Assembly (NCBI RefSeq): GCF_000236585.1
Contig: NC_017278.1
Span: 1,674,001-1,738,000 of the forward strand
Source: Thermus sp. CCB_US3_UF1
Lineage (GTDB): Bacteria; Deinococcota; Deinococci; Deinococcales; Thermaceae
Direction: 5' to 3'
Length of the DNA: 64,000 nucleotides
Made by a program: the position numbers and the translations under genes. This document shows, piece after piece, positions 1-64,000 of the stretch. Below the pieces are notes generated by a model, which saw only the letters and a list, made by a program, of their open reading frames with translations, had not been told where the DNA came from and did not search any database. Every line of letters begins with the position of its first letter. Within the stretch, counting starts at the first letter, position 1.

Positions 1-690
1 GGCTACCTCCCCGACCAGGTGGGCTTCTACGGGGAGCTCACCGCCTGGGAGAACCTGCGCTACACCACCCGGCTTCTGGGCCTTCCCGAGGCCGAGGCCA
101 GGGCCCGGATCCAAGAGGTCCTGGAGCGAATGGGGCTTTGGGAGGTGAGGGAACGCCGGGTGGCCGCCTTCAGCCGGGGGATGCGCCAGCGCCTAGGCCT
201 GGCCGAGGTTCTCCTGAAGCGGCCCAAGGTGGCCATCCTGGACGAACCCACCTTAGGCCTGGACCCGGAGGCGGCCCGGGAGTTTCTGGAGCTCATCAAG
301 GGCCTGAAGGCCGAAGGGATCACCATCCTCCTCTCCAGCCACCTCCTCCACCAGGTGCAGGAGATCTGCGACCGGGTAGGGCTTTTTCACAAGGGGCGGC
401 TGGCCCTCCTGGGCACGGTGGAGGAGCTTTCCCAGCGGGTCCTGGGGGGCGGGTACGAGATCCAGCTGGAGGCGAGCCCAGGCCTCGAGGCCTCCATAAG
501 GGCCCTGGAGGGGGTGGCCCGGGTGGAGGCCGAGGGGGGCCGCTACCGGGTCTGGGCCACCCGAGACCTGCGGCCGGAGCTGGCCCAGGTGGCGGTGGCC
601 CAGGGGAGCCTCTATAGCCTAACCCTCCGCCGCCCCAGCCTGGACGAGGTCTACGCCCACTACTTCCAGGAGGTGGCCCATGCGGCGTGA
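1..690 (+). CDS. ABC transporter ATP-binding protein (5' end outside window)
   Basis: Reading frame is open from base 1, so the N-terminus with the Walker A motif lies upstream of the window. What remains begins just before the Q-loop area ([19 protein letters not shown]). A signature-like [15 protein letters not shown], the Walker [12 protein letters not shown] and the H-loop [10 protein letters not shown] follow. It is the nucleotide-binding subunit of an ABC-2 type exporter of the NosF/CcmA-like class. It overlaps the permease gene by 11 bp, so the two are translationally coupled. The substrate cannot be told from sequence. Confidence 0.9.
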
Positions 691-1636
691 AGGTTCCCCC
701 TGGACTGGGCTTTGGGCCGTCTTCTTCAAGGAGATGGCCGACCACCTCACGGGGCTGAGGATGCGGATCCTCGAGGGGCTGATCCTCCTTTCCGCCCTGG
801 CCGCGGTCTATACCGGCACCCAGACCCTGCGCCAAACCGTGGGGGAGGACCCCTACCTCTACCTCAAGCTCCTCACCACCGCCCAGGATCCCCTGCCCTC
901 CTTCGTGGGCTTCCTCTCCTTCTTCGTACCCCTGGCCGCCATCGCCTTGGCCTTTGACGCGGTGAACGGGGAGTACGCCCGGGGCACCCTTTCCCGCATC
1001 CTCTCCCAGCCCATCTACCGGGACGCCCTCCTCTTCGGCAAGTTCCTGGCGGGGCTCGGCACCCTGGCGGTCCTCCTCCTGGCCCTTTTCCTCCTGGTGG
1101 TGGGCCTCGGCCTTTTCACCCTAGGGGTTCCCCCAGAGGCCGAGGAGATGGCCCGGGCCTTCTTCTTCCTCCTGTCCACCCTGGCCTACGCCGGGGTGTG
1201 GCTGGCCCTGGGCCTCCTTTTCTCCGTCCTCTTCCGCCAGCCCGCCACCGCGGCCTTGGCGGCCATCGGGGTATGGCTTTTCTTCGCCGTCTTCTTCCCC
1301 ATCCTCACCGACCTGGCCGCCAACGCCCTCCTCCTCCAGGCCGACCCCTTTGACCCGGAAAGCCAGCTGAGGCAGGCTAACCTGGCCCTTTGGATCTCCC
1401 GCCTTTCCCCCAACACCCTCTACGCGGAAGCCCTCACCGCCGTCCTCAACCCGGCGGTGCGCTCCCTGGGGCCCATCCTCATCACCCAGCTGGAGGGGGC
1501 CGTGCTGGGCACCCCTTTGCCCCTGGGCCAAAGCCTCCTCCTGGTCTGGCCCCAGCTCACGGGCCTCTTCGCCCTCTTCATCCTCCTTTTCACCCTGGCC
1601 TACGTGGTCTTCCAGCGGCAGGAGGTGCGGGCCTAA
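680..1636 (+). CDS. ABC-2 type transporter permease
   Basis: 318-aa integral membrane protein with about six hydrophobic segments. One N-terminal segment is at about residues 30-50 ([13 protein letters not shown]), followed by a large extracytoplasmic loop and helices at roughly 75-95, 120-155, 165-190, 195-215 and a last one near 290-310. The '[26 protein letters not shown]' region is the cytoplasmic loop typical of NosY/ABC-2 permeases that contacts the ATPase. It is coupled to the preceding ATP-binding gene by an ATG inside its 3' end. Role: export or membrane-remodelling permease of unknown substrate. Confidence 0.85.
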
Positions 1637-1637
1637 A

Positions 1638-1670
1638 GGCCCTGCCTAGGCCCAAGGCCTAGGCAGGGCC
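1638..1670. terminator. Strong hairpin between convergent genes
   Basis: Perfect inverted repeat with a 15-bp stem (GGCCCTGCCTAGGCC) and CAA loop, directly after the permease stop and 5 bp from the end of the convergent cupin gene. There is no T-tract, but its position suggests a bidirectional transcription end or RNA-stabilising stem. Confidence 0.7.
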
Positions 1671-1675
1671 ACCCC

Positions 1676-2056
1676 CTAGTCCTCCAGCCACTCGGTGGCG
1701 TAAGCGCTCGTCTTGGGGATGACGCAGAGGAACTCCACCGGTTCCTCCCCCTCGTTCACGTAGGCGTGGGGGGTATCCGGGGGGATGTAGACCGCCTGGC
1801 CCGCGGCCACCTCCTTGACCTCGTTCCCCAAGAAGACCTTCATGCGGCCGGAAAGCACGAACTGCTCGTGCTCAATGGTGGGGTGCTTGTGCTTGGGGAT
1901 GCGGCCCCCGGGAAGGAGGGTGAACTTGCGGGTGATGAAGTGGGGCGCGCCGTCCTCGGGGCCGATGAGGACCTGGATGAAGGCCTTCTCCCCCCGCTCC
2001 ACGGGGCGGGCCTCCACATGGGCCGCCTGCTTGACCACGGGCTTCATGCCGCCCAT
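1676..2056 (-). CDS. Cupin-domain protein
   Basis: 126-aa single-domain cupin. Motif 1 is visible as 'GGRIPKHKHPTIEHEQFVLSG' (HxH...E metal ligands) and motif 2 as 'YIPPDTPHAYVNEGEEP' (His). These ligands usually bind Fe, Mn or Zn. Small cupins of this kind act as dioxygenases, isomerases or sensors, and the sequence does not say which. It overlaps the upstream phosphoribosyltransferase gene by 13 bp, so the pair forms an operon. Confidence 0.8.
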   Translation of the reverse strand: MGGMKPVVKQAAHVEARPVERGEKAFIQVLIGPEDGAPHFITRKFTLLPGGRIPKHKHPTIEHEQFVLSGRMKVFLGNEVKEVAAGQAVYIPPDTPHAYVNEGEEPVEFLCVIPKTSAYATEWLED

Positions 2057-2670
2057 TGTAGCAGAAGCCCCTCCACCTCCTCGTCCGTCACCTCGCCAAA
2101 GTCCATGTAATAGGCCCCCACCGCGGCGAAATCGGGCGGGGTGGAGAGGGCCACCACCTCGGCCTGCCCCTTAAGCCTTTCCACCACCTCCGGGCTGGCC
2201 ACGGGCACGGCCACCACCACCCGCCGGGGCCTTTCCGCCAAGACCACGCTCAAGGCGGCCTCCATGGTGGAACCGGTGGCGATGCCATCGTCCACCAAGA
2301 CCACGTCCCGGCCCCCCAGGGGCACCTTGGCCCGCACCTTGCGGTAGCGCTCCGCCCGCTTGCGGAGAGTGTCCTTCTGCCGCGCCGCCTCCCGCTCCAG
2401 GTAGCTTTGGTCGGCGTGCTGCAGGGCGTAGGGCCGGAGGACCAGCTCCCCCTTCTCCCCCACGGCCCCCAGGGCGAACTCCGGGTTCCCCGGAGCGCCC
2501 ACCTTGCGCACCAGGACCACGTCCAGTTCCCCCCCCAGACGCCTGGCCACCTCCTCGGCCACCACCACCCCTCCCCGGGGGATGCCCAAGACCACGGGAC
2601 GCTCCAGGCCCAGGGGCACCAGGGCTTCAGCCAGGAGGGCTCCGGCATGCCGGCGGTCACGGAAGCGCAT
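2044..2670 (-). CDS. Phosphoribosyltransferase-family protein
   Basis: 208 aa from the chosen ATG at 2670 (MRFRDRRHAG), which has GAGGAGG just upstream; a longer frame exists but lacks an RBS. The PRPP-binding loop is clear: 'VVLVDDGIATGSTMEAAL' near residues 120-140. 'GIPRGGVVVAEEVARRLGG' is typical of the stand-alone PRTase family often annotated as predicted phosphoribosyltransferase/erythromycin esterase-like. The substrate base is unknown. First gene of an operon with the cupin gene and divergent from fadD1, sharing a 88-bp intergenic region. Confidence 0.85.
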   Translation of the reverse strand: MRFRDRRHAGALLAEALVPLGLERPVVLGIPRGGVVVAEEVARRLGGELDVVLVRKVGAPGNPEFALGAVGEKGELVLRPYALQHADQSYLEREAARQKDTLRKRAERYRKVRAKVPLGGRDVVLVDDGIATGSTMEAALSVVLAERPRRVVVAVPVASPEVVERLKGQAEVVALSTPPDFAAVGAYYMDFGEVTDEEVEGLLLQWAA

Positions 2671-2708
2671 AGGAAACCTCCTCACCCATGCTACACCGGA
2701 CCTTGGGG

Positions 2709-2738
2709 TTGAACGCGGTATAAAGTGTTTGGTAGCCT
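2709..2738 (+). promoter_or_regulatory. fadD1 promoter with FadR-like operator
   Basis: TTGAAC (2709-2714), an 18-bp spacer and TAGCCT (2733-2738) form the promoter. TTGAACGCGGTATAA (2709-2723) covers the -35 and resembles the pseudopalindrome TTRNACYNRGTNYAA that I recall for the Thermus TetR-family FadR repressor, with one deviation. Similar sites precede fadD2 and the thioesterase gene. Confidence 0.6.
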
Positions 2739-2758
2739 GAGGGGCAAAGGAGGTCAGC

Positions 2759-4441
2759 ATGGCCGAAGTGCGTGCGAAACCTTGGCTTGCCCATTACGAC
2801 CCAGGCGTGCCCGCGGAGATCCAGGTCCCCCCCATCCCCCTTTGGCGCCTCCTGGAGGAGAGCGCCCGCCGCTTCCCCCAGAACGTGGCCCTGGAGTTCC
2901 TGGGCAAGACCCTGACCTACGCCGAGCTTTGGGAAAAGTCCCGACGCTTTGCCGGGGGGCTCAAGGCCCTGGGGGTGAAGCCGGGGGACCGGGTGGCCAT
3001 CATGCTACCCAACTCCCCCCAGTTCGTCATCGCCTTCTTCGGCACCCTGCTGGCCGGGGGGGTGGGGGTGAACGTCAACCCCCTGTACACGCCGAGGGAG
3101 CTAAGGCACCAGCTGAAGGACGCAGGGGCGGAAACCCTGGTCATCCTGGACCACCTTCTGCCCCGCTTTCTGGAGGTGGAGGGGGAAACCCCCGTGAAGC
3201 GCACCGTGGTCACCGGGATCAAGGACTTCCTCCCCTTCCCCAAAAACCTCCTCTACCCCTTGAAGGCCCGTAAGGACAAGCTCCCCTTGGGCTTTCCCAA
3301 GCGGCAGGGCTTCCATGCCTTCACCCGCCTCCTGCAGAGCGCCCCCGCCGAACCCCACCCCTCAGACCCCGAAGACCTGGCCCTTTTGCAGTACACCGGG
3401 GGCACCACGGGGATCTCCAAGGGGGCCATGCTCACCCACCGCAACCTGGTGGCCAACGTGCTGCAGATCGACGCCTGGGACCCCACCTCCAGGGAGCTCC
3501 TGGGCAAGGGGGTCATGCTGGGGGCCTTGCCCTTCTTCCACGTCTACGGCATGACCGTGGCCATGAACTACGGGCTTTTCTCTGGGTACAAGATCGTCCT
3601 CCTGCCCCGGCCAGAGATCAAGCCCATCGTGGAGGCCATTGAAAAGCACGGGGTCACCCACTTCCCCGGGGTGCCCACCCTCTACGTGGCCTTCAACAAC
3701 TTCCCCGGGATTGAGGGGCGCAATGTCAAGAGCATCCGCATCTGCCTCTCGGGGGCGGCTCCCTTGCCGGTGGAGGTGGCCAAGCGCTTTGAGGAGATCA
3801 CCGGGGCCCGGCTCATCGAGGGGTACGGCCTATCCGAGGCCAGCCCGGTCACCCACTCCAACCCCGTGGAGGGGGTGGTGAAGAAGGGCTCCATCGGCAT
3901 GCCCCTGCCCAGCGTGGAGGCCAAGGTGGTGGACGAGGAGGGCAAGGAACTCCCCCCAGGCGAGGTGGGCGAACTCATCCTCAAAGGCCCCAACGTCATG
4001 AAAGGCTACTGGAACCGCCCAGAAGAGTCCCAAAAAACCCTCAAAGATGGCTGGCTCTTCACCGGCGACCTCGCCAAAATGGACCCCGATGGCTACTTCT
4101 ACATCGTAGACCGCAAAAAAGACATGATCATCGCCGGCGGCTACAACATCTACCCCCGTGAAGTAGAAGAAGTCCTCTACCAGCACCCAGCCGTCCAAGA
4201 AGCCGCCGTCGTCGGCGTCCCAGACCCCTACCGCGGCGAAACCGTGGCCGCCTTCATCGTCCTCAAAAACGAGTACAAAGGCAAAGTCTCCGAAAAAGAC
4301 ATCGAAACCTTCTGCCGCCAAAACCTCGCCGCCTACAAGGTCCCCCGCATCCTCCAGTTCCGCGACACCCTACCCAAGTCCAGCGTGGGGAAGATCCTCA
4401 GGCGCGAGCTCCGGGAGGAGTTCGCCAAAGGACGAGGCTAG
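2759..4441 (+). CDS. fadD: Long-chain fatty acid-CoA ligase (paralogue 1)
   Basis: 560-aa AMP-forming acyl-CoA synthetase that activates fatty acids with ATP and CoA for beta-oxidation. Motifs: P-loop 'LLQYTGGTTGISKGAMLTHRNL' near residue 210, 'GYGLSEASPVTH' (A5), 'GWLFTGDLAKMDPDGYFYIVDRKKDMII' (A7/A8), and the C-terminal lysine in 'LPKSSVGKILRREL'. Good RBS AAAGGAGGT. Bases 3914-4398 are nearly identical to the same part of fadD2 at 28541 and use AAA/GAA codons unlike the rest of the gene. A FadR-like operator lies upstream. The gene ends 4 bp inside the convergent cysteine desulfurase gene. Confidence 0.93.
   Translation: MAEVRAKPWLAHYDPGVPAEIQVPPIPLWRLLEESARRFPQNVALEFLGKTLTYAELWEKSRRFAGGLKALGVKPGDRVAIMLPNSPQFVIAFFGTLLAGGVGVNVNPLYTPRELRHQLKDAGAETLVILDHLLPRFLEVEGETPVKRTVVTGIKDFLPFPKNLLYPLKARKDKLPLGFPKRQGFHAFTRLLQSAPAEPHPSDPEDLALLQYTGGTTGISKGAMLTHRNLVANVLQIDAWDPTSRELLGKGVMLGALPFFHVYGMTVAMNYGLFSGYKIVLLPRPEIKPIVEAIEKHGVTHFPGVPTLYVAFNNFPGIEGRNVKSIRICLSGAAPLPVEVAKRFEEITGARLIEGYGLSEASPVTHSNPVEGVVKKGSIGMPLPSVEAKVVDEEGKELPPGEVGELILKGPNVMKGYWNRPEESQKTLKDGWLFTGDLAKMDPDGYFYIVDRKKDMIIAGGYNIYPREVEEVLYQHPAVQEAAVVGVPDPYRGETVAAFIVLKNEYKGKVSEKDIETFCRQNLAAYKVPRILQFRDTLPKSSVGKILRRELREEFAKGRG
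3914..4398 (+). repeat. 485-bp gene-conversion tract shared with fadD2 (copy 1)
   Basis: Identical to 29663-30147 except one base (A at 4268, G at 30017; Asn/Asp). Outside the tract the two genes diverge clearly at DNA level. The core, about 3950-4335, prefers AAA, GAA and CAA codons in a genome that otherwise uses AAG, GAG and CAG. Confidence 0.95.
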
Positions 4442-5559
4442 GAGCGCGCCCGGGCCACGGCTTCCCGGAAGGCCGCCACCGCCCCTTCCACCTCGGCCAG
4501 GGTGGTGAAGCGGCCCAGGGAGAAGCGCAAGGAGGCCTTGGCCTCCTCCGGGGAGCGGCCTAGGGCCAAGAGGACGTGGGAGGCCTCGAGGCTCCCCGCG
4601 GAACAAGCCGAGCCCGAGGAGGCCGCCACCCCCAGGAGGTCCAGGGCCAGGAGCAAAACCTCCCCGTCGGCCCCCTTCACGGTCACGTTGACCAGCTTGG
4701 GCAGGCGGCGCTCGGGGTGGCCGTTCAGCTCCACCCCCTCCACGGAGAGGAGCCCCTCTTCCAGGCGCCGCCGCAGGGCCAGAAGGCGGGGAGCCTCCTC
4801 AGGCAGGAGCCTCAGGGCTTTCTCCAAGGCCACCGCCATCCCGTGGGCCAAGACCGGGTTGGGCGTACCCCCCCGGCGTCCCCCCTCCTGCTTGCCCGGC
4901 ACCAAGGGGACAAGGTCCACCCCCTGGCGCACCAGGAGGGCCCCGACGCCCTTGGGTCCGTAGAACTTGTGGGCGCTTAAGGAGACCAGGTCCGCCCCCA
5001 CCTCCTCGGCCCGGAAGGGGACCTGGCCGATGGCCTGCACCGCATCCGTATGGAAGAGGGCCCCGTGGGCGTGGACCACCTGGGCGATCTCGTCCACCGG
5101 GTACAGGGTGCCCAGCTCGTTGTTGGCGGCCATGACGCTGACCAGCACGGTATCGGGGCGCAGGGCCTCCGCCACCTGCTCCGGGTAGACCAGGCCGAAG
5201 CGGTCGGGCTTAAGCCGGGTCACGGCGAAGCCCAGGCGTTCCAAAAGCCTCAAGGCCCCCAGGACCGCGGCGTGCTCCACCTCCGTGCTCACCACGTGCC
5301 CCCGCCCCTTGGCCAGGGCCACGCCCAGGAGGGCCAGGGCGTTGGCCTCGGAGCCCGAGGCGGTGAAGACCACCTCCCGGGGGCGCACCCCCAGGAGGGC
5401 GGCTATCCGCTCCCGCGCCCCCTCCAGGACCCGGCGGGCCTCCTGGCCGAAGCGGTGGACGCTGCTGGGGTTGCCAAAGGCCTCCTCCACCCCCCGCATG
5501 GCCTCCCGCACCTCGGGGTCCAGGGGGGTGGTGGCCGCGTGGTCCAGGTAAACCCTCAT
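4438..5559 (-). CDS. iscS: Cysteine desulfurase (NifS/IscS family)
   Basis: 373-aa PLP enzyme that removes sulfur from L-cysteine for Fe-S clusters and thio-modifications. PLP lysine in 'SLSAHKFYGPKG' (about residue 200), cofactor-binding 'HTDAVQAIGQ', N-terminal 'YLDHAATTPLDPEV' and catalytic cysteine loop 'SGSACSAGSLEASHVL' near residue 320. Its ATG overlaps the stop of the upstream Rrf2-type regulator (ATGA), so regulator and enzyme form an operon, as in isc systems. No IscU follows here; the operon ends against fadD1. Confidence 0.93.
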   Translation of the reverse strand: MRVYLDHAATTPLDPEVREAMRGVEEAFGNPSSVHRFGQEARRVLEGARERIAALLGVRPREVVFTASGSEANALALLGVALAKGRGHVVSTEVEHAAVLGALRLLERLGFAVTRLKPDRFGLVYPEQVAEALRPDTVLVSVMAANNELGTLYPVDEIAQVVHAHGALFHTDAVQAIGQVPFRAEEVGADLVSLSAHKFYGPKGVGALLVRQGVDLVPLVPGKQEGGRRGGTPNPVLAHGMAVALEKALRLLPEEAPRLLALRRRLEEGLLSVEGVELNGHPERRLPKLVNVTVKGADGEVLLLALDLLGVAASSGSACSAGSLEASHVLLALGRSPEEAKASLRFSLGRFTTLAEVEGAVAAFREAVARARS

Positions 5560-6002
5560 CCGGTGGGTTCCAACTGGATGAGGCGCTTAGCCTCAATGAG
5601 CTTCCGCTCCTCAATGAGGTCCTTCAGGGTGGTGCCCCCCAGGACCTGGCGCATGGCCAGGTCCACCCGCTTCCAGAGGAGCTCGGTGGAGCACTGCCCC
5701 ACCTTGGCGCAGCTCTCCGGGTCCTCAATGCAGGAGACGGGGGCCAGGCTTCCCTCCAGGGCCTCCACCACCTCCAAGGCCGTGACCCGCTCCGGGGGCC
5801 GGGCCAGGCGGTACCCCCCCTTGGCCCCCCGCACGGAGCGGATGAACCCCGCGCGGCGCAGCTGGGCAGCGATCTGCTCCAGGTAGTGCTGGCTGATGCC
5901 CTGGGCCTCCGCCACCTCCTTCAGGGGCACAGCCTCGGGGGCCCGCAGGCCGATCTCCACCAGGGCACGCAGGCCATACTGGGCCTTTGTGGAAACCCAC
6001 AT
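5556..6002 (-). CDS. iscR: Rrf2/IscR-family transcriptional regulator
   Basis: 148 aa. N-terminal winged helix 'TKAQYGLRALVEIGLRAPEAVPLKEVAEAQGISQHYLEQI' matches the Rrf2 family. Three cysteines at about residues 92-106 (C-x6-C-x5-C, in SCIEDPESCAKVGQC) resemble the Fe-S ligand set of IscR. It probably senses Fe-S status and controls the downstream desulfurase gene. A TATACT -10 lies about 8 nt before its ATG, so the mRNA may be leaderless and self-regulated. The name iscR is by family and context. Confidence 0.85.
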   Translation of the reverse strand: MWVSTKAQYGLRALVEIGLRAPEAVPLKEVAEAQGISQHYLEQIAAQLRRAGFIRSVRGAKGGYRLARPPERVTALEVVEALEGSLAPVSCIEDPESCAKVGQCSTELLWKRVDLAMRQVLGGTTLKDLIEERKLIEAKRLIQLEPTG

Positions 6003-6017
6003 GCCCCCAGTATACCC

Positions 6018-6824
6018 CTATTTGCCGCCTGGGAATAGGGTTTTTGTGAAGGCCAGGGCAAAGAAAAGGGCCTGCACCAGGACCACGCTGGCCCCGCTGG
6101 GCCAGTCCAGGAGGAAGGAGGCCAGGAGGCCAATGAGGGTGGAAAGGGCCGCGAGGAGAAGGGAGAGGAGGGTGAGGCCGGCAAAGGTGCGGGCAAGTAG
6201 GCGCGCCGCCGCCCCAGGGATGACCAGAAAGGCCGCCACCAGCAGGATGCCCACCACTTTGACCGCCAGGACCAAGGCCACGGCGATGAAGCCGGAAAGC
6301 AGGTAGTCGTGGCGCCCCACGGGGACCCGGTCGGCCAGGGCCAGCTCCCGATCCAGGGTGGCGTAGGCCAAAGGGCCCCAAAGGGGCAGGAGGAATAGGC
6401 CCAGGAGGAACACCAGGCCCAAGGCCCAAAGGTCGGCGGGCCCCACCGCCAGGAGGGAGCCGAAAAGGTAGCCCATGGCGTCCCCCACGTACCCCTTGGC
6501 CTTGGCCAGGAAGACCGCCCCCAGGGCCACGGAAAGGGCGAAGAAGACCCCGATGGCGGTGTCCTCGGAAAGCTCGGTCCGCTCCTTGACGAAGGTGATG
6601 GCCAGGGCCACCAAGAAGGTGAAGGGGAGGGCAAACCCAAGGGGTTCCCCCCGCAGGAAAAGCCCCAGGGCCACCCCGGCGAAGGCTGCGTGGGCCAGGC
6701 CATCCCCCAGGAAGGAAAGCCTCCGTTGCACCACCAAGGGCGAGAGGAGCCCGGAAAGGAGGCTGACCAGGAGCCCGGCCAGGAGGGCCCGCTGGAAGAA
6801 GGGGTAGGCCAGGGCTTCAAGCAT
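6018..6824 (-). CDS. znuB: Metal ABC transporter permease (ZnuB/MntB type)
   Basis: About 268 aa from the ATG at 6824 (MLEALAYPFFQRALLAG), where ABC-3 family permeases normally begin; an ATG 10 codons earlier is also in frame. Eight or so hydrophobic helices, with the family sequence 'GDGLAHAAFAGVALG' near residue 45. It forms the membrane channel of a Zn or Mn importer with the ATPase encoded just upstream (8-bp overlap). No substrate-binding protein gene is adjacent in this window. Confidence 0.9.
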   Translation of the reverse strand: MLEALAYPFFQRALLAGLLVSLLSGLLSPLVVQRRLSFLGDGLAHAAFAGVALGLFLRGEPLGFALPFTFLVALAITFVKERTELSEDTAIGVFFALSVALGAVFLAKAKGYVGDAMGYLFGSLLAVGPADLWALGLVFLLGLFLLPLWGPLAYATLDRELALADRVPVGRHDYLLSGFIAVALVLAVKVVGILLVAAFLVIPGAAARLLARTFAGLTLLSLLLAALSTLIGLLASFLLDWPSGASVVLVQALFFALAFTKTLFPGGK

Positions 6825-7557
6825 GGCCGCCCCCCACGAAGAGGCCGTGGGCATGGCCCAGGTGGCCGAAAGCCTGGCGCAGGCATTCCTCGCTCAGGGC
6901 CCGCTCCGGGGGGCCAAAGCCCACCACCCGCCGGTTCAGGACCAGGACGTGGCTGGCGTGGTGGGCCGCCTCCCAGTCGTGGGTGATCATGAGGACCGTG
7001 GCCCTCGAGGCCTCCTGGTAGGCCTCCAGGTAGCGGTAGAGGTCCACCTCCCCCACCCGGTCCACCCCGGTGGCGGGCTCGTCCAGGAGGAGGATGCGCG
7101 GCCTGCGGATCAGGGCCCGGGCCAGGTAGACCCGCTGGAGCTGCCCTCCGGAAAGCCGGCCCAGAGGGCGCTCCGCCAACCCCTCGGCCCCCACCTGGGC
7201 CAGGGCCTCCAGGGCCTTTTGCCGCACCTCCCGGGAGAGGCGGAAGGGCCAGCGCCGCAGAAGCCCCGTGGCCACCAGCTCCAGGGCCAAGGCGGGAAAG
7301 GTGCGGTCAAAGGTCTTGAGCTGGGGCACGTAGCCGAACCAGAGGGGGTCAGCCTCCGCCGGGGACCGTCCAAAGACCCGGACCTCTCCCCGGAAGGCCA
7401 CAAGACCCAGCACCGCCTTCAAGAGGGTGCTCTTCCCCGCCCCGTTGGGGCCTACGATGGCCACGAAGGCCCCCTCGGGCACCCGCAGGGCAACCTCCTC
7501 CAGGGCCCGGAACTCCCCGAAGCGTACGGAGAGGCCTTCCACCTCGAGGGCCCACAT
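6817..7557 (-). CDS. znuC: Metal ABC transporter ATP-binding protein (ZnuC/MntA type)
   Basis: 246 aa. Walker A 'GPNGAGKSTLLKAVLG' (about 37-52), Q-loop 'YVPQ', signature 'LSGGQLQRVYLARAL', Walker B 'ILLLDEPATGVD' and H-loop 'MITHDW'. 'YVPQLKTFDRTFP' resembles zinc and manganese importer ATPases. First gene of a two-gene operon with the permease. The -10 box (TATCGT) ends 7 nt before the ATG, so the transcript is probably leaderless. A Zur/Fur-like dyad overlaps the promoter. Confidence 0.9.
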   Translation of the reverse strand: MWALEVEGLSVRFGEFRALEEVALRVPEGAFVAIVGPNGAGKSTLLKAVLGLVAFRGEVRVFGRSPAEADPLWFGYVPQLKTFDRTFPALALELVATGLLRRWPFRLSREVRQKALEALAQVGAEGLAERPLGRLSGGQLQRVYLARALIRRPRILLLDEPATGVDRVGEVDLYRYLEAYQEASRATVLMITHDWEAAHHASHVLVLNRRVVGFGPPERALSEECLRQAFGHLGHAHGLFVGGGHA

Positions 7558-7562
7558 AAAAA

Positions 7563-7593
7563 TAACGATACCGCATTATCATTTTATCGTCAA
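7563..7593 (-). promoter_or_regulatory. znuCB promoter with Zur/Fur-like dyad
   Basis: On the minus strand TTGACG (7588-7593), 17-bp spacer, TATCGT (7565-7570), then 7 nt to ATG. The AT-rich imperfect dyad TGATAATGCGGTATCGTTA (7563-7581) covers the spacer and -10. It is unusual in this GC-rich sequence and stands where a Zur, Mur or Fur repressor would act. The identity of the regulator is inferred only from the importer. Confidence 0.55.
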
Positions 7594-7621
7594 GGCAGGG
7601 GGAGAGCCCCCGCCCCCAGGG

Positions 7622-8452
7622 CTACATGAAGCGCTTCCGCCTCTTGTAGGCCTTGACCTCCTTGAAGCTCTTGCGCCCACCTCCCTTGGCCACCCCCAGG
7701 TAGAACTCCTGCACGTCGGGGTTCTCCAGGAGGTAGTCCCGGTCCCCCTCCAGCACGATCCGTCCCGTCTCCATGATGTAGCCGTAATGGGCGATGGAGA
7801 GGGCCACCCGGGCGTTTTGCTCCACCACCAGCACGGTAACCCCCTCCTCGGCGTTCACCCGGGCCACGATGTCAAAGATCTCCCGCACCAAGAGGGGGGC
7901 CAGGCCCAGGGAGGGCTCGTCCAGTAGGAGGAGCCGGGGCTTGGCCAGGAGGGCGCGGCCAATGGCGATCATCTGCTGCTCCCCCCCGGAGCAGTAGCCG
8001 GCCAGCCGATGCCTTAGGTCGGCCAGGCGGGGGAAGTAGCCGTAGATGCGGTCCAGCTCCTCCTTCAGCTGGCCTTCCCGCCGGGTCAGGGTGCCCACCC
8101 GCAGGTTCTCCTCCACCGTGAGGTGCTTGAAGACCCGGCGGCCCTCCAGCACCTGGACGATGCCCAGCTTCACGATCTCCTCCGGCGGGCGGTTGTGGAT
8201 GGGCTCCCCCCGGTAGAGGATCTCCCCCCGCACCACCTCCCCGTCCTCGGGGATGAGGAGGCCGGAGATGGCCCGAAGGGTGGTGGTCTTCCCCGCCCCG
8301 TTGGGGCCCAAAAGGGCCGTGATCCGCCCCTCGGGCACCTTCAGGGAAACGCCCCGCAGGACCTGGATGATGTCGTGGTAGACCACCTCAATGTTGTTGA
8401 CCAGGAGGAGGATGGGACCCAAATCTTCTGGACGCGTGGGGTTCAGGCTCAT
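7622..8452 (-). CDS. livF: LIV-type ABC transporter ATP-binding protein LivF
   Basis: 276 aa. Walker A '[18 protein letters not shown]', signature 'YCSGGEQQMIAIGRAL', Walker B 'LLLDEPSLGLAP', H-loop 'VVEQNARVALSIAHYGYIMETGRI', typical of LivF. It pairs with LivG to energise uptake through LivH/LivM. Last gene of the six-gene operon on this strand. The C-terminal extension with 'KSFKEVKAYKRRKRFM' is basic and longer than in E. coli LivF. Confidence 0.92.
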   Translation of the reverse strand: MSLNPTRPEDLGPILLLVNNIEVVYHDIIQVLRGVSLKVPEGRITALLGPNGAGKTTTLRAISGLLIPEDGEVVRGEILYRGEPIHNRPPEEIVKLGIVQVLEGRRVFKHLTVEENLRVGTLTRREGQLKEELDRIYGYFPRLADLRHRLAGYCSGGEQQMIAIGRALLAKPRLLLLDEPSLGLAPLLVREIFDIVARVNAEEGVTVLVVEQNARVALSIAHYGYIMETGRIVLEGDRDYLLENPDVQEFYLGVAKGGGRKSFKEVKAYKRRKRFM

Positions 8453-8497
8453 GGCGGCAAAGGGAGCCCGGGGGGATCTCCCCCCGGGCCAAGGGGG

Positions 8498-9694
8498 TTA
8501 CTGGCCGTAGTGGACGCGGCGGAAGAGGGCGGAGGTGAAGGGCTCGGTGATGGGCACGAAGCGGCCGCCCTTGACCTCGAGGATCCGCAGGCCCTCGGCC
8601 CCGGTGCGCTCGCTCTTGGTGAAGTCCACCTCAATCCCCAGCTTGGTGGACACCGCCAGGCCCGGCTTGAAGGCGTTGGGCCCGTTCATGCCCACGATGG
8701 CCTGGTAGACGGTCTCGTTGGTCACCCGCTTGAAGCGCTCCTGGGCCCGGCGGATGGCCTCAACGGCGATGGCCGCGGCCAGCATGCCCGCGGTGTAGTT
8801 GTGGTTCTCCGCGTAGCTGGCGGGACGGCCAAACCGCGCCACCAGCTCCTTCTGCAGGCGCATGCCCGGGGTGTCGTCCTGGGGCGTGAAATAGGGGCTA
8901 GCCCAGAGGAAGCCCTCCGCCGCCTCCCCCGCCAGGGCGATGAGGTCCACCCCGCCGGTGTACACCGCCCCCAGGTGGCGGATCTTGCCGGAAAGGCCGA
9001 GCCTGCGGGTGTCCTTCAGGATGTTGGCCACGGGGCCGGCCACGTTCTGGTGGACCACAAACTCCACCCCCGCGGCCTCAAAGCGCCGGAGGAGGGCGGT
9101 GTTGTCCAGGTTGCCGCCACCCACCTCCTGGACGTCCACGATCTGCAGGCCCAGCTGCTGCGCCGCCTTCCTGGCGTCCTCCACCGGGGCCCGGCCAAAG
9201 GGGGAGGGGTGGACCACCAGGGCCACCTTGGCCCCTCGCTTCTGCTTGGCGATGTACTCCAGGAGGGCCACCACCTGCTCCGAGTAGGTGGAGACGGGGA
9301 TGAAGAAGTAGTCCCCGTTGGGGGGGTCAATGAGGCCCACGTGGTTGGAGGCGGGCATGGTGACGATCTTCAGCTCCTGGACCAGGGCCTTCATCTGCAG
9401 CATGCCCCCCGTGCTGTAGCCCAGGTAGATGGGGATCTTGAAGCGGTCCACCGCCTCCTCAAAGAGGCGCTGCGTGGTGGCGTTGTCGTAGCGGTCGTCC
9501 CGTACCACGCAGTTCAGGACGATCCCCGGGATGGACCGGGCCATGTGCCGGCAGTAGTCCTCAATCCCCGCGCCATAGGGGGCCCCGGTCTCCGAGGTGG
9601 CCCCGGTAATGGCCCCGGACCAGAAGAGGGTCACCTGCTGCTGGCCCAAGGCCAACCCCAACGCCGCCAACACACCCAAGATAGCCTTTCGCAT
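8498..9694 (-). CDS. livK: LIV-type ABC transporter substrate-binding protein
   Basis: About 398 aa from the ATG at 9694 (MRKAILGVLAALGLALG), which lies 6 nt after GGGAGGG; two upstream ATGs overlap that RBS and are less likely. The Sec signal peptide is short. The rest is a type I periplasmic-binding fold ('LFWSGAITGATSETGAPYGAGIEDYC'). Homologues bind branched-chain amino acids, amides or carboxylates. The neighbouring acyl-CoA synthetase suggests the ligand here may be a carboxylate. Confidence 0.88.
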   Translation of the reverse strand: MRKAILGVLAALGLALGQQQVTLFWSGAITGATSETGAPYGAGIEDYCRHMARSIPGIVLNCVVRDDRYDNATTQRLFEEAVDRFKIPIYLGYSTGGMLQMKALVQELKIVTMPASNHVGLIDPPNGDYFFIPVSTYSEQVVALLEYIAKQKRGAKVALVVHPSPFGRAPVEDARKAAQQLGLQIVDVQEVGGGNLDNTALLRRFEAAGVEFVVHQNVAGPVANILKDTRRLGLSGKIRHLGAVYTGGVDLIALAGEAAEGFLWASPYFTPQDDTPGMRLQKELVARFGRPASYAENHNYTAGMLAAAIAVEAIRRAQERFKRVTNETVYQAIVGMNGPNAFKPGLAVSTKLGIEVDFTKSERTGAEGLRILEVKGGRFVPITEPFTSALFRRVHYGQ

Positions 9695-9733
9695 GCTCAT
9701 CCCTCCCATTTGAGACCCCTAAGGGGGGGTCGC

Positions 9734-10801
9734 CTAGTACTTGAAGGGCCAGGTGCGGAAGTAGCTCCGCACGATGCGCCACCAGTTGTAGAGGCCTCGA
9801 GGCTCAAACATGAGGAAGAGGACGATGATGAGGCCGAAGGCCAGGGGGCGCAGGGCGCTGGCCACGTCCACCCCGGCCACGTTGAAGCCCAAGGCCTTGA
9901 TGAGGTTGGACAGGGACTCCATGTTCACGTCCAAAAGGACCAGGAAAAGGGGGCCCAGGAAGCTGCCCACCAGGGTGCCCAGGCCCCCCACGATGGCCAT
10001 GGCCAGGTACTTGACGGAGTGGGCGAAGACGTAGTCCTCAATGACCACCGCCCGGGAGAGGTAGGCGTAAAGCACCCCTGCCACCCCGGCATAAAAGGCC
10101 CCCAGGGCAAAGGCGAAGAGTTTGGTGCGCCCGGGGTCCATGCCCATGGCATCCGCCGCCCGGTCGTTGTCCCGCACGGCCACCAGGGCCCGGCCGTACT
10201 TGGTGCGGAGAAGGTTGCGGAAGAAAAGGGCCAGGAGGACCAAGGTGGCCAGGGAAACGTAGTACCAGAAGTGGAAGTGGTTGCGGAAGCCCGCCTCGTA
10301 GCCCAGAAAGCTGGCCCGGGGCATGTCCATGGCCCCGCCCTGTTTGAGGAGGGGCATGTGGCCCACGGTCCACTCAAAGACCACCTGGAAGGCCAAGGTG
10401 GCCAGGGCCAGGTAAAGGTGCTTGACCCTTAGGCTGGGGATCCCCACCAGAAAGCCGAAGAAGGCCGCCACCAGCCCCCCCAGGGGGATCACCAGCCAGA
10501 AAGGCAGGCCCTGGGGGGCGAGGAGGGCCGCGGTATAGGCTCCCACCCCCATGAAGGCCGCCTGGCCGATGTTGATGAGGCCGGCGTAGCCGGTGGTGAT
10601 GTTGAGGCCCAGCACGGCCACGCTGTAGACCAGGATCAGGTCCAGGATGAAAACCTGGGTGCGGGAGAGAAGCTGGGGCAAAACGAGGAGGAAGCCCAGG
10701 AAAAGGAGGAGGGAAACCAACTCCCTATGGGTAGCGAAGAGGCTGGCGTCCTGGGGGTAACGGGTACGGTAGTTGCCGGTCTGTGCCCAGGGGTTTCTCA
10801 T
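9734..10801 (-). CDS. livM: LIV-type ABC transporter permease LivM
   Basis: 355 aa with nine to ten hydrophobic segments. Family signatures are 'GYAGLINIGQAAFMGVGAYTAALL' near residue 70 and the coupling loop 'GRALVAVRDNDRAADAMGMD' near 230. Forms the translocation pore with LivH. Its ATG overlaps the livH stop (ATGA). Confidence 0.92.
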   Translation of the reverse strand: MRNPWAQTGNYRTRYPQDASLFATHRELVSLLLFLGFLLVLPQLLSRTQVFILDLILVYSVAVLGLNITTGYAGLINIGQAAFMGVGAYTAALLAPQGLPFWLVIPLGGLVAAFFGFLVGIPSLRVKHLYLALATLAFQVVFEWTVGHMPLLKQGGAMDMPRASFLGYEAGFRNHFHFWYYVSLATLVLLALFFRNLLRTKYGRALVAVRDNDRAADAMGMDPGRTKLFAFALGAFYAGVAGVLYAYLSRAVVIEDYVFAHSVKYLAMAIVGGLGTLVGSFLGPLFLVLLDVNMESLSNLIKALGFNVAGVDVASALRPLAFGLIIVLFLMFEPRGLYNWWRIVRSYFRTWPFKY

Positions 10802-11691
10802 ACGCGCTCAATCTCCTCCGTGCCAAAGAGGCCATGGGGCTTGAACCAAAGGACCAGAAGGAGGACTAGGAAGGGGAAGACATCCCGGGTGCCGCCTCCG
10901 GGGATATAGGGGTCCAAAAACCCAGCCGCCAGGTTCTCCAAGACCCCGATGAGGATCCCCGCCACCACCGCCCCGGGAATGGAGTCCAAGCCCCCCAGAA
11001 TCACCACGGGGAAAACCCGCAGGCCGATGTGCACCAGGCCGTCCAGGTTGAGCCCGGCGATGGTGCCCACCATCACGCCTCCCGCCGCCGCGGAAAGCCC
11101 CGCCGCTGCCCAGGCCAGGGCGAAGACCTTGGCCACGGAAACCCCCAGGCTCATGGCGGCCATCTGGTCGTCGGCCACGCTGCGCATGGCCACCCCTAAG
11201 GTGGAGCGCTGGAAGAACCAGGTGAAGAGGAAGAGGAAGGCCACCGTGAGCCCCAGGGCCAGAAGCTGGGGGTAGGCGATCCGCGCCCCCAGGAAGACGA
11301 TGCCTCCCTCGGGCAGGAAACGGGGGTAGCCGTAGCTCCCCGCCCCGTAGGGGGTGAGGTGCAGCAGGCCGTCCAGGAAGAAGGCCAGGCCAATGGTGGC
11401 CATGATGACGGAGATGATGGGCTGGCCCACCAGCCTCTTGAGGAAGACCCGCTCCAGAAGGTAGCCCACCAAGGCGGTGAAGGCCAGGGCCAGGAGGAAG
11501 GCCAAGACCACGGGAAGCTTCAGGACGCTTAGGAAGAAGTGGGCGGAGAAGGCCCCGATGGCGATCAGCTCCCCCTGGGCGAAGTTCACCACGCGGCTGG
11601 CCTTGTAGATGAGGACAAAGCCCAGGGCCACCAGGGCGTAGATGAGCCCCAGGACCACCCCGGAAACGAGAAGCTCCACCAGGAAACTCAC
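10798..11691 (-). CDS. livH: LIV-type ABC transporter permease LivH
   Basis: 297 aa from a GTG at 11691 (VSFLVELLVSGVVLGLIYALVALGF), which overlaps the stop of the acyl-CoA synthetase gene as GTGA. The open frame extends further upstream, but that part is shadow of acs. Family motifs: 'RVVNFAQGELIAIGAFSA' and 'MRSVADDQMAAMSLGVSV'. Pore-forming partner of LivM. Confidence 0.92.
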   Translation of the reverse strand: MSFLVELLVSGVVLGLIYALVALGFVLIYKASRVVNFAQGELIAIGAFSAHFFLSVLKLPVVLAFLLALAFTALVGYLLERVFLKRLVGQPIISVIMATIGLAFFLDGLLHLTPYGAGSYGYPRFLPEGGIVFLGARIAYPQLLALGLTVAFLFLFTWFFQRSTLGVAMRSVADDQMAAMSLGVSVAKVFALAWAAAGLSAAAGGVMVGTIAGLNLDGLVHIGLRVFPVVILGGLDSIPGAVVAGILIGVLENLAAGFLDPYIPGGGTRDVFPFLVLLLVLWFKPHGLFGTEEIERV

Positions 11692-13622
11692 GCCAACACC
11701 TCCGTCCCCAGATCCAAAACGGGCACCTGGGCCCGCACCCGCTGCACGGTACCGTCTTGGTAGCGGTACTCCGCCTCCACCTCCACCTCCTTGGTCCCGG
11801 AGTAAAGGGCCTCCACCAGGGGGGCATACTTTTTGGCGATGAGCCCCCGCCGCACCTTGCCCGTGCGGGTAAGCTCCTCGTCGTCTGCGTCTAGGAGCTT
11901 GTAGAGGAGGACAAAGCGGCGGATCTTTAGCTCCTCCGGGAGCTCCCCGTTCACCCGCTCCACCTCCTGGCGCACCAGGGCGGCCACCTCGGGCTTGAGG
12001 GAGAGGTCCAGGTAGGTGGTGTAGGCCAGGCCCCGGTCCTCCGCCCACTTGCCCACCGTCTGGGGATCAATGTTGATGAAGGCCGCCAAATAGGGCTTGC
12101 GGTCACCGAAGACCACGGCCTCCTTGATGTAGGGGGAGAACTTGAGCTTGTTCTCCACGAACTGGGGGCTGAAGGCCGTCCCCCCCTGGGTGCGCATCAC
12201 GTCCGAGAGGCGGTCGATGACCACCAGGTGGCCATCCTCCGTGAGGTAGCCCGCATCCCCGGTGTGGAGCCAGCCGTCGCGGAAGGTTTCCGCCGTGGCC
12301 TCGGGCCTCTCCCAGTATCCGGCGCACACCGCATCCGAACGGCAGAGGATCTCCCCCTCCTCGCTGATGCGCACCTCGGTCCCCGGGATGGGCAGGCCCA
12401 CGGTATCGTGGCGCACGTCCCCATCCCGGTGGACGAAGGCGATGCCGATGATCTCGGTCTGGCCGTAGATCTGCTTCAGGTTGACCCCGATGGCGTGGAA
12501 GAAACGGAAAACATCTGGACCCAGGGCCGCCCCACCGGTATAGGCCCGCCGCAGGCGCAAGAAGCCCAGCTGGTCCCGCAGGGGCTTGAAAAGCACCTGG
12601 TCCGCCAGCCAGTAGGCCAGGCGCAACCCTAGGGGCATGGGCTTTCCCCGCATGCGGTACTCCGCCGCCCGGTAGCCCACCCGGAGAAGGCGCTCGTAAA
12701 CGAAGCGGTTGAAGGCGTAGCTTTCCGACATCCGCACCCAGATCTGGCTCTGGATGCTCTCCCACACCCTTGGGGGGCTGAACATCACGTGGGGGCCGAT
12801 CTCCTTGAGGTCCTGCATGGCGGTTTCCACAGCCTCGGGGAAGTTCACGGCGAAGCCCCCGGTGAGGGCCATGGCCACCGACATCATCTGCTCCCCGATC
12901 CAGGCCAGGGGGAGGAAGGAGAGGTAGTCGTCGGTGGGGAGAAGGGGGTCCACCTCCTGCAGGGCCACCCCCATGTGGATCAGGTTGCGGTGGCGGAGCA
13001 TGGCCGCCTTGGGCCGGCCCGTGGTGCCCGAGGTGGAGGAGAGGTGGCAGACCTCTTCGGGGCTGGCCGAGAGGAGAAGCTTCTCCACTGCCTCAGGGTG
13101 GCGCCTCCGGTGCTCCCGGCCCCGCTCCAATACCTCCTCAAAGGAGAGGAGCCAGGGGTCCCGGTAGCCCCGCATCCCCTTGGGGTCCTCGTAGATGACG
13201 TGGCGCACCTGGGGGATCTCGTTGCGGATCTCGTAAAGCTTGTCCACCTGCTCCTGGTCCTCGGCCACCACGATGCTGGCGCCGGTGTAGGTGAGCATGT
13301 AGGCGATCTCCGCGGGCAGGGAGCTCTGGTAGACCCCCACGCTGATGCCCCGGACCGCTTGGGCCCCAAGCTCGGCGTAGAGCCACTCGGGGATGTTGTC
13401 GGCGATGATGGCCAGGCGCTCCCCGGGGGCAAAGCCCAAGGAGAGGAGGCCGTGGGCGAAGAGAAGGACCTTCTCGTAGTACTCGGCGTAGGTGATCTCA
13501 TTCCAGATACCGTAGTCCTTCTCCCGCAAGGCCACCCGGTCCCCTTCCTCCAAGGCCCGGCGGCGGAGGAGCTGGGGCAGGGTGTAGGCCTTCATCTCAT
13601 AGGAGGGCCTTAAGGCCTTCAC
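11688..13622 (-). CDS. AMP-dependent acyl-CoA synthetase inside the liv operon
   Basis: 644-aa ANL-family ligase that makes an acyl-AMP and then acyl-CoA. P-loop 'HLSSTSGTTGRPKAAMLRHRNL' near residue 195, 'IYGQTEIIGIAF' (A5), 'GWLHTGDAGYLTEDGHLVVIDRLSDVM' (A7/A8) and 'RTGKVRRGLIAKKY' near the C-terminus (A10-like lysine). Start is a GTG that overlaps the livG stop (GTGA); an ATG nine codons later is possible. It is embedded between livG and livH, so it is co-expressed with the importer and likely activates the imported acid. The substrate is unknown. Confidence 0.9.
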   Translation of the reverse strand: MKALRPSYEMKAYTLPQLLRRRALEEGDRVALREKDYGIWNEITYAEYYEKVLLFAHGLLSLGFAPGERLAIIADNIPEWLYAELGAQAVRGISVGVYQSSLPAEIAYMLTYTGASIVVAEDQEQVDKLYEIRNEIPQVRHVIYEDPKGMRGYRDPWLLSFEEVLERGREHRRRHPEAVEKLLLSASPEEVCHLSSTSGTTGRPKAAMLRHRNLIHMGVALQEVDPLLPTDDYLSFLPLAWIGEQMMSVAMALTGGFAVNFPEAVETAMQDLKEIGPHVMFSPPRVWESIQSQIWVRMSESYAFNRFVYERLLRVGYRAAEYRMRGKPMPLGLRLAYWLADQVLFKPLRDQLGFLRLRRAYTGGAALGPDVFRFFHAIGVNLKQIYGQTEIIGIAFVHRDGDVRHDTVGLPIPGTEVRISEEGEILCRSDAVCAGYWERPEATAETFRDGWLHTGDAGYLTEDGHLVVIDRLSDVMRTQGGTAFSPQFVENKLKFSPYIKEAVVFGDRKPYLAAFINIDPQTVGKWAEDRGLAYTTYLDLSLKPEVAALVRQEVERVNGELPEELKIRRFVLLYKLLDADDEELTRTGKVRRGLIAKKYAPLVEALYSGTKEVEVEAEYRYQDGTVQRVRAQVPVLDLGTEVLA

Positions 13623-14380
13623 GCTCCCACCCCCATGTAGGCCTCCTGCACCCGGGGGTTTTTGGCCACCTCCTCCGGGGCGCCTTGGGCGATCACCTGG
13701 CCGAAGTCCAGAACGTAGACCCGGTCGGAGATGTCCATGACCACGGAGAGGTCGTGCTCAATGAGGATCACCGTGGTACCCTGGGCGCGGATTTCCAGGA
13801 TGAAGCGGACCATGTCCTCCTTCTCCTCGAGGGTCATCCCCGCCATGGGCTCATCCAGGAGGAGGAGCTTGGGGGAAAGGGAAAGGGCCCGGGCCACCTC
13901 CACCCGTTTGCGCACCCCATAGGGGAGGTTCCCCACCAGGGCCTTGCGGTAGGGCTCCAGCTCCATGAAGTCAATGACCTCCTCCACCGCCCGGCGGTTC
14001 TCCACCTCCTTGGCCAGGGCCCGGCCGTAAAAGAAGCCCGCCTGGGCCAGGCCGTAGTCCAGGTAGGTGTGCCGGGCCAGGAGGAGGTTCTCCAGGACCG
14101 TGAGCCCGGAGAAGAGCTCAATGTTTTGGAAGGCGCGGGCGATGCCCCGCCGGGTCACCTCGTGGGGGCTGGCCCGGGTCAGGTCCCGGCCTTCAAAGAG
14201 AATCCGTCCTCGCTGGGGATGGTAAAAACCCGAGATCACGTTGAGGAGGCTGGTCTTCCCCGCCCCGTTGGGGCCGATGACGGAAACCAGCTCCCCAGCC
14301 TCCACCTGGAGGGATACCGCGGAGAGGGCGGCCACGCCGCCAAAGCTAAGGGTCACGTTCTCCACCAGAAGCTGGGCCAC
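13619..14380 (-). CDS. livG: LIV-type ABC transporter ATP-binding protein LivG
   Basis: About 253 aa from the GTG at 14380 (VAQLLVENVTLSFGG), preceded by GGGAGG at 5 nt. Starting further upstream would swallow the promoter. Walker A '[17 protein letters not shown]', LivG-type signature 'LPYGVRKRVEVARAL' in place of LSGGQ, Walker B 'LLLDEPMAGM', H-loop 'LIEHDLSVVMDI'. First gene of livG-acs-livH-livM-livK-livF. Confidence 0.92.
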   Translation of the reverse strand: MAQLLVENVTLSFGGVAALSAVSLQVEAGELVSVIGPNGAGKTSLLNVISGFYHPQRGRILFEGRDLTRASPHEVTRRGIARAFQNIELFSGLTVLENLLLARHTYLDYGLAQAGFFYGRALAKEVENRRAVEEVIDFMELEPYRKALVGNLPYGVRKRVEVARALSLSPKLLLLDEPMAGMTLEEKEDMVRFILEIRAQGTTVILIEHDLSVVMDISDRVYVLDFGQVIAQGAPEEVAKNPRVQEAYMGVGA

Positions 14381-14410
14381 GGGTTCCTCCCTGACAACTG
14401 TTTGCCGGGA

Positions 14411-14440
14411 AGTATAAGGGGGAGCCGGGGGAAATGTCAA
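14411..14440 (-). promoter_or_regulatory. Promoter of the liv-acs operon
   Basis: Minus-strand TTGACA (14435-14440), 18-bp spacer, TATACT (14411-14416). It is the best sigma-A match in the window and lies 30 nt before the livG GTG. It drives six genes and is divergent to the rpmH/rnpA promoter. Confidence 0.8.
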
Positions 14441-14538
14441 CGTTATGCCGTCAAGGTGTAAAAAAACGTTAGACCCGGTACACCTCTTCTTGTGCTACAC
14501 TCTTTAGGGTATCGGGGGCCAAGGCCCCAGGGAGGGAA

Positions 14539-15027
14539 ATGGATGAAAAGGACCTGGCAACCCAACCGGAGGAAGCGGGCCAAGACCCACGGCTTCCGGG
14601 CCCGCATGAAGACCCCAGGCGGCAGGAAGGTGCTGAAGCGCCGGCGGCAGAAAGGGCGCTGGCGGCTCACGCCCAAGGTGAACGCCTAAAGGCAGGCCCC
14701 CCCATCCCGGGGGGCAAGCTTCTTTCCCTCAAAGGGGACCGGGCCTTCAGCCGGCTGCGCAAGGGGCAGGCGGGGCGGGGCCGGTTTGTGAGCGTCAAGT
14801 GGCTTCCCGGTCCGGAGCTGCGGGTGGGGATCGTGGTCTCCAAAAAGGTGGGGAAGGCGGTGGTGCGCAACCGAGTGAAGCGCCGTCTGCGGGAGATCCT
14901 CCGCCGCCTTCACCTGCCCAAGGCCCACCTCCTGGTGGTGGCCAACCCCGAGGCCCGGGAGGCCTCCTTCGCCGAGCTCTTCCAGGACGTGGTGCGGGCC
15001 CTGAGGAAAAGCCGCCTGGTACAATAG
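14539..15027 (+). CDS. rnpA: RNase P protein component, with rpmH nested in its 5' part
   Basis: 162 aa, longer than the usual ~115-120 aa. The conserved part runs from about residue 60 ([16 protein letters not shown]) through '[24 protein letters not shown]', the RNA-binding RNR motif. The first ~50 residues are read from a different frame of rpmH. The rnpA ATG is at 14539, 4 nt before the rpmH ATG, and both use the same AGGGAGGG Shine-Dalgarno. This arrangement is known from Thermus. The protein binds RNase P RNA for tRNA 5' processing. The alternative is initiation at an internal codon, giving a normal-length protein. Confidence 0.9.
14543..14689 (+). CDS. rpmH: 50S ribosomal protein L34
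   Basis: 48-aa, very basic protein with the L34 core '[21 protein letters not shown]' and '[13 protein letters not shown]'. It is completely contained in rnpA in another frame, with start codons 4 nt apart. One RBS serves both, so ribosomes must choose between the two ATGs. A -10-like TACACT lies near 14495, upstream of this unit. Confidence 0.97.
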
Positions 15028-15032
15028 GCGGC

Positions 15033-15275
15033 GTGCGCAGGCTTCTCATCCTTCTGGTCCAGGCTTACCGCAGGTTCCTCTCCCCCCTCAAGCCCAAAAC
15101 CTGCCGCTTCCACCCCACCTGCTCCGCCTACGCCCTCGAGGCCCTGGAGCGGCACGGGGCCCTTTGGGGCAGCTATCTGGCGGCACGGCGGATCCTCAAA
15201 TGCCATCCCTTGCACCCGGGGGGCCTAGACCCGGTGCCCTCCGTCTTCCCGCCCAGGAAGGAGGGGGCACGATGA
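15033..15275 (+). CDS. yidD: Membrane protein insertion efficiency factor YidD
   Basis: 80 aa from a GTG 5 nt after the rnpA stop. Contains the family pattern '[31 protein letters not shown]' and '[17 protein letters not shown]', with three conserved cysteines and an amphipathic N-terminal helix. It sits in the classic rpmH-rnpA-yidD-yidC order and overlaps yidC by ATGA. Assists YidC-dependent membrane insertion. Confidence 0.93.
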
Positions 15276-16564
15276 AACGGCTTTGGGCCCTTCTCCTCCT
15301 CCTCGTCCCCGCCTTGGCCCTCGAGGCCGGCTTTAAGGACCAGGACGTAAATGGGGACGGCACCCCGGAAAAGGTGGCCGTCACCAACCTCATGGACCTG
15401 GCCTTCAACGGGGAAGGCCAGATCGTGGGCTGGTACGTCAAGACCTACAAGGGCACGGCCTTTGGGGACTACACCCGGGCCCCGAACCTCTCGGGGAATG
15501 GACCCGTGGTGGCCACCGAGGGGTTCCGTCCCGAACGGGCGGAGTTCCTGGTGGAGGATGGCCGCCTCCTGGCCCGCTTCCAGGGGAAGGAAGGAAGCCT
15601 CACCTACCGCATTGAGCGGGGCCGGTACACGGTGAGCGTGGAGGCCAGCTTTCCCCTTTCCCTAAAGCTTTCGGCCCAAGGCACCCCCAAGGTGCTCCTG
15701 GAGGGGCAAAAGGAGGCCCTGCCTAGCGGGGAGGGAAGGGTCCGCTACCTGGCCTGGCAGACCCGGCCCAAGGCCGGCTACGCCCTGGTGGCCTTCGCCG
15801 AGGAGGCCCTCAGCGGCAAGCTGGTGGGCAAGGAGGGTACCCTCCAGCTTGCCCCGGGGAAACCCCTAAGGCTTTACGGGGGCCAAAACGAGCTGGTGCG
15901 CTTCCACGTGGAAGGCCTCCTGGGTCTTCCCGGCCTCTTCGCCCCCAACATCTGGGGCCAGCTCTCCCTGGGCCTCCTCTGGCTCATGGAAACCGCCTTC
16001 CGCTACACGGGAAGCTGGGGCCTGGCCATCCTCTTCCTCACCCTGGTGGTGCGCCTCCTCCTCTGGCCCCTCATGCACCAGCAGTTCAAGAGCATGGCGG
16101 AGCTACAGCGCCTCCAGCCCCTCATCCAGAAGATCAACGAGAAGTACAAGGACGACCCCAACAAGCGGGCGGAGGCCACCATGAAGCTCTACCAGGAGCA
16201 CAAGGTCAACCCCGCCGCTGGCTGCCTGCCCCTTTTGATCCAGATGCCCATCCTCTTCATCCTCTGGAAGGTGATCGCCAACTACGAGTTCGGCCAGGGC
16301 CTCCTCTGGATCCCCGACCTGGCCCTGCCCGACCCCTTCTACGTCCTGCCCGCCCTCTACGTGGCCTCCACCTTCCTCTCCACCTGGCTTTCCGCCCATG
16401 GGAACAAAGACCTCATCCGCCAGAGCCTCTTCATGAACCTCATCTTCATCTTCCTGGTGCTGCAGTTCCCCTCCGGGGTCACCCTGTACTGGGTGCTCTC
16501 CAACCTCATCGGCCTGGTGCAGCAGTGGCTCATCAACCGGAGCCTGAAACCCCTGGCGGCGTAA
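15272..16564 (+). CDS. yidC: Membrane protein insertase YidC/Oxa1
   Basis: 430 aa from the ATG at 15272, just after GGAGGGGG and overlapping yidD by 4 bp. Signal sequence '[19 protein letters not shown]', an extracytoplasmic domain to about residue 220, then the conserved Oxa1 core with about five helices. The conserved arginine lies in '[26 protein letters not shown]', followed by the cytoplasmic hairpin '[40 protein letters not shown]'. A '[11 protein letters not shown]' segment right after the signal looks like a calcium-binding FG-GAP loop. Confidence 0.93.
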
Positions 16565-16573
16565 ACTTGAGGC

Positions 16574-17161
16574 ATGGACGAGAAGAAAAAGAACATTGAC
16601 GACCTCCTCTCCGACCTGGGGGTCTTGGAGGAAGCCCCGGTGGAGGTGGAGCTGAAAGAAGCGGGCAGGGAAGCCCGGCAAAAAACCCCCAAGGAGGTGC
16701 TGGAAGAATTCCTGGTGGGGCTTCTCCTCCGCCTGGACCCCGCCCATTACGTGGAGGTGCGCCAGGAAGGGAACCTCCTCCGGGCCGAGGTAAAAGGGGG
16801 GGATCTGGGCCGTTTCATCGGCAAGGAGGGGCGGACCCTGAAGGCCGCGGAGTACCTGGCGGGGGTGGTGCTGGCCAAACACTTTGGCGGGGCGTACCGG
16901 GTGGTGCTGGACGCCGCCGGCTACCGCAAGCGCCAGGAGGAAAGGATCCGCAAGCTGGCCGAGGAGGCCGCCCTCACCGTGGCCATGACCCGCGAGCCCC
17001 TGCACCTCCCCCCCATGCGCCCCTCGGAACGGCGCATCGTGCACATGCTCCTCAAAAACCACCCCCAGGTAACCACGGAAAGCCAAGGGGAGGGGGAGGA
17101 GCGGCACGTGGTGGTCTACCCCCGTGACGCGGCTTCTCCGGGAAGCCCAGGCCCGGCTTAA
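16574..17161 (+). CDS. jag: RNA-binding protein KhpB/Jag (KH and R3H domains)
   Basis: 195 aa. N-terminal region rich in charged residues, a KH domain around residues 55-125 with 'GRFIGKEGRTLKAAEYL' (GxxG-type loop) and a C-terminal R3H domain 'TREPLHLPPMRPSERRIVHMLLKNHPQVTTESQGEGEERHVVVYP'. Family members bind RNA and affect cell-wall and division gene expression. Located after yidC, its usual neighbour (SpoIIIJ-associated). Its 3' end overlaps prmC by 38 bp. Confidence 0.92.
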   Translation: MDEKKKNIDDLLSDLGVLEEAPVEVELKEAGREARQKTPKEVLEEFLVGLLLRLDPAHYVEVRQEGNLLRAEVKGGDLGRFIGKEGRTLKAAEYLAGVVLAKHFGGAYRVVLDAAGYRKRQEERIRKLAEEAALTVAMTREPLHLPPMRPSERRIVHMLLKNHPQVTTESQGEGEERHVVVYPRDAASPGSPGPA

Positions 17162-17942
17162 GGCGGCGGGCCTTCCCGAGGGGGAGGCCTGGGACCTCCT
17201 GGCCCTGGCCTCCGGGCTTTCCCGGCGGGACCTGCTTCTAGGCCTGGACAAGCCCCCGCCCCCGGGAACGGAGGCGCGGCTAGAAGGGCTCCTCGGGCGG
17301 CGGCTTTCCGGCTACCCCCTGCAGTACCTCCTGGGAGAGGTGGAGTTTTTCGGCCTGCCCCTGCGGGTGGAGGAAGGGGTCCTCATCCCCCGGCCGGAAA
17401 CGGAGGGCCTGGTGGAGCTGGCCCTGGCCCTCCCCCTTCCCCCAACACCCCGCATCCTGGACGTGGGCACGGGCACCGGGGCCATCGCCCTAGCCCTGAA
17501 GGCCCACCTCCCCCAGGCCGAGGTCTACGCCACCGAGGTGGACGAAAGGGCCCTGGCCCTGGCCCGGGAAAACGCCCGGCGCCTGGGCCTTGAGGTGGAT
17601 TTCCTCCATGCCCCCCTCACCGCGGGGATGGAGGGGCTGGACCTCCTGGTGTCCAACCCCCCTTACCTGCCCGAGGCCTACCGGCGGGTGGCCCCCCCTG
17701 AGCTGGCCTACGAGAACCCCTTGGCCCTCTACGCCGGCGAGGAAGGCCTGGCCGTGGCACGCCCTTTGGCCCTCGAGGGGGAAAGGGCCCTGAGGCCCGG
17801 GGGCTTTCTCCTCCTGGAGCTGGCCCCGGAAAACGTCCACCTCCTCGCCCAGGAGCTCCGGGAAAGGGGCTGGGAGGAGGTGGCGGTGCTACGGGACCTG
17901 GCGGGTCGGGATCGGTACCTCCGGGCCCGGCGGCCCGCCTAG
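17124..17942 (+). CDS. prmC: Release factor glutamine methyltransferase
   Basis: 272 aa from a GTG inside the jag 3' end. SAM-binding 'ILDVGTGTGAIALALK' near residue 112 and the catalytic 'VSNPPYLPEAY' near 178, the NPPY motif of HemK/PrmC that methylates the GGQ glutamine of RF1/RF2. N-terminal helical domain with 'GYPLQYLLGEVEFFGLPLRVEEGVLIPRPET'. The last 54 bp overlap the convergent DUF3084 gene. Confidence 0.95.
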   Translation: MTRLLREAQARLKAAGLPEGEAWDLLALASGLSRRDLLLGLDKPPPPGTEARLEGLLGRRLSGYPLQYLLGEVEFFGLPLRVEEGVLIPRPETEGLVELALALPLPPTPRILDVGTGTGAIALALKAHLPQAEVYATEVDERALALARENARRLGLEVDFLHAPLTAGMEGLDLLVSNPPYLPEAYRRVAPPELAYENPLALYAGEEGLAVARPLALEGERALRPGGFLLLELAPENVHLLAQELRERGWEEVAVLRDLAGRDRYLRARRPA

Positions 17943-19295
17943 GAGGGTGTAGTAGAGGAGGGGACGCTCCGCCGTCCAAAGGTCCTTGGCGGCCACCACC
18001 CCCACCCGCACCACCCCCTTGCGCCCCTGGAGGAGGGCCAGGCCCCGGGCCAGCTCCTCCGCGGAGGGGAAGGTGGCGTACTCCGGGGGGAAGCCGGCCT
18101 CGAGGAGGCGCCCCCGCACCTCCTGCCCCAGGGCCTCCAGGGCTTCCTGGTGGCGCGCCGGGGTGGAGAGGCGGAAGGTGCGGGCCGCCAGGACCTCCCC
18201 TTGGGCGAAGGCCTTGCGCTCGGGGTAGAACCGCACCCTCACCAGAAGCCGCCCCTCCCGGTAGCCCGCCCCTTCCAGCACAGCCAGGCCCGGCCCCGTG
18301 GCCCCGCCCAGGAGCTCGGCCCCGCGAAAACCCTGGAGGAGGGCCCGCCGCTCCGCCACCTGCTGCAAAAGGGCCTGCCCCTCCTCCTGGCCCAGCCGCA
18401 CCTCCCCCAGGTAAAACCCCTGGGCCAGCCGGGCGAGGTTCTGGGCCAGCTGGCCCCGCTCCCCCTGCAAGGCCTCGGCCTGGGCCAAAAGGGAACGCAC
18501 GCGCTCCTCCGTCTGCCGCAACTCCTGGCGCGAGCGGAGGAGGGCCTCCTTCAGGGAGACCACCTCCTGGGCCAGGGCCTGGCGCTGCCGCCGGGCCTCT
18601 TCCAGCTGGGCCTGGAGCAAGGCCAGGTCCCCTTCCAACCGCTGGCTTTCTCTAAGCAGGCGCTCCTTTTCCCCCTCCAGGCGCTTCGCTTCCCCCTGCA
18701 GGGCCCTCACCCGGGCCTCGAGGCCCGCAAGCTCCCGGGTGCGGTGGCCCAGTTCCCGGTTCTTCTCCGCAAGCAGCTGGGAAAGCGCCTCTTGGCCTTC
18801 CAAAAGCCGCTCCCTCTCCCGCAAAAGGGCCCGCCGCTCCCCCTGCAGGGCCGCCACCTGCCCTTCCAGGGCCTGGGCCTCGGCCTCCAGGCGCTTCCTC
18901 AGGGCTTCGGCCCCCTCCAGAGCCTCATAAAGCCTCTTCCGCTCAGCCCTGAGGGCGTTGAGCTCGGCCAGGGCCCGGGCGGTCTCCCCCTCCATGGCCT
19001 CCTTGGCCTTCAGGAGGACCTCCCGCTCCGAGCGCAGGCGGTCCCGCTCCTGGCGGACGGCCTCGGCCTCGAGGATCACCTCCCGCGCCTCGCGGAAGAC
19101 CAGGAGAAAGCCCAGGTAGCTCAAAAGGGCAATCCCCACCCCGGTGGCCACGGCGATGAGGGTGGCGGTCTGCCGCGGGCGGAGGCCAAAGAGGCGGTAG
19201 TGGCGCTTCCCCGCCCACTTGGCCACCTTGTCCCCCAGGTAGGCCACCAGGGCGGAGAGGAGGAGGATGAGGGTGAGGAGGGCCCAGAAGGTCAT
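17889..19295 (-). CDS. DUF3084-type membrane-anchored coiled-coil protein
   Basis: 468 aa. Two N-terminal hydrophobic stretches (residues 1-20 and about 45-70) flank 'GDKVAKWAGKRHYRLFGLRPRQTATLIAV', a hallmark of DUF3084 proteins. A long coiled coil follows, residues ~75-280, rich in Glu/Arg/Leu/Gln. A C-terminal globular domain ends at 'PEVPIPTRQVP'. Function is unknown for the family. It begins at the base right after the lptB stop, so it is co-transcribed with lptB and may have an envelope role. Confidence 0.8.
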   Translation of the reverse strand: MTFWALLTLILLLSALVAYLGDKVAKWAGKRHYRLFGLRPRQTATLIAVATGVGIALLSYLGFLLVFREAREVILEAEAVRQERDRLRSEREVLLKAKEAMEGETARALAELNALRAERKRLYEALEGAEALRKRLEAEAQALEGQVAALQGERRALLRERERLLEGQEALSQLLAEKNRELGHRTRELAGLEARVRALQGEAKRLEGEKERLLRESQRLEGDLALLQAQLEEARRQRQALAQEVVSLKEALLRSRQELRQTEERVRSLLAQAEALQGERGQLAQNLARLAQGFYLGEVRLGQEEGQALLQQVAERRALLQGFRGAELLGGATGPGLAVLEGAGYREGRLLVRVRFYPERKAFAQGEVLAARTFRLSTPARHQEALEALGQEVRGRLLEAGFPPEYATFPSAEELARGLALLQGRKGVVRVGVVAAKDLWTAERPLLYYTLLGGPPGPEVPIPTRQVP

Positions 19296-20024
19296 CTAGA
19301 GCTCGTAGTCCTCGCCGAGGTAGTGGCGCCGCACCCCCTGGTCGCGGGCAAAGGTTTCCGGGTCGCCGTGGAAGAGGATCTCCCCGTCGTACATCACGTA
19401 GACCCGGTCGGTGATGGCCAGGGTTTCCCGCACCGCATGGTCGGTGATGAAGACCCCCACCCCCCGCCGTTCCCGGAGCTCGGCGATCACCTTCTGAATC
19501 TCCCGCACGTTCTTAGGGTCCACCCCGGTAAAGGGCTCGTCCAGAAGGATGAAGTCCGGGTCGGTGGCCAGGGCGCGGGCCATCTCCAGCCTCCGCCTTT
19601 CCCCCCCGGAAAGGGCGTAGGCCATGCGGTCCCTGAGGTGGTAGATGGCCAGTTCCTCCAGGAGGGCCTTGGCCTTCTCCAGGCGCTCCTTTGGGGCAAG
19701 GGGTTGGAATTCCAAAACAGCCAGGAGGTTTTCCAGCACCGTCATGCGGCGGAAGGCGCTGGGCTCCTGGGGCAGGTAGCCGAGGCCCAGGCGGGCCCGG
19801 CGGTACATGGGCAGGCGGCTCACCTCCTGGCCCTTGAGGAAGATGCGCCCTCCCGTGGGCCGGATGAAGCCCACCACCATGTAAAAGGTGGTGGTCTTGC
19901 CCGCGCCGTTGGGACCGAAGAGGGCCACGATCTCCCCTCGCTTCAAGTGGAGGTCCACCCCCTTCACCACCTCCTTGGGGCCGTAGCGTTTCCTGAGGCC
20001 TTGGGCCAGAAGCTCCCCGTCCAT
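19296..20024 (-). CDS. lptB: LptB-like ABC transporter ATP-binding protein
   Basis: 242 aa. Walker A '[19 protein letters not shown]' (the [13 protein letters not shown] stretch is characteristic of LptB), signature '[15 protein letters not shown]', Walker B '[13 protein letters not shown]', H-loop '[18 protein letters not shown]'. In Gram-negatives LptB powers lipopolysaccharide export. Thermus has an outer membrane but lacks typical LPS, so the cargo is uncertain. The next gene starts immediately at its stop codon. Confidence 0.88.
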
Positions 20025-20063
20025 TATCCCCTAGCCTAAGGGGCTCCCTTTAGCCCCGGATGA

Positions 20064-20069
20064 GATAAT
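20064..20069 (+). promoter_or_regulatory. -10 box of gltX
   Basis: GATAAT lies 9 nt before the gltX ATG, with GGGCGAGG between. The leader would be very short or absent. No convincing -35 is seen. Confidence 0.45.
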
Positions 20070-20078
20070 GGGCGAGGT

Positions 20079-21494
20079 ATGGTGGTGACCCGCATCGCCC
20101 CAAGCCCTACGGGGGACCCCCACGTGGGCACGGCCTATATCGCCCTTTTCAACTACGTCTGGGCCCGGAAAAACGGGGGCAGGTTCCTGGTGCGCATTGA
20201 GGATACGGACCGGGCTCGGTATGTGCCCGGGGCCGAGGAAAGGATCCTGGCGGCCCTCAGGTGGCTCGGCATCCCCTACGACGAGGGGCCGGATATCGGC
20301 GGGCCCCACGGCCCTTACCGGCAATCCGAGCGGCTTCCCCTGTACCGGCAATACGCCGAGGAACTCCTGCGGCGGGGCTGGGCCTACCGGGCCTTTGAAA
20401 CCCCGGAGGAGCTGGAGCGGATCCGCCAGGAAAAGGGAGGCTACGATGGCCGGGCCCGCCACATTCCCCCGGAAGAGGCCGAGGCCCGGGCCAGGCGGGG
20501 GGAGCCCCACGTGATCCGCCTCAAGGTGCCCCGCCCCGGAACCACGGAGGTGCGGGACGAGCTCCGGGGAGTGGTGGTCTACGATAACGGGGAGATCCCC
20601 GACGTGGTCCTCCTCAAGTCGGACGGCTACCCCACCTACCACCTGGCCAACGTGGTGGACGACCACCTCATGGGGGTGACGGACGTGATCCGGGCGGAGG
20701 AGTGGCTGGTCTCCACCCCCATCCACGTCCTCCTCTACCGGGCCTTTGGCTGGGAAACCCCCAAGTTCTACCACATGCCCCTCCTGCGCAACCCCGACAA
20801 GACCAAGATCTCCAAGCGGAAAAGCCACACCTCCTTGGAGTGGTACAAGGCGGAGGGCTTCCTGCCCGAGGCCCTGCGCAACTACCTGGCCCTCATGGGC
20901 TTTTCCATGCCGGATGGGCGGGAGATCTTCTCCCTCGAGGAGCTCATCGCCGCCTTCACCTGGGAACGGGTCTCCCTGGGGGGGCCGGTCTTTGACCTGG
21001 ACAAGCTGCGCTGGCTGAACGGGAAGTACATCCGCGAGGTCCTATCCCTGGAGGAGGTGGCGGAAAGGGTGAAGCCCTTCCTGGAGGAAAGGGGCCTTTC
21101 CTGGCCGGACGAGGCCTACCTGAGGCGGGCGGTGGAGCTCATGCGCCCCCGGTTTGACACCCTAAAAGAGCTTCCAGAAAAAGCCCCTTACCTCTTCCAG
21201 GAGGACTACCCTGTGACCGAAAAGGCCAGGGAAAAGCTCAGGGAGGGCCTGGATCTTCTGAAGGAGGTCCAACCCCTCCTGGAAGCCCAGGAGGCGTGGA
21301 GCGAGGCGGCCTTGGATACCCTCCTGCGGGGCTTCGCCCAAGCCAAGGGCCTGAAGCTGGGCCAGGTGGCCCAGCCCCTGCGGGCGGCCCTCACCGGCAC
21401 CCTGGAAACCCCGGGGCTCTTTGAGATCATGACCCTCCTGGGCAAGGCCCGCACCCTGGCCCGGCTGGAGCGGGCCCTGGGGAAAGGCGCTTAG
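20079..21494 (+). CDS. gltX: Glutamyl-tRNA synthetase
   Basis: 471-aa class I aminoacyl-tRNA synthetase charging tRNA-Glu. HIGH-like motif 'PSPTGDPHVGTAYIAL' at the N-terminus, KMSKS-like 'KTKISKRKSHTSLEW' near residue 242, and an anticodon-binding C-terminal domain with 'MRPRFDTLKELPEKA'. Length and sequence are very close to the T. thermophilus enzyme, whose arginine in the RPRF segment discriminates Glu from Gln anticodons. This is the strongest single pointer to the genus. Confidence 0.98.
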   Translation: MVVTRIAPSPTGDPHVGTAYIALFNYVWARKNGGRFLVRIEDTDRARYVPGAEERILAALRWLGIPYDEGPDIGGPHGPYRQSERLPLYRQYAEELLRRGWAYRAFETPEELERIRQEKGGYDGRARHIPPEEAEARARRGEPHVIRLKVPRPGTTEVRDELRGVVVYDNGEIPDVVLLKSDGYPTYHLANVVDDHLMGVTDVIRAEEWLVSTPIHVLLYRAFGWETPKFYHMPLLRNPDKTKISKRKSHTSLEWYKAEGFLPEALRNYLALMGFSMPDGREIFSLEELIAAFTWERVSLGGPVFDLDKLRWLNGKYIREVLSLEEVAERVKPFLEERGLSWPDEAYLRRAVELMRPRFDTLKELPEKAPYLFQEDYPVTEKAREKLREGLDLLKEVQPLLEAQEAWSEAALDTLLRGFAQAKGLKLGQVAQPLRAALTGTLETPGLFEIMTLLGKARTLARLERALGKGA

Positions 21495-21528
21495 GGAAAT
21501 CTCACGCAAGGGCGCTAGACTCGGGAGC

Positions 21529-21969
21529 GTGAAACGGCTTCTTCTCCTCCTCACCTTGCTACTGGGCGTGGCCAGCGCCCAAAGTGCCATTCAGATGCGC
21601 TTTGGCTACGGCGAAACCCTGGGCCTCACCTTTGGGGCCGGGGTAGAAAACCGCCTGCGGCAGAACCTGGTGGGCCGGCTGAGCGCGGAGATCGCCCCTG
21701 CCGCCCCCGGGGTGGCCCTGGAAGGGGCCCTCCTCTTTAAGCCCGACCTGGGCCAGTACGAGCCCAGCCTCTCGGGCCTTCTCCCCTACTTCGGCGGAGG
21801 CGTGGGGGCGGTGGTGGGGCCTAGGCCCACCGCTGGGGTAAGCTTCACCCTGGGCCTCGAGGGCCTCCTGGACCCCTACACTGGCCTTTTGGCCGAAAGC
21901 ACCTACGTCTACGGCTTCGCCGACTTCCCCAAGGTCTGGCGCTTCACCCTCGGGGTAAACTTCCGCTGA
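21529..21969 (+). CDS. Exported protein of unknown function
   Basis: 146 aa from a GTG. Clear signal peptide 'MKRLLLLLTLLLGVASAQS' with AxA-like cleavage site. The mature part has alternating hydrophobic/polar stretches rich in Gly, Tyr, Phe and ends in 'WRFTLGVNFR' with a terminal aromatic-like pattern. This suits a small outer-membrane beta-barrel, but that is inference. TAGACT ends 7 nt before the start. It overlaps ftsY by 1 bp (TGATG). Confidence 0.75.
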   Translation: MKRLLLLLTLLLGVASAQSAIQMRFGYGETLGLTFGAGVENRLRQNLVGRLSAEIAPAAPGVALEGALLFKPDLGQYEPSLSGLLPYFGGGVGAVVGPRPTAGVSFTLGLEGLLDPYTGLLAESTYVYGFADFPKVWRFTLGVNFR

Positions 21970-22883
21970 TGGGCTTCTTGGACCGCCTGAAGGCGGGGCT
22001 GGCCAAAACGCGGGAAAAACTCCTCGGGGCCATCCCCTGGGGCGCCAACCCCGAGGAGGTGCTGGAGGAGCTGGAGATGGCCCTCCTGGCCGCCGACGTG
22101 GGCCTGGCCGCCACCGAGGAGCTCCTTGCCCAAGTGCGGGCTTCGGGGCGCAAGGACCTCAAGGAGGCGGTGAAGGAAAAGCTGGTGGCCATGCTGGAGC
22201 CCGACCCGCGCCGGGCCACGCTGCGCAAGCTGGGCTTCCGCCCGCAAAACCCCAAGCCCGTGGAGCCCCAGGGGCACGTGGTCATGGTGGTGGGGGTCAA
22301 CGGGGTGGGCAAGACCACCACCATCGCCAAGCTGGGCCGCCATTACCAGGAGCTGGGCAAAAAGGTGATGTTCTGCGCCGGGGACACCTTCCGCGCCGCC
22401 GGGGGCATGCAGCTTGCGGAGTGGGGCAAGCGCCTGGGCATCCCCGTCCTCCAGGGCGCGGAAGGGGCAGACCCCGCGGGTCTAGCCTTTGACGCCGCCC
22501 AGGCCCGCAAGGCGCGAGGGTACGACCTCCTTTTCGTGGACACCGCAGGCCGCCTGCACACCAAGCACAACCTCATGGAGGAGCTGAAAAAGGTCAAACG
22601 GGCCATCGGCAAAGCCGACCCTGGGGAACCTGGGGAGGTCTGGCTGGTGCTGGATGCGGTCACGGGGCAAAACGGCCTCGAGCAAGCCAAGAGGTTCCAC
22701 GAGGCTGTGGGCCTTACCGGGGTAATCGTGACCAAGCTGGACGGCACCGCCAAGGGAGGGGTGTTGGTGCCCATCGTGCGCACCCTAGGGGTGCCCATCC
22801 GCTTCATCGGGGTAGGGGAAGGCCCGGAAGACCTGCAACCCTTTGACGCCGAGGCCTTTGTAGAGGCCCTTCTGGAAGCCTAA
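21969..22883 (+). CDS. ftsY: Signal recognition particle receptor FtsY
   Basis: 304-aa NG-domain GTPase without the long acidic A domain of E. coli. N domain residues 1-85 and G domain with 'GVNGVGKTTTIAKLGRHY' (G1), 'DTFRAAGGMQLAEW', 'VDTAGRLHTKHNLMEEL' (G3), 'TKLDGTAKGGVLV' (G4) and 'FIGVGEGPEDLQPFD'. Docks SRP-ribosome complexes at the membrane. Start overlaps the previous stop. Its stop overlaps the convergent small cysteine-rich gene by 3-4 bp. Confidence 0.97.
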   Translation: MGFLDRLKAGLAKTREKLLGAIPWGANPEEVLEELEMALLAADVGLAATEELLAQVRASGRKDLKEAVKEKLVAMLEPDPRRATLRKLGFRPQNPKPVEPQGHVVMVVGVNGVGKTTTIAKLGRHYQELGKKVMFCAGDTFRAAGGMQLAEWGKRLGIPVLQGAEGADPAGLAFDAAQARKARGYDLLFVDTAGRLHTKHNLMEELKKVKRAIGKADPGEPGEVWLVLDAVTGQNGLEQAKRFHEAVGLTGVIVTKLDGTAKGGVLVPIVRTLGVPIRFIGVGEGPEDLQPFDAEAFVEALLEA

Positions 22884-23026
22884 TCCTCTTCTTTTTGCTC
22901 CCGCCAGGGACAGTGGCGGCACCCCGAGCCGCAACAGTAGCCCCGCTTGCGGTGGTAGGCCTCGGTGAAGACCACCCTCCCTTCCTCCCTGTAATAGTCC
23001 TCTCCTTCCTTCAGCTCTTCCTTCAC
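22880..23026 (-). CDS. Small cysteine-rich protein (DUF5522-like)
   Basis: 48-aa gene from a GTG start, easily missed because of its size. The C-terminal half reads 'RKRGYCCGSGCRHCPWREQ', with four cysteines in the CC-x3-C-x2-C pattern I associate with the DUF5522 family; the N-terminus is charged ('KEELKEGEDYYREEGRVVF'). A metal-binding role is likely but unproven. TAAACT lies about 8 nt before the GTG (minus strand, about 23034-23039), so the mRNA would be leaderless. Convergent with ftsY, divergent from the DsbB-like gene. Confidence 0.75.
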   Translation of the reverse strand: MKEELKEGEDYYREEGRVVFTEAYHRKRGYCCGSGCRHCPWREQKEED

Positions 23027-23044
23027 AAGCTACAGTTTAGGGGT

Positions 23045-23464
23045 ATGCTGGGGCCGATGAAGCGCGGCCCCCTCCTCCTCACCTTCGCTTGGATGGTGGC
23101 CCTGGTGGCCACCTTGGGAAGCCTGTACTACTCCGAGGTGCGCCTTTTCCTGCCCTGCGAGCTCTGCTGGTACCAGCGCATCTTCATGTATCCGCAGGCC
23201 ATTTTGCTGGGCCTAGCCCTCTGGCGGCAGGACCTCAGCGTCTGGCCTTACGCCCTGGCCCTTTCCCTCATCGGGGGGGGCATCAGCACCCTCCACCTCC
23301 TGGAGCAGAAGTTTCCTGAGCTTTTCACCCTGGCCTGCAAACCGCCCGTGCCCTGCTCCGTGGAGTACATGCCCCAGTTTCCCATCCCCCTCCAGGCCCT
23401 TATCGCCTTCGTGCTGATTGCGGTCAGCATGGCCCTGCTGGCGAAAGAAGCGCGGGGGCGGTAA
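23045..23464 (+). CDS. DsbB/BdbC-like disulfide oxidoreductase
   Basis: 139 aa from ATG 23045; ATG 23057 (MKRGPLLLTFAWM) is equally possible. Four transmembrane helices. First redox pair 'CELCWYQRIFMYPQAILLG' (CxxC after helix 1, followed by the family's WYQR) and a second periplasmic pair in 'ACKPPVPCSVEY'. It would reoxidise a DsbA/BdbD-like thiol oxidase using quinone. The matching partner gene is not next to it. Confidence 0.88.
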   Translation: MLGPMKRGPLLLTFAWMVALVATLGSLYYSEVRLFLPCELCWYQRIFMYPQAILLGLALWRQDLSVWPYALALSLIGGGISTLHLLEQKFPELFTLACKPPVPCSVEYMPQFPIPLQALIAFVLIAVSMALLAKEARGR

Positions 23465-23603
23465 GGTGCTATGCTAGGGCTAGCGCCAGACTGTTTTGCT
23501 TCTCCCTCGAGGCGCGGGGGCATCTTGACAAGGTTTCCCGGAGTGCTTCCCTAAAAAGGACATAAAGGGGGGTGAGCTGGGATTTTTGCCGTCTGGGTCA
23601 TGT

Positions 23604-23753
23604 GTAGTCCCCACACGCGTGGGGATGGAGGGTTGCCTCACTCTTGGCTGGAAGAGGAGGTCGCGTAGTCCCCACACGCGTGGGGATGGACCTTTGAGGA
23701 CCCCACGGGGCGCGGCATACCCACCGTAGTCCCCACACGCGTGGGGATGGACC
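23604..23753 (+). CRISPR. Mini CRISPR array, type I-E repeat, 3 repeats and 2 spacers
   Basis: 28-bp repeats at 23604-23631, 23665-23692 and 23726-23753, exact 61-bp period, two 33-bp spacers. The repeat starts GTAGTCCCCACACGCGTGG and has the inner palindrome CCCCACACGCGTGGGG; it matches the I-E type repeat of Thermus. Repeats 2 and 3 are identical; repeat 1 ends in GG instead of CC. By analogy with the E. coli repeat, crRNA would be read on the plus strand. No cas gene is within 20 kb on either side. Confidence 0.92.
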
Positions 23754-23765
23754 GGCACCCTTTGG

Positions 23766-24479
23766 CTAAACCGGATACCCTAGCCCCTCGAGGATCACCC
23801 GCACCCGCACGCCCAGAAGGTCCTCGGGGGCGTAGACCGCTTGCACCCGCTCCCATACCCCTCGGTCCGGGGGAACCAAGGCCACAAGGACGTGAAAGGG
23901 CTGCAGATGCTCTAGGGAAAGCCGGCCCCCGGCGTATAAGAGCAGATCCGCCCGCAAGGCCAGGGCCTGGACCTCCTCGGCGCGGGCCACCACCGGCCCC
24001 CTGGCCCGCTCGGGCAGGCGGGCCAGGAAGCTATCCCCCTCGGCGAAGGTGCTGGCCGCCACCGCCACCTGGGCCAAGGGCCTGAGGAAGGGCGCTAAGG
24101 CGGGCCGCAAGGGCCCAAGCCAAAGGGCCTTGGCCCCGGGGAAGTGCTGGCCCAAGAAACGCTCCAGGGCTACCCCTTCCGTGTACTGGCCCCAAAGCCC
24201 CTTGGCGCCAGGCACCGCCAGGTCCATGAGGCCAGCCGCCTGCGCCTCCGCCTCGAGGCGCACCCCCTCGGGCGGGGGCAGGGCCTCGGCCAGCACCGCA
24301 CCCGCAAACCCCAGGGGCCAGAGGCAAGGAAGGGCAGCCCAGGGGTTCTCGGTTTCCACGGGATAAGGGAAAAGGGGCAGCTTGGCCGTGGTCACCTCGG
24401 CCACCAGGCGGTCAAAGAGGGGGCTGGGCTTTTTATAGAAAAAAACCAAGGGGCGGGGCTGATGGTAAGGGGGCCACAT
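23766..24479 (-). CDS. Hypothetical protein, possible divergent shikimate dehydrogenase-like fold
   Basis: 237 aa. Not securely recognised. The length, 'NPWAALPCLWPLGFAGAVLAEAL', 'PGAKGLWGQYTEGVALERFL' and a central alanine-rich segment suggest a Rossmann-type enzyme similar in plan to shikimate dehydrogenase, but a clear GxGGxxxA nucleotide loop is missing. It starts 10 nt after the uvrD stop, so it is in an operon with uvrD. The 3' end is 12 bp from the CRISPR array. Confidence 0.55.
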   Translation of the reverse strand: MWPPYHQPRPLVFFYKKPSPLFDRLVAEVTTAKLPLFPYPVETENPWAALPCLWPLGFAGAVLAEALPPPEGVRLEAEAQAAGLMDLAVPGAKGLWGQYTEGVALERFLGQHFPGAKALWLGPLRPALAPFLRPLAQVAVAASTFAEGDSFLARLPERARGPVVARAEEVQALALRADLLLYAGGRLSLEHLQPFHVLVALVPPDRGVWERVQAVYAPEDLLGVRVRVILEGLGYPV

Positions 24480-24489
24480 GGGCTTCCTC

Positions 24490-26604
24490 CTAAGCCGGGC
24501 GCAGGTCGGCGTACTTGAGGGAGAGGCGTTTTAACCCCACCCCGTCAAAGTGCACCGTTACCTCGTCCCCGCTGGCCGCCACCACCGTGCCCAGGCCAAA
24601 GCGGGGATGGACCACCTTTTCCCCACCGCGGAAGGCCCCAGGCTTGGCCCGGTGGGGAGGGGGAACGGGCTTGGGAGGGGGAAGGCGGTAGGGGTCATAC
24701 TCCTCGTACAGCCCCTCTTCCACCTCCTCCAGGAAGCGGCTGGGACGGCTGGCTTCGGGCCGCCCGTAGACCTCCCGCTCCTCGGCATAGGAAAGGTAAA
24801 GCCGTTCCTGGGCCCGGGTTACCCCCACATAGAAGAGGCGGCGCTCCTCCTCCAGGCCCTCCAGGGTGCTCACCGAGGAGCGATGGGGCAGAAGCCCCTC
24901 CTCCACCCCCACCAGGAAGACCACGGGGAACTCCAGCCCCTTGGCGTTGTGCAGGGTCATGAGGGCCACCTTCCCCCCGGCCTCCCCCGGCTCCTCGGCC
25001 CGGGCGGTGAGGGCCACCTTGTCCAGGAAGTCCATGAGCCCCTCGGCCTCCCGGGCCGCCCGGAGGAGCTCCTCCACGTTTTCCAGGCGGTCCTCGAGGT
25101 CCTCGGGGTAGGCTTCCTTGAGGTAAGCGGGGTAGTCCGTGGCCTCCAGGAGATGGCGAAAGAAGGCCTCGGCTGGGCCGAAGGCGAGGTCCATGAGCTC
25201 CTCCATCAGGGCCAGGAAGTGGCGCAGGGGCTCGGGGCGGGGTAGGACCTGGGCCGCCACCTTCAAGGCCTCGTAGAGGGGAAGGCCCTTCTCCTGGGCA
25301 ATAGCCTGCACCTTTTCCACGGTGGCTGGGCCGATACCCCGGGGAGGGGTGTTCAAAACGCGTTTCAGGCTCACCGCATCCAAAGGGTTCAGGGCCAGGC
25401 GGGCGTAGGCCAGAAGGTCCTTGACCTCCGCCCGTTCAAAGAAGCCCACCCCTCCCACCACCCGCGCCCCGATGCCCCGGCTGGCCAGGGCCTGCTCCAG
25501 GAGGCGGCTTTGGGCGTTGGTGCGGTAGAGGACCGCCACCCGGTCGTAAGGGGGGCCCAGGCGCAGCACCTCCTCGGCCACGAAGCGGGCCTCCTCCCGG
25601 GCATCCCGGGCGCGGAAGAGGCGCACGGGCTCCCCGCCAGACTTCACTGGACGCAGGGTCTTCTCCAGGCGCAGGGCGTTCTTCACGATAACGGCGTTGG
25701 CGAAGCGCAGGATGCGCTCCGTGGAGCGGTAGTTCTCCTCGAGGCGGTAGACCTTGGCCCCGGGAAAGTCCTCCGTAAACTGCAGGATGTTTTTGATGTC
25801 GGCGGCCCGGAAGGAGTAGATGCCCTGGTCCGGGTCCCCCACGGCCATCAGGTTGGCCTCCTCCCCCGCCAACAGCTTGGTGAGGCGATACTGGACGGGG
25901 CTTGTGTCCTGGTACTCGTCCACGTGGATGAAGCGGGCCCGCTTCCGCACCCGCTTGCGCACCTCCGGGTCCTCCTCCAGAAGCTTTAGGGCCAGGAGGA
26001 GGATATCGCCAAAGTCCAGGGCCCCCTGGGCCCAGAGGGCCTGCTGGTAGCGGTGGAGCACGTCCAAAAGCCGGCCCCGGGAAAGCCCAGCATAGTACTC
26101 AGGAAGGTCGGCCAAAAGCCTTTCCGGCGGCTCTCCGCGGTTCTTGGCCCGGTCCAACAGGGCCTTGATGGGCCCCGGCTTGGCCGATACCCCCAGTTCC
26201 TTCAGCACCTCCTTCAGGAGGGCCGTCTGGTCGTCCTCGTCGTAAACCACAAAGCCCGGCTTCAAGCCCACCCGCTCCCCATAGAACCTGAGGATGCGCA
26301 AGGCTGCGGCGTGGAAGGTGGAAACCCAAAGCTCCCCCGCCCCCTTGACCATGGCCTTGAGGCGCTCCCGCATCTCCTCGGCGGCCTTGTTGGTGAAGGT
26401 CACCGCCAGGATCTCCGAGGGGTACACCCCTCGCCGGGCCATCAGGTAGGCCACCCGGTGGACCACCGTGCGGGTCTTGCCGCTGCCCGCCCCCGCCACC
26501 ACCAGGGCAGGGCCCTCAAAGTGCAAGACCGCCTGGCGCTGGGCCTCGTTCAGGGAGGAAAGCCAAGCCTCGTCCAGGGGTTTCCCCGACGGGAAAGCAT
26601 CCAC
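24490..26604 (-). CDS. uvrD: UvrD/PcrA-type DNA helicase
   Basis: 704-aa superfamily 1A 3'-5' helicase for repair and recombination. Q-motif 'LNEAQRQAVLHFEGP', Walker A 'VVAGAGSGKTRTVVHRVAYL' (motif I), 'FTNKAAEEMRERL' (Ia), 'VDEYQDTSPVQY' (II), 'VGDPDQGIYSFRAAD' (III), 'YRLEENYRST' (IV), 'MTLHNAKGLEFPVVFLVGVEEG' (V) and 'RRLFYVGVTRAQERLYLSY' (VI). The C-terminal Tudor-like tail 'GEKVVHPRFGLGTVVAASGDEVTVHF' is typical of PcrA. Start is a GTG 7 nt from a TAGACT -10. Confidence 0.96.
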   Translation of the reverse strand: MDAFPSGKPLDEAWLSSLNEAQRQAVLHFEGPALVVAGAGSGKTRTVVHRVAYLMARRGVYPSEILAVTFTNKAAEEMRERLKAMVKGAGELWVSTFHAAALRILRFYGERVGLKPGFVVYDEDDQTALLKEVLKELGVSAKPGPIKALLDRAKNRGEPPERLLADLPEYYAGLSRGRLLDVLHRYQQALWAQGALDFGDILLLALKLLEEDPEVRKRVRKRARFIHVDEYQDTSPVQYRLTKLLAGEEANLMAVGDPDQGIYSFRAADIKNILQFTEDFPGAKVYRLEENYRSTERILRFANAVIVKNALRLEKTLRPVKSGGEPVRLFRARDAREEARFVAEEVLRLGPPYDRVAVLYRTNAQSRLLEQALASRGIGARVVGGVGFFERAEVKDLLAYARLALNPLDAVSLKRVLNTPPRGIGPATVEKVQAIAQEKGLPLYEALKVAAQVLPRPEPLRHFLALMEELMDLAFGPAEAFFRHLLEATDYPAYLKEAYPEDLEDRLENVEELLRAAREAEGLMDFLDKVALTARAEEPGEAGGKVALMTLHNAKGLEFPVVFLVGVEEGLLPHRSSVSTLEGLEEERRLFYVGVTRAQERLYLSYAEEREVYGRPEASRPSRFLEEVEEGLYEEYDPYRLPPPKPVPPPHRAKPGAFRGGEKVVHPRFGLGTVVAASGDEVTVHFDGVGLKRLSLKYADLRPA

Positions 26605-26611
26605 GGGGCCG

Positions 26612-26631
26612 AGTCTACCACGGGGTAGACT
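26612..26631. promoter_or_regulatory. Symmetric divergent -10 boxes of uvrD and phosphomutase-like gene
   Basis: Perfect inverted repeat AGTCTACC-ACGG-GGTAGACT. Each 8-bp arm holds the TAGACT -10 of one of the two divergent genes, and each -10 ends exactly 7 nt before its start codon. No good -35 is visible on either side. Confidence 0.6.
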
Positions 26632-26638
26632 TTAGGGC

Positions 26639-27532
26639 ATGGAGCTCTCCCCTACCCAAGACGGCTTCTTGGGCGAGATCGCCAAGGACTTCACCTTCGC
26701 CACCGTGGCCCGCCTGGCGGGAGGGGTGGCGGCGCGCCTGGCGGAAGAAGGCCTCCGCCGGGTGGTGGTGGCCCACGACACCCGTTTCCTGGCCAAGGAG
26801 ATGGCGGAGGAGGCGGCAAGGGTCCTGGCGGGGGCGGGCCTGGAAACCCACCTCCTACAAGGCCCTGCCCCCTTCCCCCTCTTCGCCTTCGCCCTGGCGG
26901 AGAAGGAGGCGGCTGGGTTCTACCTGACGGCCAGCCGCAAGCCCGCCCCCTACCAGGGGGTCAAGCTCCGCCGCGGCCCCGGGAAGCCCCTCTCCCCCGA
27001 GGAGCTCTCCCTGCCCCCTTCCCCCCCGGAAGGACGGGGCTCCTTCGCCCTTTTGGACCTAAAGAAGCCCTACCTGGAACGCCTGGCCCAAAGCGCCGGC
27101 GAGATGGGGGAGAAGGGGGGCGTGGTCTACCTGGACGCCATGGGCGGAGCGGGCGGGGGTTTCCTGGCAGGGGCGTTTAAGCGCCTGGGCCTTGGGGCCG
27201 AGCTGCGGGAAATCCACCCCCTCCCCCATCCCCTCTTCTACGGGGTGGACCCCAACCCCGTGCCGGAAAACCTGAACACCCTAAGGGTTCTCCTCAAGGC
27301 CCTGGAACCCCCCGGGGTGGGCTTCGCCTTGGACGGGGATGCCGACCGGCTCGCGGTTTTCCTTCCCGGGGGGGAGATGCTTCCTTCGGAAGGGGTACTG
27401 GCCCACCTGCGGGAAGCCTCCGCCGGGCGGGAGGTACAGGGGGATGGGGAAGGGGGGTACCTCTTCCCCTGGCACCTGCCGGAAAAGGATGCCTTCCTGG
27501 CCGCCCTGCTCCTCCTGAAGGTGCTCCTATGA
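26639..27532 (+). CDS. Short phosphoglucomutase/phosphomannomutase-family protein
   Basis: 297 aa, against about 450-550 for the family. N-terminal domain with 'DTRFLAKEMAEEAARVLAGAG' and the active-site loop region 'FYLTASRKPAPYQGVKL', where TASHNP is expected. The catalytic serine is present but HN is replaced by RK. The metal-binding loop 'GFALDGDADRLAVF' (near residue 235) is intact. The sugar-binding and C-terminal phosphate-binding domains are missing. It may have altered activity or be non-catalytic. Overlaps the MBL gene by 4 bp (ATGA). Confidence 0.75.
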   Translation: MELSPTQDGFLGEIAKDFTFATVARLAGGVAARLAEEGLRRVVVAHDTRFLAKEMAEEAARVLAGAGLETHLLQGPAPFPLFAFALAEKEAAGFYLTASRKPAPYQGVKLRRGPGKPLSPEELSLPPSPPEGRGSFALLDLKKPYLERLAQSAGEMGEKGGVVYLDAMGGAGGGFLAGAFKRLGLGAELREIHPLPHPLFYGVDPNPVPENLNTLRVLLKALEPPGVGFALDGDADRLAVFLPGGEMLPSEGVLAHLREASAGREVQGDGEGGYLFPWHLPEKDAFLAALLLLKVLL

Positions 27533-28482
27533 GGGAACTCCTCCCCGGCCTTTACCTGCTTCCCGTACCCATCCCCTACCCCTTGAAGACGGTGAACCTC
27601 TACCTCCTCAAGGGGGAAGGGGAGGTGGCCCTGGTGGACACCGCCTTGGGCACCAAGACCGCCCGGGGCACCCTGGAGCTTTACCTGGCCGAGCTGGGGC
27701 TTTGCTTCCAAGACGTCCGCACGGTCCTCCTCACCCACCACCACCCCGACCACTACGGCCTTGCGGGCTTCCTGGAAGGCCTGGGGGCTAAGGTCTACCT
27801 GCACGAGGAGGAGCTTGGGCGGGGGCATCGCTTCTGGCAGGAACCCGAGGCCTTTGAGGGGGCTTCCTGGCAGCTTTTCCTGGAGCACGGGACCCCCGAG
27901 GAGGCCCTTGGGGGCATCCGGGAAACCATGGCCAAGACCCGGGAAAGGGTCCACCCCCCAAAGAACCCCGTCCCCCTCCGGGAGGGGGAGGTCCTCGAGG
28001 TGGCCGGGAAGCGGCTTCGGGTGGTCTGGACCCCCGGGCACGCGGACGGGCACGTGGCCTTCTGGCTGGAAGAAGAGGGGGTTCTCCTGGCAGGGGATGC
28101 CCTTCTGGAAAGGGTTTCCCCCAACGTGGGCCTCTGGGCCTACACCCGGGAAAACCCCTTACGGGACTTCCTGGCCTCCTTGGAGCGCCTGGCGGGCCTC
28201 CCCGCCCAGGTGGCTTACGCCGGCCACTTTGGCCCCATCCCCCAGGTGGGCAAGCGGGCCCAGGAGCTAGCCCTTCACCACCAGGAGCGCCTCGAGGCCC
28301 TCCTCCGCCACCTGGAAGGGCCCGAAACCGCGTGGGAACTTTCCCTCAAGCTCTTCCCCCAGGAGCTGGACGCCGCAGGCAGGCGCTTCGCCTTTGCCGA
28401 AACCCTGGCCCACCTAGAGTACCTGCGCCACGAGGGGCAGGTGGGACGGGAAGGCCCCCCCTACCGGTACTTCCGGGCCTAA
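27529..28482 (+). CDS. MBL-fold metallo-hydrolase
   Basis: 317 aa. Metallo-beta-lactamase fold with the HxHxDH motif in 'LLTHHHPDHYGLAG' (near 67), 'TPGHADGHVAFWL' and 'LLAGDALL' supplying the other metal ligands, and 'AYAGHFGPI' near the end. The C-terminal helical region (about 230-317) resembles the winged-helix tail of LACTB2/glyoxalase II-like enzymes. Translationally coupled to the phosphomutase-like gene. Substrate unknown. Confidence 0.85.
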   Translation: MRELLPGLYLLPVPIPYPLKTVNLYLLKGEGEVALVDTALGTKTARGTLELYLAELGLCFQDVRTVLLTHHHPDHYGLAGFLEGLGAKVYLHEEELGRGHRFWQEPEAFEGASWQLFLEHGTPEEALGGIRETMAKTRERVHPPKNPVPLREGEVLEVAGKRLRVVWTPGHADGHVAFWLEEEGVLLAGDALLERVSPNVGLWAYTRENPLRDFLASLERLAGLPAQVAYAGHFGPIPQVGKRAQELALHHQERLEALLRHLEGPETAWELSLKLFPQELDAAGRRFAFAETLAHLEYLRHEGQVGREGPPYRYFRA

Positions 28483-28488
28483 AGACCC

Positions 28489-28531
28489 TTGCCGGGTAGA
28501 CCTTCCAGGAGTAAACTTTGACCCGGTTCAA
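28489..28531 (+). promoter_or_regulatory. fadD2 promoter with FadR-like operator
   Basis: TTGCCG (28489-28494), 17-bp spacer, TAAACT (28512-28517). TTTGACCCGGTTCAA (28517-28531) starts on the last base of the -10 and covers the transcription start, running into AAGGAGG of fadD2. Nearly the same arrangement stands before the thioesterase gene at 45457-45499. Confidence 0.7.
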
Positions 28532-28540
28532 GGAGGTGCC

Positions 28541-30187
28541 ATGCATCCTTGGTACGCCCACTACGACCCCGGGGTTCCCCAGGAGGCCCCCAAGCCCTGG
28601 CTTCTCACCGAGCTCCTTCGGGAAAACGCCCGCCGCTACCCAGAAAAGGTAGCCTTGGAGTTCTTGGGGCGAAGTATTTCCTACCAACGCCTCTGGCGCC
28701 AGGTGGAAGCCTTCGCCAGGGGTTTACAAGAGGCCGGCCTAGAGCCGGGGGAGCGGGTGGCCATCATGCTGCCCAACTCCCCCCAGTTCGTCATCGCCTT
28801 CTTCGGCACCCTGCTGGCCGGGGGAGTGGCGGTGAACACCAACCCCATGTACACCCCCCGGGAGCTGCGCCACCAGCTCCTGGACTCAGGGGCCAAAGCC
28901 CTGGTCATCCTGGACCTCCTCCTGCCCCGGTACCAGGAGGTGAAGGCCGAGGCCCCGGTAGAGGTCCTGGTGCGCACCGGGATCCAGGACTACTTGCCCT
29001 TCCCCAAGAACCTCCTCTACCCCCTGACGCTCAAGCGGAAGGGCCAGTGGCCCAAGGAGCTGGAAGGCATCCCTTGGCGCGCCTTCCTCAAGGCCTGGAA
29101 GCCGGAGCCCGTGGCCTTGGACCTGGATGACTTGGCCCTTTTGCAGTACACCGGGGGCACCACGGGGGTGGCCAAGGGGGCCATGCTCACCCACCGCAAC
29201 CTCTCCACCAACGCCCTGCAGGTGCGGGCCTGGATCCCCGATTTCCGCGAGGGGGAAGAGGTGGTCCTGGGGGCCATTCCCTTCTTCCACGTCTACGGCA
29301 TGACCGTAGCCATGAACCTGGCCCTGCTGGGAGCGGCCAAGCTGGTCCTCTTGCCCCGGCCGGAGATCAAGCCCATCGTGGAGGCCATTGAAAAGCACGG
29401 GGTCACCCTCTTCCCTGGGGTGCCCACCCTCTACGTAGCCTTCAACAACTTCCCCGGGATTGAGGGGAGGAGCCTGAAGAGCATCCGCGCCTGCATCTCG
29501 GGCTCAGCCCCCTTGCCCCTCGAGGTGGCGGAGCGCTTTGAGAAGCTGACCGGGGCCAAGCTGGTGGAAGGCTACGGCCTCACCGAGGCCAGCCCCGTCA
29601 CCCATTGCAACCCCCTCTACGGCCCCCGCAAGCTGGGAAGCGTGGGCCTTCCCTTCCCCGGGGTGGAGGCCAAGGTGGTGGACGAGGAGGGCAAGGAACT
29701 CCCCCCAGGCGAGGTGGGCGAACTCATCCTCAAAGGCCCCAACGTCATGAAAGGCTACTGGAACCGCCCAGAAGAGTCCCAAAAAACCCTCAAAGATGGC
29801 TGGCTCTTCACCGGCGACCTCGCCAAAATGGACCCCGATGGCTACTTCTACATCGTAGACCGCAAAAAAGACATGATCATCGCCGGCGGCTACAACATCT
29901 ACCCCCGTGAAGTAGAAGAAGTCCTCTACCAGCACCCAGCCGTCCAAGAAGCCGCCGTCGTCGGCGTCCCAGACCCCTACCGCGGCGAAACCGTGGCCGC
30001 CTTCATCGTCCTCAAAGACGAGTACAAAGGCAAAGTCTCCGAAAAAGACATCGAAACCTTCTGCCGCCAAAACCTCGCCGCCTACAAGGTCCCCCGCATC
30101 CTCCAGTTCCGCGACACCCTACCCAAGTCCAGCGTGGGGAAGATCCTGAAGCGGGAGCTAGCCAAGGAGGTGCCCCGCCGGGCCTGA
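28541..30187 (+). CDS. fadD: Long-chain fatty acid-CoA ligase (paralogue 2)
   Basis: 548 aa, same architecture as the ligase at 2759: 'LLQYTGGTTGVAKGAMLTHRNL', 'GYGLTEASPVTH', 'GWLFTGDLAKMDPDGYFYIVDRKKDMII', catalytic lysine in 'LPKSSVGKILKREL'. The N-terminal three quarters diverge moderately from paralogue 1, while 485 bp near the 3' end are almost identical. RBS AAGGAGG is fused to the FadR-like operator. It probably differs in chain-length preference. Confidence 0.93.
   Translation: MHPWYAHYDPGVPQEAPKPWLLTELLRENARRYPEKVALEFLGRSISYQRLWRQVEAFARGLQEAGLEPGERVAIMLPNSPQFVIAFFGTLLAGGVAVNTNPMYTPRELRHQLLDSGAKALVILDLLLPRYQEVKAEAPVEVLVRTGIQDYLPFPKNLLYPLTLKRKGQWPKELEGIPWRAFLKAWKPEPVALDLDDLALLQYTGGTTGVAKGAMLTHRNLSTNALQVRAWIPDFREGEEVVLGAIPFFHVYGMTVAMNLALLGAAKLVLLPRPEIKPIVEAIEKHGVTLFPGVPTLYVAFNNFPGIEGRSLKSIRACISGSAPLPLEVAERFEKLTGAKLVEGYGLTEASPVTHCNPLYGPRKLGSVGLPFPGVEAKVVDEEGKELPPGEVGELILKGPNVMKGYWNRPEESQKTLKDGWLFTGDLAKMDPDGYFYIVDRKKDMIIAGGYNIYPREVEEVLYQHPAVQEAAVVGVPDPYRGETVAAFIVLKDEYKGKVSEKDIETFCRQNLAAYKVPRILQFRDTLPKSSVGKILKRELAKEVPRRA
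29663..30147 (+). repeat. 485-bp gene-conversion tract shared with fadD1 (copy 2)
   Basis: One mismatch against 3914-4398 over 485 bp. Contains an AAA/GAA-rich core. Sharp loss of identity at both borders. Confidence 0.95.
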
Positions 30188-30234
30188 GCCGGCCTTGGAC
30201 CCCACCCCCAGGGGCCCTCCACCCCGGGGGCCGC

Positions 30235-30261
30235 TTTACATTTCCTTGCTCAAGTTATATG
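30235..30261 (+). promoter_or_regulatory. Probable promoter of the DUF2267 gene
   Basis: TTTACA (30235-30240), 15-bp spacer, TATATG (30256-30261) in an AT-rich patch, 23 nt before the ATG, with AAAGGGGG as RBS. A GC-rich inverted stretch just before it (30211-30232) may end fadD2 transcription. Confidence 0.5.
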
Positions 30262-30284
30262 CTTAAGGCAAAGGGGGTGAAGGT

Positions 30285-30715
30285 ATGAGCGCCACTGGCC
30301 TGGAGGTGTTTGACACCACCTTACACAAAACGCATGCCTGGCTGAAGGCCATCATGGAGGCCTTGGGCCTCGAGGACCGGCACCGGGCCTACATGGCCCT
30401 GCGGGCGGTGCTCCATGCCCTGCGGGACCGCCTGCCCGTGGAAGAGGTGGCCCAGCTGGGGGCCGAGCTGCCCATGCTGGTCCGGGGGCTTTACTACGAG
30501 GGCTGGGACCCCACGGGCAAACCCCTGAAGGAACGCCACAAGGAGGAGTTTCTGGCCCACGTGGCCCGGGAGCTCCGGACCCCTTCCGGCCCAGCCCTGG
30601 ACCCAGAGGCCGCGGCCCGGGCCGTGTTCCAGGTCCTGGCGCAAAAGGTAAGCGAGGGAGAGATCCGGGACGTGCAAAACCTTTTGCCCAAGGAGCTGCG
30701 CGAGCTCTGGCCCCG

Positions 30716-30719
<4 letters not shown>
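30285..30719 (+). CDS. DUF2267-domain protein
   Basis: 144 aa, cytosolic. Matches the pattern of DUF2267: 'HRAYMALRAVLHALRDRLPVEEVAQLGAELPMLVRGLYYEGWDP', followed by 'EFLAHVARELRTP' and a C-terminal helix pair 'AARAVFQVLAQKVSEGEIRDVQNLLPKELRELW'. Function of the family is unknown; some members occur near stress proteins. Single gene with its own promoter. Its stop overlaps the convergent HD-domain gene by 4 bp. Confidence 0.85.
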
Positions 30720-31588
<869 letters not shown>

Positions 31589-31608
31589 GGGCAACCTTTA
31601 CTTTACAC

Positions 31609-31640
31609 AAAAAGAAAGGGGCCTTAGGGGGCTAGGCCCC
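31609..31640 (-). terminator. Intrinsic terminator after echA
   Basis: Minus-strand stem GGGGCCT / AGGCCCC with a 9-nt loop, followed by TTTCTTTTT. Lies 17 bp after the echA stop and ends just before the promoter of the HD-domain gene. Confidence 0.85.
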
Positions 31641-31656
31641 CCTATTCCAAGCCCTT

Positions 31657-32472
31657 TTACTCGCCCTTGAAGTTAGGGGGGCGTTTTTCCAAAAAGGCCC
31701 GCACCCCCTCCTTCATGTCCTCCGTGGCTGAGGCGTAACCGAAGAGGTCGGCCTCGATCTCCAAGGCCTCGGCCAGGTCCAGGCCTTCGCCCCGCACCAC
31801 GCTCTCCTTGGCCAAGGCCAGGGCGATGGGGGCGTTCTTGAGGATCTTCTGGGCCAGCTTTTTGGCCTCCTCCAGGGCGTCCTCCCCTACCTGGTTCACC
31901 AGGCCCAGGGCCAAGGCCTCCTCCGCGGGCACGTGCCGCCCGGTGAAGATGAGGTCCAAGGCCCGGCCCCGCCCGATGAGGCGGGGCAGGCGCTGGGTGC
32001 CCCCAAAGCCGGGGATGAGGCCCAGGCCCACCTCGGGCAGGCCCAGCTTGGCCTCCTTGGAGGCCACCCGCAGGTCACAGGCCAGGGCCAGTTCCAGCCC
32101 CCCGCCCAGGGCGTACCCGTGGATGGCGGCGATGGTGGGCACCGGCAGGGCGGCGATCTCGGCAAAGACCTGCTGGCCCAAGAGGGCGTACTCCCGGGCC
32201 ATGAAGGGGTCCTTGAGGGCGGCGATCTCCTTAAGGTCCGCCCCGGCGGCAAAGGCCTTGCCCTCCCCGGTGAAGATGACCACCCGGGCCTCGGGGTCTT
32301 GGTGGATCACCTCGGTCACCTCGGCCAGCTCCTGGAGCAGGTCCTGGGAGAGGGCGTTGAGGGCCTCGGGGCGCTTCAGCGTGACCAAGGCGATGCCGCC
32401 TTCCACCTCGTAGGCCAGGTGCTCAAACTCGGGTATCTCCAGGATGAACTCGTGCTCGTGCTCGTGGGCCAT
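31657..32472 (-). CDS. echA: Enoyl-CoA hydratase/isomerase
   Basis: 271-aa crotonase-fold enzyme of beta-oxidation. Oxyanion hole and catalytic residues in 'AFAAGADLKEIAAL' and 'HGYALGGGLELALACDLRVASKEAKLGLPEVGLGLIPGFGGTQRLPRLIG', where both family glutamates are present. Odd N-terminus 'MAHEHEHEFILEIPEFEH' with alternating His and Glu, about 15 residues longer than usual and possibly metal-binding. Starts 3 nt after the deoD stop, so it is expressed with a purine salvage gene. Confidence 0.9.
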   Translation of the reverse strand: MAHEHEHEFILEIPEFEHLAYEVEGGIALVTLKRPEALNALSQDLLQELAEVTEVIHQDPEARVVIFTGEGKAFAAGADLKEIAALKDPFMAREYALLGQQVFAEIAALPVPTIAAIHGYALGGGLELALACDLRVASKEAKLGLPEVGLGLIPGFGGTQRLPRLIGRGRALDLIFTGRHVPAEEALALGLVNQVGEDALEEAKKLAQKILKNAPIALALAKESVVRGEGLDLAEALEIEADLFGYASATEDMKEGVRAFLEKRPPNFKGE

Positions 32473-32475
32473 GGC

Positions 32476-33183
32476 TTACACCTCCAAGAGGGCCTCGAGG
32501 GCCACCTCCACCATACGCCTCACCCCCTCGGCCAGCACCTCTGGGGGGGCCAGCTCCGGGTCGCCGATGCGGTTGGAAACCGTCAGGAGGGCCCCGGCCT
32601 TCACCCCCCGGAGCTTGCCGATGAGGAAGAGGGCGCTGGCTTCCATCTCAAAGGCCAACACCCCGTAGCGGGCCCAGGCCTTGGCCCCTTCCGGGGTGGT
32701 GGCGTAAAAGGCGTCCTCCGTGGCCACCAGGCCCACGTGGTGGGGGTACCCCTTCTTGCGGGCTTGGTCCCAGAGGGCGCGAAAGAGCTCGGGATCGGGC
32801 AGGGGCGCGTAGGGACGGCCCTCCAGGTACTGCCGGGTAGCCCCGTCCAGGGGCACCGCCCCTTGGGCCACCACCAGGTCCCCAGGGGCCAAGGCCCCGT
32901 CCACCGCCCCACAGGTGCCCACCCGAAGGAGCACCCGGGCCCCCAGGCTCACCAGCTCCTCGGCCACGATGCTGGCCGAGGGTGCCCCCATGCCCGTGGT
33001 CTGCACGGAAACCCGTACCCCTCGGTAGCGGCCCGTATACCCCAGAAGGCCCCGGTAGGAGGTGTACTGGACGGGATCCTCCAGGAAGGTTTTGGCGATC
33101 CACTCCGCCCGCCCAGGGTCCCCGGGCAGGAGGACCCGCTCCGCCACCTCCCCCGGCTGGCCCCGCACGTGGATGGGACTCAT
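32476..33183 (-). CDS. deoD: Purine nucleoside phosphorylase, DeoD type
   Basis: 235 aa, the hexameric bacterial PNP size. 'MSPIHVRGQPGEVAERVLLPGDPGRAEWIA' at the N-terminus (phosphate site), 'RVGTCGAVDG' near residue 90, 'AFEMEASALFLIGKLRGVKAGALLTVSNRI' near 180 (nucleoside site with MEA). Phosphorolysis of purine nucleosides. First gene of a two-gene operon with echA. Confidence 0.93.
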   Translation of the reverse strand: MSPIHVRGQPGEVAERVLLPGDPGRAEWIAKTFLEDPVQYTSYRGLLGYTGRYRGVRVSVQTTGMGAPSASIVAEELVSLGARVLLRVGTCGAVDGALAPGDLVVAQGAVPLDGATRQYLEGRPYAPLPDPELFRALWDQARKKGYPHHVGLVATEDAFYATTPEGAKAWARYGVLAFEMEASALFLIGKLRGVKAGALLTVSNRIGDPELAPPEVLAEGVRRMVEVALEALLEV

Positions 33184-33208
33184 ACCGCCCCATCTTACCC
33201 CATACCCC

Positions 33209-33838
33209 CTAAAGCTTCAGGGCGGGGAACCCCTCCACCAGGGCCTCGTCGTGGGTGGCCAGGACCAAGGCCGCCCCCACCTCCTGGGCCAGCTCCTGGA
33301 GGAGGCGGAGCACCTCTCGGGCCTGGCGGCGGTCCAGGCTGGCCGTGGGCTCGTCCGCCAGGAGGAGGCGGGGCCTGAGGTAAAGGGCCCGGGCCACCGC
33401 TACCCGCTGGCGCTCCCCTCCGGAAAGCCTCTGGGGCAGGAAATGGGCCCGCCCCCCTAGGCCTAGCCGCCCCAAGAGGGCCAGGGCCCATCCCCGGTCC
33501 ACCCGTCCTGCCAGGTAGCCGGGGGCGAGAACGTTCTCCAGGGCCGTGAGCTCGGGAAAGAGGAAGTGGTGCTGGAAGACCAGGCCCAAAAAGCTCAGGC
33601 GCCGCCGGGCCAAGGCCCCTTGGGATAAGCCCCGGAGGGGCTCGCCTTCCCAGTACACCTCCCCCTCCTGCAGGGGCAAAAGCCCGGCCAGGAGATGGAG
33701 CAAGGTGGTCTTGCCGCTTCCCGAAGGGCCCAGCACCGCCAAGGCCTCCCCCGGGGCAAGGCGGAAGGAAAGGTGGCGGAAGAGGAAACCATTCCCGTAG
33801 GCGAAGCCCAGGTCCTCCACCTGCAACACCGGCCGCAC
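33209..33838 (-). CDS. ABC transporter ATP-binding protein, LolD/MacB-like
   Basis: 209 aa from a GTG. Walker A 'LGPSGSGKTTLLHLLAGLL', Q-loop 'FLGLVFQHHFLFPELTALENV' (the FQ-HFLFPELTALENV stretch resembles LolD), signature 'LSGGERQRVAVARAL', Walker B 'LLLADEPTASLDRR', H-loop 'VLATHDEALVEGF'. Permease genes are not next to it. In Gram-negatives LolCDE releases lipoproteins to the outer membrane; a similar role is possible here, with several lipoproteins encoded nearby. Confidence 0.85.
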   Translation of the reverse strand: MRPVLQVEDLGFAYGNGFLFRHLSFRLAPGEALAVLGPSGSGKTTLLHLLAGLLPLQEGEVYWEGEPLRGLSQGALARRRLSFLGLVFQHHFLFPELTALENVLAPGYLAGRVDRGWALALLGRLGLGGRAHFLPQRLSGGERQRVAVARALYLRPRLLLADEPTASLDRRQAREVLRLLQELAQEVGAALVLATHDEALVEGFPALKL

Positions 33839-33873
33839 CCCCCCATCCTCTAGGCAAAGGATGAAGGTTCGGT

Positions 33874-33879
33874 TAGAGT
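33874..33879 (+). promoter_or_regulatory. -10 box of the CRP-like gene
   Basis: TAGAGT ends 7 nt before the ATG at 33887. Leaderless start predicted; the -35 is weak. Confidence 0.5.
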
Positions 33880-33886
33880 AGGGCCG

Positions 33887-34537
33887 ATGCCCGGCAACCC
33901 CCTGTTCCAGGACCTAACCCCGGAGGAGGAGGCCTTGGCCCGCACCTACTTCCAATCCCTGGCCTACCCCAAGGGGAAGCACGTCTTTCGGCAGGGGGAC
34001 CTGGGGCAGAGCCTGTACCTGGTGGCGGAGGGACGGGTGCGCCTTTACCGCACCCACCTGGGGGGACAGGAGAAGACCCTGGGCCTCGTGGGGAAGGGAG
34101 GGGTCTTCGGGGAGATGAGCCTCCTGGACGGGGGGGAGCGGAGCGCCAGCGCCGTGGCCGAGGAGGACACCCTCCTCCTGGCCCTGCACCGCGAGGCCTA
34201 CCTGGCCCTGATCCGCCGGGTTCCCCTTCTGGCCCACAACCTGGCCCGCATCCTGGCCCACCGGCTGCGGGAGCTCAACGTGGAGCTGGACCTTCTGGCC
34301 TTTGAGGAGGCGGAAAGCCGGGTGGCCTACGCCCTCCTCAAGCTCCTGCGGCTAGGTCACGGACCCCGGCTTCGCCTGCGCCACCAGGACCTGGCCGCCC
34401 TGGCCGGGGCCAGCCGGGAAACGGTCACCCGGGTGCTCCACGGGTTCAAACAGCGGGGCCTCCTCCGCCTCGCCCCGGGGGAGGTGGAGGTGCTGGACCC
34501 GGGACTCCTGGAGGAGGTGGCCTTCGGTCTGGCCTAA
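33887..34537 (+). CDS. crp: CRP/FNR-family transcriptional regulator
   Basis: 216 aa. N-terminal cyclic-nucleotide-binding fold with 'GVFGEMSLLDGGERSASAVAEED', which keeps the Gly-Glu...Arg-Ser residues that contact cAMP in E. coli CRP. Dimerisation helix around 105-135. C-terminal helix-turn-helix 'LRHQDLAALAGASRETVTRVLHGFKQRGLL' with the recognition-helix RETVTR. No cysteines for an Fe-S cluster, so it is CRP-like, not FNR-like. Followed 15 bp later by comB. Confidence 0.88.
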   Translation: MPGNPLFQDLTPEEEALARTYFQSLAYPKGKHVFRQGDLGQSLYLVAEGRVRLYRTHLGGQEKTLGLVGKGGVFGEMSLLDGGERSASAVAEEDTLLLALHREAYLALIRRVPLLAHNLARILAHRLRELNVELDLLAFEEAESRVAYALLKLLRLGHGPRLRLRHQDLAALAGASRETVTRVLHGFKQRGLLRLAPGEVEVLDPGLLEEVAFGLA

Positions 34538-34552
34538 GCCCCCAAGGAGGTC

Positions 34553-35290
34553 GTGCGCGTGCGCCTGAAGGTGGATGTCCTGCCCACAGAGGAGCTGGTC
34601 TACCCGGATGTGGTCCTGGTGGTGGACGTGATCCGCGCCACCACCACCGCCGCTTGCCTCTTGGAGGCGGGGGCGGAGGCCCTGTACCTGGTAGCGGGCC
34701 TGGAGGCCGCCCGGGCCTTCAAGGACGAGGACGTGGTCCTGGCGGGGGAGGTGGGGGGGCTGAGGCCCCCGGGGTTTGACCTGGGCAACTCCCCCCGGGA
34801 GGCCCTCGAGGCCCCCGTGGGGGGCAAGGTGGTGGTCATGAGCACCACCAACGGCACCAAGGCCGCCCACGCCGCCGCCAGGACCGCCAAGCACGTCCTC
34901 CTGGCCTCCCTCTACAACGCCCACGCCGCCGCCAGGCTGGCCCGGGAGCTGGCCACGGAGGAGGTAGCCATCCTCTGCGCCGGCAAGGAGGGACGGGTGG
35001 GGCTGGACGACCTCTACACCGCCGGGGTGCTGGCGGAGTACCTGGGCCTGCTGGGGGAGGTGGAGCCCGAGGACGGGGCCCGCATCGCCCTGGCCGTCAA
35101 GCGGGCCTACCAGGACCCCCTGGAGGCCCTTTCCCTTTCCGCCGCCGCCCTGGCCCTGAAGGGGGTGGGCCTCGAGGGGGACGTGCCCTTCTGCGCCCAG
35201 GTGGCCAGGAGCGCCGCCGTCCCCCTGCTTACGGGCCGGGTGGGGGAGGCCCTTATCTTCAAGCGGGCCCTTCCCGGGCAAGGGATCTAA
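34553..35290 (+). CDS. comB: ComB-like 2-phosphosulfolactate phosphatase family protein
   Basis: 245 aa. ComB family residues: '[22 protein letters not shown]' (Asp-Val-Ile-Arg-Ala-Thr-Thr), 'GNSPREAL', '[13 protein letters not shown]', '[25 protein letters not shown]'. In methanogens it makes sulfolactate for coenzyme M; bacterial homologues have an unknown phosphatase substrate. GTG start at 34553 is close to AAGGAGG (2 nt); a GTG at 34559 has better spacing. Co-directional with crp, converging on the M20 peptidase gene with a 4-bp overlap. Confidence 0.88.
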
Positions 35291-36600
35291 CCCGACTCCG
35301 CCAATAGCCCATGGAAGCGGCGGATGGCAAGGATCCCCTTCTCCAGGTTCACCAGGTCAAACTTCTCGTTGGGGGCGTGGAGGTTGTCGTCGTTGAGGCC
35401 CAGGCCGAGGAGGACCACCGGCGCCCCCAAGGCCTCCTGGAGTTCCGCCACCACGGGGATGGTCCCTCCCTCCCGGGCGTAGACGGGAGGCCGCCCCCAG
35501 ACCTCCTCCAGGGCCCGGGCCATGAGGCGCATGGGGGGGCTTTGGGGGTCGGTGAGGACGGGCTTACCCCCGTGGAGCCGCCGGACCTCCATCCGGTACC
35601 CCGGAGGGCAGAGGGCCTTCAGGTAGGCCTCGGCCAGGTCCGCCACCTCCTCGGGGTCCTGGTCCGGCACCAGGCGCATGGAGAGCTTCAGTCCGGCCTC
35701 GGCGGGGATCACCGTCTTGGAACCCTCCCCCTGGTAGCCGCCGAAGATGCCGTTGGGGTCCAGGGTGGGCCGGGCCCAAAGCCGCTCCAAGGGGGAGTAC
35801 CCCTCCTCCCCGGGCAGGACCTCCACCCCCAGCTCCCCCTTTAGGGCCTCCTCGTCCAAGGGGGGCCAGAGGCGCTTCTCCTCCTCGGAAACGGGACGCA
35901 CCCGGTCGTAGAAGCCGGGGATCAGGACCCTCCCCGTGGTCCCGTCCTTGAGGCGGGCCAGGATCCAGCCCAGGGCCTGGATGGGGTTAGGGGCCACCCC
36001 GCCGAAGGCCCCGGAGTGAAGGTCCCGCCGGGCCCCCTGGAGGCGCACCTCCAGGTAGCAAAGCCCCCGCAGGCCGTAGGTCAGGGTGGGGGTGTGGGGG
36101 GCGAACATGGCCCCGTCCGAAACCAGGACCACATCGGCCCGAAGCTTCTCCCGGTGGGCCCGCACGAAGGGAAGGAGGTGGGGGCTGCCGATCTCCTCCT
36201 CCCCTTCCACCAAAAACTTCAGGTTCACCCGGGCCTCCAGCCCCTCCAGGGCCGCCACGTGGGCCCAGAGCTGCCCCTTGTCGTCCGAGGCCCCTCGGGC
36301 GTAGACCCTACCCTCCCGCACCGTGGGGGAGAAGGGGGGGCTTTCCCAAAGCTCCAGGGGGTCGGGGGGCTGGACGTCGTAATGGCCGTAGACCAGGACC
36401 GTGGGGGCCTCGGGGTCCAGGAGGCGCTCGGCGTAGAGGATGGGGTGGAGGGGGGTTTCGTGGAGCTCGGACCGAAAGCCCAGGACCTCCAGCCGTTCCT
36501 TAAGCCAAAGGGCCGCCCGGCGGACGTCCTTCTGGTGGCGGGGGTCGGTGGATACCGAGGGGATGGAGAGGAACTCCAGCAGGGGCTCTAGCGCGCTCAC
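35287..36600 (-). CDS. M20-family dipeptidase/peptidase
   Basis: 437 aa from a GTG that overlaps the stop of the HspR-like gene (GTGA). Metal ligands in '[23 protein letters not shown]' (HxD), '[21 protein letters not shown]' (Asp and bridging), '[12 protein letters not shown]' (catalytic Glu-Glu) and a His near the C-terminus '[15 protein letters not shown]'. The long insertion is the dimerisation lid domain. Cytosolic di-zinc exopeptidase of the PepV/CNDP type. Coupling to a stress regulator suggests a role in clearing peptides from damaged protein. Confidence 0.92.
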
Positions 36601-36935
36601 GCCCCCATGCTACCCTCTTCGGCCAGGGTGCCCCCCTCCAGGAGGAGGAGCCTAAGCCGGGCCACCTCCCGCTCAAAGCGGGCCTGGAGGGCCTCGAGCT
36701 CGGAACGCAGCCGCATGATCTCCTCCACCCCCGCCAGGTTCACCCCAAGCTCCTGCGTCAGGCGCCGGATCTCCCTCAGCCGCTCAATGTCCCGCTCCGA
36801 GTAAAGCCGCGTCTTCCCCCCAGACCGCTTCGGCTTAATAAGCCCCTTCCGCTCGTAAAGCCGCAGGGTCTGCGGGTGCATCTCCACCAGCTCCGCCGCC
36901 ACCGAGATCACGTACACCGGACGGTCCTTGTCCAT
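36597..36935 (-). CDS. hspR: HspR-like MerR-family regulator
   Basis: 112 aa. N-terminal MerR helix-turn-helix '[49 protein letters not shown]' is characteristic of HspR, the repressor of heat-shock genes in Actinobacteria and Deinococcus. C-terminal coiled coil for dimerisation. The leader holds a CTTTAGC-N7-GCTAAAG repeat with the geometry of the HAIR operator, suggesting autoregulation. Here the operon partner is an M20 peptidase, not dnaK. Confidence 0.87.
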
Positions 36936-36938
36936 GGT

Positions 36939-36959
36939 CTTTAGCCCCTCCCGCTAAAG
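36939..36959 (-). promoter_or_regulatory. HAIR-like inverted repeat over the hspR ribosome-binding site
   Basis: Perfect CTTTAGC-N7-GCTAAAG. The known HAIR consensus is CTTGAGT-N7-ACTCAAG, so arm length and spacing are identical and 5 of 7 arm bases match. The 7-bp centre (GGGAGGG on the coding strand) is the Shine-Dalgarno of hspR, and the ATG follows 3 nt later. Thus it could act as operator, as RNA hairpin, or both. Confidence 0.7.
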
Positions 36960-36975
36960 CCTCCTAACCCTTCTC

Positions 36976-36981
36976 ATTATA
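36976..36981 (-). promoter_or_regulatory. -10 box of hspR
   Basis: TATAAT on the minus strand, overlapping the end of the upstream iclR gene. A TTGCGC about 19 bp upstream may be the -35. Predicted transcript starts just before the HAIR-like repeat. Confidence 0.55.
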
Positions 36982-37735
36982 GAGTAGGGGTGAAGCCCAA
37001 GCGCAAGGAAGCTCTCCGGGCGGCCTCGAGGACCCTGGGGGCCAGGGCATGGGCCGCCTGGGGGGAAAGGCGGCTGGCCGGGGCGGAGAGGGAAAGGGCC
37101 GCCACCACCTCCCCCCCGGGGCCGAAGACGGGGGCGGCCACGCACCGCACCCCCAGCTCCTTTTCCTCGTTGTCCAGGGCGTAGCCCTGGCGCCGAACCC
37201 TCTCCAACTCCCTTAGAAGGTCCTCCCGGCGGGTCAGGGTGAAGGGGGTATAGGGGGTGAGGGGAAGCCCCTCGGGCACCCCGCGGTAGGCCAGGAGGAC
37301 CTTGCCTACCCCCGTGGCGTGCAGGGGGGCACGGGAGCCGGGGGCGGTGAAGAGGCGGACCAGCTTGGTTCCCTCCGCCTGGTCCAGGTACAGGGCCTCC
37401 ATCCCCGCCGGCACCGCCAGGTTCACGCTCTCCCCGGTTTCCGCTGCCAGGGCCTCCATCTCGGGCCGAACCGCCTGCAGCAGGCTCTTCCTGAGATAGG
37501 CTTGGCCCACGGCGAAGGCCCGGGGGCCTACCCGGTACACCCCCTCTACCTCCTCCACGAAGCCCAGGCGGACCAGGGCCTGGAGGAGGCGGTACAGGGT
37601 GCTCTTGGAAAGCCCCGTCCTCCTGGCCAGGGGGGAAAGCCCCCCCTCCCCCAGTTCCGCCAGGGCCTCCAGCACCTTTAGGCCCCGCTCCAGGGTTTTC
37701 ACCTCCCCAGCTCCCCGTTCCCTGGGCCTCGGCAT
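36977..37735 (-). CDS. IclR-family transcriptional regulator
   Basis: 252 aa from ATG 37735 (MPRPRERGAGEVKTLERG); a longer frame upstream would cross its own promoter. N-terminal winged helix 'VLEALAELGEGGLSPLARRTGLSKSTLYRLLQALVRLGFVEE', linker, and a C-terminal effector-binding domain with 'GTKLVRLFTAPGSRAPLHATGVGKVLLAYRG' and 'GYALDNEEKELGVRCVAAPVFGPGGEVVAALSLSAPA'. Divergent from malate synthase, with a perfect palindrome between, so it probably controls glyoxylate metabolism and senses a small acid. Confidence 0.9.
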   Translation of the reverse strand: MPRPRERGAGEVKTLERGLKVLEALAELGEGGLSPLARRTGLSKSTLYRLLQALVRLGFVEEVEGVYRVGPRAFAVGQAYLRKSLLQAVRPEMEALAAETGESVNLAVPAGMEALYLDQAEGTKLVRLFTAPGSRAPLHATGVGKVLLAYRGVPEGLPLTPYTPFTLTRREDLLRELERVRRQGYALDNEEKELGVRCVAAPVFGPGGEVVAALSLSAPASRLSPQAAHALAPRVLEAARRASLRLGFTPTL

Positions 37736-37742
37736 GAATCCC

Positions 37743-37771
37743 AAGCTAGCATCTCCCAAGGTGTTTTTCAA
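37743..37771 (-). promoter_or_regulatory. Promoter of iclR
   Basis: Minus strand TTGAAA (37766-37771), 17-bp spacer, TAGCTT (37743-37748), then 7 nt to the ATG at 37735. Predicted leaderless. Confidence 0.65.
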
Positions 37772-37773
37772 CA

Positions 37774-37792
37774 GACGAAAAACCATTTCGTC
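37774..37792. promoter_or_regulatory. Candidate IclR operator between divergent promoters
   Basis: Perfect inverted repeat GACGAAA-AACCA-TTTCGTC. It starts 2 bp from the iclR -35 and ends 2 bp from the aceB -35, so a dimer bound here touches both promoters. Confidence 0.75.
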
Positions 37793-37794
37793 CC

Positions 37795-37824
37795 TTGACA
37801 AATCCCGCCGGCCTCCCGTAGGCT
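37795..37824 (+). promoter_or_regulatory. Promoter of malate synthase gene
   Basis: TTGACA (37795-37800), 18-bp spacer, TAGGCT (37819-37824), 9 nt before the ATG. Directly next to the candidate IclR operator. Confidence 0.75.
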
Positions 37825-37833
37825 CAGGCCACC

Positions 37834-39396
37834 ATGAAAGGCGTGGAGATCACCAAGGACCATCCCCTCCTCCAGGAGGTGCTCACCGAGGAGGCCCTGG
37901 GCTTCGTGGTGGCCTTGCAGCGGGAGTTCAACCCCGTGCGCAAGGCGCTTTTAGAGCGGCGCCAGGCCCTTTGGGAAAGGTATAGGGCCGGGGAGAAGCC
38001 CGACTTCCTCCCGGAGACGGCCTTCGTGCGGGGAGGAAGCTGGCAGGTGGCCGAGGCCCCAAAGGACCTCAATGACCGCCGGGTGGAGATCACCGGCCCC
38101 GTGGACCGGAAGATGATCGTGAACGCCCTGAACTCGGGGGCCAAGGTCTTCATGGCCGACTTTGAGGACGCCCTCTCCCCCACCTGGGACAACGTCATCC
38201 AGGGGCAGAAGAACCTGATGGACGCCGTCCGCCGCCAGATTGATTTCGTCTCCCCCGAGGGGAAGGCCTACCGCCTCAAGGAGGAGGTAGCCACCCTGGT
38301 GGTTCGCCCCCGGGGGTGGCACCTGGTGGAAAAGCATGTCCGGGTAGACGGGGAGCCCATCTCCGCCAGCCTCTTTGACTTCGGCCTTTACTTCTTCCAC
38401 AACGCCCACGAGCTGGTCCGAAGGGGCAGCGGGCCCTACTTCTACCTGCCCAAAATGGAAAGCCACCTCGAGGCCCGCCTCTGGAACCAGGTCTTCAACT
38501 TCGCCCAGGACTACGTGGGCCTCCCCCGGGGGACCATCCGGGCCACCGTCCTCATTGAGACCATCCTGGCGGCCTTTGAGATGGAGGAGATCCTCTACGA
38601 GCTCAAGGAACACGCCGCCGGGCTCAACGCGGGCCGCTGGGACTACATCTTCAGCTGCATCAAGAAGTTCGCCACCACCGCCCCCATCTTCCCCGACCGG
38701 GCCCAGGTGACCATGACCGTGCCCTTCATGAAGGCCTACACCGAGCTCCTGGTCAAGTCCTGCCACATCCACGGGGCCCACGCCATCGGGGGGATGGCGG
38801 CCTTTATCCCCTCCCGCAAGGACCCCGAGGTGAACGAGCGGGCCTTCCAGCAGGTGCGGGCCGACAAGGAGCGGGAAGCGGGCCAGGGGTTTGACGGCAC
38901 CTGGGTGGCCCACCCCGACCTGGTGCCCGTGGCCATGGAGGTCTTTGACCGCCACCTGGGGGATAGGCCCCACCAGAAGCACGTGAAGCGGGAGGAGGTG
39001 CAAGTGACGGCCCAGGACCTCCTGGACTTCCACGTGCCCGGGGGCAAGGTGACGGAGGCCGGCCTTAGGAACAACATCTCCGTGGCCCTGCAGTACCTCA
39101 ACCAGTGGCTTTTGGGCAACGGGGCCGCCGCCATCTTCAACCTCATGGAGGACGCGGCCACCGCCGAGATCTCCCGGGCCCAGCTCTGGCAGTGGGTCCA
39201 CCGGGGGGCCACCCTGGAGGATGGCCGCACGGTCACCCCCGAGCTTTACCAGAAGGTCAAGGAGGAGGAGCTGGAGAAGCTGGGGGGAAGGGAGGTGGGC
39301 CGCTACAAGGAGGCGGAGGAGATCCTGGACAGGCTGGTCCTCTCGGAGACCTTCGTGGAGTTCCTCACCCTGGTGGCCTACGAGTACATTGACTAG
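37834..39396 (+). CDS. aceB: Malate synthase A
   Basis: 520 aa. Condenses glyoxylate with acetyl-CoA to malate. The family signature is present: '[22 protein letters not shown]' near residue 253. The magnesium and substrate regions '[14 protein letters not shown]' and '[18 protein letters not shown]' are also present. C-terminal plug domain ends '[11 protein letters not shown]'. No isocitrate lyase is adjacent. The glycolate oxidase genes follow, so glyoxylate here likely comes from glycolate. Controlled by the divergent IclR protein. Confidence 0.95.
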
Positions 39397-39423
39397 AACC
39401 CCAAGGGAATAGCCCCCTTGCCG

Positions 39424-39429
39424 TAGAGT
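39424..39429 (+). promoter_or_regulatory. -10 box of glcDEF operon
   Basis: TAGAGT ends 6 nt before the glcD ATG. Suggests a separate, leaderless transcript for glcDEF-gckA; the -35 is poor. Confidence 0.45.
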
Positions 39430-39435
39430 AGAACC

Positions 39436-40821
39436 ATGGGATTTCTGGAGGAGCTAAGGGCCCTTTTCCCCCCGGGCAGGGTTCTCACCCAGGGGGCGGC
39501 CCTGGCCCCCTATGAGTCCGACGCCCTCACCGCCTACCGCCAGCGCCCCCTGGCGGTGGTCCTCCCCGAAAGGAAGGAGGAGGTGGTCCAGACCGTGCGG
39601 CTTTGCCACCGCTACGGGGTCCCCTTCGTGGCCCGGGGAAGCGGCACCAGCCTTTCGGGGGGGTCCCTGCCCGTGGAGGGGGGGATCGTCCTGGCCCTCA
39701 ACCGCATGAACCGCATCCTGCGCCTGGACCCCCAGGCCATGGTGGCCGTGGTGGAACCCGGGGTGGTGAACCTGGAGGTCTCCCGCCAGGCCGCCCCCTT
39801 CGGCCTCTACTACGCCCCCGACCCTTCCAGCCAGCCCGTCTCCACCCTAGGGGGGAACGTGGCCTTCAACTCCGGGGGGGCCCACTGCCTGAAGTACGGC
39901 ATGACCGCCAACCACGTGTTGGGCCTCGAGGTGGTCACCCCCGAAGGGGAGGTGGTGCGGCTGGGCGGGGAAGGCCTGGAGGGGGTGGGGCCCGACCTCC
40001 ACGGCTTCTTTGTGGGCACGGAGGGGCTTTTGGGGGTGGCGGTGGAGATCACCTTAAGGCTCCTCCCCAAGCCCGAGGCCTACCACACCCTTCTCGCCGC
40101 CTACGGGAGCCTGGAAGGGGCCGGGGAGGCGGTGAGCCTGGTCATCCGGCGGGGCCTCCTCCCGGGGGCCATGGAGATCATGGACCGCCTAGCCATTGAG
40201 GCGGCGGAGGCCGCGGTCCAGGCCGGCTACCCCAAGGCGGAAGCCCTCCTCATCGTGGAACTGGAAGGCCCTAAGGAGGAGGTGGCCGAGGAGGCCCTGG
40301 TCCTGGAGGAGGTGATCCGGGAAAGCGGGGCCCTGGAGGTGCGGGTGGCCGGAAGCGAGGCCGAGCGCCAAGCCATCTGGAAGGGCAGGAAGGCAGCCTT
40401 CAGCGCCGTGGGCCGCCTCTCCCCCGACTACCTGGTCCAGGACGGGGTGGTGCCCCGAAGCCGCCTGGCGGAGGCCTTGAGGGAGATCGGCCGGCTCTCC
40501 CAGGCCTACGGCCTGCGGGTGGCCAACGTCTTCCACGCCGGGGATGGCAACCTCCACCCCCTGGTCCTCTACGACGGCAAGAAACCCGGGGAGCTGGAAA
40601 GGGCCGAGGCCCTGGCCGGGGAGATCCTGCGGCTTTGCGTGCGGCTTGGGGGCTCCCTTACCGGGGAGCACGGCATCGGGGTGGAGAAGAAGGGGTACAT
40701 GCCCGAGATGTTCGCTCCGGAGGACCTCCTGGCCATGGAAGGGGTCAAGAAGGCCCTGGACCCCAAGGGCCTGGCCAACCGGGGCAAGGTCTTGCCGGAG
40801 GTGGCCCGTGCCGGAGGTTAG
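39436..40821 (+). CDS. glcD: Glycolate oxidase subunit GlcD (FAD-linked)
   Basis: 461 aa. FAD-binding PCMH domain with '[33 protein letters not shown]' and '[37 protein letters not shown]'. C-terminal lactate/glycolate oxidase domain with '[17 protein letters not shown]' and '[18 protein letters not shown]'. Oxidises glycolate (or a related 2-hydroxy acid) to glyoxylate. Overlaps glcE by 14 bp. Confidence 0.93.
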
Positions 40822-41854
40822 GGCGACCAGCGTGGCCGAGGTCCAGGAGGCCGTGCGCCTCTACCCGCGCCTGAGGCCCAGAGGCGGGGGGAGCAAGCCC
40901 GCCCTCTCCACCCCCCGGGAGGGGGAGGTGGGGCTGGACCTCTCGGGGCTAAGGGGCCTCCTGGAGTACACCCCAGAGGAGTTCGTCTTCACCGCCTACG
41001 CGGGCACACCCCTTTCCGAGGTGGAGGAGGCCCTGAAGGCCCACGGCCAGTACCTCCCCTTCCACCCGCCCCTGAAGGGCAGGGGGGCCACCCTAGGGGG
41101 CACGGTGGCCAGCGGGCTTTCCGGCCCCATGCGCTACCGCTTCGGCGGGCTGCGGGACTTCCTCCTGGGGGTGCGGTTTGTGGACGGGGAGGGCCGGCTG
41201 GTCCGGGGTGGGGGCAAGGTGGTGAAAAACGCCGCCGGCTTTCCCTTCCACCGCCTCATGGTGGGGTCCTTGGGGGCCTTTGGGGTGGTGGTGGAGCTCT
41301 CCTTCAAGGTCTTCCCCTACCCCCGGGTCACCCGCACCCTCCGGGTGCGTCTGGGAAGCCTAGGGGAAGCCCTTGCCGCCCTGGAGCGCCTGCGAAGCCT
41401 CCCCCTGGACCTCCTGGCCCTAGACCTCCTCCCCCCCGCCACCCTGGAGGTGCGCCTGGGGGGCTTCCCAAGGAGCGTGGAGGCCCGCCTGAAAGGTATT
41501 CAGGAACTCCTGGGCCAGGAGGGGGAGGTGCTGGAGGAAGACGAGGCCCATTGGGAGGCGGTGCGGGACCTGGCCTTCCTGGAGGAAAGCCCTGTCTGGG
41601 TCAAGGTGCCGGCGGGCCTAGGGCGCCTTCCCGAGCTGGAAACCCTTCCCCTAGAGAGGCGGCGCTACCTCGCTGGGGGAGAGCTCCTCTATGCGGGAAC
41701 CGACCCTGAGGGCCTGAAGGCCTTGCGGCAGCGGGGCCTGCCCCACCTGGTCCTCCGGGGGGCGGAAGAACCCCTCTTTCCCCCACCCCCCCAAGGCTTC
41801 TTCGCCAGGGTCAAGGGGGCCCTGGACCCCCTGGGCCGCTTTCCCTTAGGGTGA
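40808..41854 (+). CDS. glcE: Glycolate oxidase subunit GlcE (FAD-binding)
   Basis: 348 aa from a GTG inside the glcD 3' end ([28 protein letters not shown]). PCMH FAD domain with '[76 protein letters not shown]', the GlcE pattern. It is shorter than GlcD and lacks the active-site C-terminal domain. Second subunit of the GlcDEF complex. Confidence 0.93.
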
Positions 41855-41858
41855 GAGC

Positions 41859-43127
41859 ATGCAGCACCGGATCCCCGTGGAAACCCTGGGCCCGGAAGGG
41901 GAGGTGATGGCCCACGCCATCGAGGCCTGCGTCCACTGCGGCTTCTGCCTCCCCACCTGCCCCACCTACCTGGTCCTGCAGGAGGAGATGGACTCCCCCC
42001 GGGGGCGGATCTTCCTCATGAAGGAGGTCCTAGAGGGGAACCTGGGGCTGGAGGAGGCCCTCCCCTACCTGGACCGCTGCCTGGCCTGCCAAGCCTGCGT
42101 CACCGCCTGTCCAAGCGGCGTCCCCTACGGCGAACTCATCGCCGCCTTCCGCCTCCACACCGAGGGAAAGCGGCACCGCTACCCCCTGGAACGGGCGTAC
42201 CGCCTGGCCCTCCTCCGCACCCTCCCCTATCCCGGGCGCTTCCGCCCTCTGGCGGAGCTGGGGGCAAGGCTCAAGCCCCTCCTCCAACCCCTCCCCCTCC
42301 CCAAGCCCCTCAAGGCCCCTCTGGAACTCCTCCCCCCCCGCCTGGAACGGGAGGAAGGCTACGCCGAGGTCTACCCCGCCAAGGGGGAGAGGAAGGCCCG
42401 GGTGGGCCTCCTCTTGGGATGCGCCCAGAGGGTTCTGCGGCCCTCCATCAACCGGGCCACCATAAAAGTTCTCCAGGAAAATGGCCTGGAGGTCCTGGCG
42501 GTGCGGGAACAGGTCTGCTGCGGAGCCCTGAACCTCCACGCCGGGGACAAGGAGGGGGCCAGGGCCTTGGCCCGGCAGAACCTACGGGCCTTTCGGGAGG
42601 TGGATTTCGTGGTGACCAACGCCGCCGGCTGCGGCTCGGGGATGAAGGAGTACCCCCTCCTCTTCCTGGGGGAGGCCGAGGAGGAGGAGGCGCGGCACCT
42701 GGCCGCCAAGGTGAAGGACCTGACCGCCATCCTGGCGGAGGTGGGCTTCACCCCGCCCCCACCCCCCAAGAAGCCCCTGCGGGTGGCCTACCACGACGCC
42801 TGCCATCTGGCCCACGCCCAAGGGGTGCGGGAGGCCCCAAGGCGGCTTCTGAAAGCGGCGGGGGTGGAGGTCCTGGAGCCCCGGGAGTGGGAGATCTGCT
42901 GCGGCAGCGCCGGCACCTACAACCTCTTCCAGCCAGGGATCGCCGAGGCCCTGGGGCGGCGGAAGGCGGAGAACCTTATGGCCACCCAGCCCCACCTGGT
43001 GGTCACGGGCAACATCGGCTGCCTGACCCAGATCCAGGCCTACCTGGACCCCCGCATCCCCATCCTCCACACCGCCGAGCTCCTCGCCCTCCTCTACGAG
43101 GGCCAGGCGGAAAACCTCCCCGCATGA
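41859..43127 (+). CDS. glcF: Glycolate oxidase iron-sulfur subunit GlcF
   Basis: 422 aa. Two [4Fe-4S] motifs: 'CVHCGFCLPTCPTY' (about residue 26) and 'CLACQACVTACPSG' (about 75). Two cysteine-rich CCG domains: 'EQVCCGALNLHAGD' near 220 and 'WEICCGSAGTYNLFQPGIAEALG' near 345. Passes electrons from GlcD/E toward the quinone pool. Overlaps glycerate kinase by ATGA. Confidence 0.94.
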   Translation: MQHRIPVETLGPEGEVMAHAIEACVHCGFCLPTCPTYLVLQEEMDSPRGRIFLMKEVLEGNLGLEEALPYLDRCLACQACVTACPSGVPYGELIAAFRLHTEGKRHRYPLERAYRLALLRTLPYPGRFRPLAELGARLKPLLQPLPLPKPLKAPLELLPPRLEREEGYAEVYPAKGERKARVGLLLGCAQRVLRPSINRATIKVLQENGLEVLAVREQVCCGALNLHAGDKEGARALARQNLRAFREVDFVVTNAAGCGSGMKEYPLLFLGEAEEEEARHLAAKVKDLTAILAEVGFTPPPPPKKPLRVAYHDACHLAHAQGVREAPRRLLKAAGVEVLEPREWEICCGSAGTYNLFQPGIAEALGRRKAENLMATQPHLVVTGNIGCLTQIQAYLDPRIPILHTAELLALLYEGQAENLPA

Positions 43128-44347
43128 GGGCGGCCTTCCTCAAGGAAGCCTTCCTGCAGGCCCTTAAGGCCACCCACCCCGGGGCGCTCACCGCCAAGGC
43201 CCTTCCCCCAAGAAAGCCCGACCTCATCCTGGCCGTGGGCAAGGCGGGGGCCGCCATGCTCCGCGCCGCCTTGGACCGCTACGGGGAGGTGCCCTACCAC
43301 CTCACCCTGCCCAAGGGGCAGGAGGCCTTGGGCCTAAAGGCGGTCCAGGCCGGCCACCCCCTGCCCGATGGGGAAAGCCAAAGGGCCGCGGAGGAGGTGC
43401 TGGACCTCCTGAAAGGCCTCTCCCCCAAGGGCCGGGTCCTGGCCCTCCTCTCGGGCGGGGGAAGCGCCCTCTGGTGCGCCCCCTTGGGGATCAACCTGGA
43501 GGAGATGCGAAAGCTCACCCAAGCCCTCCTCCAGAGCGGGGCCAGCATCGCCGAGATCAACGCCGTGCGCAAACACCTCTCCCGCCTCAAGGGGGGGCGG
43601 GCCCTCCTGGCCACCCGGGCCCGGGTCCAGGCCCTCCTCCTCTCCGACGTGCCCGGGGACGACCCCAGCGTGATCGCCTCGGGCCCCTTCCACCCCGACC
43701 CCAGCACCTACCGGGAGGCCCTGGCCGTCCTGGACCGCTATGGCCTGGACTTTCCCGGGGCCAGGCGGGTGCTGGAGGCCGGGGCCAGGGGGGAGATCCC
43801 CGAAACCCTCAAGCCTGGGGACCCGGCCACCCGCCGGCTCCGCTGGCGCCTGGCCGGGGCCAACCTGGACCTCCTCAAGGCCGCCCGGGACTTCCTGCGG
43901 GGGGAAGGGTACAGGGAAGTCATCCTCTCCGACCGCTTCGGGGGGGAAGCGAGGGGCCTCGCCCGCTTCCACGCCGAGCTGGTGGCCACCATCCGCGCCC
44001 ACGGGCTGCCCTTCCGCAAGCCCCTTTTCCTGCTCTCCGGGGGGGAGGCCCAGGTGAGGGTGCGGGGCGGGGGCCTGGGGGGGCGGAACCTGGAGTTTCT
44101 CCTGGCCCTCTACGCCTACCTCCAGGAACCCCTCTACGCCCTGGCCGCGGACTCCGACGGGCTGGACGGCCCCTCAGGGGTGGCCGGGGCCCTCCTCACC
44201 CCGGAGGTCTGGGGCCTGGGCCTGGACCCACAGCCCTTCCTGGCGGAAAACGATAGCCTAGGCTTCTTCGCCCGGGCCGGAACCCTCCTCACCCTGGGCC
44301 CCACCGGCACCAACCTCAACGATTTCCGCCTCCTCTTTGTAAACTAG
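43124..44347 (+). CDS. gckA: Glycerate 2-kinase (MOFRL family)
   Basis: 407 aa from the ATG overlapping the glcF stop. DUF4147/GckA features 'DLILAVGKAGAAMLRAA', 'VLALLSGGGSALWCAPLGINLEEMRKLTQALLQSGASIAEINAVRKHLS' and 'SDVPGDDPSVIASGPFHPDPSTY'. C-terminal MOFRL domain 'LLSGGEAQVRVRGGGLGGRNLEFLLAL' and 'DSDGLDGPSGVAGALLTP'. Phosphorylates glycerate to 2-phosphoglycerate, so glyoxylate-derived glycerate can enter glycolysis. Confidence 0.93.
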   Translation: MRAAFLKEAFLQALKATHPGALTAKALPPRKPDLILAVGKAGAAMLRAALDRYGEVPYHLTLPKGQEALGLKAVQAGHPLPDGESQRAAEEVLDLLKGLSPKGRVLALLSGGGSALWCAPLGINLEEMRKLTQALLQSGASIAEINAVRKHLSRLKGGRALLATRARVQALLLSDVPGDDPSVIASGPFHPDPSTYREALAVLDRYGLDFPGARRVLEAGARGEIPETLKPGDPATRRLRWRLAGANLDLLKAARDFLRGEGYREVILSDRFGGEARGLARFHAELVATIRAHGLPFRKPLFLLSGGEAQVRVRGGGLGGRNLEFLLALYAYLQEPLYALAADSDGLDGPSGVAGALLTPEVWGLGLDPQPFLAENDSLGFFARAGTLLTLGPTGTNLNDFRLLFVN

Positions 44348-44351
44348 AGGG

Positions 44352-45482
44352 ATGTCCCTGGTGGCTAGCCTTTACGTCCACGTCCCCTTCTGCCCTACCC
44401 TTTGCCCCTACTGCGACTTCCACGTGGTGCGCCGGGCCCCGGGGTGGGTGGAGGCCTACCTGAAGCGCCTGGCCGAGGAGGCCCAGGCCCTTTTTGCCCA
44501 GCACCCCGGGCCCCTTAGGACCCTCTACCTGGGGGGCGGCACCCCCAGCTACCTGCGGGAAAGGGAGCTCCTCGCCCTCTTCCAGGCCTTACCCTGGTCC
44601 CTGGCCCCGGGGGCGGAGGTAACCCTGGAGGCCAACCCGGGCACCCTGAACCGAAAGCGGCTCGCCCTCCTCCGGGCCCTGGGGGTCAACCGCCTTTCCT
44701 TGGGGGTGCAGAGCTTCCAGGACCCTGTCCTCCGCTTTCTGGGCCGGGCCCACGGGCGCAAAGGGGCCCTTAGGGCGGTGGAGGAGGCCTTGGCGGCAGG
44801 CTTTCGCGTCTCCTTGGACCTCATCCTGGGCCTGCCCATGCAGGACGTGGAGAGGGACCTCGAGGAGGCCGCGGCCCTAGGGGTGGGGCACGTCTCCGCC
44901 TACACCCTGCAGGTGGAAAAGGGTACCCCCTTCGCCCTCCTGGGCCTAGGCGAGGACCCCGAGCGGGCCGCCTGGGCCATGGAGCGGGCAGCCGAGGTCC
45001 TGGGCCAGGCGGGCCTGGAGCGCTACGAGGTTTCCAACTTCGCCCGGCCAGGGGAGGAGGCGGCCCACAACCTGGTCTACTGGCGCAACGGCTTCTGGCT
45101 GGCCCTGGGGCCCAGGGCCACGGGCCAGTACCCGGACGGGGCCCCTGGGGTCTACGCCCTTCGCCGCACCCACCCGCCCCTGCCCCGCTGGCTCCAGGGG
45201 GAAGCCCCCGAGGAGGAGGCCATCTCCCCCCTGGGGCACGCCAAGGAAAGCCTGATGCTGGGCCTCCGCCTGCGGGAAGGGGTGGACCTGGAGGAGGTGG
45301 CCCGAAGGAGCGGGCTTCCTCTCCCTTCCCTCCTGCAGGAGGCCGTTTCCCAACTGGTCCAGGAGGGCTTCCTGGAGGCCGCGGGGCCCCGGATCCGCCC
45401 CACCCCCAAGGCCTTCCCCCTCCTTCACCGGGTGGTGCTCCGCCTCTGGGAGGCCCTTGACCCCCTCGAGGCCCCAGGCTAA
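44352..45482 (+). CDS. hemW: Radical SAM protein HemW (coproporphyrinogen oxidase-like)
   Basis: 376 aa. Radical SAM cluster motif 'VPFCPTLCPYCDFHVV' (CxxxCxxC) near residue 13, 'LYLGGGTPSYL', 'EANPGTLN', 'GVNRLSLGVQSFQDPVLRFLGRAHG' and 'GLPMQDVERDLEEA'. The CDF pattern points to HemW, a heme chaperone, and not a true HemN. Its 3' end carries the -35/-10 of the following thioesterase locus. Starts 4 nt after gckA. Confidence 0.9.
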   Translation: MSLVASLYVHVPFCPTLCPYCDFHVVRRAPGWVEAYLKRLAEEAQALFAQHPGPLRTLYLGGGTPSYLRERELLALFQALPWSLAPGAEVTLEANPGTLNRKRLALLRALGVNRLSLGVQSFQDPVLRFLGRAHGRKGALRAVEEALAAGFRVSLDLILGLPMQDVERDLEEAAALGVGHVSAYTLQVEKGTPFALLGLGEDPERAAWAMERAAEVLGQAGLERYEVSNFARPGEEAAHNLVYWRNGFWLALGPRATGQYPDGAPGVYALRRTHPPLPRWLQGEAPEEEAISPLGHAKESLMLGLRLREGVDLEEVARRSGLPLPSLLQEAVSQLVQEGFLEAAGPRIRPTPKAFPLLHRVVLRLWEALDPLEAPG

Positions 45483-45499
45483 ACTTTGACTCAGTTCAA
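45457..45499 (+). promoter_or_regulatory. Thioesterase promoter with FadR-like operator
   Basis: TTGACC (45457-45462), 17-bp spacer, TAAACT (45480-45485), then TTTGACTCAGTTCAA (45485-45499) fused to AAGGAGG. Same layout as upstream of fadD2; the AAACTTTGACYCRGTTCAAGG block is nearly identical in both. Confidence 0.7.
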
Positions 45500-45509
45500 G
45501 GAGGAAGCC

Positions 45510-45905
45510 ATGGACCTCACCGCATTGGGGAAAGAGGTACTAAAGGCCCAGCCTTTCAGCCAGCTTCTGGGGGTGGAACTCCTTTGAGCCCAGGAGGGGG
45601 AGGTGGCCTTCGCCCTCCCGGTACGCCCCGAGTTCCTCCAGCACCTGGGGGTGGTGCACGGCGGGGTCATCGCCGCCTTGCTGGATAACGCCCTCACCTT
45701 CGCCGGGGGCACGGCCCTAGGCCCCCAGGTCCTCACCGTGGAGTTCAAGGTGAACTTCCTGCGCCCGGCGCAAGGAGGGCGGCTTGTGGCCAAGGGCCGG
45801 GTGGTCCACGCCGGAAAGCGCCTGGCCGTGGTCCAAGGGGAGGTGGCCAGCGAGGGGGAACCCGGGCCCATCGCCCTGGGCCAGGGGACCATCCGCAAGG
45901 TCTAA
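45510..45905 (+). pseudogene. paaI: PaaI-family thioesterase with an in-frame TGA at codon 26
   Basis: A good RBS and ATG at 45510 begin 'MDLTALGKEVLKAQPFSQ', but codon 26 (45585-45587) is TGA. After it the same frame continues as a complete hotdog thioesterase: 'EFLQHLGVVHGGVIAALLDNALTFAGGTALGPQVLTVEFKVNFLRP' with the HGG and catalytic-acid region. Total would be 131 residues. The likely original codon is CGA (Leu-Arg-Ala), a single C-to-T change. A rescue start is GTG 45603, which would lose the N-terminal helix. Either a recent nonsense mutation or a sequence error. Confidence 0.85.
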
Positions 45906-46291
45906 GCCAAGGCCAAGGCGGCCCGGGCCCGGTCGGCCAGGGCGAAGAAGCGCTCCTTGGTGAGGGGGATCTTGCCCGTCACCAGCCCCTTGCCGGGCTC
46001 GTAGTGGGCGTGGAGGTGGATGTGGGCCCGGGGCAGGCGGAGGCCGATGCGCTTGAGCTGGGCATGGCGGGGGGAGACATCAGCCAGGAGAAAGGGCTCG
46101 CCCAGGGCGTCGGAAAGGGAAGCGGTCATGATGGTGGTGGGCAGGTCATAGGGGCGCTCCATGCGGTAGATGAAGTCGGGGAAGTCCGCCTCCTTTTCAA
46201 AACGCACCCCCTTTTCCCGGGCGTACTCCCGCATCCAGGAGAGAAGCTCCACCCAGGCCTCGTAGAGTTCCCGATCGTGGGAAGCGCTCAT
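45902..46291 (-). CDS. Conserved hypothetical protein
   Basis: 129 aa, cytosolic, not recognised. It starts 'MSASHDRELYEAWVELLSWMREYAREKGVRF', has an 'AHIHLHAHYEPGKGLVTGKIPLTKERFFALADRARAALA' tail with a His-rich HIHLHAH run, and no signal or membrane segment. TATACT (46298-46303) ends 6 nt before the ATG, predicting a leaderless transcript. Stop overlaps the thioesterase pseudogene by 4 bp. Confidence 0.75.
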   Translation of the reverse strand: MSASHDRELYEAWVELLSWMREYAREKGVRFEKEADFPDFIYRMERPYDLPTTIMTASLSDALGEPFLLADVSPRHAQLKRIGLRLPRAHIHLHAHYEPGKGLVTGKIPLTKERFFALADRARAALALA

Positions 46292-46370
46292 GGCTTGAGT
46301 ATACCCGTAGGCCCCTGGGACAAAGGCCAGGGTGCTACAATGACCCTAACCCCTACCTCCCCAAAGCCCT

Positions 46371-49322
46371 ATGGCCACATCCGCCCGCCTATACCTGTTG
46401 GACGAACCCCACGCCCTCTGGGAGGGCTGCCCCTACCCTCTTCCCCCTTCGCGGCCGGGACAGCTTCTGCTCTTCCTAGCCTACCGGGGGGAGTGGGTGG
46501 CGCGGGAAACCCTGGCGGGCCTTCTCTGGCCTGAGATCCCCGAGGAAGAGGCGCGCCACAACCTGCGGGTGGCCCTGCACCGGGCCAGGTCCCTGCCCTG
46601 GGCCCAGGCCGTGGAGGTCAACCGGGAACAGGTGCGCTTCGTCCTGGTTACGGATGTGGCCGAGTTTCGCGCCGCTTTGGGACGGGGGGATTGGGAGGAA
46701 GCCGTGCGCATCCACCGCAGGCCCTTCCTTATGGATTTTCCCCTGCGGGAAGCCCCGGCCCTGGAGGACTGGGCCTCCCTCGAGCGCCAAAGCCTCCTCG
46801 AGGCCTGGCAGTACGCCGCCAAACGCAGGGCCCAAGAGCTGGAGGAAGCCGGGGAAGCCGAGGAGGCAAGCCGGCTGCTCCTGGAGGTGCTGCGGCACGA
46901 TCTTCTGGCCGAGGATGTCCTGCAGGCCTACCTGCGGGCAGCCCAGATGGCCGGGCAGCGCGAGGCCGCCCTCAAGGTCTACGACCGCTTTCGGCGCGAA
47001 CTTGGGGAGGGTTTGGGCCTCGAGCCCGCCAGGGTTACCCAGGAGCTGGCCCAGGCCCTCCGGCAAACCCAACCCCTGGCTGCCCCCGCCTCCCCCCGCC
47101 TTACCTTCCCCCTGGGGCTCCTCCACCCGCCGCGGATGGTGGGGCGAGAGGAGGAGCTGACCGCCTTGCGCCGGGCCCGCTTCGCCCTGGTGAGCGGGGA
47201 AGCCGGGGTGGGCAAGACCCGCCTCCTCCTGGAGAGCTTCCCCGAAGCTCCCCGTCTCCGGTGCCTCGAGGGCCTGGAAAACCTGCCCTGGCACCCCATC
47301 CTGGTCCACCTAAGGCGGCATCTGGACAAGCTCCCCGACCTCGGCCCCTACCGGGAAGACCTGGCCCGGCTGTTGCCCGAAGCCTTCCCCGGCCTAACCC
47401 CGCCCCCTCCCGAGCCCGGGAGCAGCAAACCCCGCTTGCTGGAAGCCCTGGCTCGGAGCCTGGCCTCTGCAGAAAGGCTTCTCTTCGATGACCTCCAATG
47501 GGCCGACGAGAATACCCTGGAACTGCTCCTCTACCTCCTGGAACGGGGCCAACCCTGGATCGGGACCTACCGGCCCCAGGAGGTAGGCCCCGCCCTAAAG
47601 CGGACCCTGGAAGCCCTGCACGCCCACGGGGTGGAAACCGTGGTCCTAAAGCCCCTGGAGGCCGATGCGGTACATGCTCTCCTGGCCGACCTCACGGGAG
47701 CGGAGGAGGGCCCACCCTTGTTCTCCCGTTGGCTCCGGGGGAAGACCGGGGGCAACCCCTTTTTCGCCCTGGAGGTCCTCAAGACCCTCTTTGAGGGCGG
47801 GGTGTTGCGGGAGGAAGGAGGTCGCTGGCGCACCCCCCTGGACGAGGTTACCCGCGACTACACCGAGCTCCAAGTACCCCCCAAGGTGGCCGGGGTAGTG
47901 GCCCGCAGGCTGGGGCGGCTTTCCCCCGAAGCCCTGCGCACCCTCCAGGCGGCCAGCACCCTGGGGGAAGGTTTCTCCCCCCAGGTGTTGGCCCCCATGG
48001 CGGGGCTTTCGGAATGGGCGGTCATGGAGGGGTTGGAAGAGGCCGAGCAGGCGGGGATCGTGGCCGGAAACGGCTTCGTGCACGACCTCTTCCGCCAGAG
48101 CATCTACCAGGGCCTCTCCCAAGCCCGGCGCCAGTTCCTGCACGCCCAGGCAGCCCAGAGCCTCCAGGGCCAGGCCCCACCCCAGGTGGTGGCCGAACAC
48201 TGGTTCCAGGCCGGGGCCCACGGCGAAGCGGCGCACAACTGGCTGGTGGCGGCCAGAGCGTACCTGAAAAGTTCCCTGCCCGAGGAAGCGGCGAGGGTGC
48301 TGGAGCGGGCTTACCCCCACGCCCAAGGCCTCGAGGGGCCGGAGATGGCCGCCCACCTGGCCCGCAGCTACCGGGAGCTGGGCCAGTACGCCCAAGCGCA
48401 ACGATGGATCCAGGAGGCCCTGCGCCACCCCTCCCCACGTTGGCAGGCGGATGCCCTCGTGGAGCAGACCTGGGTCCTCCTGGGGGAAGGCCGGCTGGAG
48501 GAGGCGGCCAAAGTGCTGCAGGAGGCCCAGGAGATCCAGGCCAGGCTGGAGCCTGAACCCCTGGAGGAGGGCTCCTTGGAGCTGGCCCTGGCCAAACTGC
48601 GCTCCAATCTAGCCTTCCGCCAAGGCCAGTTCACCGCTTCCTGCCAGACCTTGGAACCCCTGGCGGCCCGGCTGCGGACCCAAGGCCCCTCCCTGGCCCT
48701 GGCGGGAATCCTGGTCAGCCTGGGGAGCAGCTACGACCACCTGGGCCAGGAAACCCAGGCCATCGCCACCCTGGAGGAGGCGCTTCAGGTAGCCCAGAAG
48801 GTGGGCGCCCGCTACTACCTGGTGGACGGGGCCAACAACCTCCTGGGGTGCCTGATACGCCAGGGGCGTTGCGAAGAAGGTCTTGCCCAGGCGAAGGCCG
48901 CCCTGGCCCTGGGCGAGTACGAGGGCACCGCCTTCTTGCGCAACAACCTGGCCGTGGCCTATCTCTCCCTGGAGCAGGAAAAAGAAGCGCTGGCCCTCTT
49001 TGAGGCCAACGCCCACGGGGCTCCGGACGCCATGCTGCGGGTTCTAGCCTGGGCGCGGCTAGCCGAACTCTACCCCCGCCACGGGTTGGCCGGCGCGGTG
49101 GAACATGCCCTGGACCAGGCCTTGGAGACCGCCCTGGGCATGGACCTCCAGGCCGTTCCCGTACGCTTCCTCCTGGCCCTCCTGCGCTGGGGAACCGAGG
49201 CCCAGCTTCGGCGGGCCGTCCCCCTCCTGCAGGAAGGGGTGGCGGAAACCCTGCCCCCACCCTGGCGGGAGGCGTACCTCGAGGCCCTGGCCCAACGCGG
49301 CCTCCCCCCTTCCTCCCCCTGA
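46371..49322 (+). CDS. Large SARP-type regulator (DNA-binding/BTAD - ATPase - TPR)
   Basis: 983 aa. Residues ~25-80: winged-helix of OmpR/SARP type ('LAGLLWPEIPEEEARHNLRVALHRARSL'). Residues ~95-235: bacterial transcriptional activator (BTAD) domain ('HDLLAEDVLQAYLRAAQMAGQREAALKVYDRFRRELGEGLGLEP'). STAND/AAA ATPase: Walker A GEAGVGKT at 276-283, Walker B-like 'LLFDDLQWADENTLELLLYL' near 375. From about 600 to the end, TPR-like helical repeats. ATP-switch activators of this class respond to unknown signals. TACAAT at 46336-46341 is its probable -10. Three copies of a promoter element follow it downstream, likely its targets. Confidence 0.88.
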   Translation: MATSARLYLLDEPHALWEGCPYPLPPSRPGQLLLFLAYRGEWVARETLAGLLWPEIPEEEARHNLRVALHRARSLPWAQAVEVNREQVRFVLVTDVAEFRAALGRGDWEEAVRIHRRPFLMDFPLREAPALEDWASLERQSLLEAWQYAAKRRAQELEEAGEAEEASRLLLEVLRHDLLAEDVLQAYLRAAQMAGQREAALKVYDRFRRELGEGLGLEPARVTQELAQALRQTQPLAAPASPRLTFPLGLLHPPRMVGREEELTALRRARFALVSGEAGVGKTRLLLESFPEAPRLRCLEGLENLPWHPILVHLRRHLDKLPDLGPYREDLARLLPEAFPGLTPPPPEPGSSKPRLLEALARSLASAERLLFDDLQWADENTLELLLYLLERGQPWIGTYRPQEVGPALKRTLEALHAHGVETVVLKPLEADAVHALLADLTGAEEGPPLFSRWLRGKTGGNPFFALEVLKTLFEGGVLREEGGRWRTPLDEVTRDYTELQVPPKVAGVVARRLGRLSPEALRTLQAASTLGEGFSPQVLAPMAGLSEWAVMEGLEEAEQAGIVAGNGFVHDLFRQSIYQGLSQARRQFLHAQAAQSLQGQAPPQVVAEHWFQAGAHGEAAHNWLVAARAYLKSSLPEEAARVLERAYPHAQGLEGPEMAAHLARSYRELGQYAQAQRWIQEALRHPSPRWQADALVEQTWVLLGEGRLEEAAKVLQEAQEIQARLEPEPLEEGSLELALAKLRSNLAFRQGQFTASCQTLEPLAARLRTQGPSLALAGILVSLGSSYDHLGQETQAIATLEEALQVAQKVGARYYLVDGANNLLGCLIRQGRCEEGLAQAKAALALGEYEGTAFLRNNLAVAYLSLEQEKEALALFEANAHGAPDAMLRVLAWARLAELYPRHGLAGAVEHALDQALETALGMDLQAVPVRFLLALLRWGTEAQLRRAVPLLQEGVAETLPPPWREAYLEALAQRGLPPSSP

Positions 49323-49323
49323 G

Positions 49324-49352
49324 GCGCTGGTGTAACGGGGCCAGCCTACCCT
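49324..49352 (+). promoter_or_regulatory. SARP-regulon promoter element, copy A
   Basis: GCGCTGGTGTAACG, 9 nt, TACCCT (-10 at 49347-49352), beginning 2 bp after the SARP stop codon. The small gene starts 7 nt after the -10. The -35 position (17 bp upstream of the -10) is not TTGACA-like, so an activator is expected. Confidence 0.6.
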
Positions 49353-49359
49353 GAGCCCC

Positions 49360-49539
49360 ATGACCCCTAAGCTGCGCCGGAGTTTCCTGGTGCGAGTGTA
49401 CACCGCCCCTGGCCCGGACGGCGTTCCCCGCTGCTCGTACCGCGTCCACGACCTGAAGACCGGTCGGGAGGTGGAGTTTGCCACCTGGGAGGAGCTGCAG
49501 GCTTACCTGCAGCGCCGCTGGCCAGGCCGGCTGCGCTGA
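49360..49539 (+). CDS. Small hypothetical protein (59 aa)
   Basis: 59 aa, begins 'MTPKLRRSFLVRVYTAPG' and ends 'YLQRRWPGRLR'. Basic, with 'YRVHDLKTGREVEFATWEELQAYL', which looks like a beta hairpin plus helix. Not recognised. It lies directly behind promoter element A, and its stop codon (49537-49539) is the first three bases of the 37-bp repeat holding element B. The position directly between the SARP gene and the lipoprotein gene makes a regulatory or accessory role plausible, but this is inference. Confidence 0.6.
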   Translation: MTPKLRRSFLVRVYTAPGPDGVPRCSYRVHDLKTGREVEFATWEELQAYLQRRWPGRLR

Positions 49540-49573
49540 GACGCTGGTGTAACGCGGGGCTTCTACAGTGGCC
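49537..49573 (+). promoter_or_regulatory. SARP-regulon promoter element, copy B
   Basis: 37 bp identical to 53677-53713. Core ACGCTGGTGTAACG at 49541-49554, 9 nt, TACAGT (-10 at 49564-49569). Drives the lipoprotein gene whose ATG is at 49627, leaving a leader of about 50 nt with its own RBS. Confidence 0.7.
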
Positions 49574-49626
49574 TAAGAAGGCATTGCTCGCAGATTTTGG
49601 AGGGAAACACAGCCGAGGAGGAACCC

Positions 49627-52600
49627 ATGAAACCGCGTACTCAGGCACCGATGGTTCGCTTTCGCCAGTACTGGCTGGCCCTGGCCTTGCTGGGGCTCCT
49701 GCTGAGCTGCGCCCAGCCCAGCCCGCCCCCGCCGCAGGTGGTGCGGGTGGAGGTTGCCCCGGGGGGCCTGTTGCTCACCCGCCCGGGGGAGAGCCAGCCC
49801 CTGAGCGCCAGGGCCTACGATGCCCAGGGCAAGGAAGTCAAGGCCAACTTTACCTATAGCTCCAGCAACCCCGCCGTGGCCAGCGTCACCCCGGAGGGGC
49901 GGGTCACGGCCCAGGCCGACCTGGGTTCGGCCCGGGTGGTGGTGCAGGCCGGGCAGGCTAGGGCCGAGGTGGGGGTGATGGTAGCCCAGCCGGTGGCGGG
50001 GGCCACGCTGGTCTCGGATAGCCAGGTTGTCCGCATCGAAGGCACCGACCCCAACGCTCCCTTCAAGGTGGGCTACCGCTATGTGGTCACCCTGGAAGGG
50101 GTGGATCCTCCGGCCGTGGGGAGCGTACTGATGAGCCAGGGCAGCCTGCCGGTGGCGGGAAGGGTGGTGGAGGCCCGGCAGAGCGGGAGCCAGACCCTGG
50201 TCACCCTCGAGCTGGTGCCGCTGGGGGAGCTTCTCACCCGGTATCGCCTCGAGGAGACCTTCAACCTGGCTCACCTTCCGGCTGTTGTGCCCGACAGCGT
50301 GGGTTCGAACTTCGATGTGACCCCCAAAGGCAACGGCCAGTACACCCTCCGGCTCAAGCCCGGTAGGGTGATCCGCACCACCGCCCGCCCCGCCGGCAGC
50401 GTGCGGCCCATGCGGGAGTTCGAGGTAGGCCCCCTGGAGTGCGAAACCGAGTTGAGCCTCGTGGACCTTTCGGTGGACGAGGTGGAGGTCGAAGTAGACC
50501 TGTCCTCCATCGGCTTTGAACTCCTGTGGACCGAGGCAAACAAGAAGTTGTTGATGGTAGGCAGTCCCAAGGCCAAGCTGGCTTTCAATCCCTCCCTGGC
50601 GGCGGCCCTGGAGGGCAGCCTGGAGTGCAAGCTGGAGTTCTTTCAGATACCCTTGCCGGTGCCAAGCGTCCTCTCGGCGATAGCGCGCCTGTACATTCCC
50701 GTGGGGGCAGGTTTTGAGATAAGCGGCAAAGTGCCGGTCGCGGGCGTGGGGTTCGAGTCCAGCACGGAGTACCTCCTGGAGCTGCGGGCCGGGGTGGAGT
50801 GCACCCCCACCTGTTCCTTTGCCCGCCGGTTTGAGCGGAGGGAGACCCAAGCCGAGTTCAAGTGGGTTCTGCCCCGGGAGATACCCCGTGGCCTTAAGGT
50901 GGAAGCCGAGGCCAGCGGGTTCCTGTTCGCCACCATCAACACCGGGTTACAGGCCCACATCACCAACACCGGCAAAATCTTCGGTGTCCGGATAAGCGAC
51001 TTCGAGTTCTTCGTGGCCAAGGCGGCCTTGAAGCTCGATGGAAAGCTGGCCTCGGAGGAAACCCAGGTGCGCGACCCCGAGTTTGCCGCAAAATATGGCC
51101 TTTCCCTCGAACTGAGCCTGAAGACCGGCAAGGACCTGCAAGAGGCCCTGGAGGCCTTGGAGATCCTGGTTACGGCGATAAACCTCAAGTTCCCCTTTGA
51201 GCTGGGCTCCTCCCCCACGGCCACCACCCTCACCGCCGACCGCAACAGCTTCCGATTCGGCGACGAGGTGCGCTTCCGGGTAAAGCTGGATAATACCGAG
51301 TTCCCCGTTCTGGGCTACCAGGTGGAGGCGGTGCGCGTCTACCGCAACACCGGCACCCCCGAGAACCCCGTGCTGGTGCTGGCCAACCAGGCCACGGCCT
51401 CCCCCGGCCAGACCGAGTTCGAGATTCCCTGGGTGGCCACAGAGGATGGCCAGGTGGTGGAGGGCAGCGGCGAGCGCACCCGGCACCACTTTGTGGCCTT
51501 CGTCAAGACCAAGCCGCTGGACACGCGCCTCGAGCTGGGCGGCATCAAATCCTTTACCGGAGCCCGAGGTGAGCTGGACCCCACCTTCGGCTCAGGGGGG
51601 AAGGTGACCACGGATTTGGGCTCGAGCTTTGACGGAGCCCATGCCCTGGTCCTCCAGCCCGACGGCAAGCTGGTGGCGGCGGGGTATAGCTCTAACGCCT
51701 TGGGACTCGCCGACTTCGCCCTGGTGCGCTACAACCCGGATGGCAGCCTGGACACCTCCTTCGGCAGCGGGGGCAAGGTGACCACGGAGGTGGTCCAAGG
51801 CGATGACAAAGCCTACGCCCTGGTTCTCCAGCCCGACGGCAAGCTGGTGGCGGCGGGGTATAGCAGCGAGGGCCTCGGCGACTTCGCCCTGGTGCGCTAC
51901 AATCCGGATGGCAGCCTGGACCCCTCCTTCGGCACCGGGGGCAAGGTGACCACGAATTTTCACTTTGACGTAGCCCACGCCCTGGTTCTCCAGCCCGACG
52001 GCAAGCTGGTTGCGGCGGGGTGGAGCCAGATTGGCAGCAACTCTTACTTCGCCCTGGTGCGCTACAACCCGGATGGCACCCTGGACACCTCCTTCGGCAA
52101 CGGAGGTAAGGTGACCACGGAGGTGGGCTCGAGCAGTGACGGAGCCAATGCCCTGGTTCTCCAGCCCGACGGCAAGCTGGTGGCAGCGGGGTATAGCCGG
52201 AACGCCGCGGGCGACTACGACGTCGCCATGGTGCGCTACAACCCGGATGGCAGCCTGGACACCTCCTTTGGCAGCAGGGGGAAGGTAATAACGCCGGTCT
52301 TTTCGACCTTTGGAAGCGCCCTGGTTCTCCAGCCCGACGGCAAGCTGGTGGCAGCGGGGTTTAGCACGAACTCCGCGGGCAACGATGACTTCGCCCTGGT
52401 GCGCTACAATCCGGATGGCAGCTTGGACAGGTCGTTCGGCACCGGGGGCAAGGTGACCACGGATTTGGGCCTCCCCCGTGACATAGTCCACTCCCTGGTC
52501 CTCCAGCCCGACGGCAGGCTGGTGGCAGCGGGGTCAAGTAACAACGACTTCGCCCTGGTGCGCTACAACCCGGATGGCAGCCTGGACCCCTCCTTCGGCA

Positions 52601-52746
52601 TCGGAGGGAAAGTGACCACGGCGGTGGGCTCGAGCTATGACATAGCCCATGCCCTGGTCCTCCAGCCCGACGGCAGGCTGGTGGCGGCGGGGCGGAGCCG
52701 GAACGCCTCGGGCAACTCCGACTTCGCCCTGGTGCGCTACCGCTAA
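49627..52746 (+). CDS. Secreted lipoprotein with Ig-like domain and seven delta-60 repeats
   Basis: 1039 aa from ATG 49627 (RBS GAGGAGG). Lipobox LLLSC with lipid-modified Cys28. Residues ~35-110: Big2-like bacterial Ig fold ('YSSSNPAVASVTPEGRVTAQADLGSARVVV'). Middle ~110-640: beta-rich region of unknown fold. From residue 651 seven tandem units of 52-60 aa (consensus SFGxGGKVTT...ALVLQPDGKLVAAG and DFALVRYNPDGSL) match delta-60 repeats and should close a seven-bladed propeller. Anchored at the cell surface; likely binding or scaffold function. Two genes for secreted hydrolases follow. Confidence 0.82.
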   Translation: MKPRTQAPMVRFRQYWLALALLGLLLSCAQPSPPPPQVVRVEVAPGGLLLTRPGESQPLSARAYDAQGKEVKANFTYSSSNPAVASVTPEGRVTAQADLGSARVVVQAGQARAEVGVMVAQPVAGATLVSDSQVVRIEGTDPNAPFKVGYRYVVTLEGVDPPAVGSVLMSQGSLPVAGRVVEARQSGSQTLVTLELVPLGELLTRYRLEETFNLAHLPAVVPDSVGSNFDVTPKGNGQYTLRLKPGRVIRTTARPAGSVRPMREFEVGPLECETELSLVDLSVDEVEVEVDLSSIGFELLWTEANKKLLMVGSPKAKLAFNPSLAAALEGSLECKLEFFQIPLPVPSVLSAIARLYIPVGAGFEISGKVPVAGVGFESSTEYLLELRAGVECTPTCSFARRFERRETQAEFKWVLPREIPRGLKVEAEASGFLFATINTGLQAHITNTGKIFGVRISDFEFFVAKAALKLDGKLASEETQVRDPEFAAKYGLSLELSLKTGKDLQEALEALEILVTAINLKFPFELGSSPTATTLTADRNSFRFGDEVRFRVKLDNTEFPVLGYQVEAVRVYRNTGTPENPVLVLANQATASPGQTEFEIPWVATEDGQVVEGSGERTRHHFVAFVKTKPLDTRLELGGIKSFTGARGELDPTFGSGGKVTTDLGSSFDGAHALVLQPDGKLVAAGYSSNALGLADFALVRYNPDGSLDTSFGSGGKVTTEVVQGDDKAYALVLQPDGKLVAAGYSSEGLGDFALVRYNPDGSLDPSFGTGGKVTTNFHFDVAHALVLQPDGKLVAAGWSQIGSNSYFALVRYNPDGTLDTSFGNGGKVTTEVGSSSDGANALVLQPDGKLVAAGYSRNAAGDYDVAMVRYNPDGSLDTSFGSRGKVITPVFSTFGSALVLQPDGKLVAAGFSTNSAGNDDFALVRYNPDGSLDRSFGTGGKVTTDLGLPRDIVHSLVLQPDGRLVAAGSSNNDFALVRYNPDGSLDPSFGIGGKVTTAVGSSYDIAHALVLQPDGRLVAAGRSRNASGNSDFALVRYR
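51577..52743 (+). repeat. Seven tandem delta-60 repeat units
   Basis: DNA and protein repeats of about 155-180 bp, with blocks such as CTCCAGCCCGACGGCAAGCT and GGTGCGCTACAACCCGGATG recurring almost unchanged in each unit. Loop lengths vary. High DNA identity between units indicates recent expansion or ongoing recombination. Confidence 0.9.
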
Positions 52747-52772
52747 CTGGGGCACGGACATCGGAGGTATTT

Positions 52773-53612
52773 ATGTGCCAAGAGAATCGGACACCCCGGC
52801 TATCCATCCCCTCCTGGGCTGCCACCGCAGGCTGGCTGCTCCTCTGCCTGGCTTTTGCGCCCCATGCGCTGGGCCAGGAGATGCGGGTCGAGACGGTCAG
52901 CTACAAAAACGGCGACCTCGAGCTGCGTGCCTTCCTCTACCGCCCCCCAGGCCCAGGGCCGTACCCCGCCATCGTCTACAACCACGGCAGCGAGAAGAAC
53001 CTGGCCTACATTGACCGGCTGGCGGTGCCCTTTGTGCGGCAGGGCTACGTGTTCTTTGCCCCCAACCGCCGGGGCCACGGCCGCTCACCTGGCACCTACA
53101 TCCTGGACGTGCTGGGCACGCTGCGCGGGGCGGAGTGGAGCCAGGCCCTGGTGCGGCTGCACGAGGAACAGCTCTCCGACCAGCTCGCCGGGGTGGCCTA
53201 CCTGAAGAACCTGCCCTTCGTGGACTCAGGCCGCATCGGGGTGTATGGATGGTCGTTCGGGGGCATCCAAACCCTGCTGGCCGCCGAGCGCTCCGAGAGC
53301 GGCTACAAGGCGGCGGTAAGCTGCGCGGGGGCCGCGCAAACCTGGCCGGCTTCGCCCGACCTGCGGGCCCGCCTCTCGGAGGCCGCCCAAAAAGCGGCGG
53401 TGCCCCTCTTCTTGCTGCAGGCCCAGAACGACCACTCTCTGGCGGCCATCGAGGGCCTATCGGAGGTGCTCCGCCGGAGCGGGAAGCCCCACCAGTCCAG
53501 GGTGTACCCCGCTTTTGGCACCACCCCCCAACAGGGGCACGAGTTCTGTATCCAGGGAAGCGAGATTTGGGGGCCGGAGGTGTTTGCCTTTTTTGCCCAG
53601 CACCTTCGCTGA
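52773..53612 (+). CDS. Secreted alpha/beta hydrolase (dienelactone hydrolase/prolyl oligopeptidase-like)
   Basis: 279 aa. N-terminal signal peptide with hydrophobic core 'GWLLLCLAFAPHALGQ'. 'YPAIVYNHGSEKNL' forms the oxyanion-hole strand, nucleophile Ser161 in 'GVYGWSFGGIQT' (GxSxG), acid in 'FLLQAQNDHSLAAIEG', and catalytic His in 'QQGHEFCIQG'. Good RBS GGAGGT. 26 bp behind the lipoprotein gene, so in the same transcript, which ends at a strong terminator. Substrate (ester, peptide or lactone) unknown. Confidence 0.85.
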   Translation: MCQENRTPRLSIPSWAATAGWLLLCLAFAPHALGQEMRVETVSYKNGDLELRAFLYRPPGPGPYPAIVYNHGSEKNLAYIDRLAVPFVRQGYVFFAPNRRGHGRSPGTYILDVLGTLRGAEWSQALVRLHEEQLSDQLAGVAYLKNLPFVDSGRIGVYGWSFGGIQTLLAAERSESGYKAAVSCAGAAQTWPASPDLRARLSEAAQKAAVPLFLLQAQNDHSLAAIEGLSEVLRRSGKPHQSRVYPAFGTTPQQGHEFCIQGSEIWGPEVFAFFAQHLR

Positions 53613-53649
53613 GGCCACAGCCCACCAGCCCCGGCCTTCGTTCTGGTGG

Positions 53650-53677
53650 CCCCGCCCCTAGGGCGGGGTTTTCTCTT
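53650..53677 (+). terminator. Intrinsic terminator after the hydrolase gene
   Basis: 8-bp stem CCCCGCCC / GGGCGGGG with a CTA loop, followed by TTTTCTCTT. Next promoter element C starts immediately after it. Confidence 0.92.
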
Positions 53678-53713
53678 GAGACGCTGGTGTAACGCGGGGC
53701 TTCTACAGTGGCC
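53677..53713 (+). promoter_or_regulatory. SARP-regulon promoter element, copy C
   Basis: Identical over 37 bp to copy B (49537-49573). ACGCTGGTGTAACG, 9 nt, TACAGT (-10 at 53704-53709). Drives the lipase-like lipoprotein gene. It lies directly behind a strong terminator, so this unit depends on its own promoter. Confidence 0.7.
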
Positions 53714-53762
53714 CTCGAGGCTCCCCCAATCCAGACCGGGGCAGCCCTCAAGAGGAGGACGT

Positions 53763-56456
53763 ATGCGGCACAGGATTCTCTGGAGCATTGGGGTGGTTCT
53801 GGTGCTGCTCGGCGGTTGCGGCAACCGCACCGAGGCACCCGAAACCAACCCCCAGGTATTCGTGGGCGAGGTTTCGGGTACGGATGCACTCATCGCCTTG
53901 GTTGTGGGAGAAAAAGGCGTACTGGCCTACGTTTGCCAGGGGGCAAACAGCTGGGACAACACCACCTACGGCGGCTACACCGGCTGGTTCCACGGCTTGG
54001 CCAGGGGAAAGCAATTGGACCCCATGACCTCCGCCAGTGGCCACGTTCTCTCGGGGCAGATCGCCGACCAGACGGCCAGGGGAACCCTCACCCTGGCCAA
54101 CGGATACATCCTGAACTGGACCGCCGAGAAGGTGCGTTCCGGCACCGGCGCTGGGCTTTACAGCCTGGAGGAAAACGGGATGCTCACGGGGTTGATCGTC
54201 ACCAACGCTGGGAAGATGGCGGGGGCTTCGCGCCTCAACACCGGCGACGCCAGCAGCCTCTCGGCCCCGGTGCAGGTCGTCACCGCCCCTAGCAGCACCA
54301 ACACCTCCCCTACGGTGAGCGTTACCTTCCCCAACCTGGGTACCCGCGACCTCAACCTGACCCCCGTAGACCTGCTGCGTCATATGGTTGTTCCCGATAG
54401 CCCCACCATTATCGTTCTCCTTCACGGGGCCACCGCCCGAACCCCGCTGGACAACCCCCGGGTTGACGGCGTGCCGGGCACCCGCAAACACGCCCGCCAC
54501 TTCTGGACCTACCCCTTCGTGGCCGCCCTCTTGGGGGCCGACCCCAGCAAAAATGCCCCGCTGGTCACGCTCGAGGGCACCGACATCACCGGAAGTGCCT
54601 TCCTGAACGTGGGGCTAACCCTACCGGGCCAGGGCACCGACCAGGTGCCCGCCTCCGACCAGTGCACCCTGGGCGACATGGCCACCGCCGAGCGCTACAC
54701 TCGAGGCCAGACCACTCCCCCTAAGCTCACCGTACTGCTCGGCCACCGGGATGCCAAGGACAGCCTGGTGGAGCAGGCCATGTACGCCGTGGACCAGATT
54801 TACGCCTGCGTCACCCTGTTCGAGCAAACCTTCCGCCGCAAACCCAAGCTGCTCTTCGTGGCCCAGAGCTGGGGCGGTCTGATCACCCGCTTTATCCTGT
54901 CCAACCCCACCCGGGCCTCCCTGCAGGCCATCACCAGCCCCACCTCCCTTCGCTTTCCCACCGACAACGCCCGCTACGACACCGGTGACCTTTCCACCCG
55001 GGTCAAGATGGACTACCTGCGCAACCTCACCTACTACGCCGTCACCATGGCCACGCCTCACCAAGGGGTGCGCATCATAGACCGGGCCAGGGAAGTGGTT
55101 CAGGTCGTGGGCATGCTCCGGGGTACCCTCGCCGCCGCAGATCGGGAACAAGAAAACCTGCTCAACGCCTGGCGCAATGCGGTGAGCCTGCTTCTCAACC
55201 TTCCCCCTGCCGATGCCCTCCGGGCCGAGCCGGTGGTGGCGGCCCTGGCCTGGTTTGAACAGTTCGCCGAAAGCACGTTTGCCATCAACCGGGTCTGGGC
55301 CGAGAGTCACACCGGGCTATGGGTAGCCCTGAATACCGGGCCGCTGCACCCCAGCCGGGCCATCCGCACCAACCAATCGCCCATCGTAGGCGCCAAGAAC
55401 CAGCTCATTCCCATATACGCCTTCGGCGCCCGCAACCCCGGCAGCACCGTGGCCGACACCCTCAACCTAGGCCAGATTCCCGGCGACTTTCAGGCCCTGG
55501 GCAGCCTGCAAAAAGGCGCCACCAAGCAGAGCTGGGTTATACAGGCCATCGGCGGGGATTTCGTCTACCGCTTCTTGGATCTGAGCACCGGCCCCCGCAC
55601 CCCCTTTGCGGGTTTTGCCAACCAGCTTGACCGCACCGAGCGGGTGGATGCCATCGCCCTGCTGCGTACCGCCCTGGATTCGGTAGCTCCCCAACTCAAC
55701 CTTTTCTTCCGCGCCCAGTTTGGGAGCGACTCGGCCAGCCTGCTGCGCTTCATGCTGGAGCAACTTCGGGTGCCAAGCACCTCGCTGGTGCCCATCTTCC
55801 TCAATCAGGGGTTCACGGTTGACCTGGGCGGCAGCGTGCAGTTGCCGGTACCCCGGCTTTCCTGCCAGGGCCGGAACATCACCCTGGACTATGGCCCGCT
55901 GGTCATTGCCCTGGTAAGCCACTACGGCAGCTTACAGCAGGCCGCCAGCGCCCTGGCCTCGCTCAGCTTCCCTGCTCTGCTCAGTGCCCTAAACAGTCTG
56001 GGTGGAGATTTCAGCGGCCTGGCCACCAATCTTTCCACCTGGATGACTCAGACCCTGAACACCCTACAAAACCTTCCTGTTGCGTGTGTTAATCCGGCCA
56101 ACTGGACGCTCTCCTGGCCCCTGACCAGTGTCCCGGCCCCCAGGGCTGTTCCTACCGGCGTGCCGGTGAGCGACCGGGTGATTGACAACGACGGCCTTGC
56201 CGAGTTCGACTCGGCCATGGGCTTCCGGCTGGGCACCTCCATCAACGAGTTCTTTGACCACACCCGCACCGACTTTGTGGTGGACAACAAGCCCCTGCCC
56301 GGCTCCTGGTACCGCCGCTACCGCAGCGATTTGGAGCAGTTAAACCACGACACCATGCGAGAAGAGGCGGGCCGATTTGTCTGGACGGACATCCTTTCGC
56401 GCAATCCCGGCCCCTTGCCCAGTGAACAGGGCGACCTAAGCGTTTACCCCCAGTAA
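53763..56456 (+). CDS. Secreted lipase-like lipoprotein (alpha/beta hydrolase)
   Basis: 897 aa from ATG 53763, RBS AGAGGAGG. Lipobox LGGC with Cys19. N-terminal ~180 residues beta-rich. Hydrolase domain with 'TIIVLLHGATA' (oxyanion HG) and Ser369 in 'LLFVAQSWGGLITRFIL' (GxSxG variant AQSWGG), the pattern of lipases/PGAP1-like esterases. A long C-terminal part of unknown fold ends 'SEQGDLSVYPQ'. Codon use is less GC3-biased than in housekeeping genes, hinting at acquisition. Confidence 0.78.
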   Translation: MRHRILWSIGVVLVLLGGCGNRTEAPETNPQVFVGEVSGTDALIALVVGEKGVLAYVCQGANSWDNTTYGGYTGWFHGLARGKQLDPMTSASGHVLSGQIADQTARGTLTLANGYILNWTAEKVRSGTGAGLYSLEENGMLTGLIVTNAGKMAGASRLNTGDASSLSAPVQVVTAPSSTNTSPTVSVTFPNLGTRDLNLTPVDLLRHMVVPDSPTIIVLLHGATARTPLDNPRVDGVPGTRKHARHFWTYPFVAALLGADPSKNAPLVTLEGTDITGSAFLNVGLTLPGQGTDQVPASDQCTLGDMATAERYTRGQTTPPKLTVLLGHRDAKDSLVEQAMYAVDQIYACVTLFEQTFRRKPKLLFVAQSWGGLITRFILSNPTRASLQAITSPTSLRFPTDNARYDTGDLSTRVKMDYLRNLTYYAVTMATPHQGVRIIDRAREVVQVVGMLRGTLAAADREQENLLNAWRNAVSLLLNLPPADALRAEPVVAALAWFEQFAESTFAINRVWAESHTGLWVALNTGPLHPSRAIRTNQSPIVGAKNQLIPIYAFGARNPGSTVADTLNLGQIPGDFQALGSLQKGATKQSWVIQAIGGDFVYRFLDLSTGPRTPFAGFANQLDRTERVDAIALLRTALDSVAPQLNLFFRAQFGSDSASLLRFMLEQLRVPSTSLVPIFLNQGFTVDLGGSVQLPVPRLSCQGRNITLDYGPLVIALVSHYGSLQQAASALASLSFPALLSALNSLGGDFSGLATNLSTWMTQTLNTLQNLPVACVNPANWTLSWPLTSVPAPRAVPTGVPVSDRVIDNDGLAEFDSAMGFRLGTSINEFFDHTRTDFVVDNKPLPGSWYRRYRSDLEQLNHDTMREEAGRFVWTDILSRNPGPLPSEQGDLSVYPQ

Positions 56457-56483
56457 AGGTGTCTTTCGGTGGCAAAGGATGAG

Positions 56484-56515
56484 GGCCCCGGCGTGATGCC
56501 GGGGCCTTTCCCTTT
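56484..56515 (+). terminator. Intrinsic terminator after the lipase gene
   Basis: 9-bp stem GGCCCCGGC / GCCGGGGCC with a GTGAT loop, followed by TTTCCCTTT. It also lies next to the 3' end of the tRNA fragment on the other strand. Confidence 0.9.
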
Positions 56516-56560
56516 GGTGGGCGCGAGTGGACTTGAACCACCGACCCCTACCGTGTCAAG
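56515..56560 (-). tRNA. 3' fragment of tRNA-Val(GAC), probable attachment-site remnant
   Basis: Minus strand reads, 5' to 3', the anticodon loop CTTGACAC, GGTAG, the variable loop, a T-arm GGTGG-TTCAAGT-CCACT, acceptor CGCGCCC and ACCA. The 5' half (GGGCGCG acceptor strand, D-arm, 5' anticodon stem) is absent; upstream sequence does not pair. This is what remains when an integrative element inserts in the anticodon loop of tRNA-Val and carries its own 3' half. The chromosome side is below 56515 and the element side above 56560. Confidence 0.78.
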
Positions 56561-56618
56561 TTAGCTCTGCACCCCCATTTCACCCCCACTTAAAACACGA
56601 CAAACGGCATACACACGG

Positions 56619-56626
56619 CAAAAACC
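56619..56626 (+). repeat. Target-site duplication of IS copy 1 (left)
   Basis: CAAAAACC, repeated exactly at 57885-57892 on the other side of IS copy 1. Confidence 0.92.
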
Positions 56627-57884
56627 GGTCGTGTCAAGAGTTATGTGTAAGAGTCTGTGTACGGGGGGCATACCGCTCCTGAAGCATCTTCTCCAGCACC
56701 TCCTTCACCTCCGAGAACCCCTTTAGTTTCCGTTCTGCCCACCTCCCTTCCTGCCTCTCCGACTCCAGGTAAAGAAGCTTGTACACCGCCTCTTCCTTAG
56801 GAAACTTGTGGTCCCGCACCTTCGTCCCCCGCCGCACTTCCCGGATAAACCGCTCCATCAGGTTGGTGCTCCGCAGGTACGGCCAAAGCACCTTGGGGTA
56901 CCCGTAGAACCGCAGGAAGGCCCCCGAATCCTGTACCCAAAGCCCCACCACCCCCGGGTACCGCGAACCCCAGGCGGCCTTCACCTCCTCCAAGGCCCCA
57001 AGAGCTTCTTCCCGGCTCTCCGCCCCGTACACCCGCCTCAGGTCCTCCGCCAGCAGGCCCCGGTCCCGCGCCCGCACCTGGGACAGGCTCCACCGCACCC
57101 CGTGCACCACGCACCGCTGCCATTCCGCCTGAGGGTAGACCCTGCGGATCGCTTCAGGAAGCCCGGGCAGCCCGTCGGTGATGAAGAGCAATACCCGCCG
57201 CAGGCCCCGCTGCCAAAGCTCCCCCAGGACCCCCTCCCATCCCAGGGCGCTCTCCGTGGGCAACAGCCAAAACCCCAGGACCCGCCTCTCCCCATTAGGG
57301 GCGATGCCCAGGGCCACATACACGCTTTCCCGTACGATCCCTTCTCCTTCCCTGAAGACCTTTAGGGAAAGCCCGTCCAGGTAGACGAAGGCCATCTCCT
57401 CGGGCAAAGGCCGGGTGCGGAAGGCTCCTGCCGCCTCCAGGACCTCGTCCGTCAGGGCGCTCAGGGTCTCGTGGGAGTAGCGGTGGCCTAAGAGCAGGCT
57501 CAGTATCTCGGCCGCCTTGCGCTGACTGACCCCGGCGGCGTAAAGGGCTACCGCCACTTCCCCCACGTCCACCAGGCGGCGGACGTAGGGCTTAAGGAAA
57601 GCCGGGTAATACCGAGATTCCCGATCCCTAGGGACCTTCAGGTCCACCTGGCCGAAGGTGGTCTCCAGCTTGCGGGGGTAGTAGCCGTTCCTGCGGCCTC
57701 CGTGCACCTGCAAGAAGGCCGTCCGGTCCAGCTCCAGAACCGTCTGCAGAACCTCGGCTACTGTCTCCCGCACCGCTTCCCTCAGCAAGATCCGCAAGGT
57801 ATCCTGGTCCACGGGGCACCTCCTCGTGCTAAGGTGTGCCCCCCTATTAAACACGGACCCTTACACATAAATCCTTACACGACC
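56627..57884 (-). mobile_element. IS256-family insertion sequence, copy 1 (complete, 1258 bp)
   Basis: Ends defined by comparison of three copies and by the 8-bp target duplication CAAAAACC. Imperfect terminal inverted repeats of about 34 bp (29 matches), each starting GGTCGTGT and containing TTATGTGTAAG. One transposase gene on the minus strand. Same length as copy 2. Confidence 0.95.
56634..57812 (-). CDS. IS256-family (mutator type) transposase, copy 1
   Basis: 392 aa from a GTG at 57812 (VDQDTLRILLREAV), preceded by GAGGAGG; an ATG 14 codons upstream lies near the IS end and has no RBS. DDE residues: Asp in 'MAFVYLDGLSLKV', Asp in 'LLFITDGLPGLPEAIRRVYP', Glu in 'STNLMERFIREVRRGTKV'. 'QRCVVHGVRWSLSQV' is the CxxH region of the family. 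The stop codon lies in the terminal repeat, 7 bp from the IS end. Confidence 0.95.
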   Translation of the reverse strand: MDQDTLRILLREAVRETVAEVLQTVLELDRTAFLQVHGGRRNGYYPRKLETTFGQVDLKVPRDRESRYYPAFLKPYVRRLVDVGEVAVALYAAGVSQRKAAEILSLLLGHRYSHETLSALTDEVLEAAGAFRTRPLPEEMAFVYLDGLSLKVFREGEGIVRESVYVALGIAPNGERRVLGFWLLPTESALGWEGVLGELWQRGLRRVLLFITDGLPGLPEAIRRVYPQAEWQRCVVHGVRWSLSQVRARDRGLLAEDLRRVYGAESREEALGALEEVKAAWGSRYPGVVGLWVQDSGAFLRFYGYPKVLWPYLRSTNLMERFIREVRRGTKVRDHKFPKEEAVYKLLYLESERQEGRWAERKLKGFSEVKEVLEKMLQERYAPRTQTLTHNS

Positions 57885-57892
57885 CAAAAACC

Positions 57893-58042
57893 CGCACGAA
57901 CGCTCACCAAAACGGAACCAATAAACCCCCGCACCCCCTCTCCATTGAGGGTAGATTGAGGGTAAGACGAGAATGCCGTCCAGGACAACACTCTTACGGC
58001 GTTTTTTCTTGTCATTTGGCAAGGGGGGGCTAAACTTAGGAC
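57893..58042. promoter_or_regulatory. Intergenic region with weak terminator and promoter of the LRV gene
   Basis: Holds a tandem TTGAGGGTA pair (57945-57953, 57956-57964), a weak hairpin GCCGT/ACGGC (57975-58000) followed by GTTTTTT, and a clear promoter TTGTCA (58009-58014), 16-bp spacer, TAAACT (58031-58036), 6 nt before the GTG of the next gene. No coding sequence seen. Confidence 0.6.
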
Positions 58043-58534
58043 GTGGGGTGCGAGGAGGTTTGGGAGAAGGTTTGGAAGGTTCTTGAGGAGCAGGGGGAGA
58101 AAGGAAGGGCGTTGGGCGTTCTGGTTCTGATTGGGTTTGACCTGGATGCCCGGAATATTGGTGAGGTTCGCCGGGTCATCCGCGAGGTGGCTCAACATCT
58201 CGCCTTTTCCTTTCCCTCCGAGGCTTTGGATCAATTAGCGGAAGCCTTGTGGGACTGCCCGGAGTTCCTGGAAATTCTCACGGAAATAGAAGACGCGCCT
58301 TCTCCCCTCCTCAACCGCCTCGCCACGCACCCTGACCCCCACGTGCGGGCCAAGGTCTGCGGCCACCCTAACGCCAGCCCCGATACCCTCCGCCAGCTCT
58401 ACCAACAACCAGACCTCCCCGCTTGGTGCCTCCAAGCCCTCGCCAACAACCCCAACACCCCAAGGGATACCCTCCAAAAAATCGCCCACGATTGGAAAAT
58501 CCCCGAAGCCCTTACCCGCCTCCAAGACCCCTAA
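58043..58534 (+). CDS. LRV-repeat-like hypothetical protein
   Basis: 163 aa from a GTG, predicted leaderless. N-terminal half helical, with 'EVWEKVWKVLEEQGEKGRALGVLVLIGFDLDARNIGEVRRVIREV'. C-terminal half repeats 'LLNRLATHPDPHVRAKVCGHPNASPDTLRQLYQQPDLPAWCLQALANNPNTPRDTLQKIA', a leucine-rich variant (LRV) solenoid with about three units. Such units mediate protein contacts. No enzymatic motif. An island gene; function unknown. Confidence 0.65.
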   Translation: MGCEEVWEKVWKVLEEQGEKGRALGVLVLIGFDLDARNIGEVRRVIREVAQHLAFSFPSEALDQLAEALWDCPEFLEILTEIEDAPSPLLNRLATHPDPHVRAKVCGHPNASPDTLRQLYQQPDLPAWCLQALANNPNTPRDTLQKIAHDWKIPEALTRLQDP

Positions 58535-58559
58535 ACCCCCTCCCTTTCTTGCCAAGTGG

Positions 58560-58565
58560 TAGAAT
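58560..58565 (+). promoter_or_regulatory. -10 box of XRE regulator
   Basis: TAGAAT ends 7 nt before the ATG at 58573, with GAGGT between. Leaderless or nearly so. Confidence 0.45.
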
Positions 58566-58572
58566 CCGAGGT

Positions 58573-59217
58573 ATGGCGGCGGAGGTTCGTAGCAAAGTGG
58601 GCGAGGTTTTGCGTCAGCGGCGGAAGGAGCTGGGGTTGACGCTGGGGCAGGTAGCCCAGGCGTTGGGGACTTCAGACGGGTATGTGTGGAAGCTAGAGCA
58701 GGGGCTTATCAATCTGGGGAACGTGCCTTACCACCGTTTGGTGGCCTTGATGAAGGTGTTTCGCTGGAGCCCCGAGGAGTTTGCCCAAGCCACCGGGGTC
58801 AAGGTGCCGGGGTTCACGGCGGAAGGTGTTCCCGGGGCGCCCCCGGTGCCTCTCCTCAAGGTCCCGTTGGTGGGGGCAGGGGCGGGCGCTGAAGCCCCGG
58901 CGTCAACCGAAGAGCCTGTAGAGTACCTGATCCTTGGCTTGCCGGAAGTGGAGGTGGACCCGAAGGATCTCAGGGCTTTGGCCTACAAGGATGGGTTTGT
59001 GGTGTACCGGGAGGGCGAGGAGCCCGAGCACGGCAAGCTGGCGGTAGCGGTGTCCAAGGAAGGCCAAAAGGTCCGCTATCCCGTGCGGTTCCTCGGGCTC
59101 AACACCCGCAAGAGCTTTGTGGTGGAAACCCTGGGGTGCCCCTCGGAAACCCGGGTCCTGGAAAAGACCGAGTGGGCGCTTCACCGAGTAGTGGGCCAGG
59201 TCAAGCTGGAGGACTAA
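58573..59217 (+). CDS. XRE-family phage-type regulator
   Basis: 214 aa. N-terminal helix-turn-helix 'VGEVLRQRRKELGLTLGQVAQALGTSDGYVWKLEQGLINLGNVPYHRLVALMKVF' (residues ~5-60). C-terminal region from ~110 resembles the fold of LexA/CI S24 domains ('GKLAVAVSKEGQKVRYPVRFLG' and 'WALHRVVGQVKL'), but the catalytic Ser-Lys pair is not evident, so self-cleavage is doubtful. Likely the maintenance regulator of the island. Confidence 0.78.
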   Translation: MAAEVRSKVGEVLRQRRKELGLTLGQVAQALGTSDGYVWKLEQGLINLGNVPYHRLVALMKVFRWSPEEFAQATGVKVPGFTAEGVPGAPPVPLLKVPLVGAGAGAEAPASTEEPVEYLILGLPEVEVDPKDLRALAYKDGFVVYREGEEPEHGKLAVAVSKEGQKVRYPVRFLGLNTRKSFVVETLGCPSETRVLEKTEWALHRVVGQVKLED

Positions 59218-59275
59218 AGGGGGAAAACCGGCGTTCGCCACAGGTCAGGCTAGGGTTGTAGGAGAAAAAGAGCCC

Positions 59276-59521
59276 ATGGAAGAGCACAAAGGTACACCAG
59301 CGGATGCGGGCCAGGTAGCCCTAAGGTAGCCGCCAAGAGCTCCGGGAAGACCACCAGACTTTGCGCGAAGACGTTAAGCGGGAACTGAGCGAGCTGAAGC
59401 AAGAACTCAGGGAAGTCCGGTCCGATGTGAACAGCCGCATACAGCAAAGCCAAAACATTCTCCTTATCGCCCTCGGGATAGCCACACTCTGCTCGCCGCC
59501 TTCTCCCTGATGCAACGCTAA
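59276..59521 (+). pseudogene. Frameshifted small coiled-coil/transmembrane protein
   Basis: Frame 1: ATG 59276, 'MEEHKGTPADAGQVALR', stop TAG 59327. Frame 2 then carries a coiled coil 'ELREDHQTLREDVKRELSELKQELREVRSDVNSRIQQSQNILLIALGIAT' with no start, ending at TGA 59508. A third frame supplies 'LAAFSLMQR' and TAA 59519. Together this is the layout of small coiled-coil plus single-TM proteins common in Thermus mobile DNA. Two frameshifts make it inactive. Confidence 0.6.
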
Positions 59522-59605
59522 ACCCACGCGCATGGAGAGACGACGGTCGTTTTTGGCCCCCCCTACCTTACATGGCATCTAGAGCTCCGTCGGCCCACTC
59601 CTGTT

Positions 59606-59917
59606 TCACCCTTCTAGGTGCCCTTCCAGGGGGAGGTATTCCAGTTGCACGCTAGCGCCCTTAGCGTAGACACCTTCCTCCGTGGGAACCAGGACAAGAA
59701 CGGTGTAGCCCTCTCTGGCGGAAGTTTCCACGAGATCGGGGAGGACCTTTCGCACCCATCCCCGGATGGGCTCCTCCAGGTTGGGGAGCATGTTGTAGAG
59801 GGCAAGCTCCAGCTCCTCCGGGGTTTCGCCCCAAAGGACCAAGCCAGGGCCCCTTGCTCCCGTTTCCATCCGAAGCTCCGCCAGCATCTGGTCCGTTAAA
59901 GCGTCTAAGGTCATCAT
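59606..59917 (-). CDS. Hypothetical protein
   Basis: 103 aa beginning with two ATGs (59917 and 59914), 'MMTLDALTDQMLAELRMETG'. Mixed alpha/beta, acidic, no signal or TM segment, contains 'LPNLEEPIRGWVRKVLPDLVETSAREGYTVLVLVPTEEGVYAKG'. Not recognised. It lies downstream of the IS-disrupted gene on the same strand, behind that gene's terminator. Confidence 0.6.
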   Translation of the reverse strand: MMTLDALTDQMLAELRMETGARGPGLVLWGETPEELELALYNMLPNLEEPIRGWVRKVLPDLVETSAREGYTVLVLVPTEEGVYAKGASVQLEYLPLEGHLEG

Positions 59918-59934
59918 GTCCTACCCCCTATCGT

Positions 59935-59968
59935 AAAACCGAAACCCCCGTCCGAGGTCGGACGGGGG
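59935..59968 (-). terminator. Intrinsic terminator of the IS-disrupted gene
   Basis: Minus-strand 9-bp stem CCCCCGTCC / GGACGGGGG with a 6-nt loop, followed by TTTCGGTTTT. It lies 18 bp after the original stop codon (59987-59989) of the gene broken by IS copy 2. Confidence 0.88.
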
Positions 59969-60074
59969 AAAACCACCGGGTCGCCGCTAGTCGGCGAACC
60001 CGGCAAGCTCAGTCCTCAGGTAATCCACCAGCTCTACCGCAAACTCCGGGGTAGCCCCGGCGATCACCTGTGCG

Positions 60075-60082
60075 CCCTCAAC
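60075..60082 (+). repeat. Target-site duplication of IS copy 2 (left)
   Basis: CCCTCAAC, repeated exactly at 61341-61348. Confidence 0.92.
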
Positions 60083-61340
60083 GGTCGTGTAAGGATTTAT
60101 GTGTAAGGGTCCGTGTTTAATAGGGGGGCACACCTTAGCACGAGGAGGTGCCCCGTGGACCAGGATACCTTGCGGATCTTGCTGAGGGAAGCGGTGCGGG
60201 AGACAGTAGCCGAGGTTCTGCAGACGGTTCTGGAGCTGGACCGGACGGCCTTCTTGCAGGTGCACGGAGGCCGCAGGAACGGCTACTACCCCCGCAAGCT
60301 GGAGACCACCTTCGGCCAGGTGGACCTGAAGGTCCCTAGGGATCGGGAATCTCGGTATTACCCGGCTTTCCTTAAGCCCTACGTCCGCCGCCTGGTGGAC
60401 GTGGGGGAAGTGGCGGTAGCCCTTTACGCCGCCGGGGTCAGTCAGCGCAAGGCGGCCGAGATACTGAGCCTGCTCTTAGGCCACCGCTACTCCCACGAGA
60501 CCCTGAGCGCCCTGACGGACGAGGTCCTGGAGGCGGCAGGAGCCTTCCGCACCCGGCCTTTGCCCGAGGAGATGGCCTTCGTCTACCTGGACGGGCTTTC
60601 CCTAAAGGTCTTCAGGGAAGGAGAAGGGATCGTACGGGAAAGCGTGTATGTGGCCCTGGGCATCGCCCCTAATGGGGAGAGGCGGGTCCTGGGGTTTTGG
60701 CTGTTGCCCACGGAGAGCGCCCTGGGATGGGAGGGGGTCCTGGGGGAGCTTTGGCAGCGGGGCCTGCGGCGGGTATTGCTCTTCATCACCGACGGGCTGC
60801 CCGGGCTTCCTGAAGCGATCCGCAGGGTCTACCCTCAGGCGGAATGGCAGCGGTGCGTGGTGCACGGGGTGCGGTGGAGCCTGTCCCAGGTGCGGGCGCG
60901 GGACCGGGGCCTGCTGGCGGAGGACCTGAGGCGGGTGTACGGGGCGGAGAGCCGGGAAGAAGCTCTTGGGGCCTTGGAGGAGGTGAAGGCCGCCTGGGGT
61001 TCGCGGTACCCGGGGGTGGTGGGGCTTTGGGTACAGGATTCGGGGGCCTTCCTGCGGTTCTACGGGTACCCCAAGGTGCTTTGGCCGTACCTGCGGAGCA
61101 CCAACCTGATGGAGCGGTTTATCCGGGAAGTGCGGCGGGGGACGAAGGTGCGGGACCACAAGTTTCCTAAGGAAGAGGCGGTGTACAAGCTTCTTTACCT
61201 GGAGTCGGAGAGGCAGGAAGGGAGGTGGGCAGAACGGAAACTAAAGGGGTTCTCGGAGGTGAAGGAGGTGCTGGAGAAGATGCTTCAGGAGCGGTATGCC
61301 CCCCGTACACAGACTCTTACACATAACTCTTGACACGACC
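60083..61340 (+). mobile_element. IS256-family insertion sequence, copy 2 (complete, 1258 bp)
   Basis: Opposite orientation to copies 1 and 3, same length as copy 1, 8-bp duplication CCCTCAAC on both sides. Encoded transposase is identical in sequence to copy 1. Inserted in the 3' part of the large unknown gene. Confidence 0.95.
60155..61333 (+). CDS. IS256-family transposase, copy 2
   Basis: 392 aa from GTG 60155 after GAGGAGG. Protein identical to copy 1, with all three DDE acidic residues. Likely active in recent time, since the copies have not diverged and both target duplications are perfect. Confidence 0.95.
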   Translation: MDQDTLRILLREAVRETVAEVLQTVLELDRTAFLQVHGGRRNGYYPRKLETTFGQVDLKVPRDRESRYYPAFLKPYVRRLVDVGEVAVALYAAGVSQRKAAEILSLLLGHRYSHETLSALTDEVLEAAGAFRTRPLPEEMAFVYLDGLSLKVFREGEGIVRESVYVALGIAPNGERRVLGFWLLPTESALGWEGVLGELWQRGLRRVLLFITDGLPGLPEAIRRVYPQAEWQRCVVHGVRWSLSQVRARDRGLLAEDLRRVYGAESREEALGALEEVKAAWGSRYPGVVGLWVQDSGAFLRFYGYPKVLWPYLRSTNLMERFIREVRRGTKVRDHKFPKEEAVYKLLYLESERQEGRWAERKLKGFSEVKEVLEKMLQERYAPRTQTLTHNS

Positions 61341-62863
61341 CCCTCAACCGAAGCCCCCTCCATCAGGGCCTCCACGAAGGCGACACCGGTGTCGCCAAAG
61401 AGCAATTTCACCTCTTCCAGCACAGACTTCACTTTAGCCCGCAAGAGGAGTGCGTCATAGTCCATCTCCTCCGCGGGCTCCACCCCCACCTCCCGCATAA
61501 GGTCGGTGGAAAGGTGCCCAGCCGCCTCCAGGGCCTCCCGCAACTCCTTGGGAAGACCTGCCTCCTTCGCCGCTTCCTCCGGGGTCTTCTCCTTGAGAAG
61601 CCCGAAGTAGCGGCGAATGGCCTTCGCTTCCCGGTGGGAAAGCTTGAACACCCCCACTTCCTGGGCCCGAAGCTCTGCCAAGCGCTTGCGAATCTCAGGC
61701 ACGAGGAAGACCAAGGGGTTCAGCTTGCCCGCCTTGAGGCGCTTGGCGATCTTTACCCCCTCAGTCAGACCCCAGGAATAGGCGTATTCGGGGTCCTTGA
61801 ACCCCATCAACGCCACCTCCCAGGCGACGATGGGCTGGAGGAGGCGGATCACCTTGAACTCCCAACCCCAACCCTTCCTCTTCTCCTGCCACACCTCCTT
61901 TACCTCGGCAAAGGTGAAGGGCTTGGAAAAGCGCAGAACGGTCGCGACAACCCCCCACCAACCCCCTTCCCTCTTGAACCGGGACCCCTTGGAAACCCCA
62001 AGGGCCCAGTAAAGCTCAGAGGGGTTATACACATCCACCTCCAGGATCCACTCGTCCAGAATGGAGAGTGCATCTCCCTGGAGGTCTCGGAAGTACGCCA
62101 AATCCACCTCCTCCGCGTCCGGGTCCACGGAGGAGATGAGGGCCTTTACCACCCAGGGATCCACCCTGGTTTGGTGGGCCCAACCTTCCCTCTCCTCCTC
62201 TTCTTCCTCCCTCTTCTCCTCTTCGTACCACCTCCTCAACTCCCGGATTGCGACCGCAATCCGGGGTTCGGGGGCCTCCAGGTCCTCCCAGCGGTCCCCA
62301 GGAAGGAGCCTTGCCTGCCCCCAGGGGAGTTTCACGGTGTTCTTCTGAGCTTCCTTGGTGAGGATCTTGGCAACTCTAGCAAGTACCATCTTCCTCGCCT
62401 TGGAAGCCAGAGAGCCCACCAGGTAAACCTTCTCCCCCTTCGCCACCCTGTAGGCGGCGGCCCACAGGGCTTTCTGGGAGAGGCCAGTTCCCCCAACCCG
62501 GAAAACCCCCTCCTTCACACCCTTGGGTGAGGTGGAAACCACCACCACCCGCTCCGCCACCTCGGGAGCGAGAGAGAGCCTCACCTCTTGCCTCTCTTGC
62601 TTCCCTTGCCAGTTCCTCTGCCTCGCGAGCCGCCGGGTGGCCTCTTCCAGGGCCATGAGAACCACCCGGGCCTCGGGGGAGTTATCCCCCCTAATCGCCC
62701 ACCCGCCCCCGACCCAGGCAGCGTGGGCGTCCCTGAGGAACTCCTCCTTCTCCGTGGGGTTGGCACGGAGAAGGACCCCCAGCGTCGCCAGGGCCTCCTC
62801 AGGCGTCCGGGGGGACCGCCCGAGGGCCTCCACCACCTTCGCAATCCACCTTTCCGCTCCCAT

Positions 62864-63091
62864 AGGGCCTTCATTATACCACGGTAGTAGAGTAGACAAG
62901 GGCGGATTTGCGGTGTATAGTGAAAGTGCCACCACCTTTACCACCTCTTCCGCCCATAGTGCCTTCCGGGGTCCTTCGGGGCCCCGAAAGGTTTCTTTAC
63001 GGACGTAGTGTTTCTGGGGCGCTAGTTATACGAGGCGGGGGGTTTAGTATCCTAAGCTCGTGCCCTTCTTGCTTATCGGGTTGCTCGTCGT
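62864..63091. promoter_or_regulatory. Intergenic region: promoter of unknown gene and terminator-like hairpin
   Basis: Contains the minus-strand promoter TTGTCT (62894-62899), 15-bp spacer, TATAAT (62873-62878). A palindrome TTCGGGGCCCCGAA (62975-62988), followed on the plus strand by AAGGTTTCTTT, looks like an intrinsic terminator, although no gene upstream on that strand is visible. No convincing coding sequence. Confidence 0.5.
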
Positions 63092-64000
63092 GGTCGTGTC
63101 AAGAGTTATGTGTAAGAGTCTGTGTACGGGGGGCATACCGCTCCTGAAGCATCTTCTCCAGCACCTCCTTCACCTCCGAGAACCCCTTTAGTTTCCGTTC
63201 TGCCCACCTCCCTTCCTGCCTCTCCGACTCCAGGTAAAGAAGCTTGTACACCGCCTCTTCCTTAGGAAACTTGTGGTCCCGCACCTTCGTCCCCCGCCGC
63301 ACTTCCCGGATAAACCGCTCCATCAGGTTGGTGCTCCGCAGGTACGGCCAAAGCACCTTGGGGTACCCGTAGAACCGCAGGAAGGCCCCCGAATCCTGTA
63401 CCCAAAGCCCCACCACCCCCGGGTACCGCGAACCCCAGGCGGCCTTCACCTCCTCCAAGGCCCCAAGAGCTTCTTCCCGGCTCTCCGCCCCGTACACCCG
63501 CCTCAGGTCCTCCGCCAGCAGGCCCCGGTCCCGCGCCCGCACCTGGGACAGGCTCCACCGCACCCCGTGCACCACGCACCGCTGCCATTCCGCCTGAGGG
63601 TAGACCCTGCGGATCGCTTCAGGAAGCCCGGGCAGCCCGTCGGTGATGAAGAGCAATACCCGCCGCAGGCCCCGCTGCCAAAGCTCCCCCAGGACCCCCT
63701 CCCATCCCAGGGCGCTCTCCGTGGGCAACAGCCAAAACCCCAGGACCCGCCTCTCCCCATTAGGGGCGATGCCCAGGGCCACATACACGCTTTCCCGTAC
63801 GATCCCTTCTCCTTCCCTGAAGACCTTTAGGGAAAGCCCGTCCAGGTAGACGAAGGCCATCTCCTCGGGCAAAGGCCGGGTGCGGAAGGCTCCTGCCGCC
63901 TCCAGGACCTCGTCCGTCAGGGCGCTCAGGGTCTCGTGGGAGTAGCGGTGGCCTAAGAGCAGGCTCAGTATCTCGGCCGCCTTGCGCTGACTGACCCCGG
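63092..64000 (-). mobile_element. IS256-family insertion sequence, copy 3 (cut by window end)
   Basis: Starts with the same GGTCGTGTCAAGAG terminus as copy 1, same orientation. Left flank is CTCGTCGT; the matching duplication should lie near 64350, outside the window. Confidence 0.93.
63099..64000 (-). CDS. IS256-family transposase, copy 3 (N-terminus outside window)
   Basis: The C-terminal ~300 residues are present and identical to the other copies, including the three catalytic acidic residues. The reading frame remains open to the window edge. Confidence 0.93.
   Translation of the reverse strand, partial: GVSQRKAAEILSLLLGHRYSHETLSALTDEVLEAAGAFRTRPLPEEMAFVYLDGLSLKVFREGEGIVRESVYVALGIAPNGERRVLGFWLLPTESALGWEGVLGELWQRGLRRVLLFITDGLPGLPEAIRRVYPQAEWQRCVVHGVRWSLSQVRARDRGLLAEDLRRVYGAESREEALGALEEVKAAWGSRYPGVVGLWVQDSGAFLRFYGYPKVLWPYLRSTNLMERFIREVRRGTKVRDHKFPKEEAVYKLLYLESERQEGRWAERKLKGFSEVKEVLEKMLQERYAPRTQTLTHNS

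Follow-up and report, generated by a model that had tools for sequence, protein, structure and literature searches.

SARPs are known mainly as antibiotic switches of actinomycetes; in Streptomyces coelicolor, afsS adjoins afsR. Repeats of 11 bp characterize known SARP promoters, where 8 bp separate the 3′ copy from the -10, and the afs box consists of two 11-bp repeats near a weak -10, the upstream copy overlapping the -35 (PMC10936776). AfsR–afsS is the system closest to the locus described here: AfsR is a large SARP with ATPase and TPR parts (993 aa, versus 983 aa for the Thermus protein), its 22-bp box of two 11-bp repeats stands just before the -10 with the upstream repeat on the -35, and its target is the gene of a tiny protein (63-aa AfsS, versus 59-aa p59 here) (PMC10936776, PMC6988585). 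The Thermus locus differs in the sequence of its repeat, in its cargo (exported lipoproteins and hydrolases, versus antibiotic regulators) and in a layout that recurs many times in Deinococcota with private sites; p59 has a leaderless TANNNT start and a β-β-β-α model.

SARP-LAL regulators such as Streptomyces PimR join a SARP domain to a large ATPase part and bind heptameric direct repeats (PMC3367932, PMC5930380); they are cluster-situated antibiotic activators of actinomycetes with other targets and are not known to have a p59-family partner. EmbR of Mycobacterium tuberculosis shares the winged-helix plus BTAD fold (PDB 2fez) but has an FHA domain in place of the ATPase and TPR parts and a different regulon. 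DnrS of Thermus thermophilus is a BTAD-containing activator in denitrification control (PMC5748679), whose GAF and C-terminal BTAD domains are unlike the architecture found here. Leaderless TANNNT starts, in which only a few bases separate the -10 motif from the start codon, are common in Deinococcota (PMC12340547); the present locus has the same -10 placement and adds an activator-type repeat upstream in fixed register. We found no open-licence paper that treats SARP or BTAD in connection with Deinococcus or Meiothermus.

The window, that is, the whole 64,000-nucleotide stretch analyzed from Thermus sp. CCB_US3_UF1, contains the features collected in Table 1. The 983-aa BTAD–ATPase–TPR regulator named in a preliminary description of this DNA was confirmed by Pfam, with BTAD scoring 39.1 bits over residues 102–231 (cut-off 22.1) and with the AAA_16 (61.2 bits) and TPR_8 (38.8 bits) matches that mark a large, AfsR-type SARP. 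Its layout comprises a winged-helix DNA-binding part (residues ~1–95, recognition helix 58–73), BTAD (~96–235), a STAND-like ATPase with Walker A GEAGVGKT (276–283) and Walker B LLFDD near 370, and TPR repeats; an OmpR-like N-terminal winged helix followed by BTAD is the combination that defines the SARP family. The AlphaFold model of the first 255 residues (pLDDT 92) displays three β-strands, three helices and a hairpin, and its closest PDB structures are AfsR (8k60/8hvr) and EmbR (2fez), with E values of 4e-9 to 4e-8; the profile match to AfsR reaches E 2e-15. These features make the protein a large, AfsR-like SARP, predicted to act as an activator.

Table 1. Features of the SARP locus (window coordinates).
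Feature	Coordinates	Strand	Remarks
Large SARP-type regulator, 983 aa	46371–49322	+	BTAD, AAA_16 and TPR above Pfam cut-off
Element 1	49320–49352	+	Repeats 49320–49330 (TGAGGCGCTGG) and 49331–49341 (TGTAACGGGGC); -10 TACCCT 49347–49352
p59, 59 aa, leaderless	49360–49539	+	Founding case of family following SARP genes
Element 2	49537–49569	+	Repeats 49537–49547 (TGAGACGCTGG) and 49548–49558 (TGTAACGCGGG); -10 TACAGT 49564–49569
1039-aa lipoprotein	49627–52746	+	Lipobox LLSC; Big_2; C-terminal DUF5122/delta-60 propeller repeats
Secreted alpha/beta hydrolase (DLH/S9-like)	52773–53612	+	Signal peptide; second gene of element-2 operon
Intrinsic-terminator-like hairpin	53648–53670	+	Consensus match only; closes element-2 operon, precedes element 3
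Element 3	53677–53709	+	Repeats 53677–53687 and 53688–53698; -10 TACAGT 53704–53709
897-aa lipase-like lipoprotein	53763–56456	+	Lipobox; HGA and AQSWGG motifs
Mutator-family (IS256-type) transposase	56634–57854	-	Bounds locus

Alignment with relatives showed each element to be a 22-bp tandem 11-bp direct repeat, TGAGACGCTGG followed by TGTAACGCTGG, then 5–6 nt and a TAnnnT box. All three elements of the preliminary description are real, their sequences and coordinates are correct, and the 37-bp identity it reported between 49537–49573 and 53677–53713 is exact; the true unit, however, begins 6 nt further upstream, and its tandem 11-bp repeat had been missed. The pattern GCTGGTGTAACG-N9-TAnnnT occurs with 0 mismatches at window positions 49326, 49543 and 53683. 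Allowing up to 3 mismatches, the window holds 3 matches against 0.33 expected, a number reached in 0 of 100 shuffles, and across the whole 2.26-Mb genome these three are the only copies with at most 2 mismatches, the next best having 3. Repeat spacing is 11 bp in 3/3 elements, 11 or 22 bp being characteristic of SARP promoters, and the distance from the heptamer TGTAACG to the -10 is 9 nt in the window and 9–10 nt in relatives, versus the textbook 8. The -35 position is taken up by the first repeat. No sigma70-type -35/-10 pair was found in 49200–56700, and a reading as sigma70 promoters was rejected on this ground. The TGA of element 1 is the SARP stop codon and that of element 2 the p59 stop codon; element 1 is kept in the orthologous loci of Meiothermus and has diverged in genome G022.

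The element is confined to genomes that carry the regulator. Among 50 Thermaceae genomes, the 18-mer TGAGACGCTGGTGTAACG was found with 0–1 mismatch only in the own genome and 7 others, and 8/8 of these hold a close SARP ortholog (overall identity 51–64%; for G006, 59% across the DNA-binding part) with the sites at or beside its locus; wide occurrence without the SARP gene, the outcome that the preliminary description had named as speaking against its proposal, was not observed. On two further contigs of G014, the sites adjoin genes that relatives carry within this locus. A 44%-identical ortholog in G019 comes without the element and without p59. Related loci lie in Meiothermus, including M. 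taiwanensis DSM 14542, and the locus is absent from all other Thermus genomes among the 50. Two other readings were rejected: a widespread repeat, as neither the rest of the genome nor the other Thermus genomes contain the element, and a genome-wide regulon, as the sites are local. A broken ortholog of the window SARP, present as 60–65% identical fragments in several frames, was also observed in G001 (C2:316204–317448, L083).

The locus runs in the order SARP, element, p59 and then variable cassettes (propeller lipoprotein, hydrolase, lipase-like lipoprotein, a 320-aa lipoprotein and others), most of which carry their own element. The 59-aa ORF, propeller lipoprotein, secreted hydrolase and 897-aa lipoprotein are as previously described. 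Relatives of the hydrolase in Meiothermus loci are 70–92% identical, and the 897-aa lipoprotein, with 0 Pfam matches, has relatives that follow this element in Meiothermus loci as well. The nearest relatives of different cargo genes are spread over different genomes, which suggests that cassettes have been exchanged. On the 5′ side the neighbor is the core gene nqo15 (45902–46291); on the 3′ side stand three IS256-type transposase copies in both orientations, the further two at 60113–61333 and 63099–63872. These transposases, together with the lack of the locus in any other Thermus genome, suggest horizontal acquisition. Integration linked to a tRNA was considered and rejected, with no tRNA found in 40–64 kb of the window.

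The TACCCT of element 1 ends 7 nt before the p59 ATG, so that the p59 mRNA would be leaderless, and a TANNNT lies 6–7 nt before this ATG in 8/8 orthologs. Family alignment defined p59 as one of a set of ~55–75-aa proteins following SARP genes. It has 0 Pfam or NCBIfam matches, and its β-β-β-α model (pLDDT 85) found no confident structural match, the best Foldseek E (0.29) and VIA-align Z (4.8) being weak. A whole-genome search located p59-like genes in 57/111 Deinococcota genomes; among Thermus genomes, only CCB_US3_UF1 has one. By hand comparison in 15 genomes of other families, at least about 21 of 50 p59-like matches stand directly after a SARP stop, and 38/49 p59-like ORFs lie within 450 nt of one in loci that were chosen around SARPs. 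The preliminary description was right that element 1 heads the 59-aa gene, but this gene belongs to a conserved family and is not incidental. With p59 and element 1 the locus has, like AfsR–AfsS, a small-protein gene behind a SARP-type promoter next to the SARP, and we infer that the p59 family is a regular first target comparable to AfsS. A p59-like ORF ~500 nt after a Chloroflexota SARP (L203) hints that the family extends beyond Deinococcota.

The arrangement was then compared across Deinococcota in 60 regions, nearly all around paralogous SARPs, counting 11-bp-spaced repeats that match at 6/7 positions or more, precede a TAnnnT and lie at most 120 bp from the SARP stop. Such promoters follow 19/59 paralogs versus 12/526 control genes (P = 4e-13), and the 11-bp period accounts for 19 loci, each of the remaining periods between 7 and 23 bp for 0–3. 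The repeat sequences differ by clade (TGCAACG, GTCATCC, ATAACGC, AATGACG and others). Most of 20 further p59 regions consist of a repeat, ~9 bases, a TAnnnT-type box, 6–7 bases and the start codon, the repeats differing in sequence again. Across 29 non-redundant p59-like leaders, a 6/7 repeat at 11 bp is present in 72%, and at any other period in at most 10%. In roughly half or more of the SARP paralogs, the 250 bp after the stop contain no clear repeat. Cargo is biased as well: the nearest gene downstream of the SARP that encodes 150 aa or more is lipoprotein-like in 28/59 cases versus 33/545 for other genes (P = 1e-15) and exported in some form in 40/59 versus 146/545, as called by a simple signal-sequence rule rather than a trained predictor. 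Often the first gene after the SARP encodes a ~60-aa leaderless protein, and exported lipoproteins follow. The local regulon proposed earlier was drawn too narrowly, the arrangement being phylum-wide. Outside Deinococcota only traces were seen, a p59-like gene with a Chloroflexota SARP and repeats with Burkholderiales and Acetothermia SARPs.

Several further loci deserve mention. In the own genome (C2:165813–182003, L163), a second SARP is split into two ORFs ~1.2 kb apart, and the p59-like gene downstream of it has its own repeat, GCCACGC-tttt-GCCACGC-ctacccggc-TAAGGT. Two loci (L169, L170) carry 10-bp repeats (TATAACG-gca-TATAACG) after SARP stops and before exported-protein genes. Several Meiothermus (L094, L101, L104–L106) conserve a TGTAACGCGC[CT]TGTAACGA-type repeat that is intergenic and away from any SARP. 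In most Thermaceae, whether or not they have a large SARP, a TGTAAC[AG]-N4-TGTAAC[AG]-N9-TA-type promoter precedes a conserved KAS III-like gene (MAYLxGLGVYLP...) and an acyl-CoA ligase-like gene (L088–L098, L102, L103, L107–L117; ~position 1501 of each). Divergent TGTAAC repeats beside SARPs in two Thermus genomes proved to be this KAS III operon promoter, which is present without a SARP, and were not counted.

We then compared the repeats, picked without use of protein sequences, with the proteins beside them. Among 45 non-redundant SARPs, the more alike the recognition helices, the more alike the repeats, with overall identity removed (partial r 0.37, 0/2000 permutations), although common descent of the paralogs makes such permutation P values overstate independence. 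This ancestry is shared by all columns, yet the helix stands out: the best sequence windows lie nearly all on or next to the recognition helix, and the median window gives 0.02. For the 30 SARPs whose repeats have an ACG core, the base two positions ahead of the core (N-2) is predicted better by residue 67 than by any other of the 224 columns; lysine pairs with G, leucine in most cases with C, glutamine with T, and valine with T or A. Profile alignment places residue 67 opposite AfsR T88 and R71 opposite AfsR R92, the two base-contacting residues in the AfsR structure.

Direct-repeat geometry, the different repeats after paralogous SARPs and the covariation with the recognition helix lead to the prediction that the SARP binds the element; together with the confinement described above, they support the earlier proposal that the SARP drives an element heading exported products. 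Very probably, a SARP pair on the 22-bp repeat activates three local transcripts, and the same private wiring is common among the large SARPs of Deinococcota. Two SARP domains would sit side by side on the tandem repeat TGAGACGCTGG–TGTAACGCTGG, with the first repeat in place of the -35, and recruit sigma/RNA polymerase to the TAnnnT 5–6 bp downstream. The transcripts switched on would be the leaderless p59 mRNA, the operon of propeller lipoprotein and secreted hydrolase, and the lipase-like lipoprotein mRNA, while the ATPase and TPR domains would gate SARP activity in response to a signal. Each of the other large SARPs would use a private repeat matched to its own helix, after its own stop, to drive a p59-family protein and exported lipoproteins.

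The repeats might instead bind a different regulator of the OmpR type, such as a PhoB-like response regulator, their position after SARPs reflecting co-regulation or gene order. OmpR-family regulators also use 11-bp repeats, and the sites of AfsR and PhoP overlap in Streptomyces (PMC10936776, PMC6988585); moreover, the TGTAAC 11-bp repeat promoter precedes the Thermaceae KAS III operon irrespective of a large SARP, so repeat format alone is no proof of SARP control. The confinement of the window element to SARP-bearing genomes, and repeats that vary by SARP and covary with its recognition helix at the AfsR contact position, make this explanation improbable. A repressor is less probable still. 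A SARP dimer covering the -35 region could shut off RNA polymerase, since the site overlaps the promoter core and sequence does not reveal the direction of effect; against this, the promoters lack a -35 consensus for basal activity, and AfsR activates in the same geometry (PMC10936776).

Least probable of all, in our judgment, is that the element, rather than a regulated promoter, represents a dispersed repeat or recombination seam helping to shuffle cargo cassettes. Cassette order and content do vary, 37 bp are identical in two copies, nearest relatives differ by gene, and IS256-type transposases flank the locus. Yet repeat, spacing and -10 are kept while other bases vary, element 1 stands exactly one leaderless distance from p59 in 8 orthologs, and paralogous loci keep the format with a different sequence. 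A seam role may exist in addition to the promoter role.

Activation by the SARP from its own local repeats therefore remains our preferred reading. More tentatively, at a little under an even chance, we propose that an ancient multi-copy module of Deinococcota, consisting of a large SARP, a private 11-bp repeat promoter and p59, controls surface lipoproteins through a readable helix–repeat code, with p59 as a new small regulator that would serve its own SARP as an AfsS-like relay or as a partner in feedback. The Deinococcota SARPs would constitute a large family of local activators beside their own predicted sites, previously undescribed in the open-licence papers searched. Dozens of natural regulator–site pairs make SARP specificity readable from genomes and testable by residue swaps. 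They also provide a regulatory context for many uncharacterized exported lipoproteins, and private activator–promoter pairs from thermophiles could serve as orthogonal expression parts.
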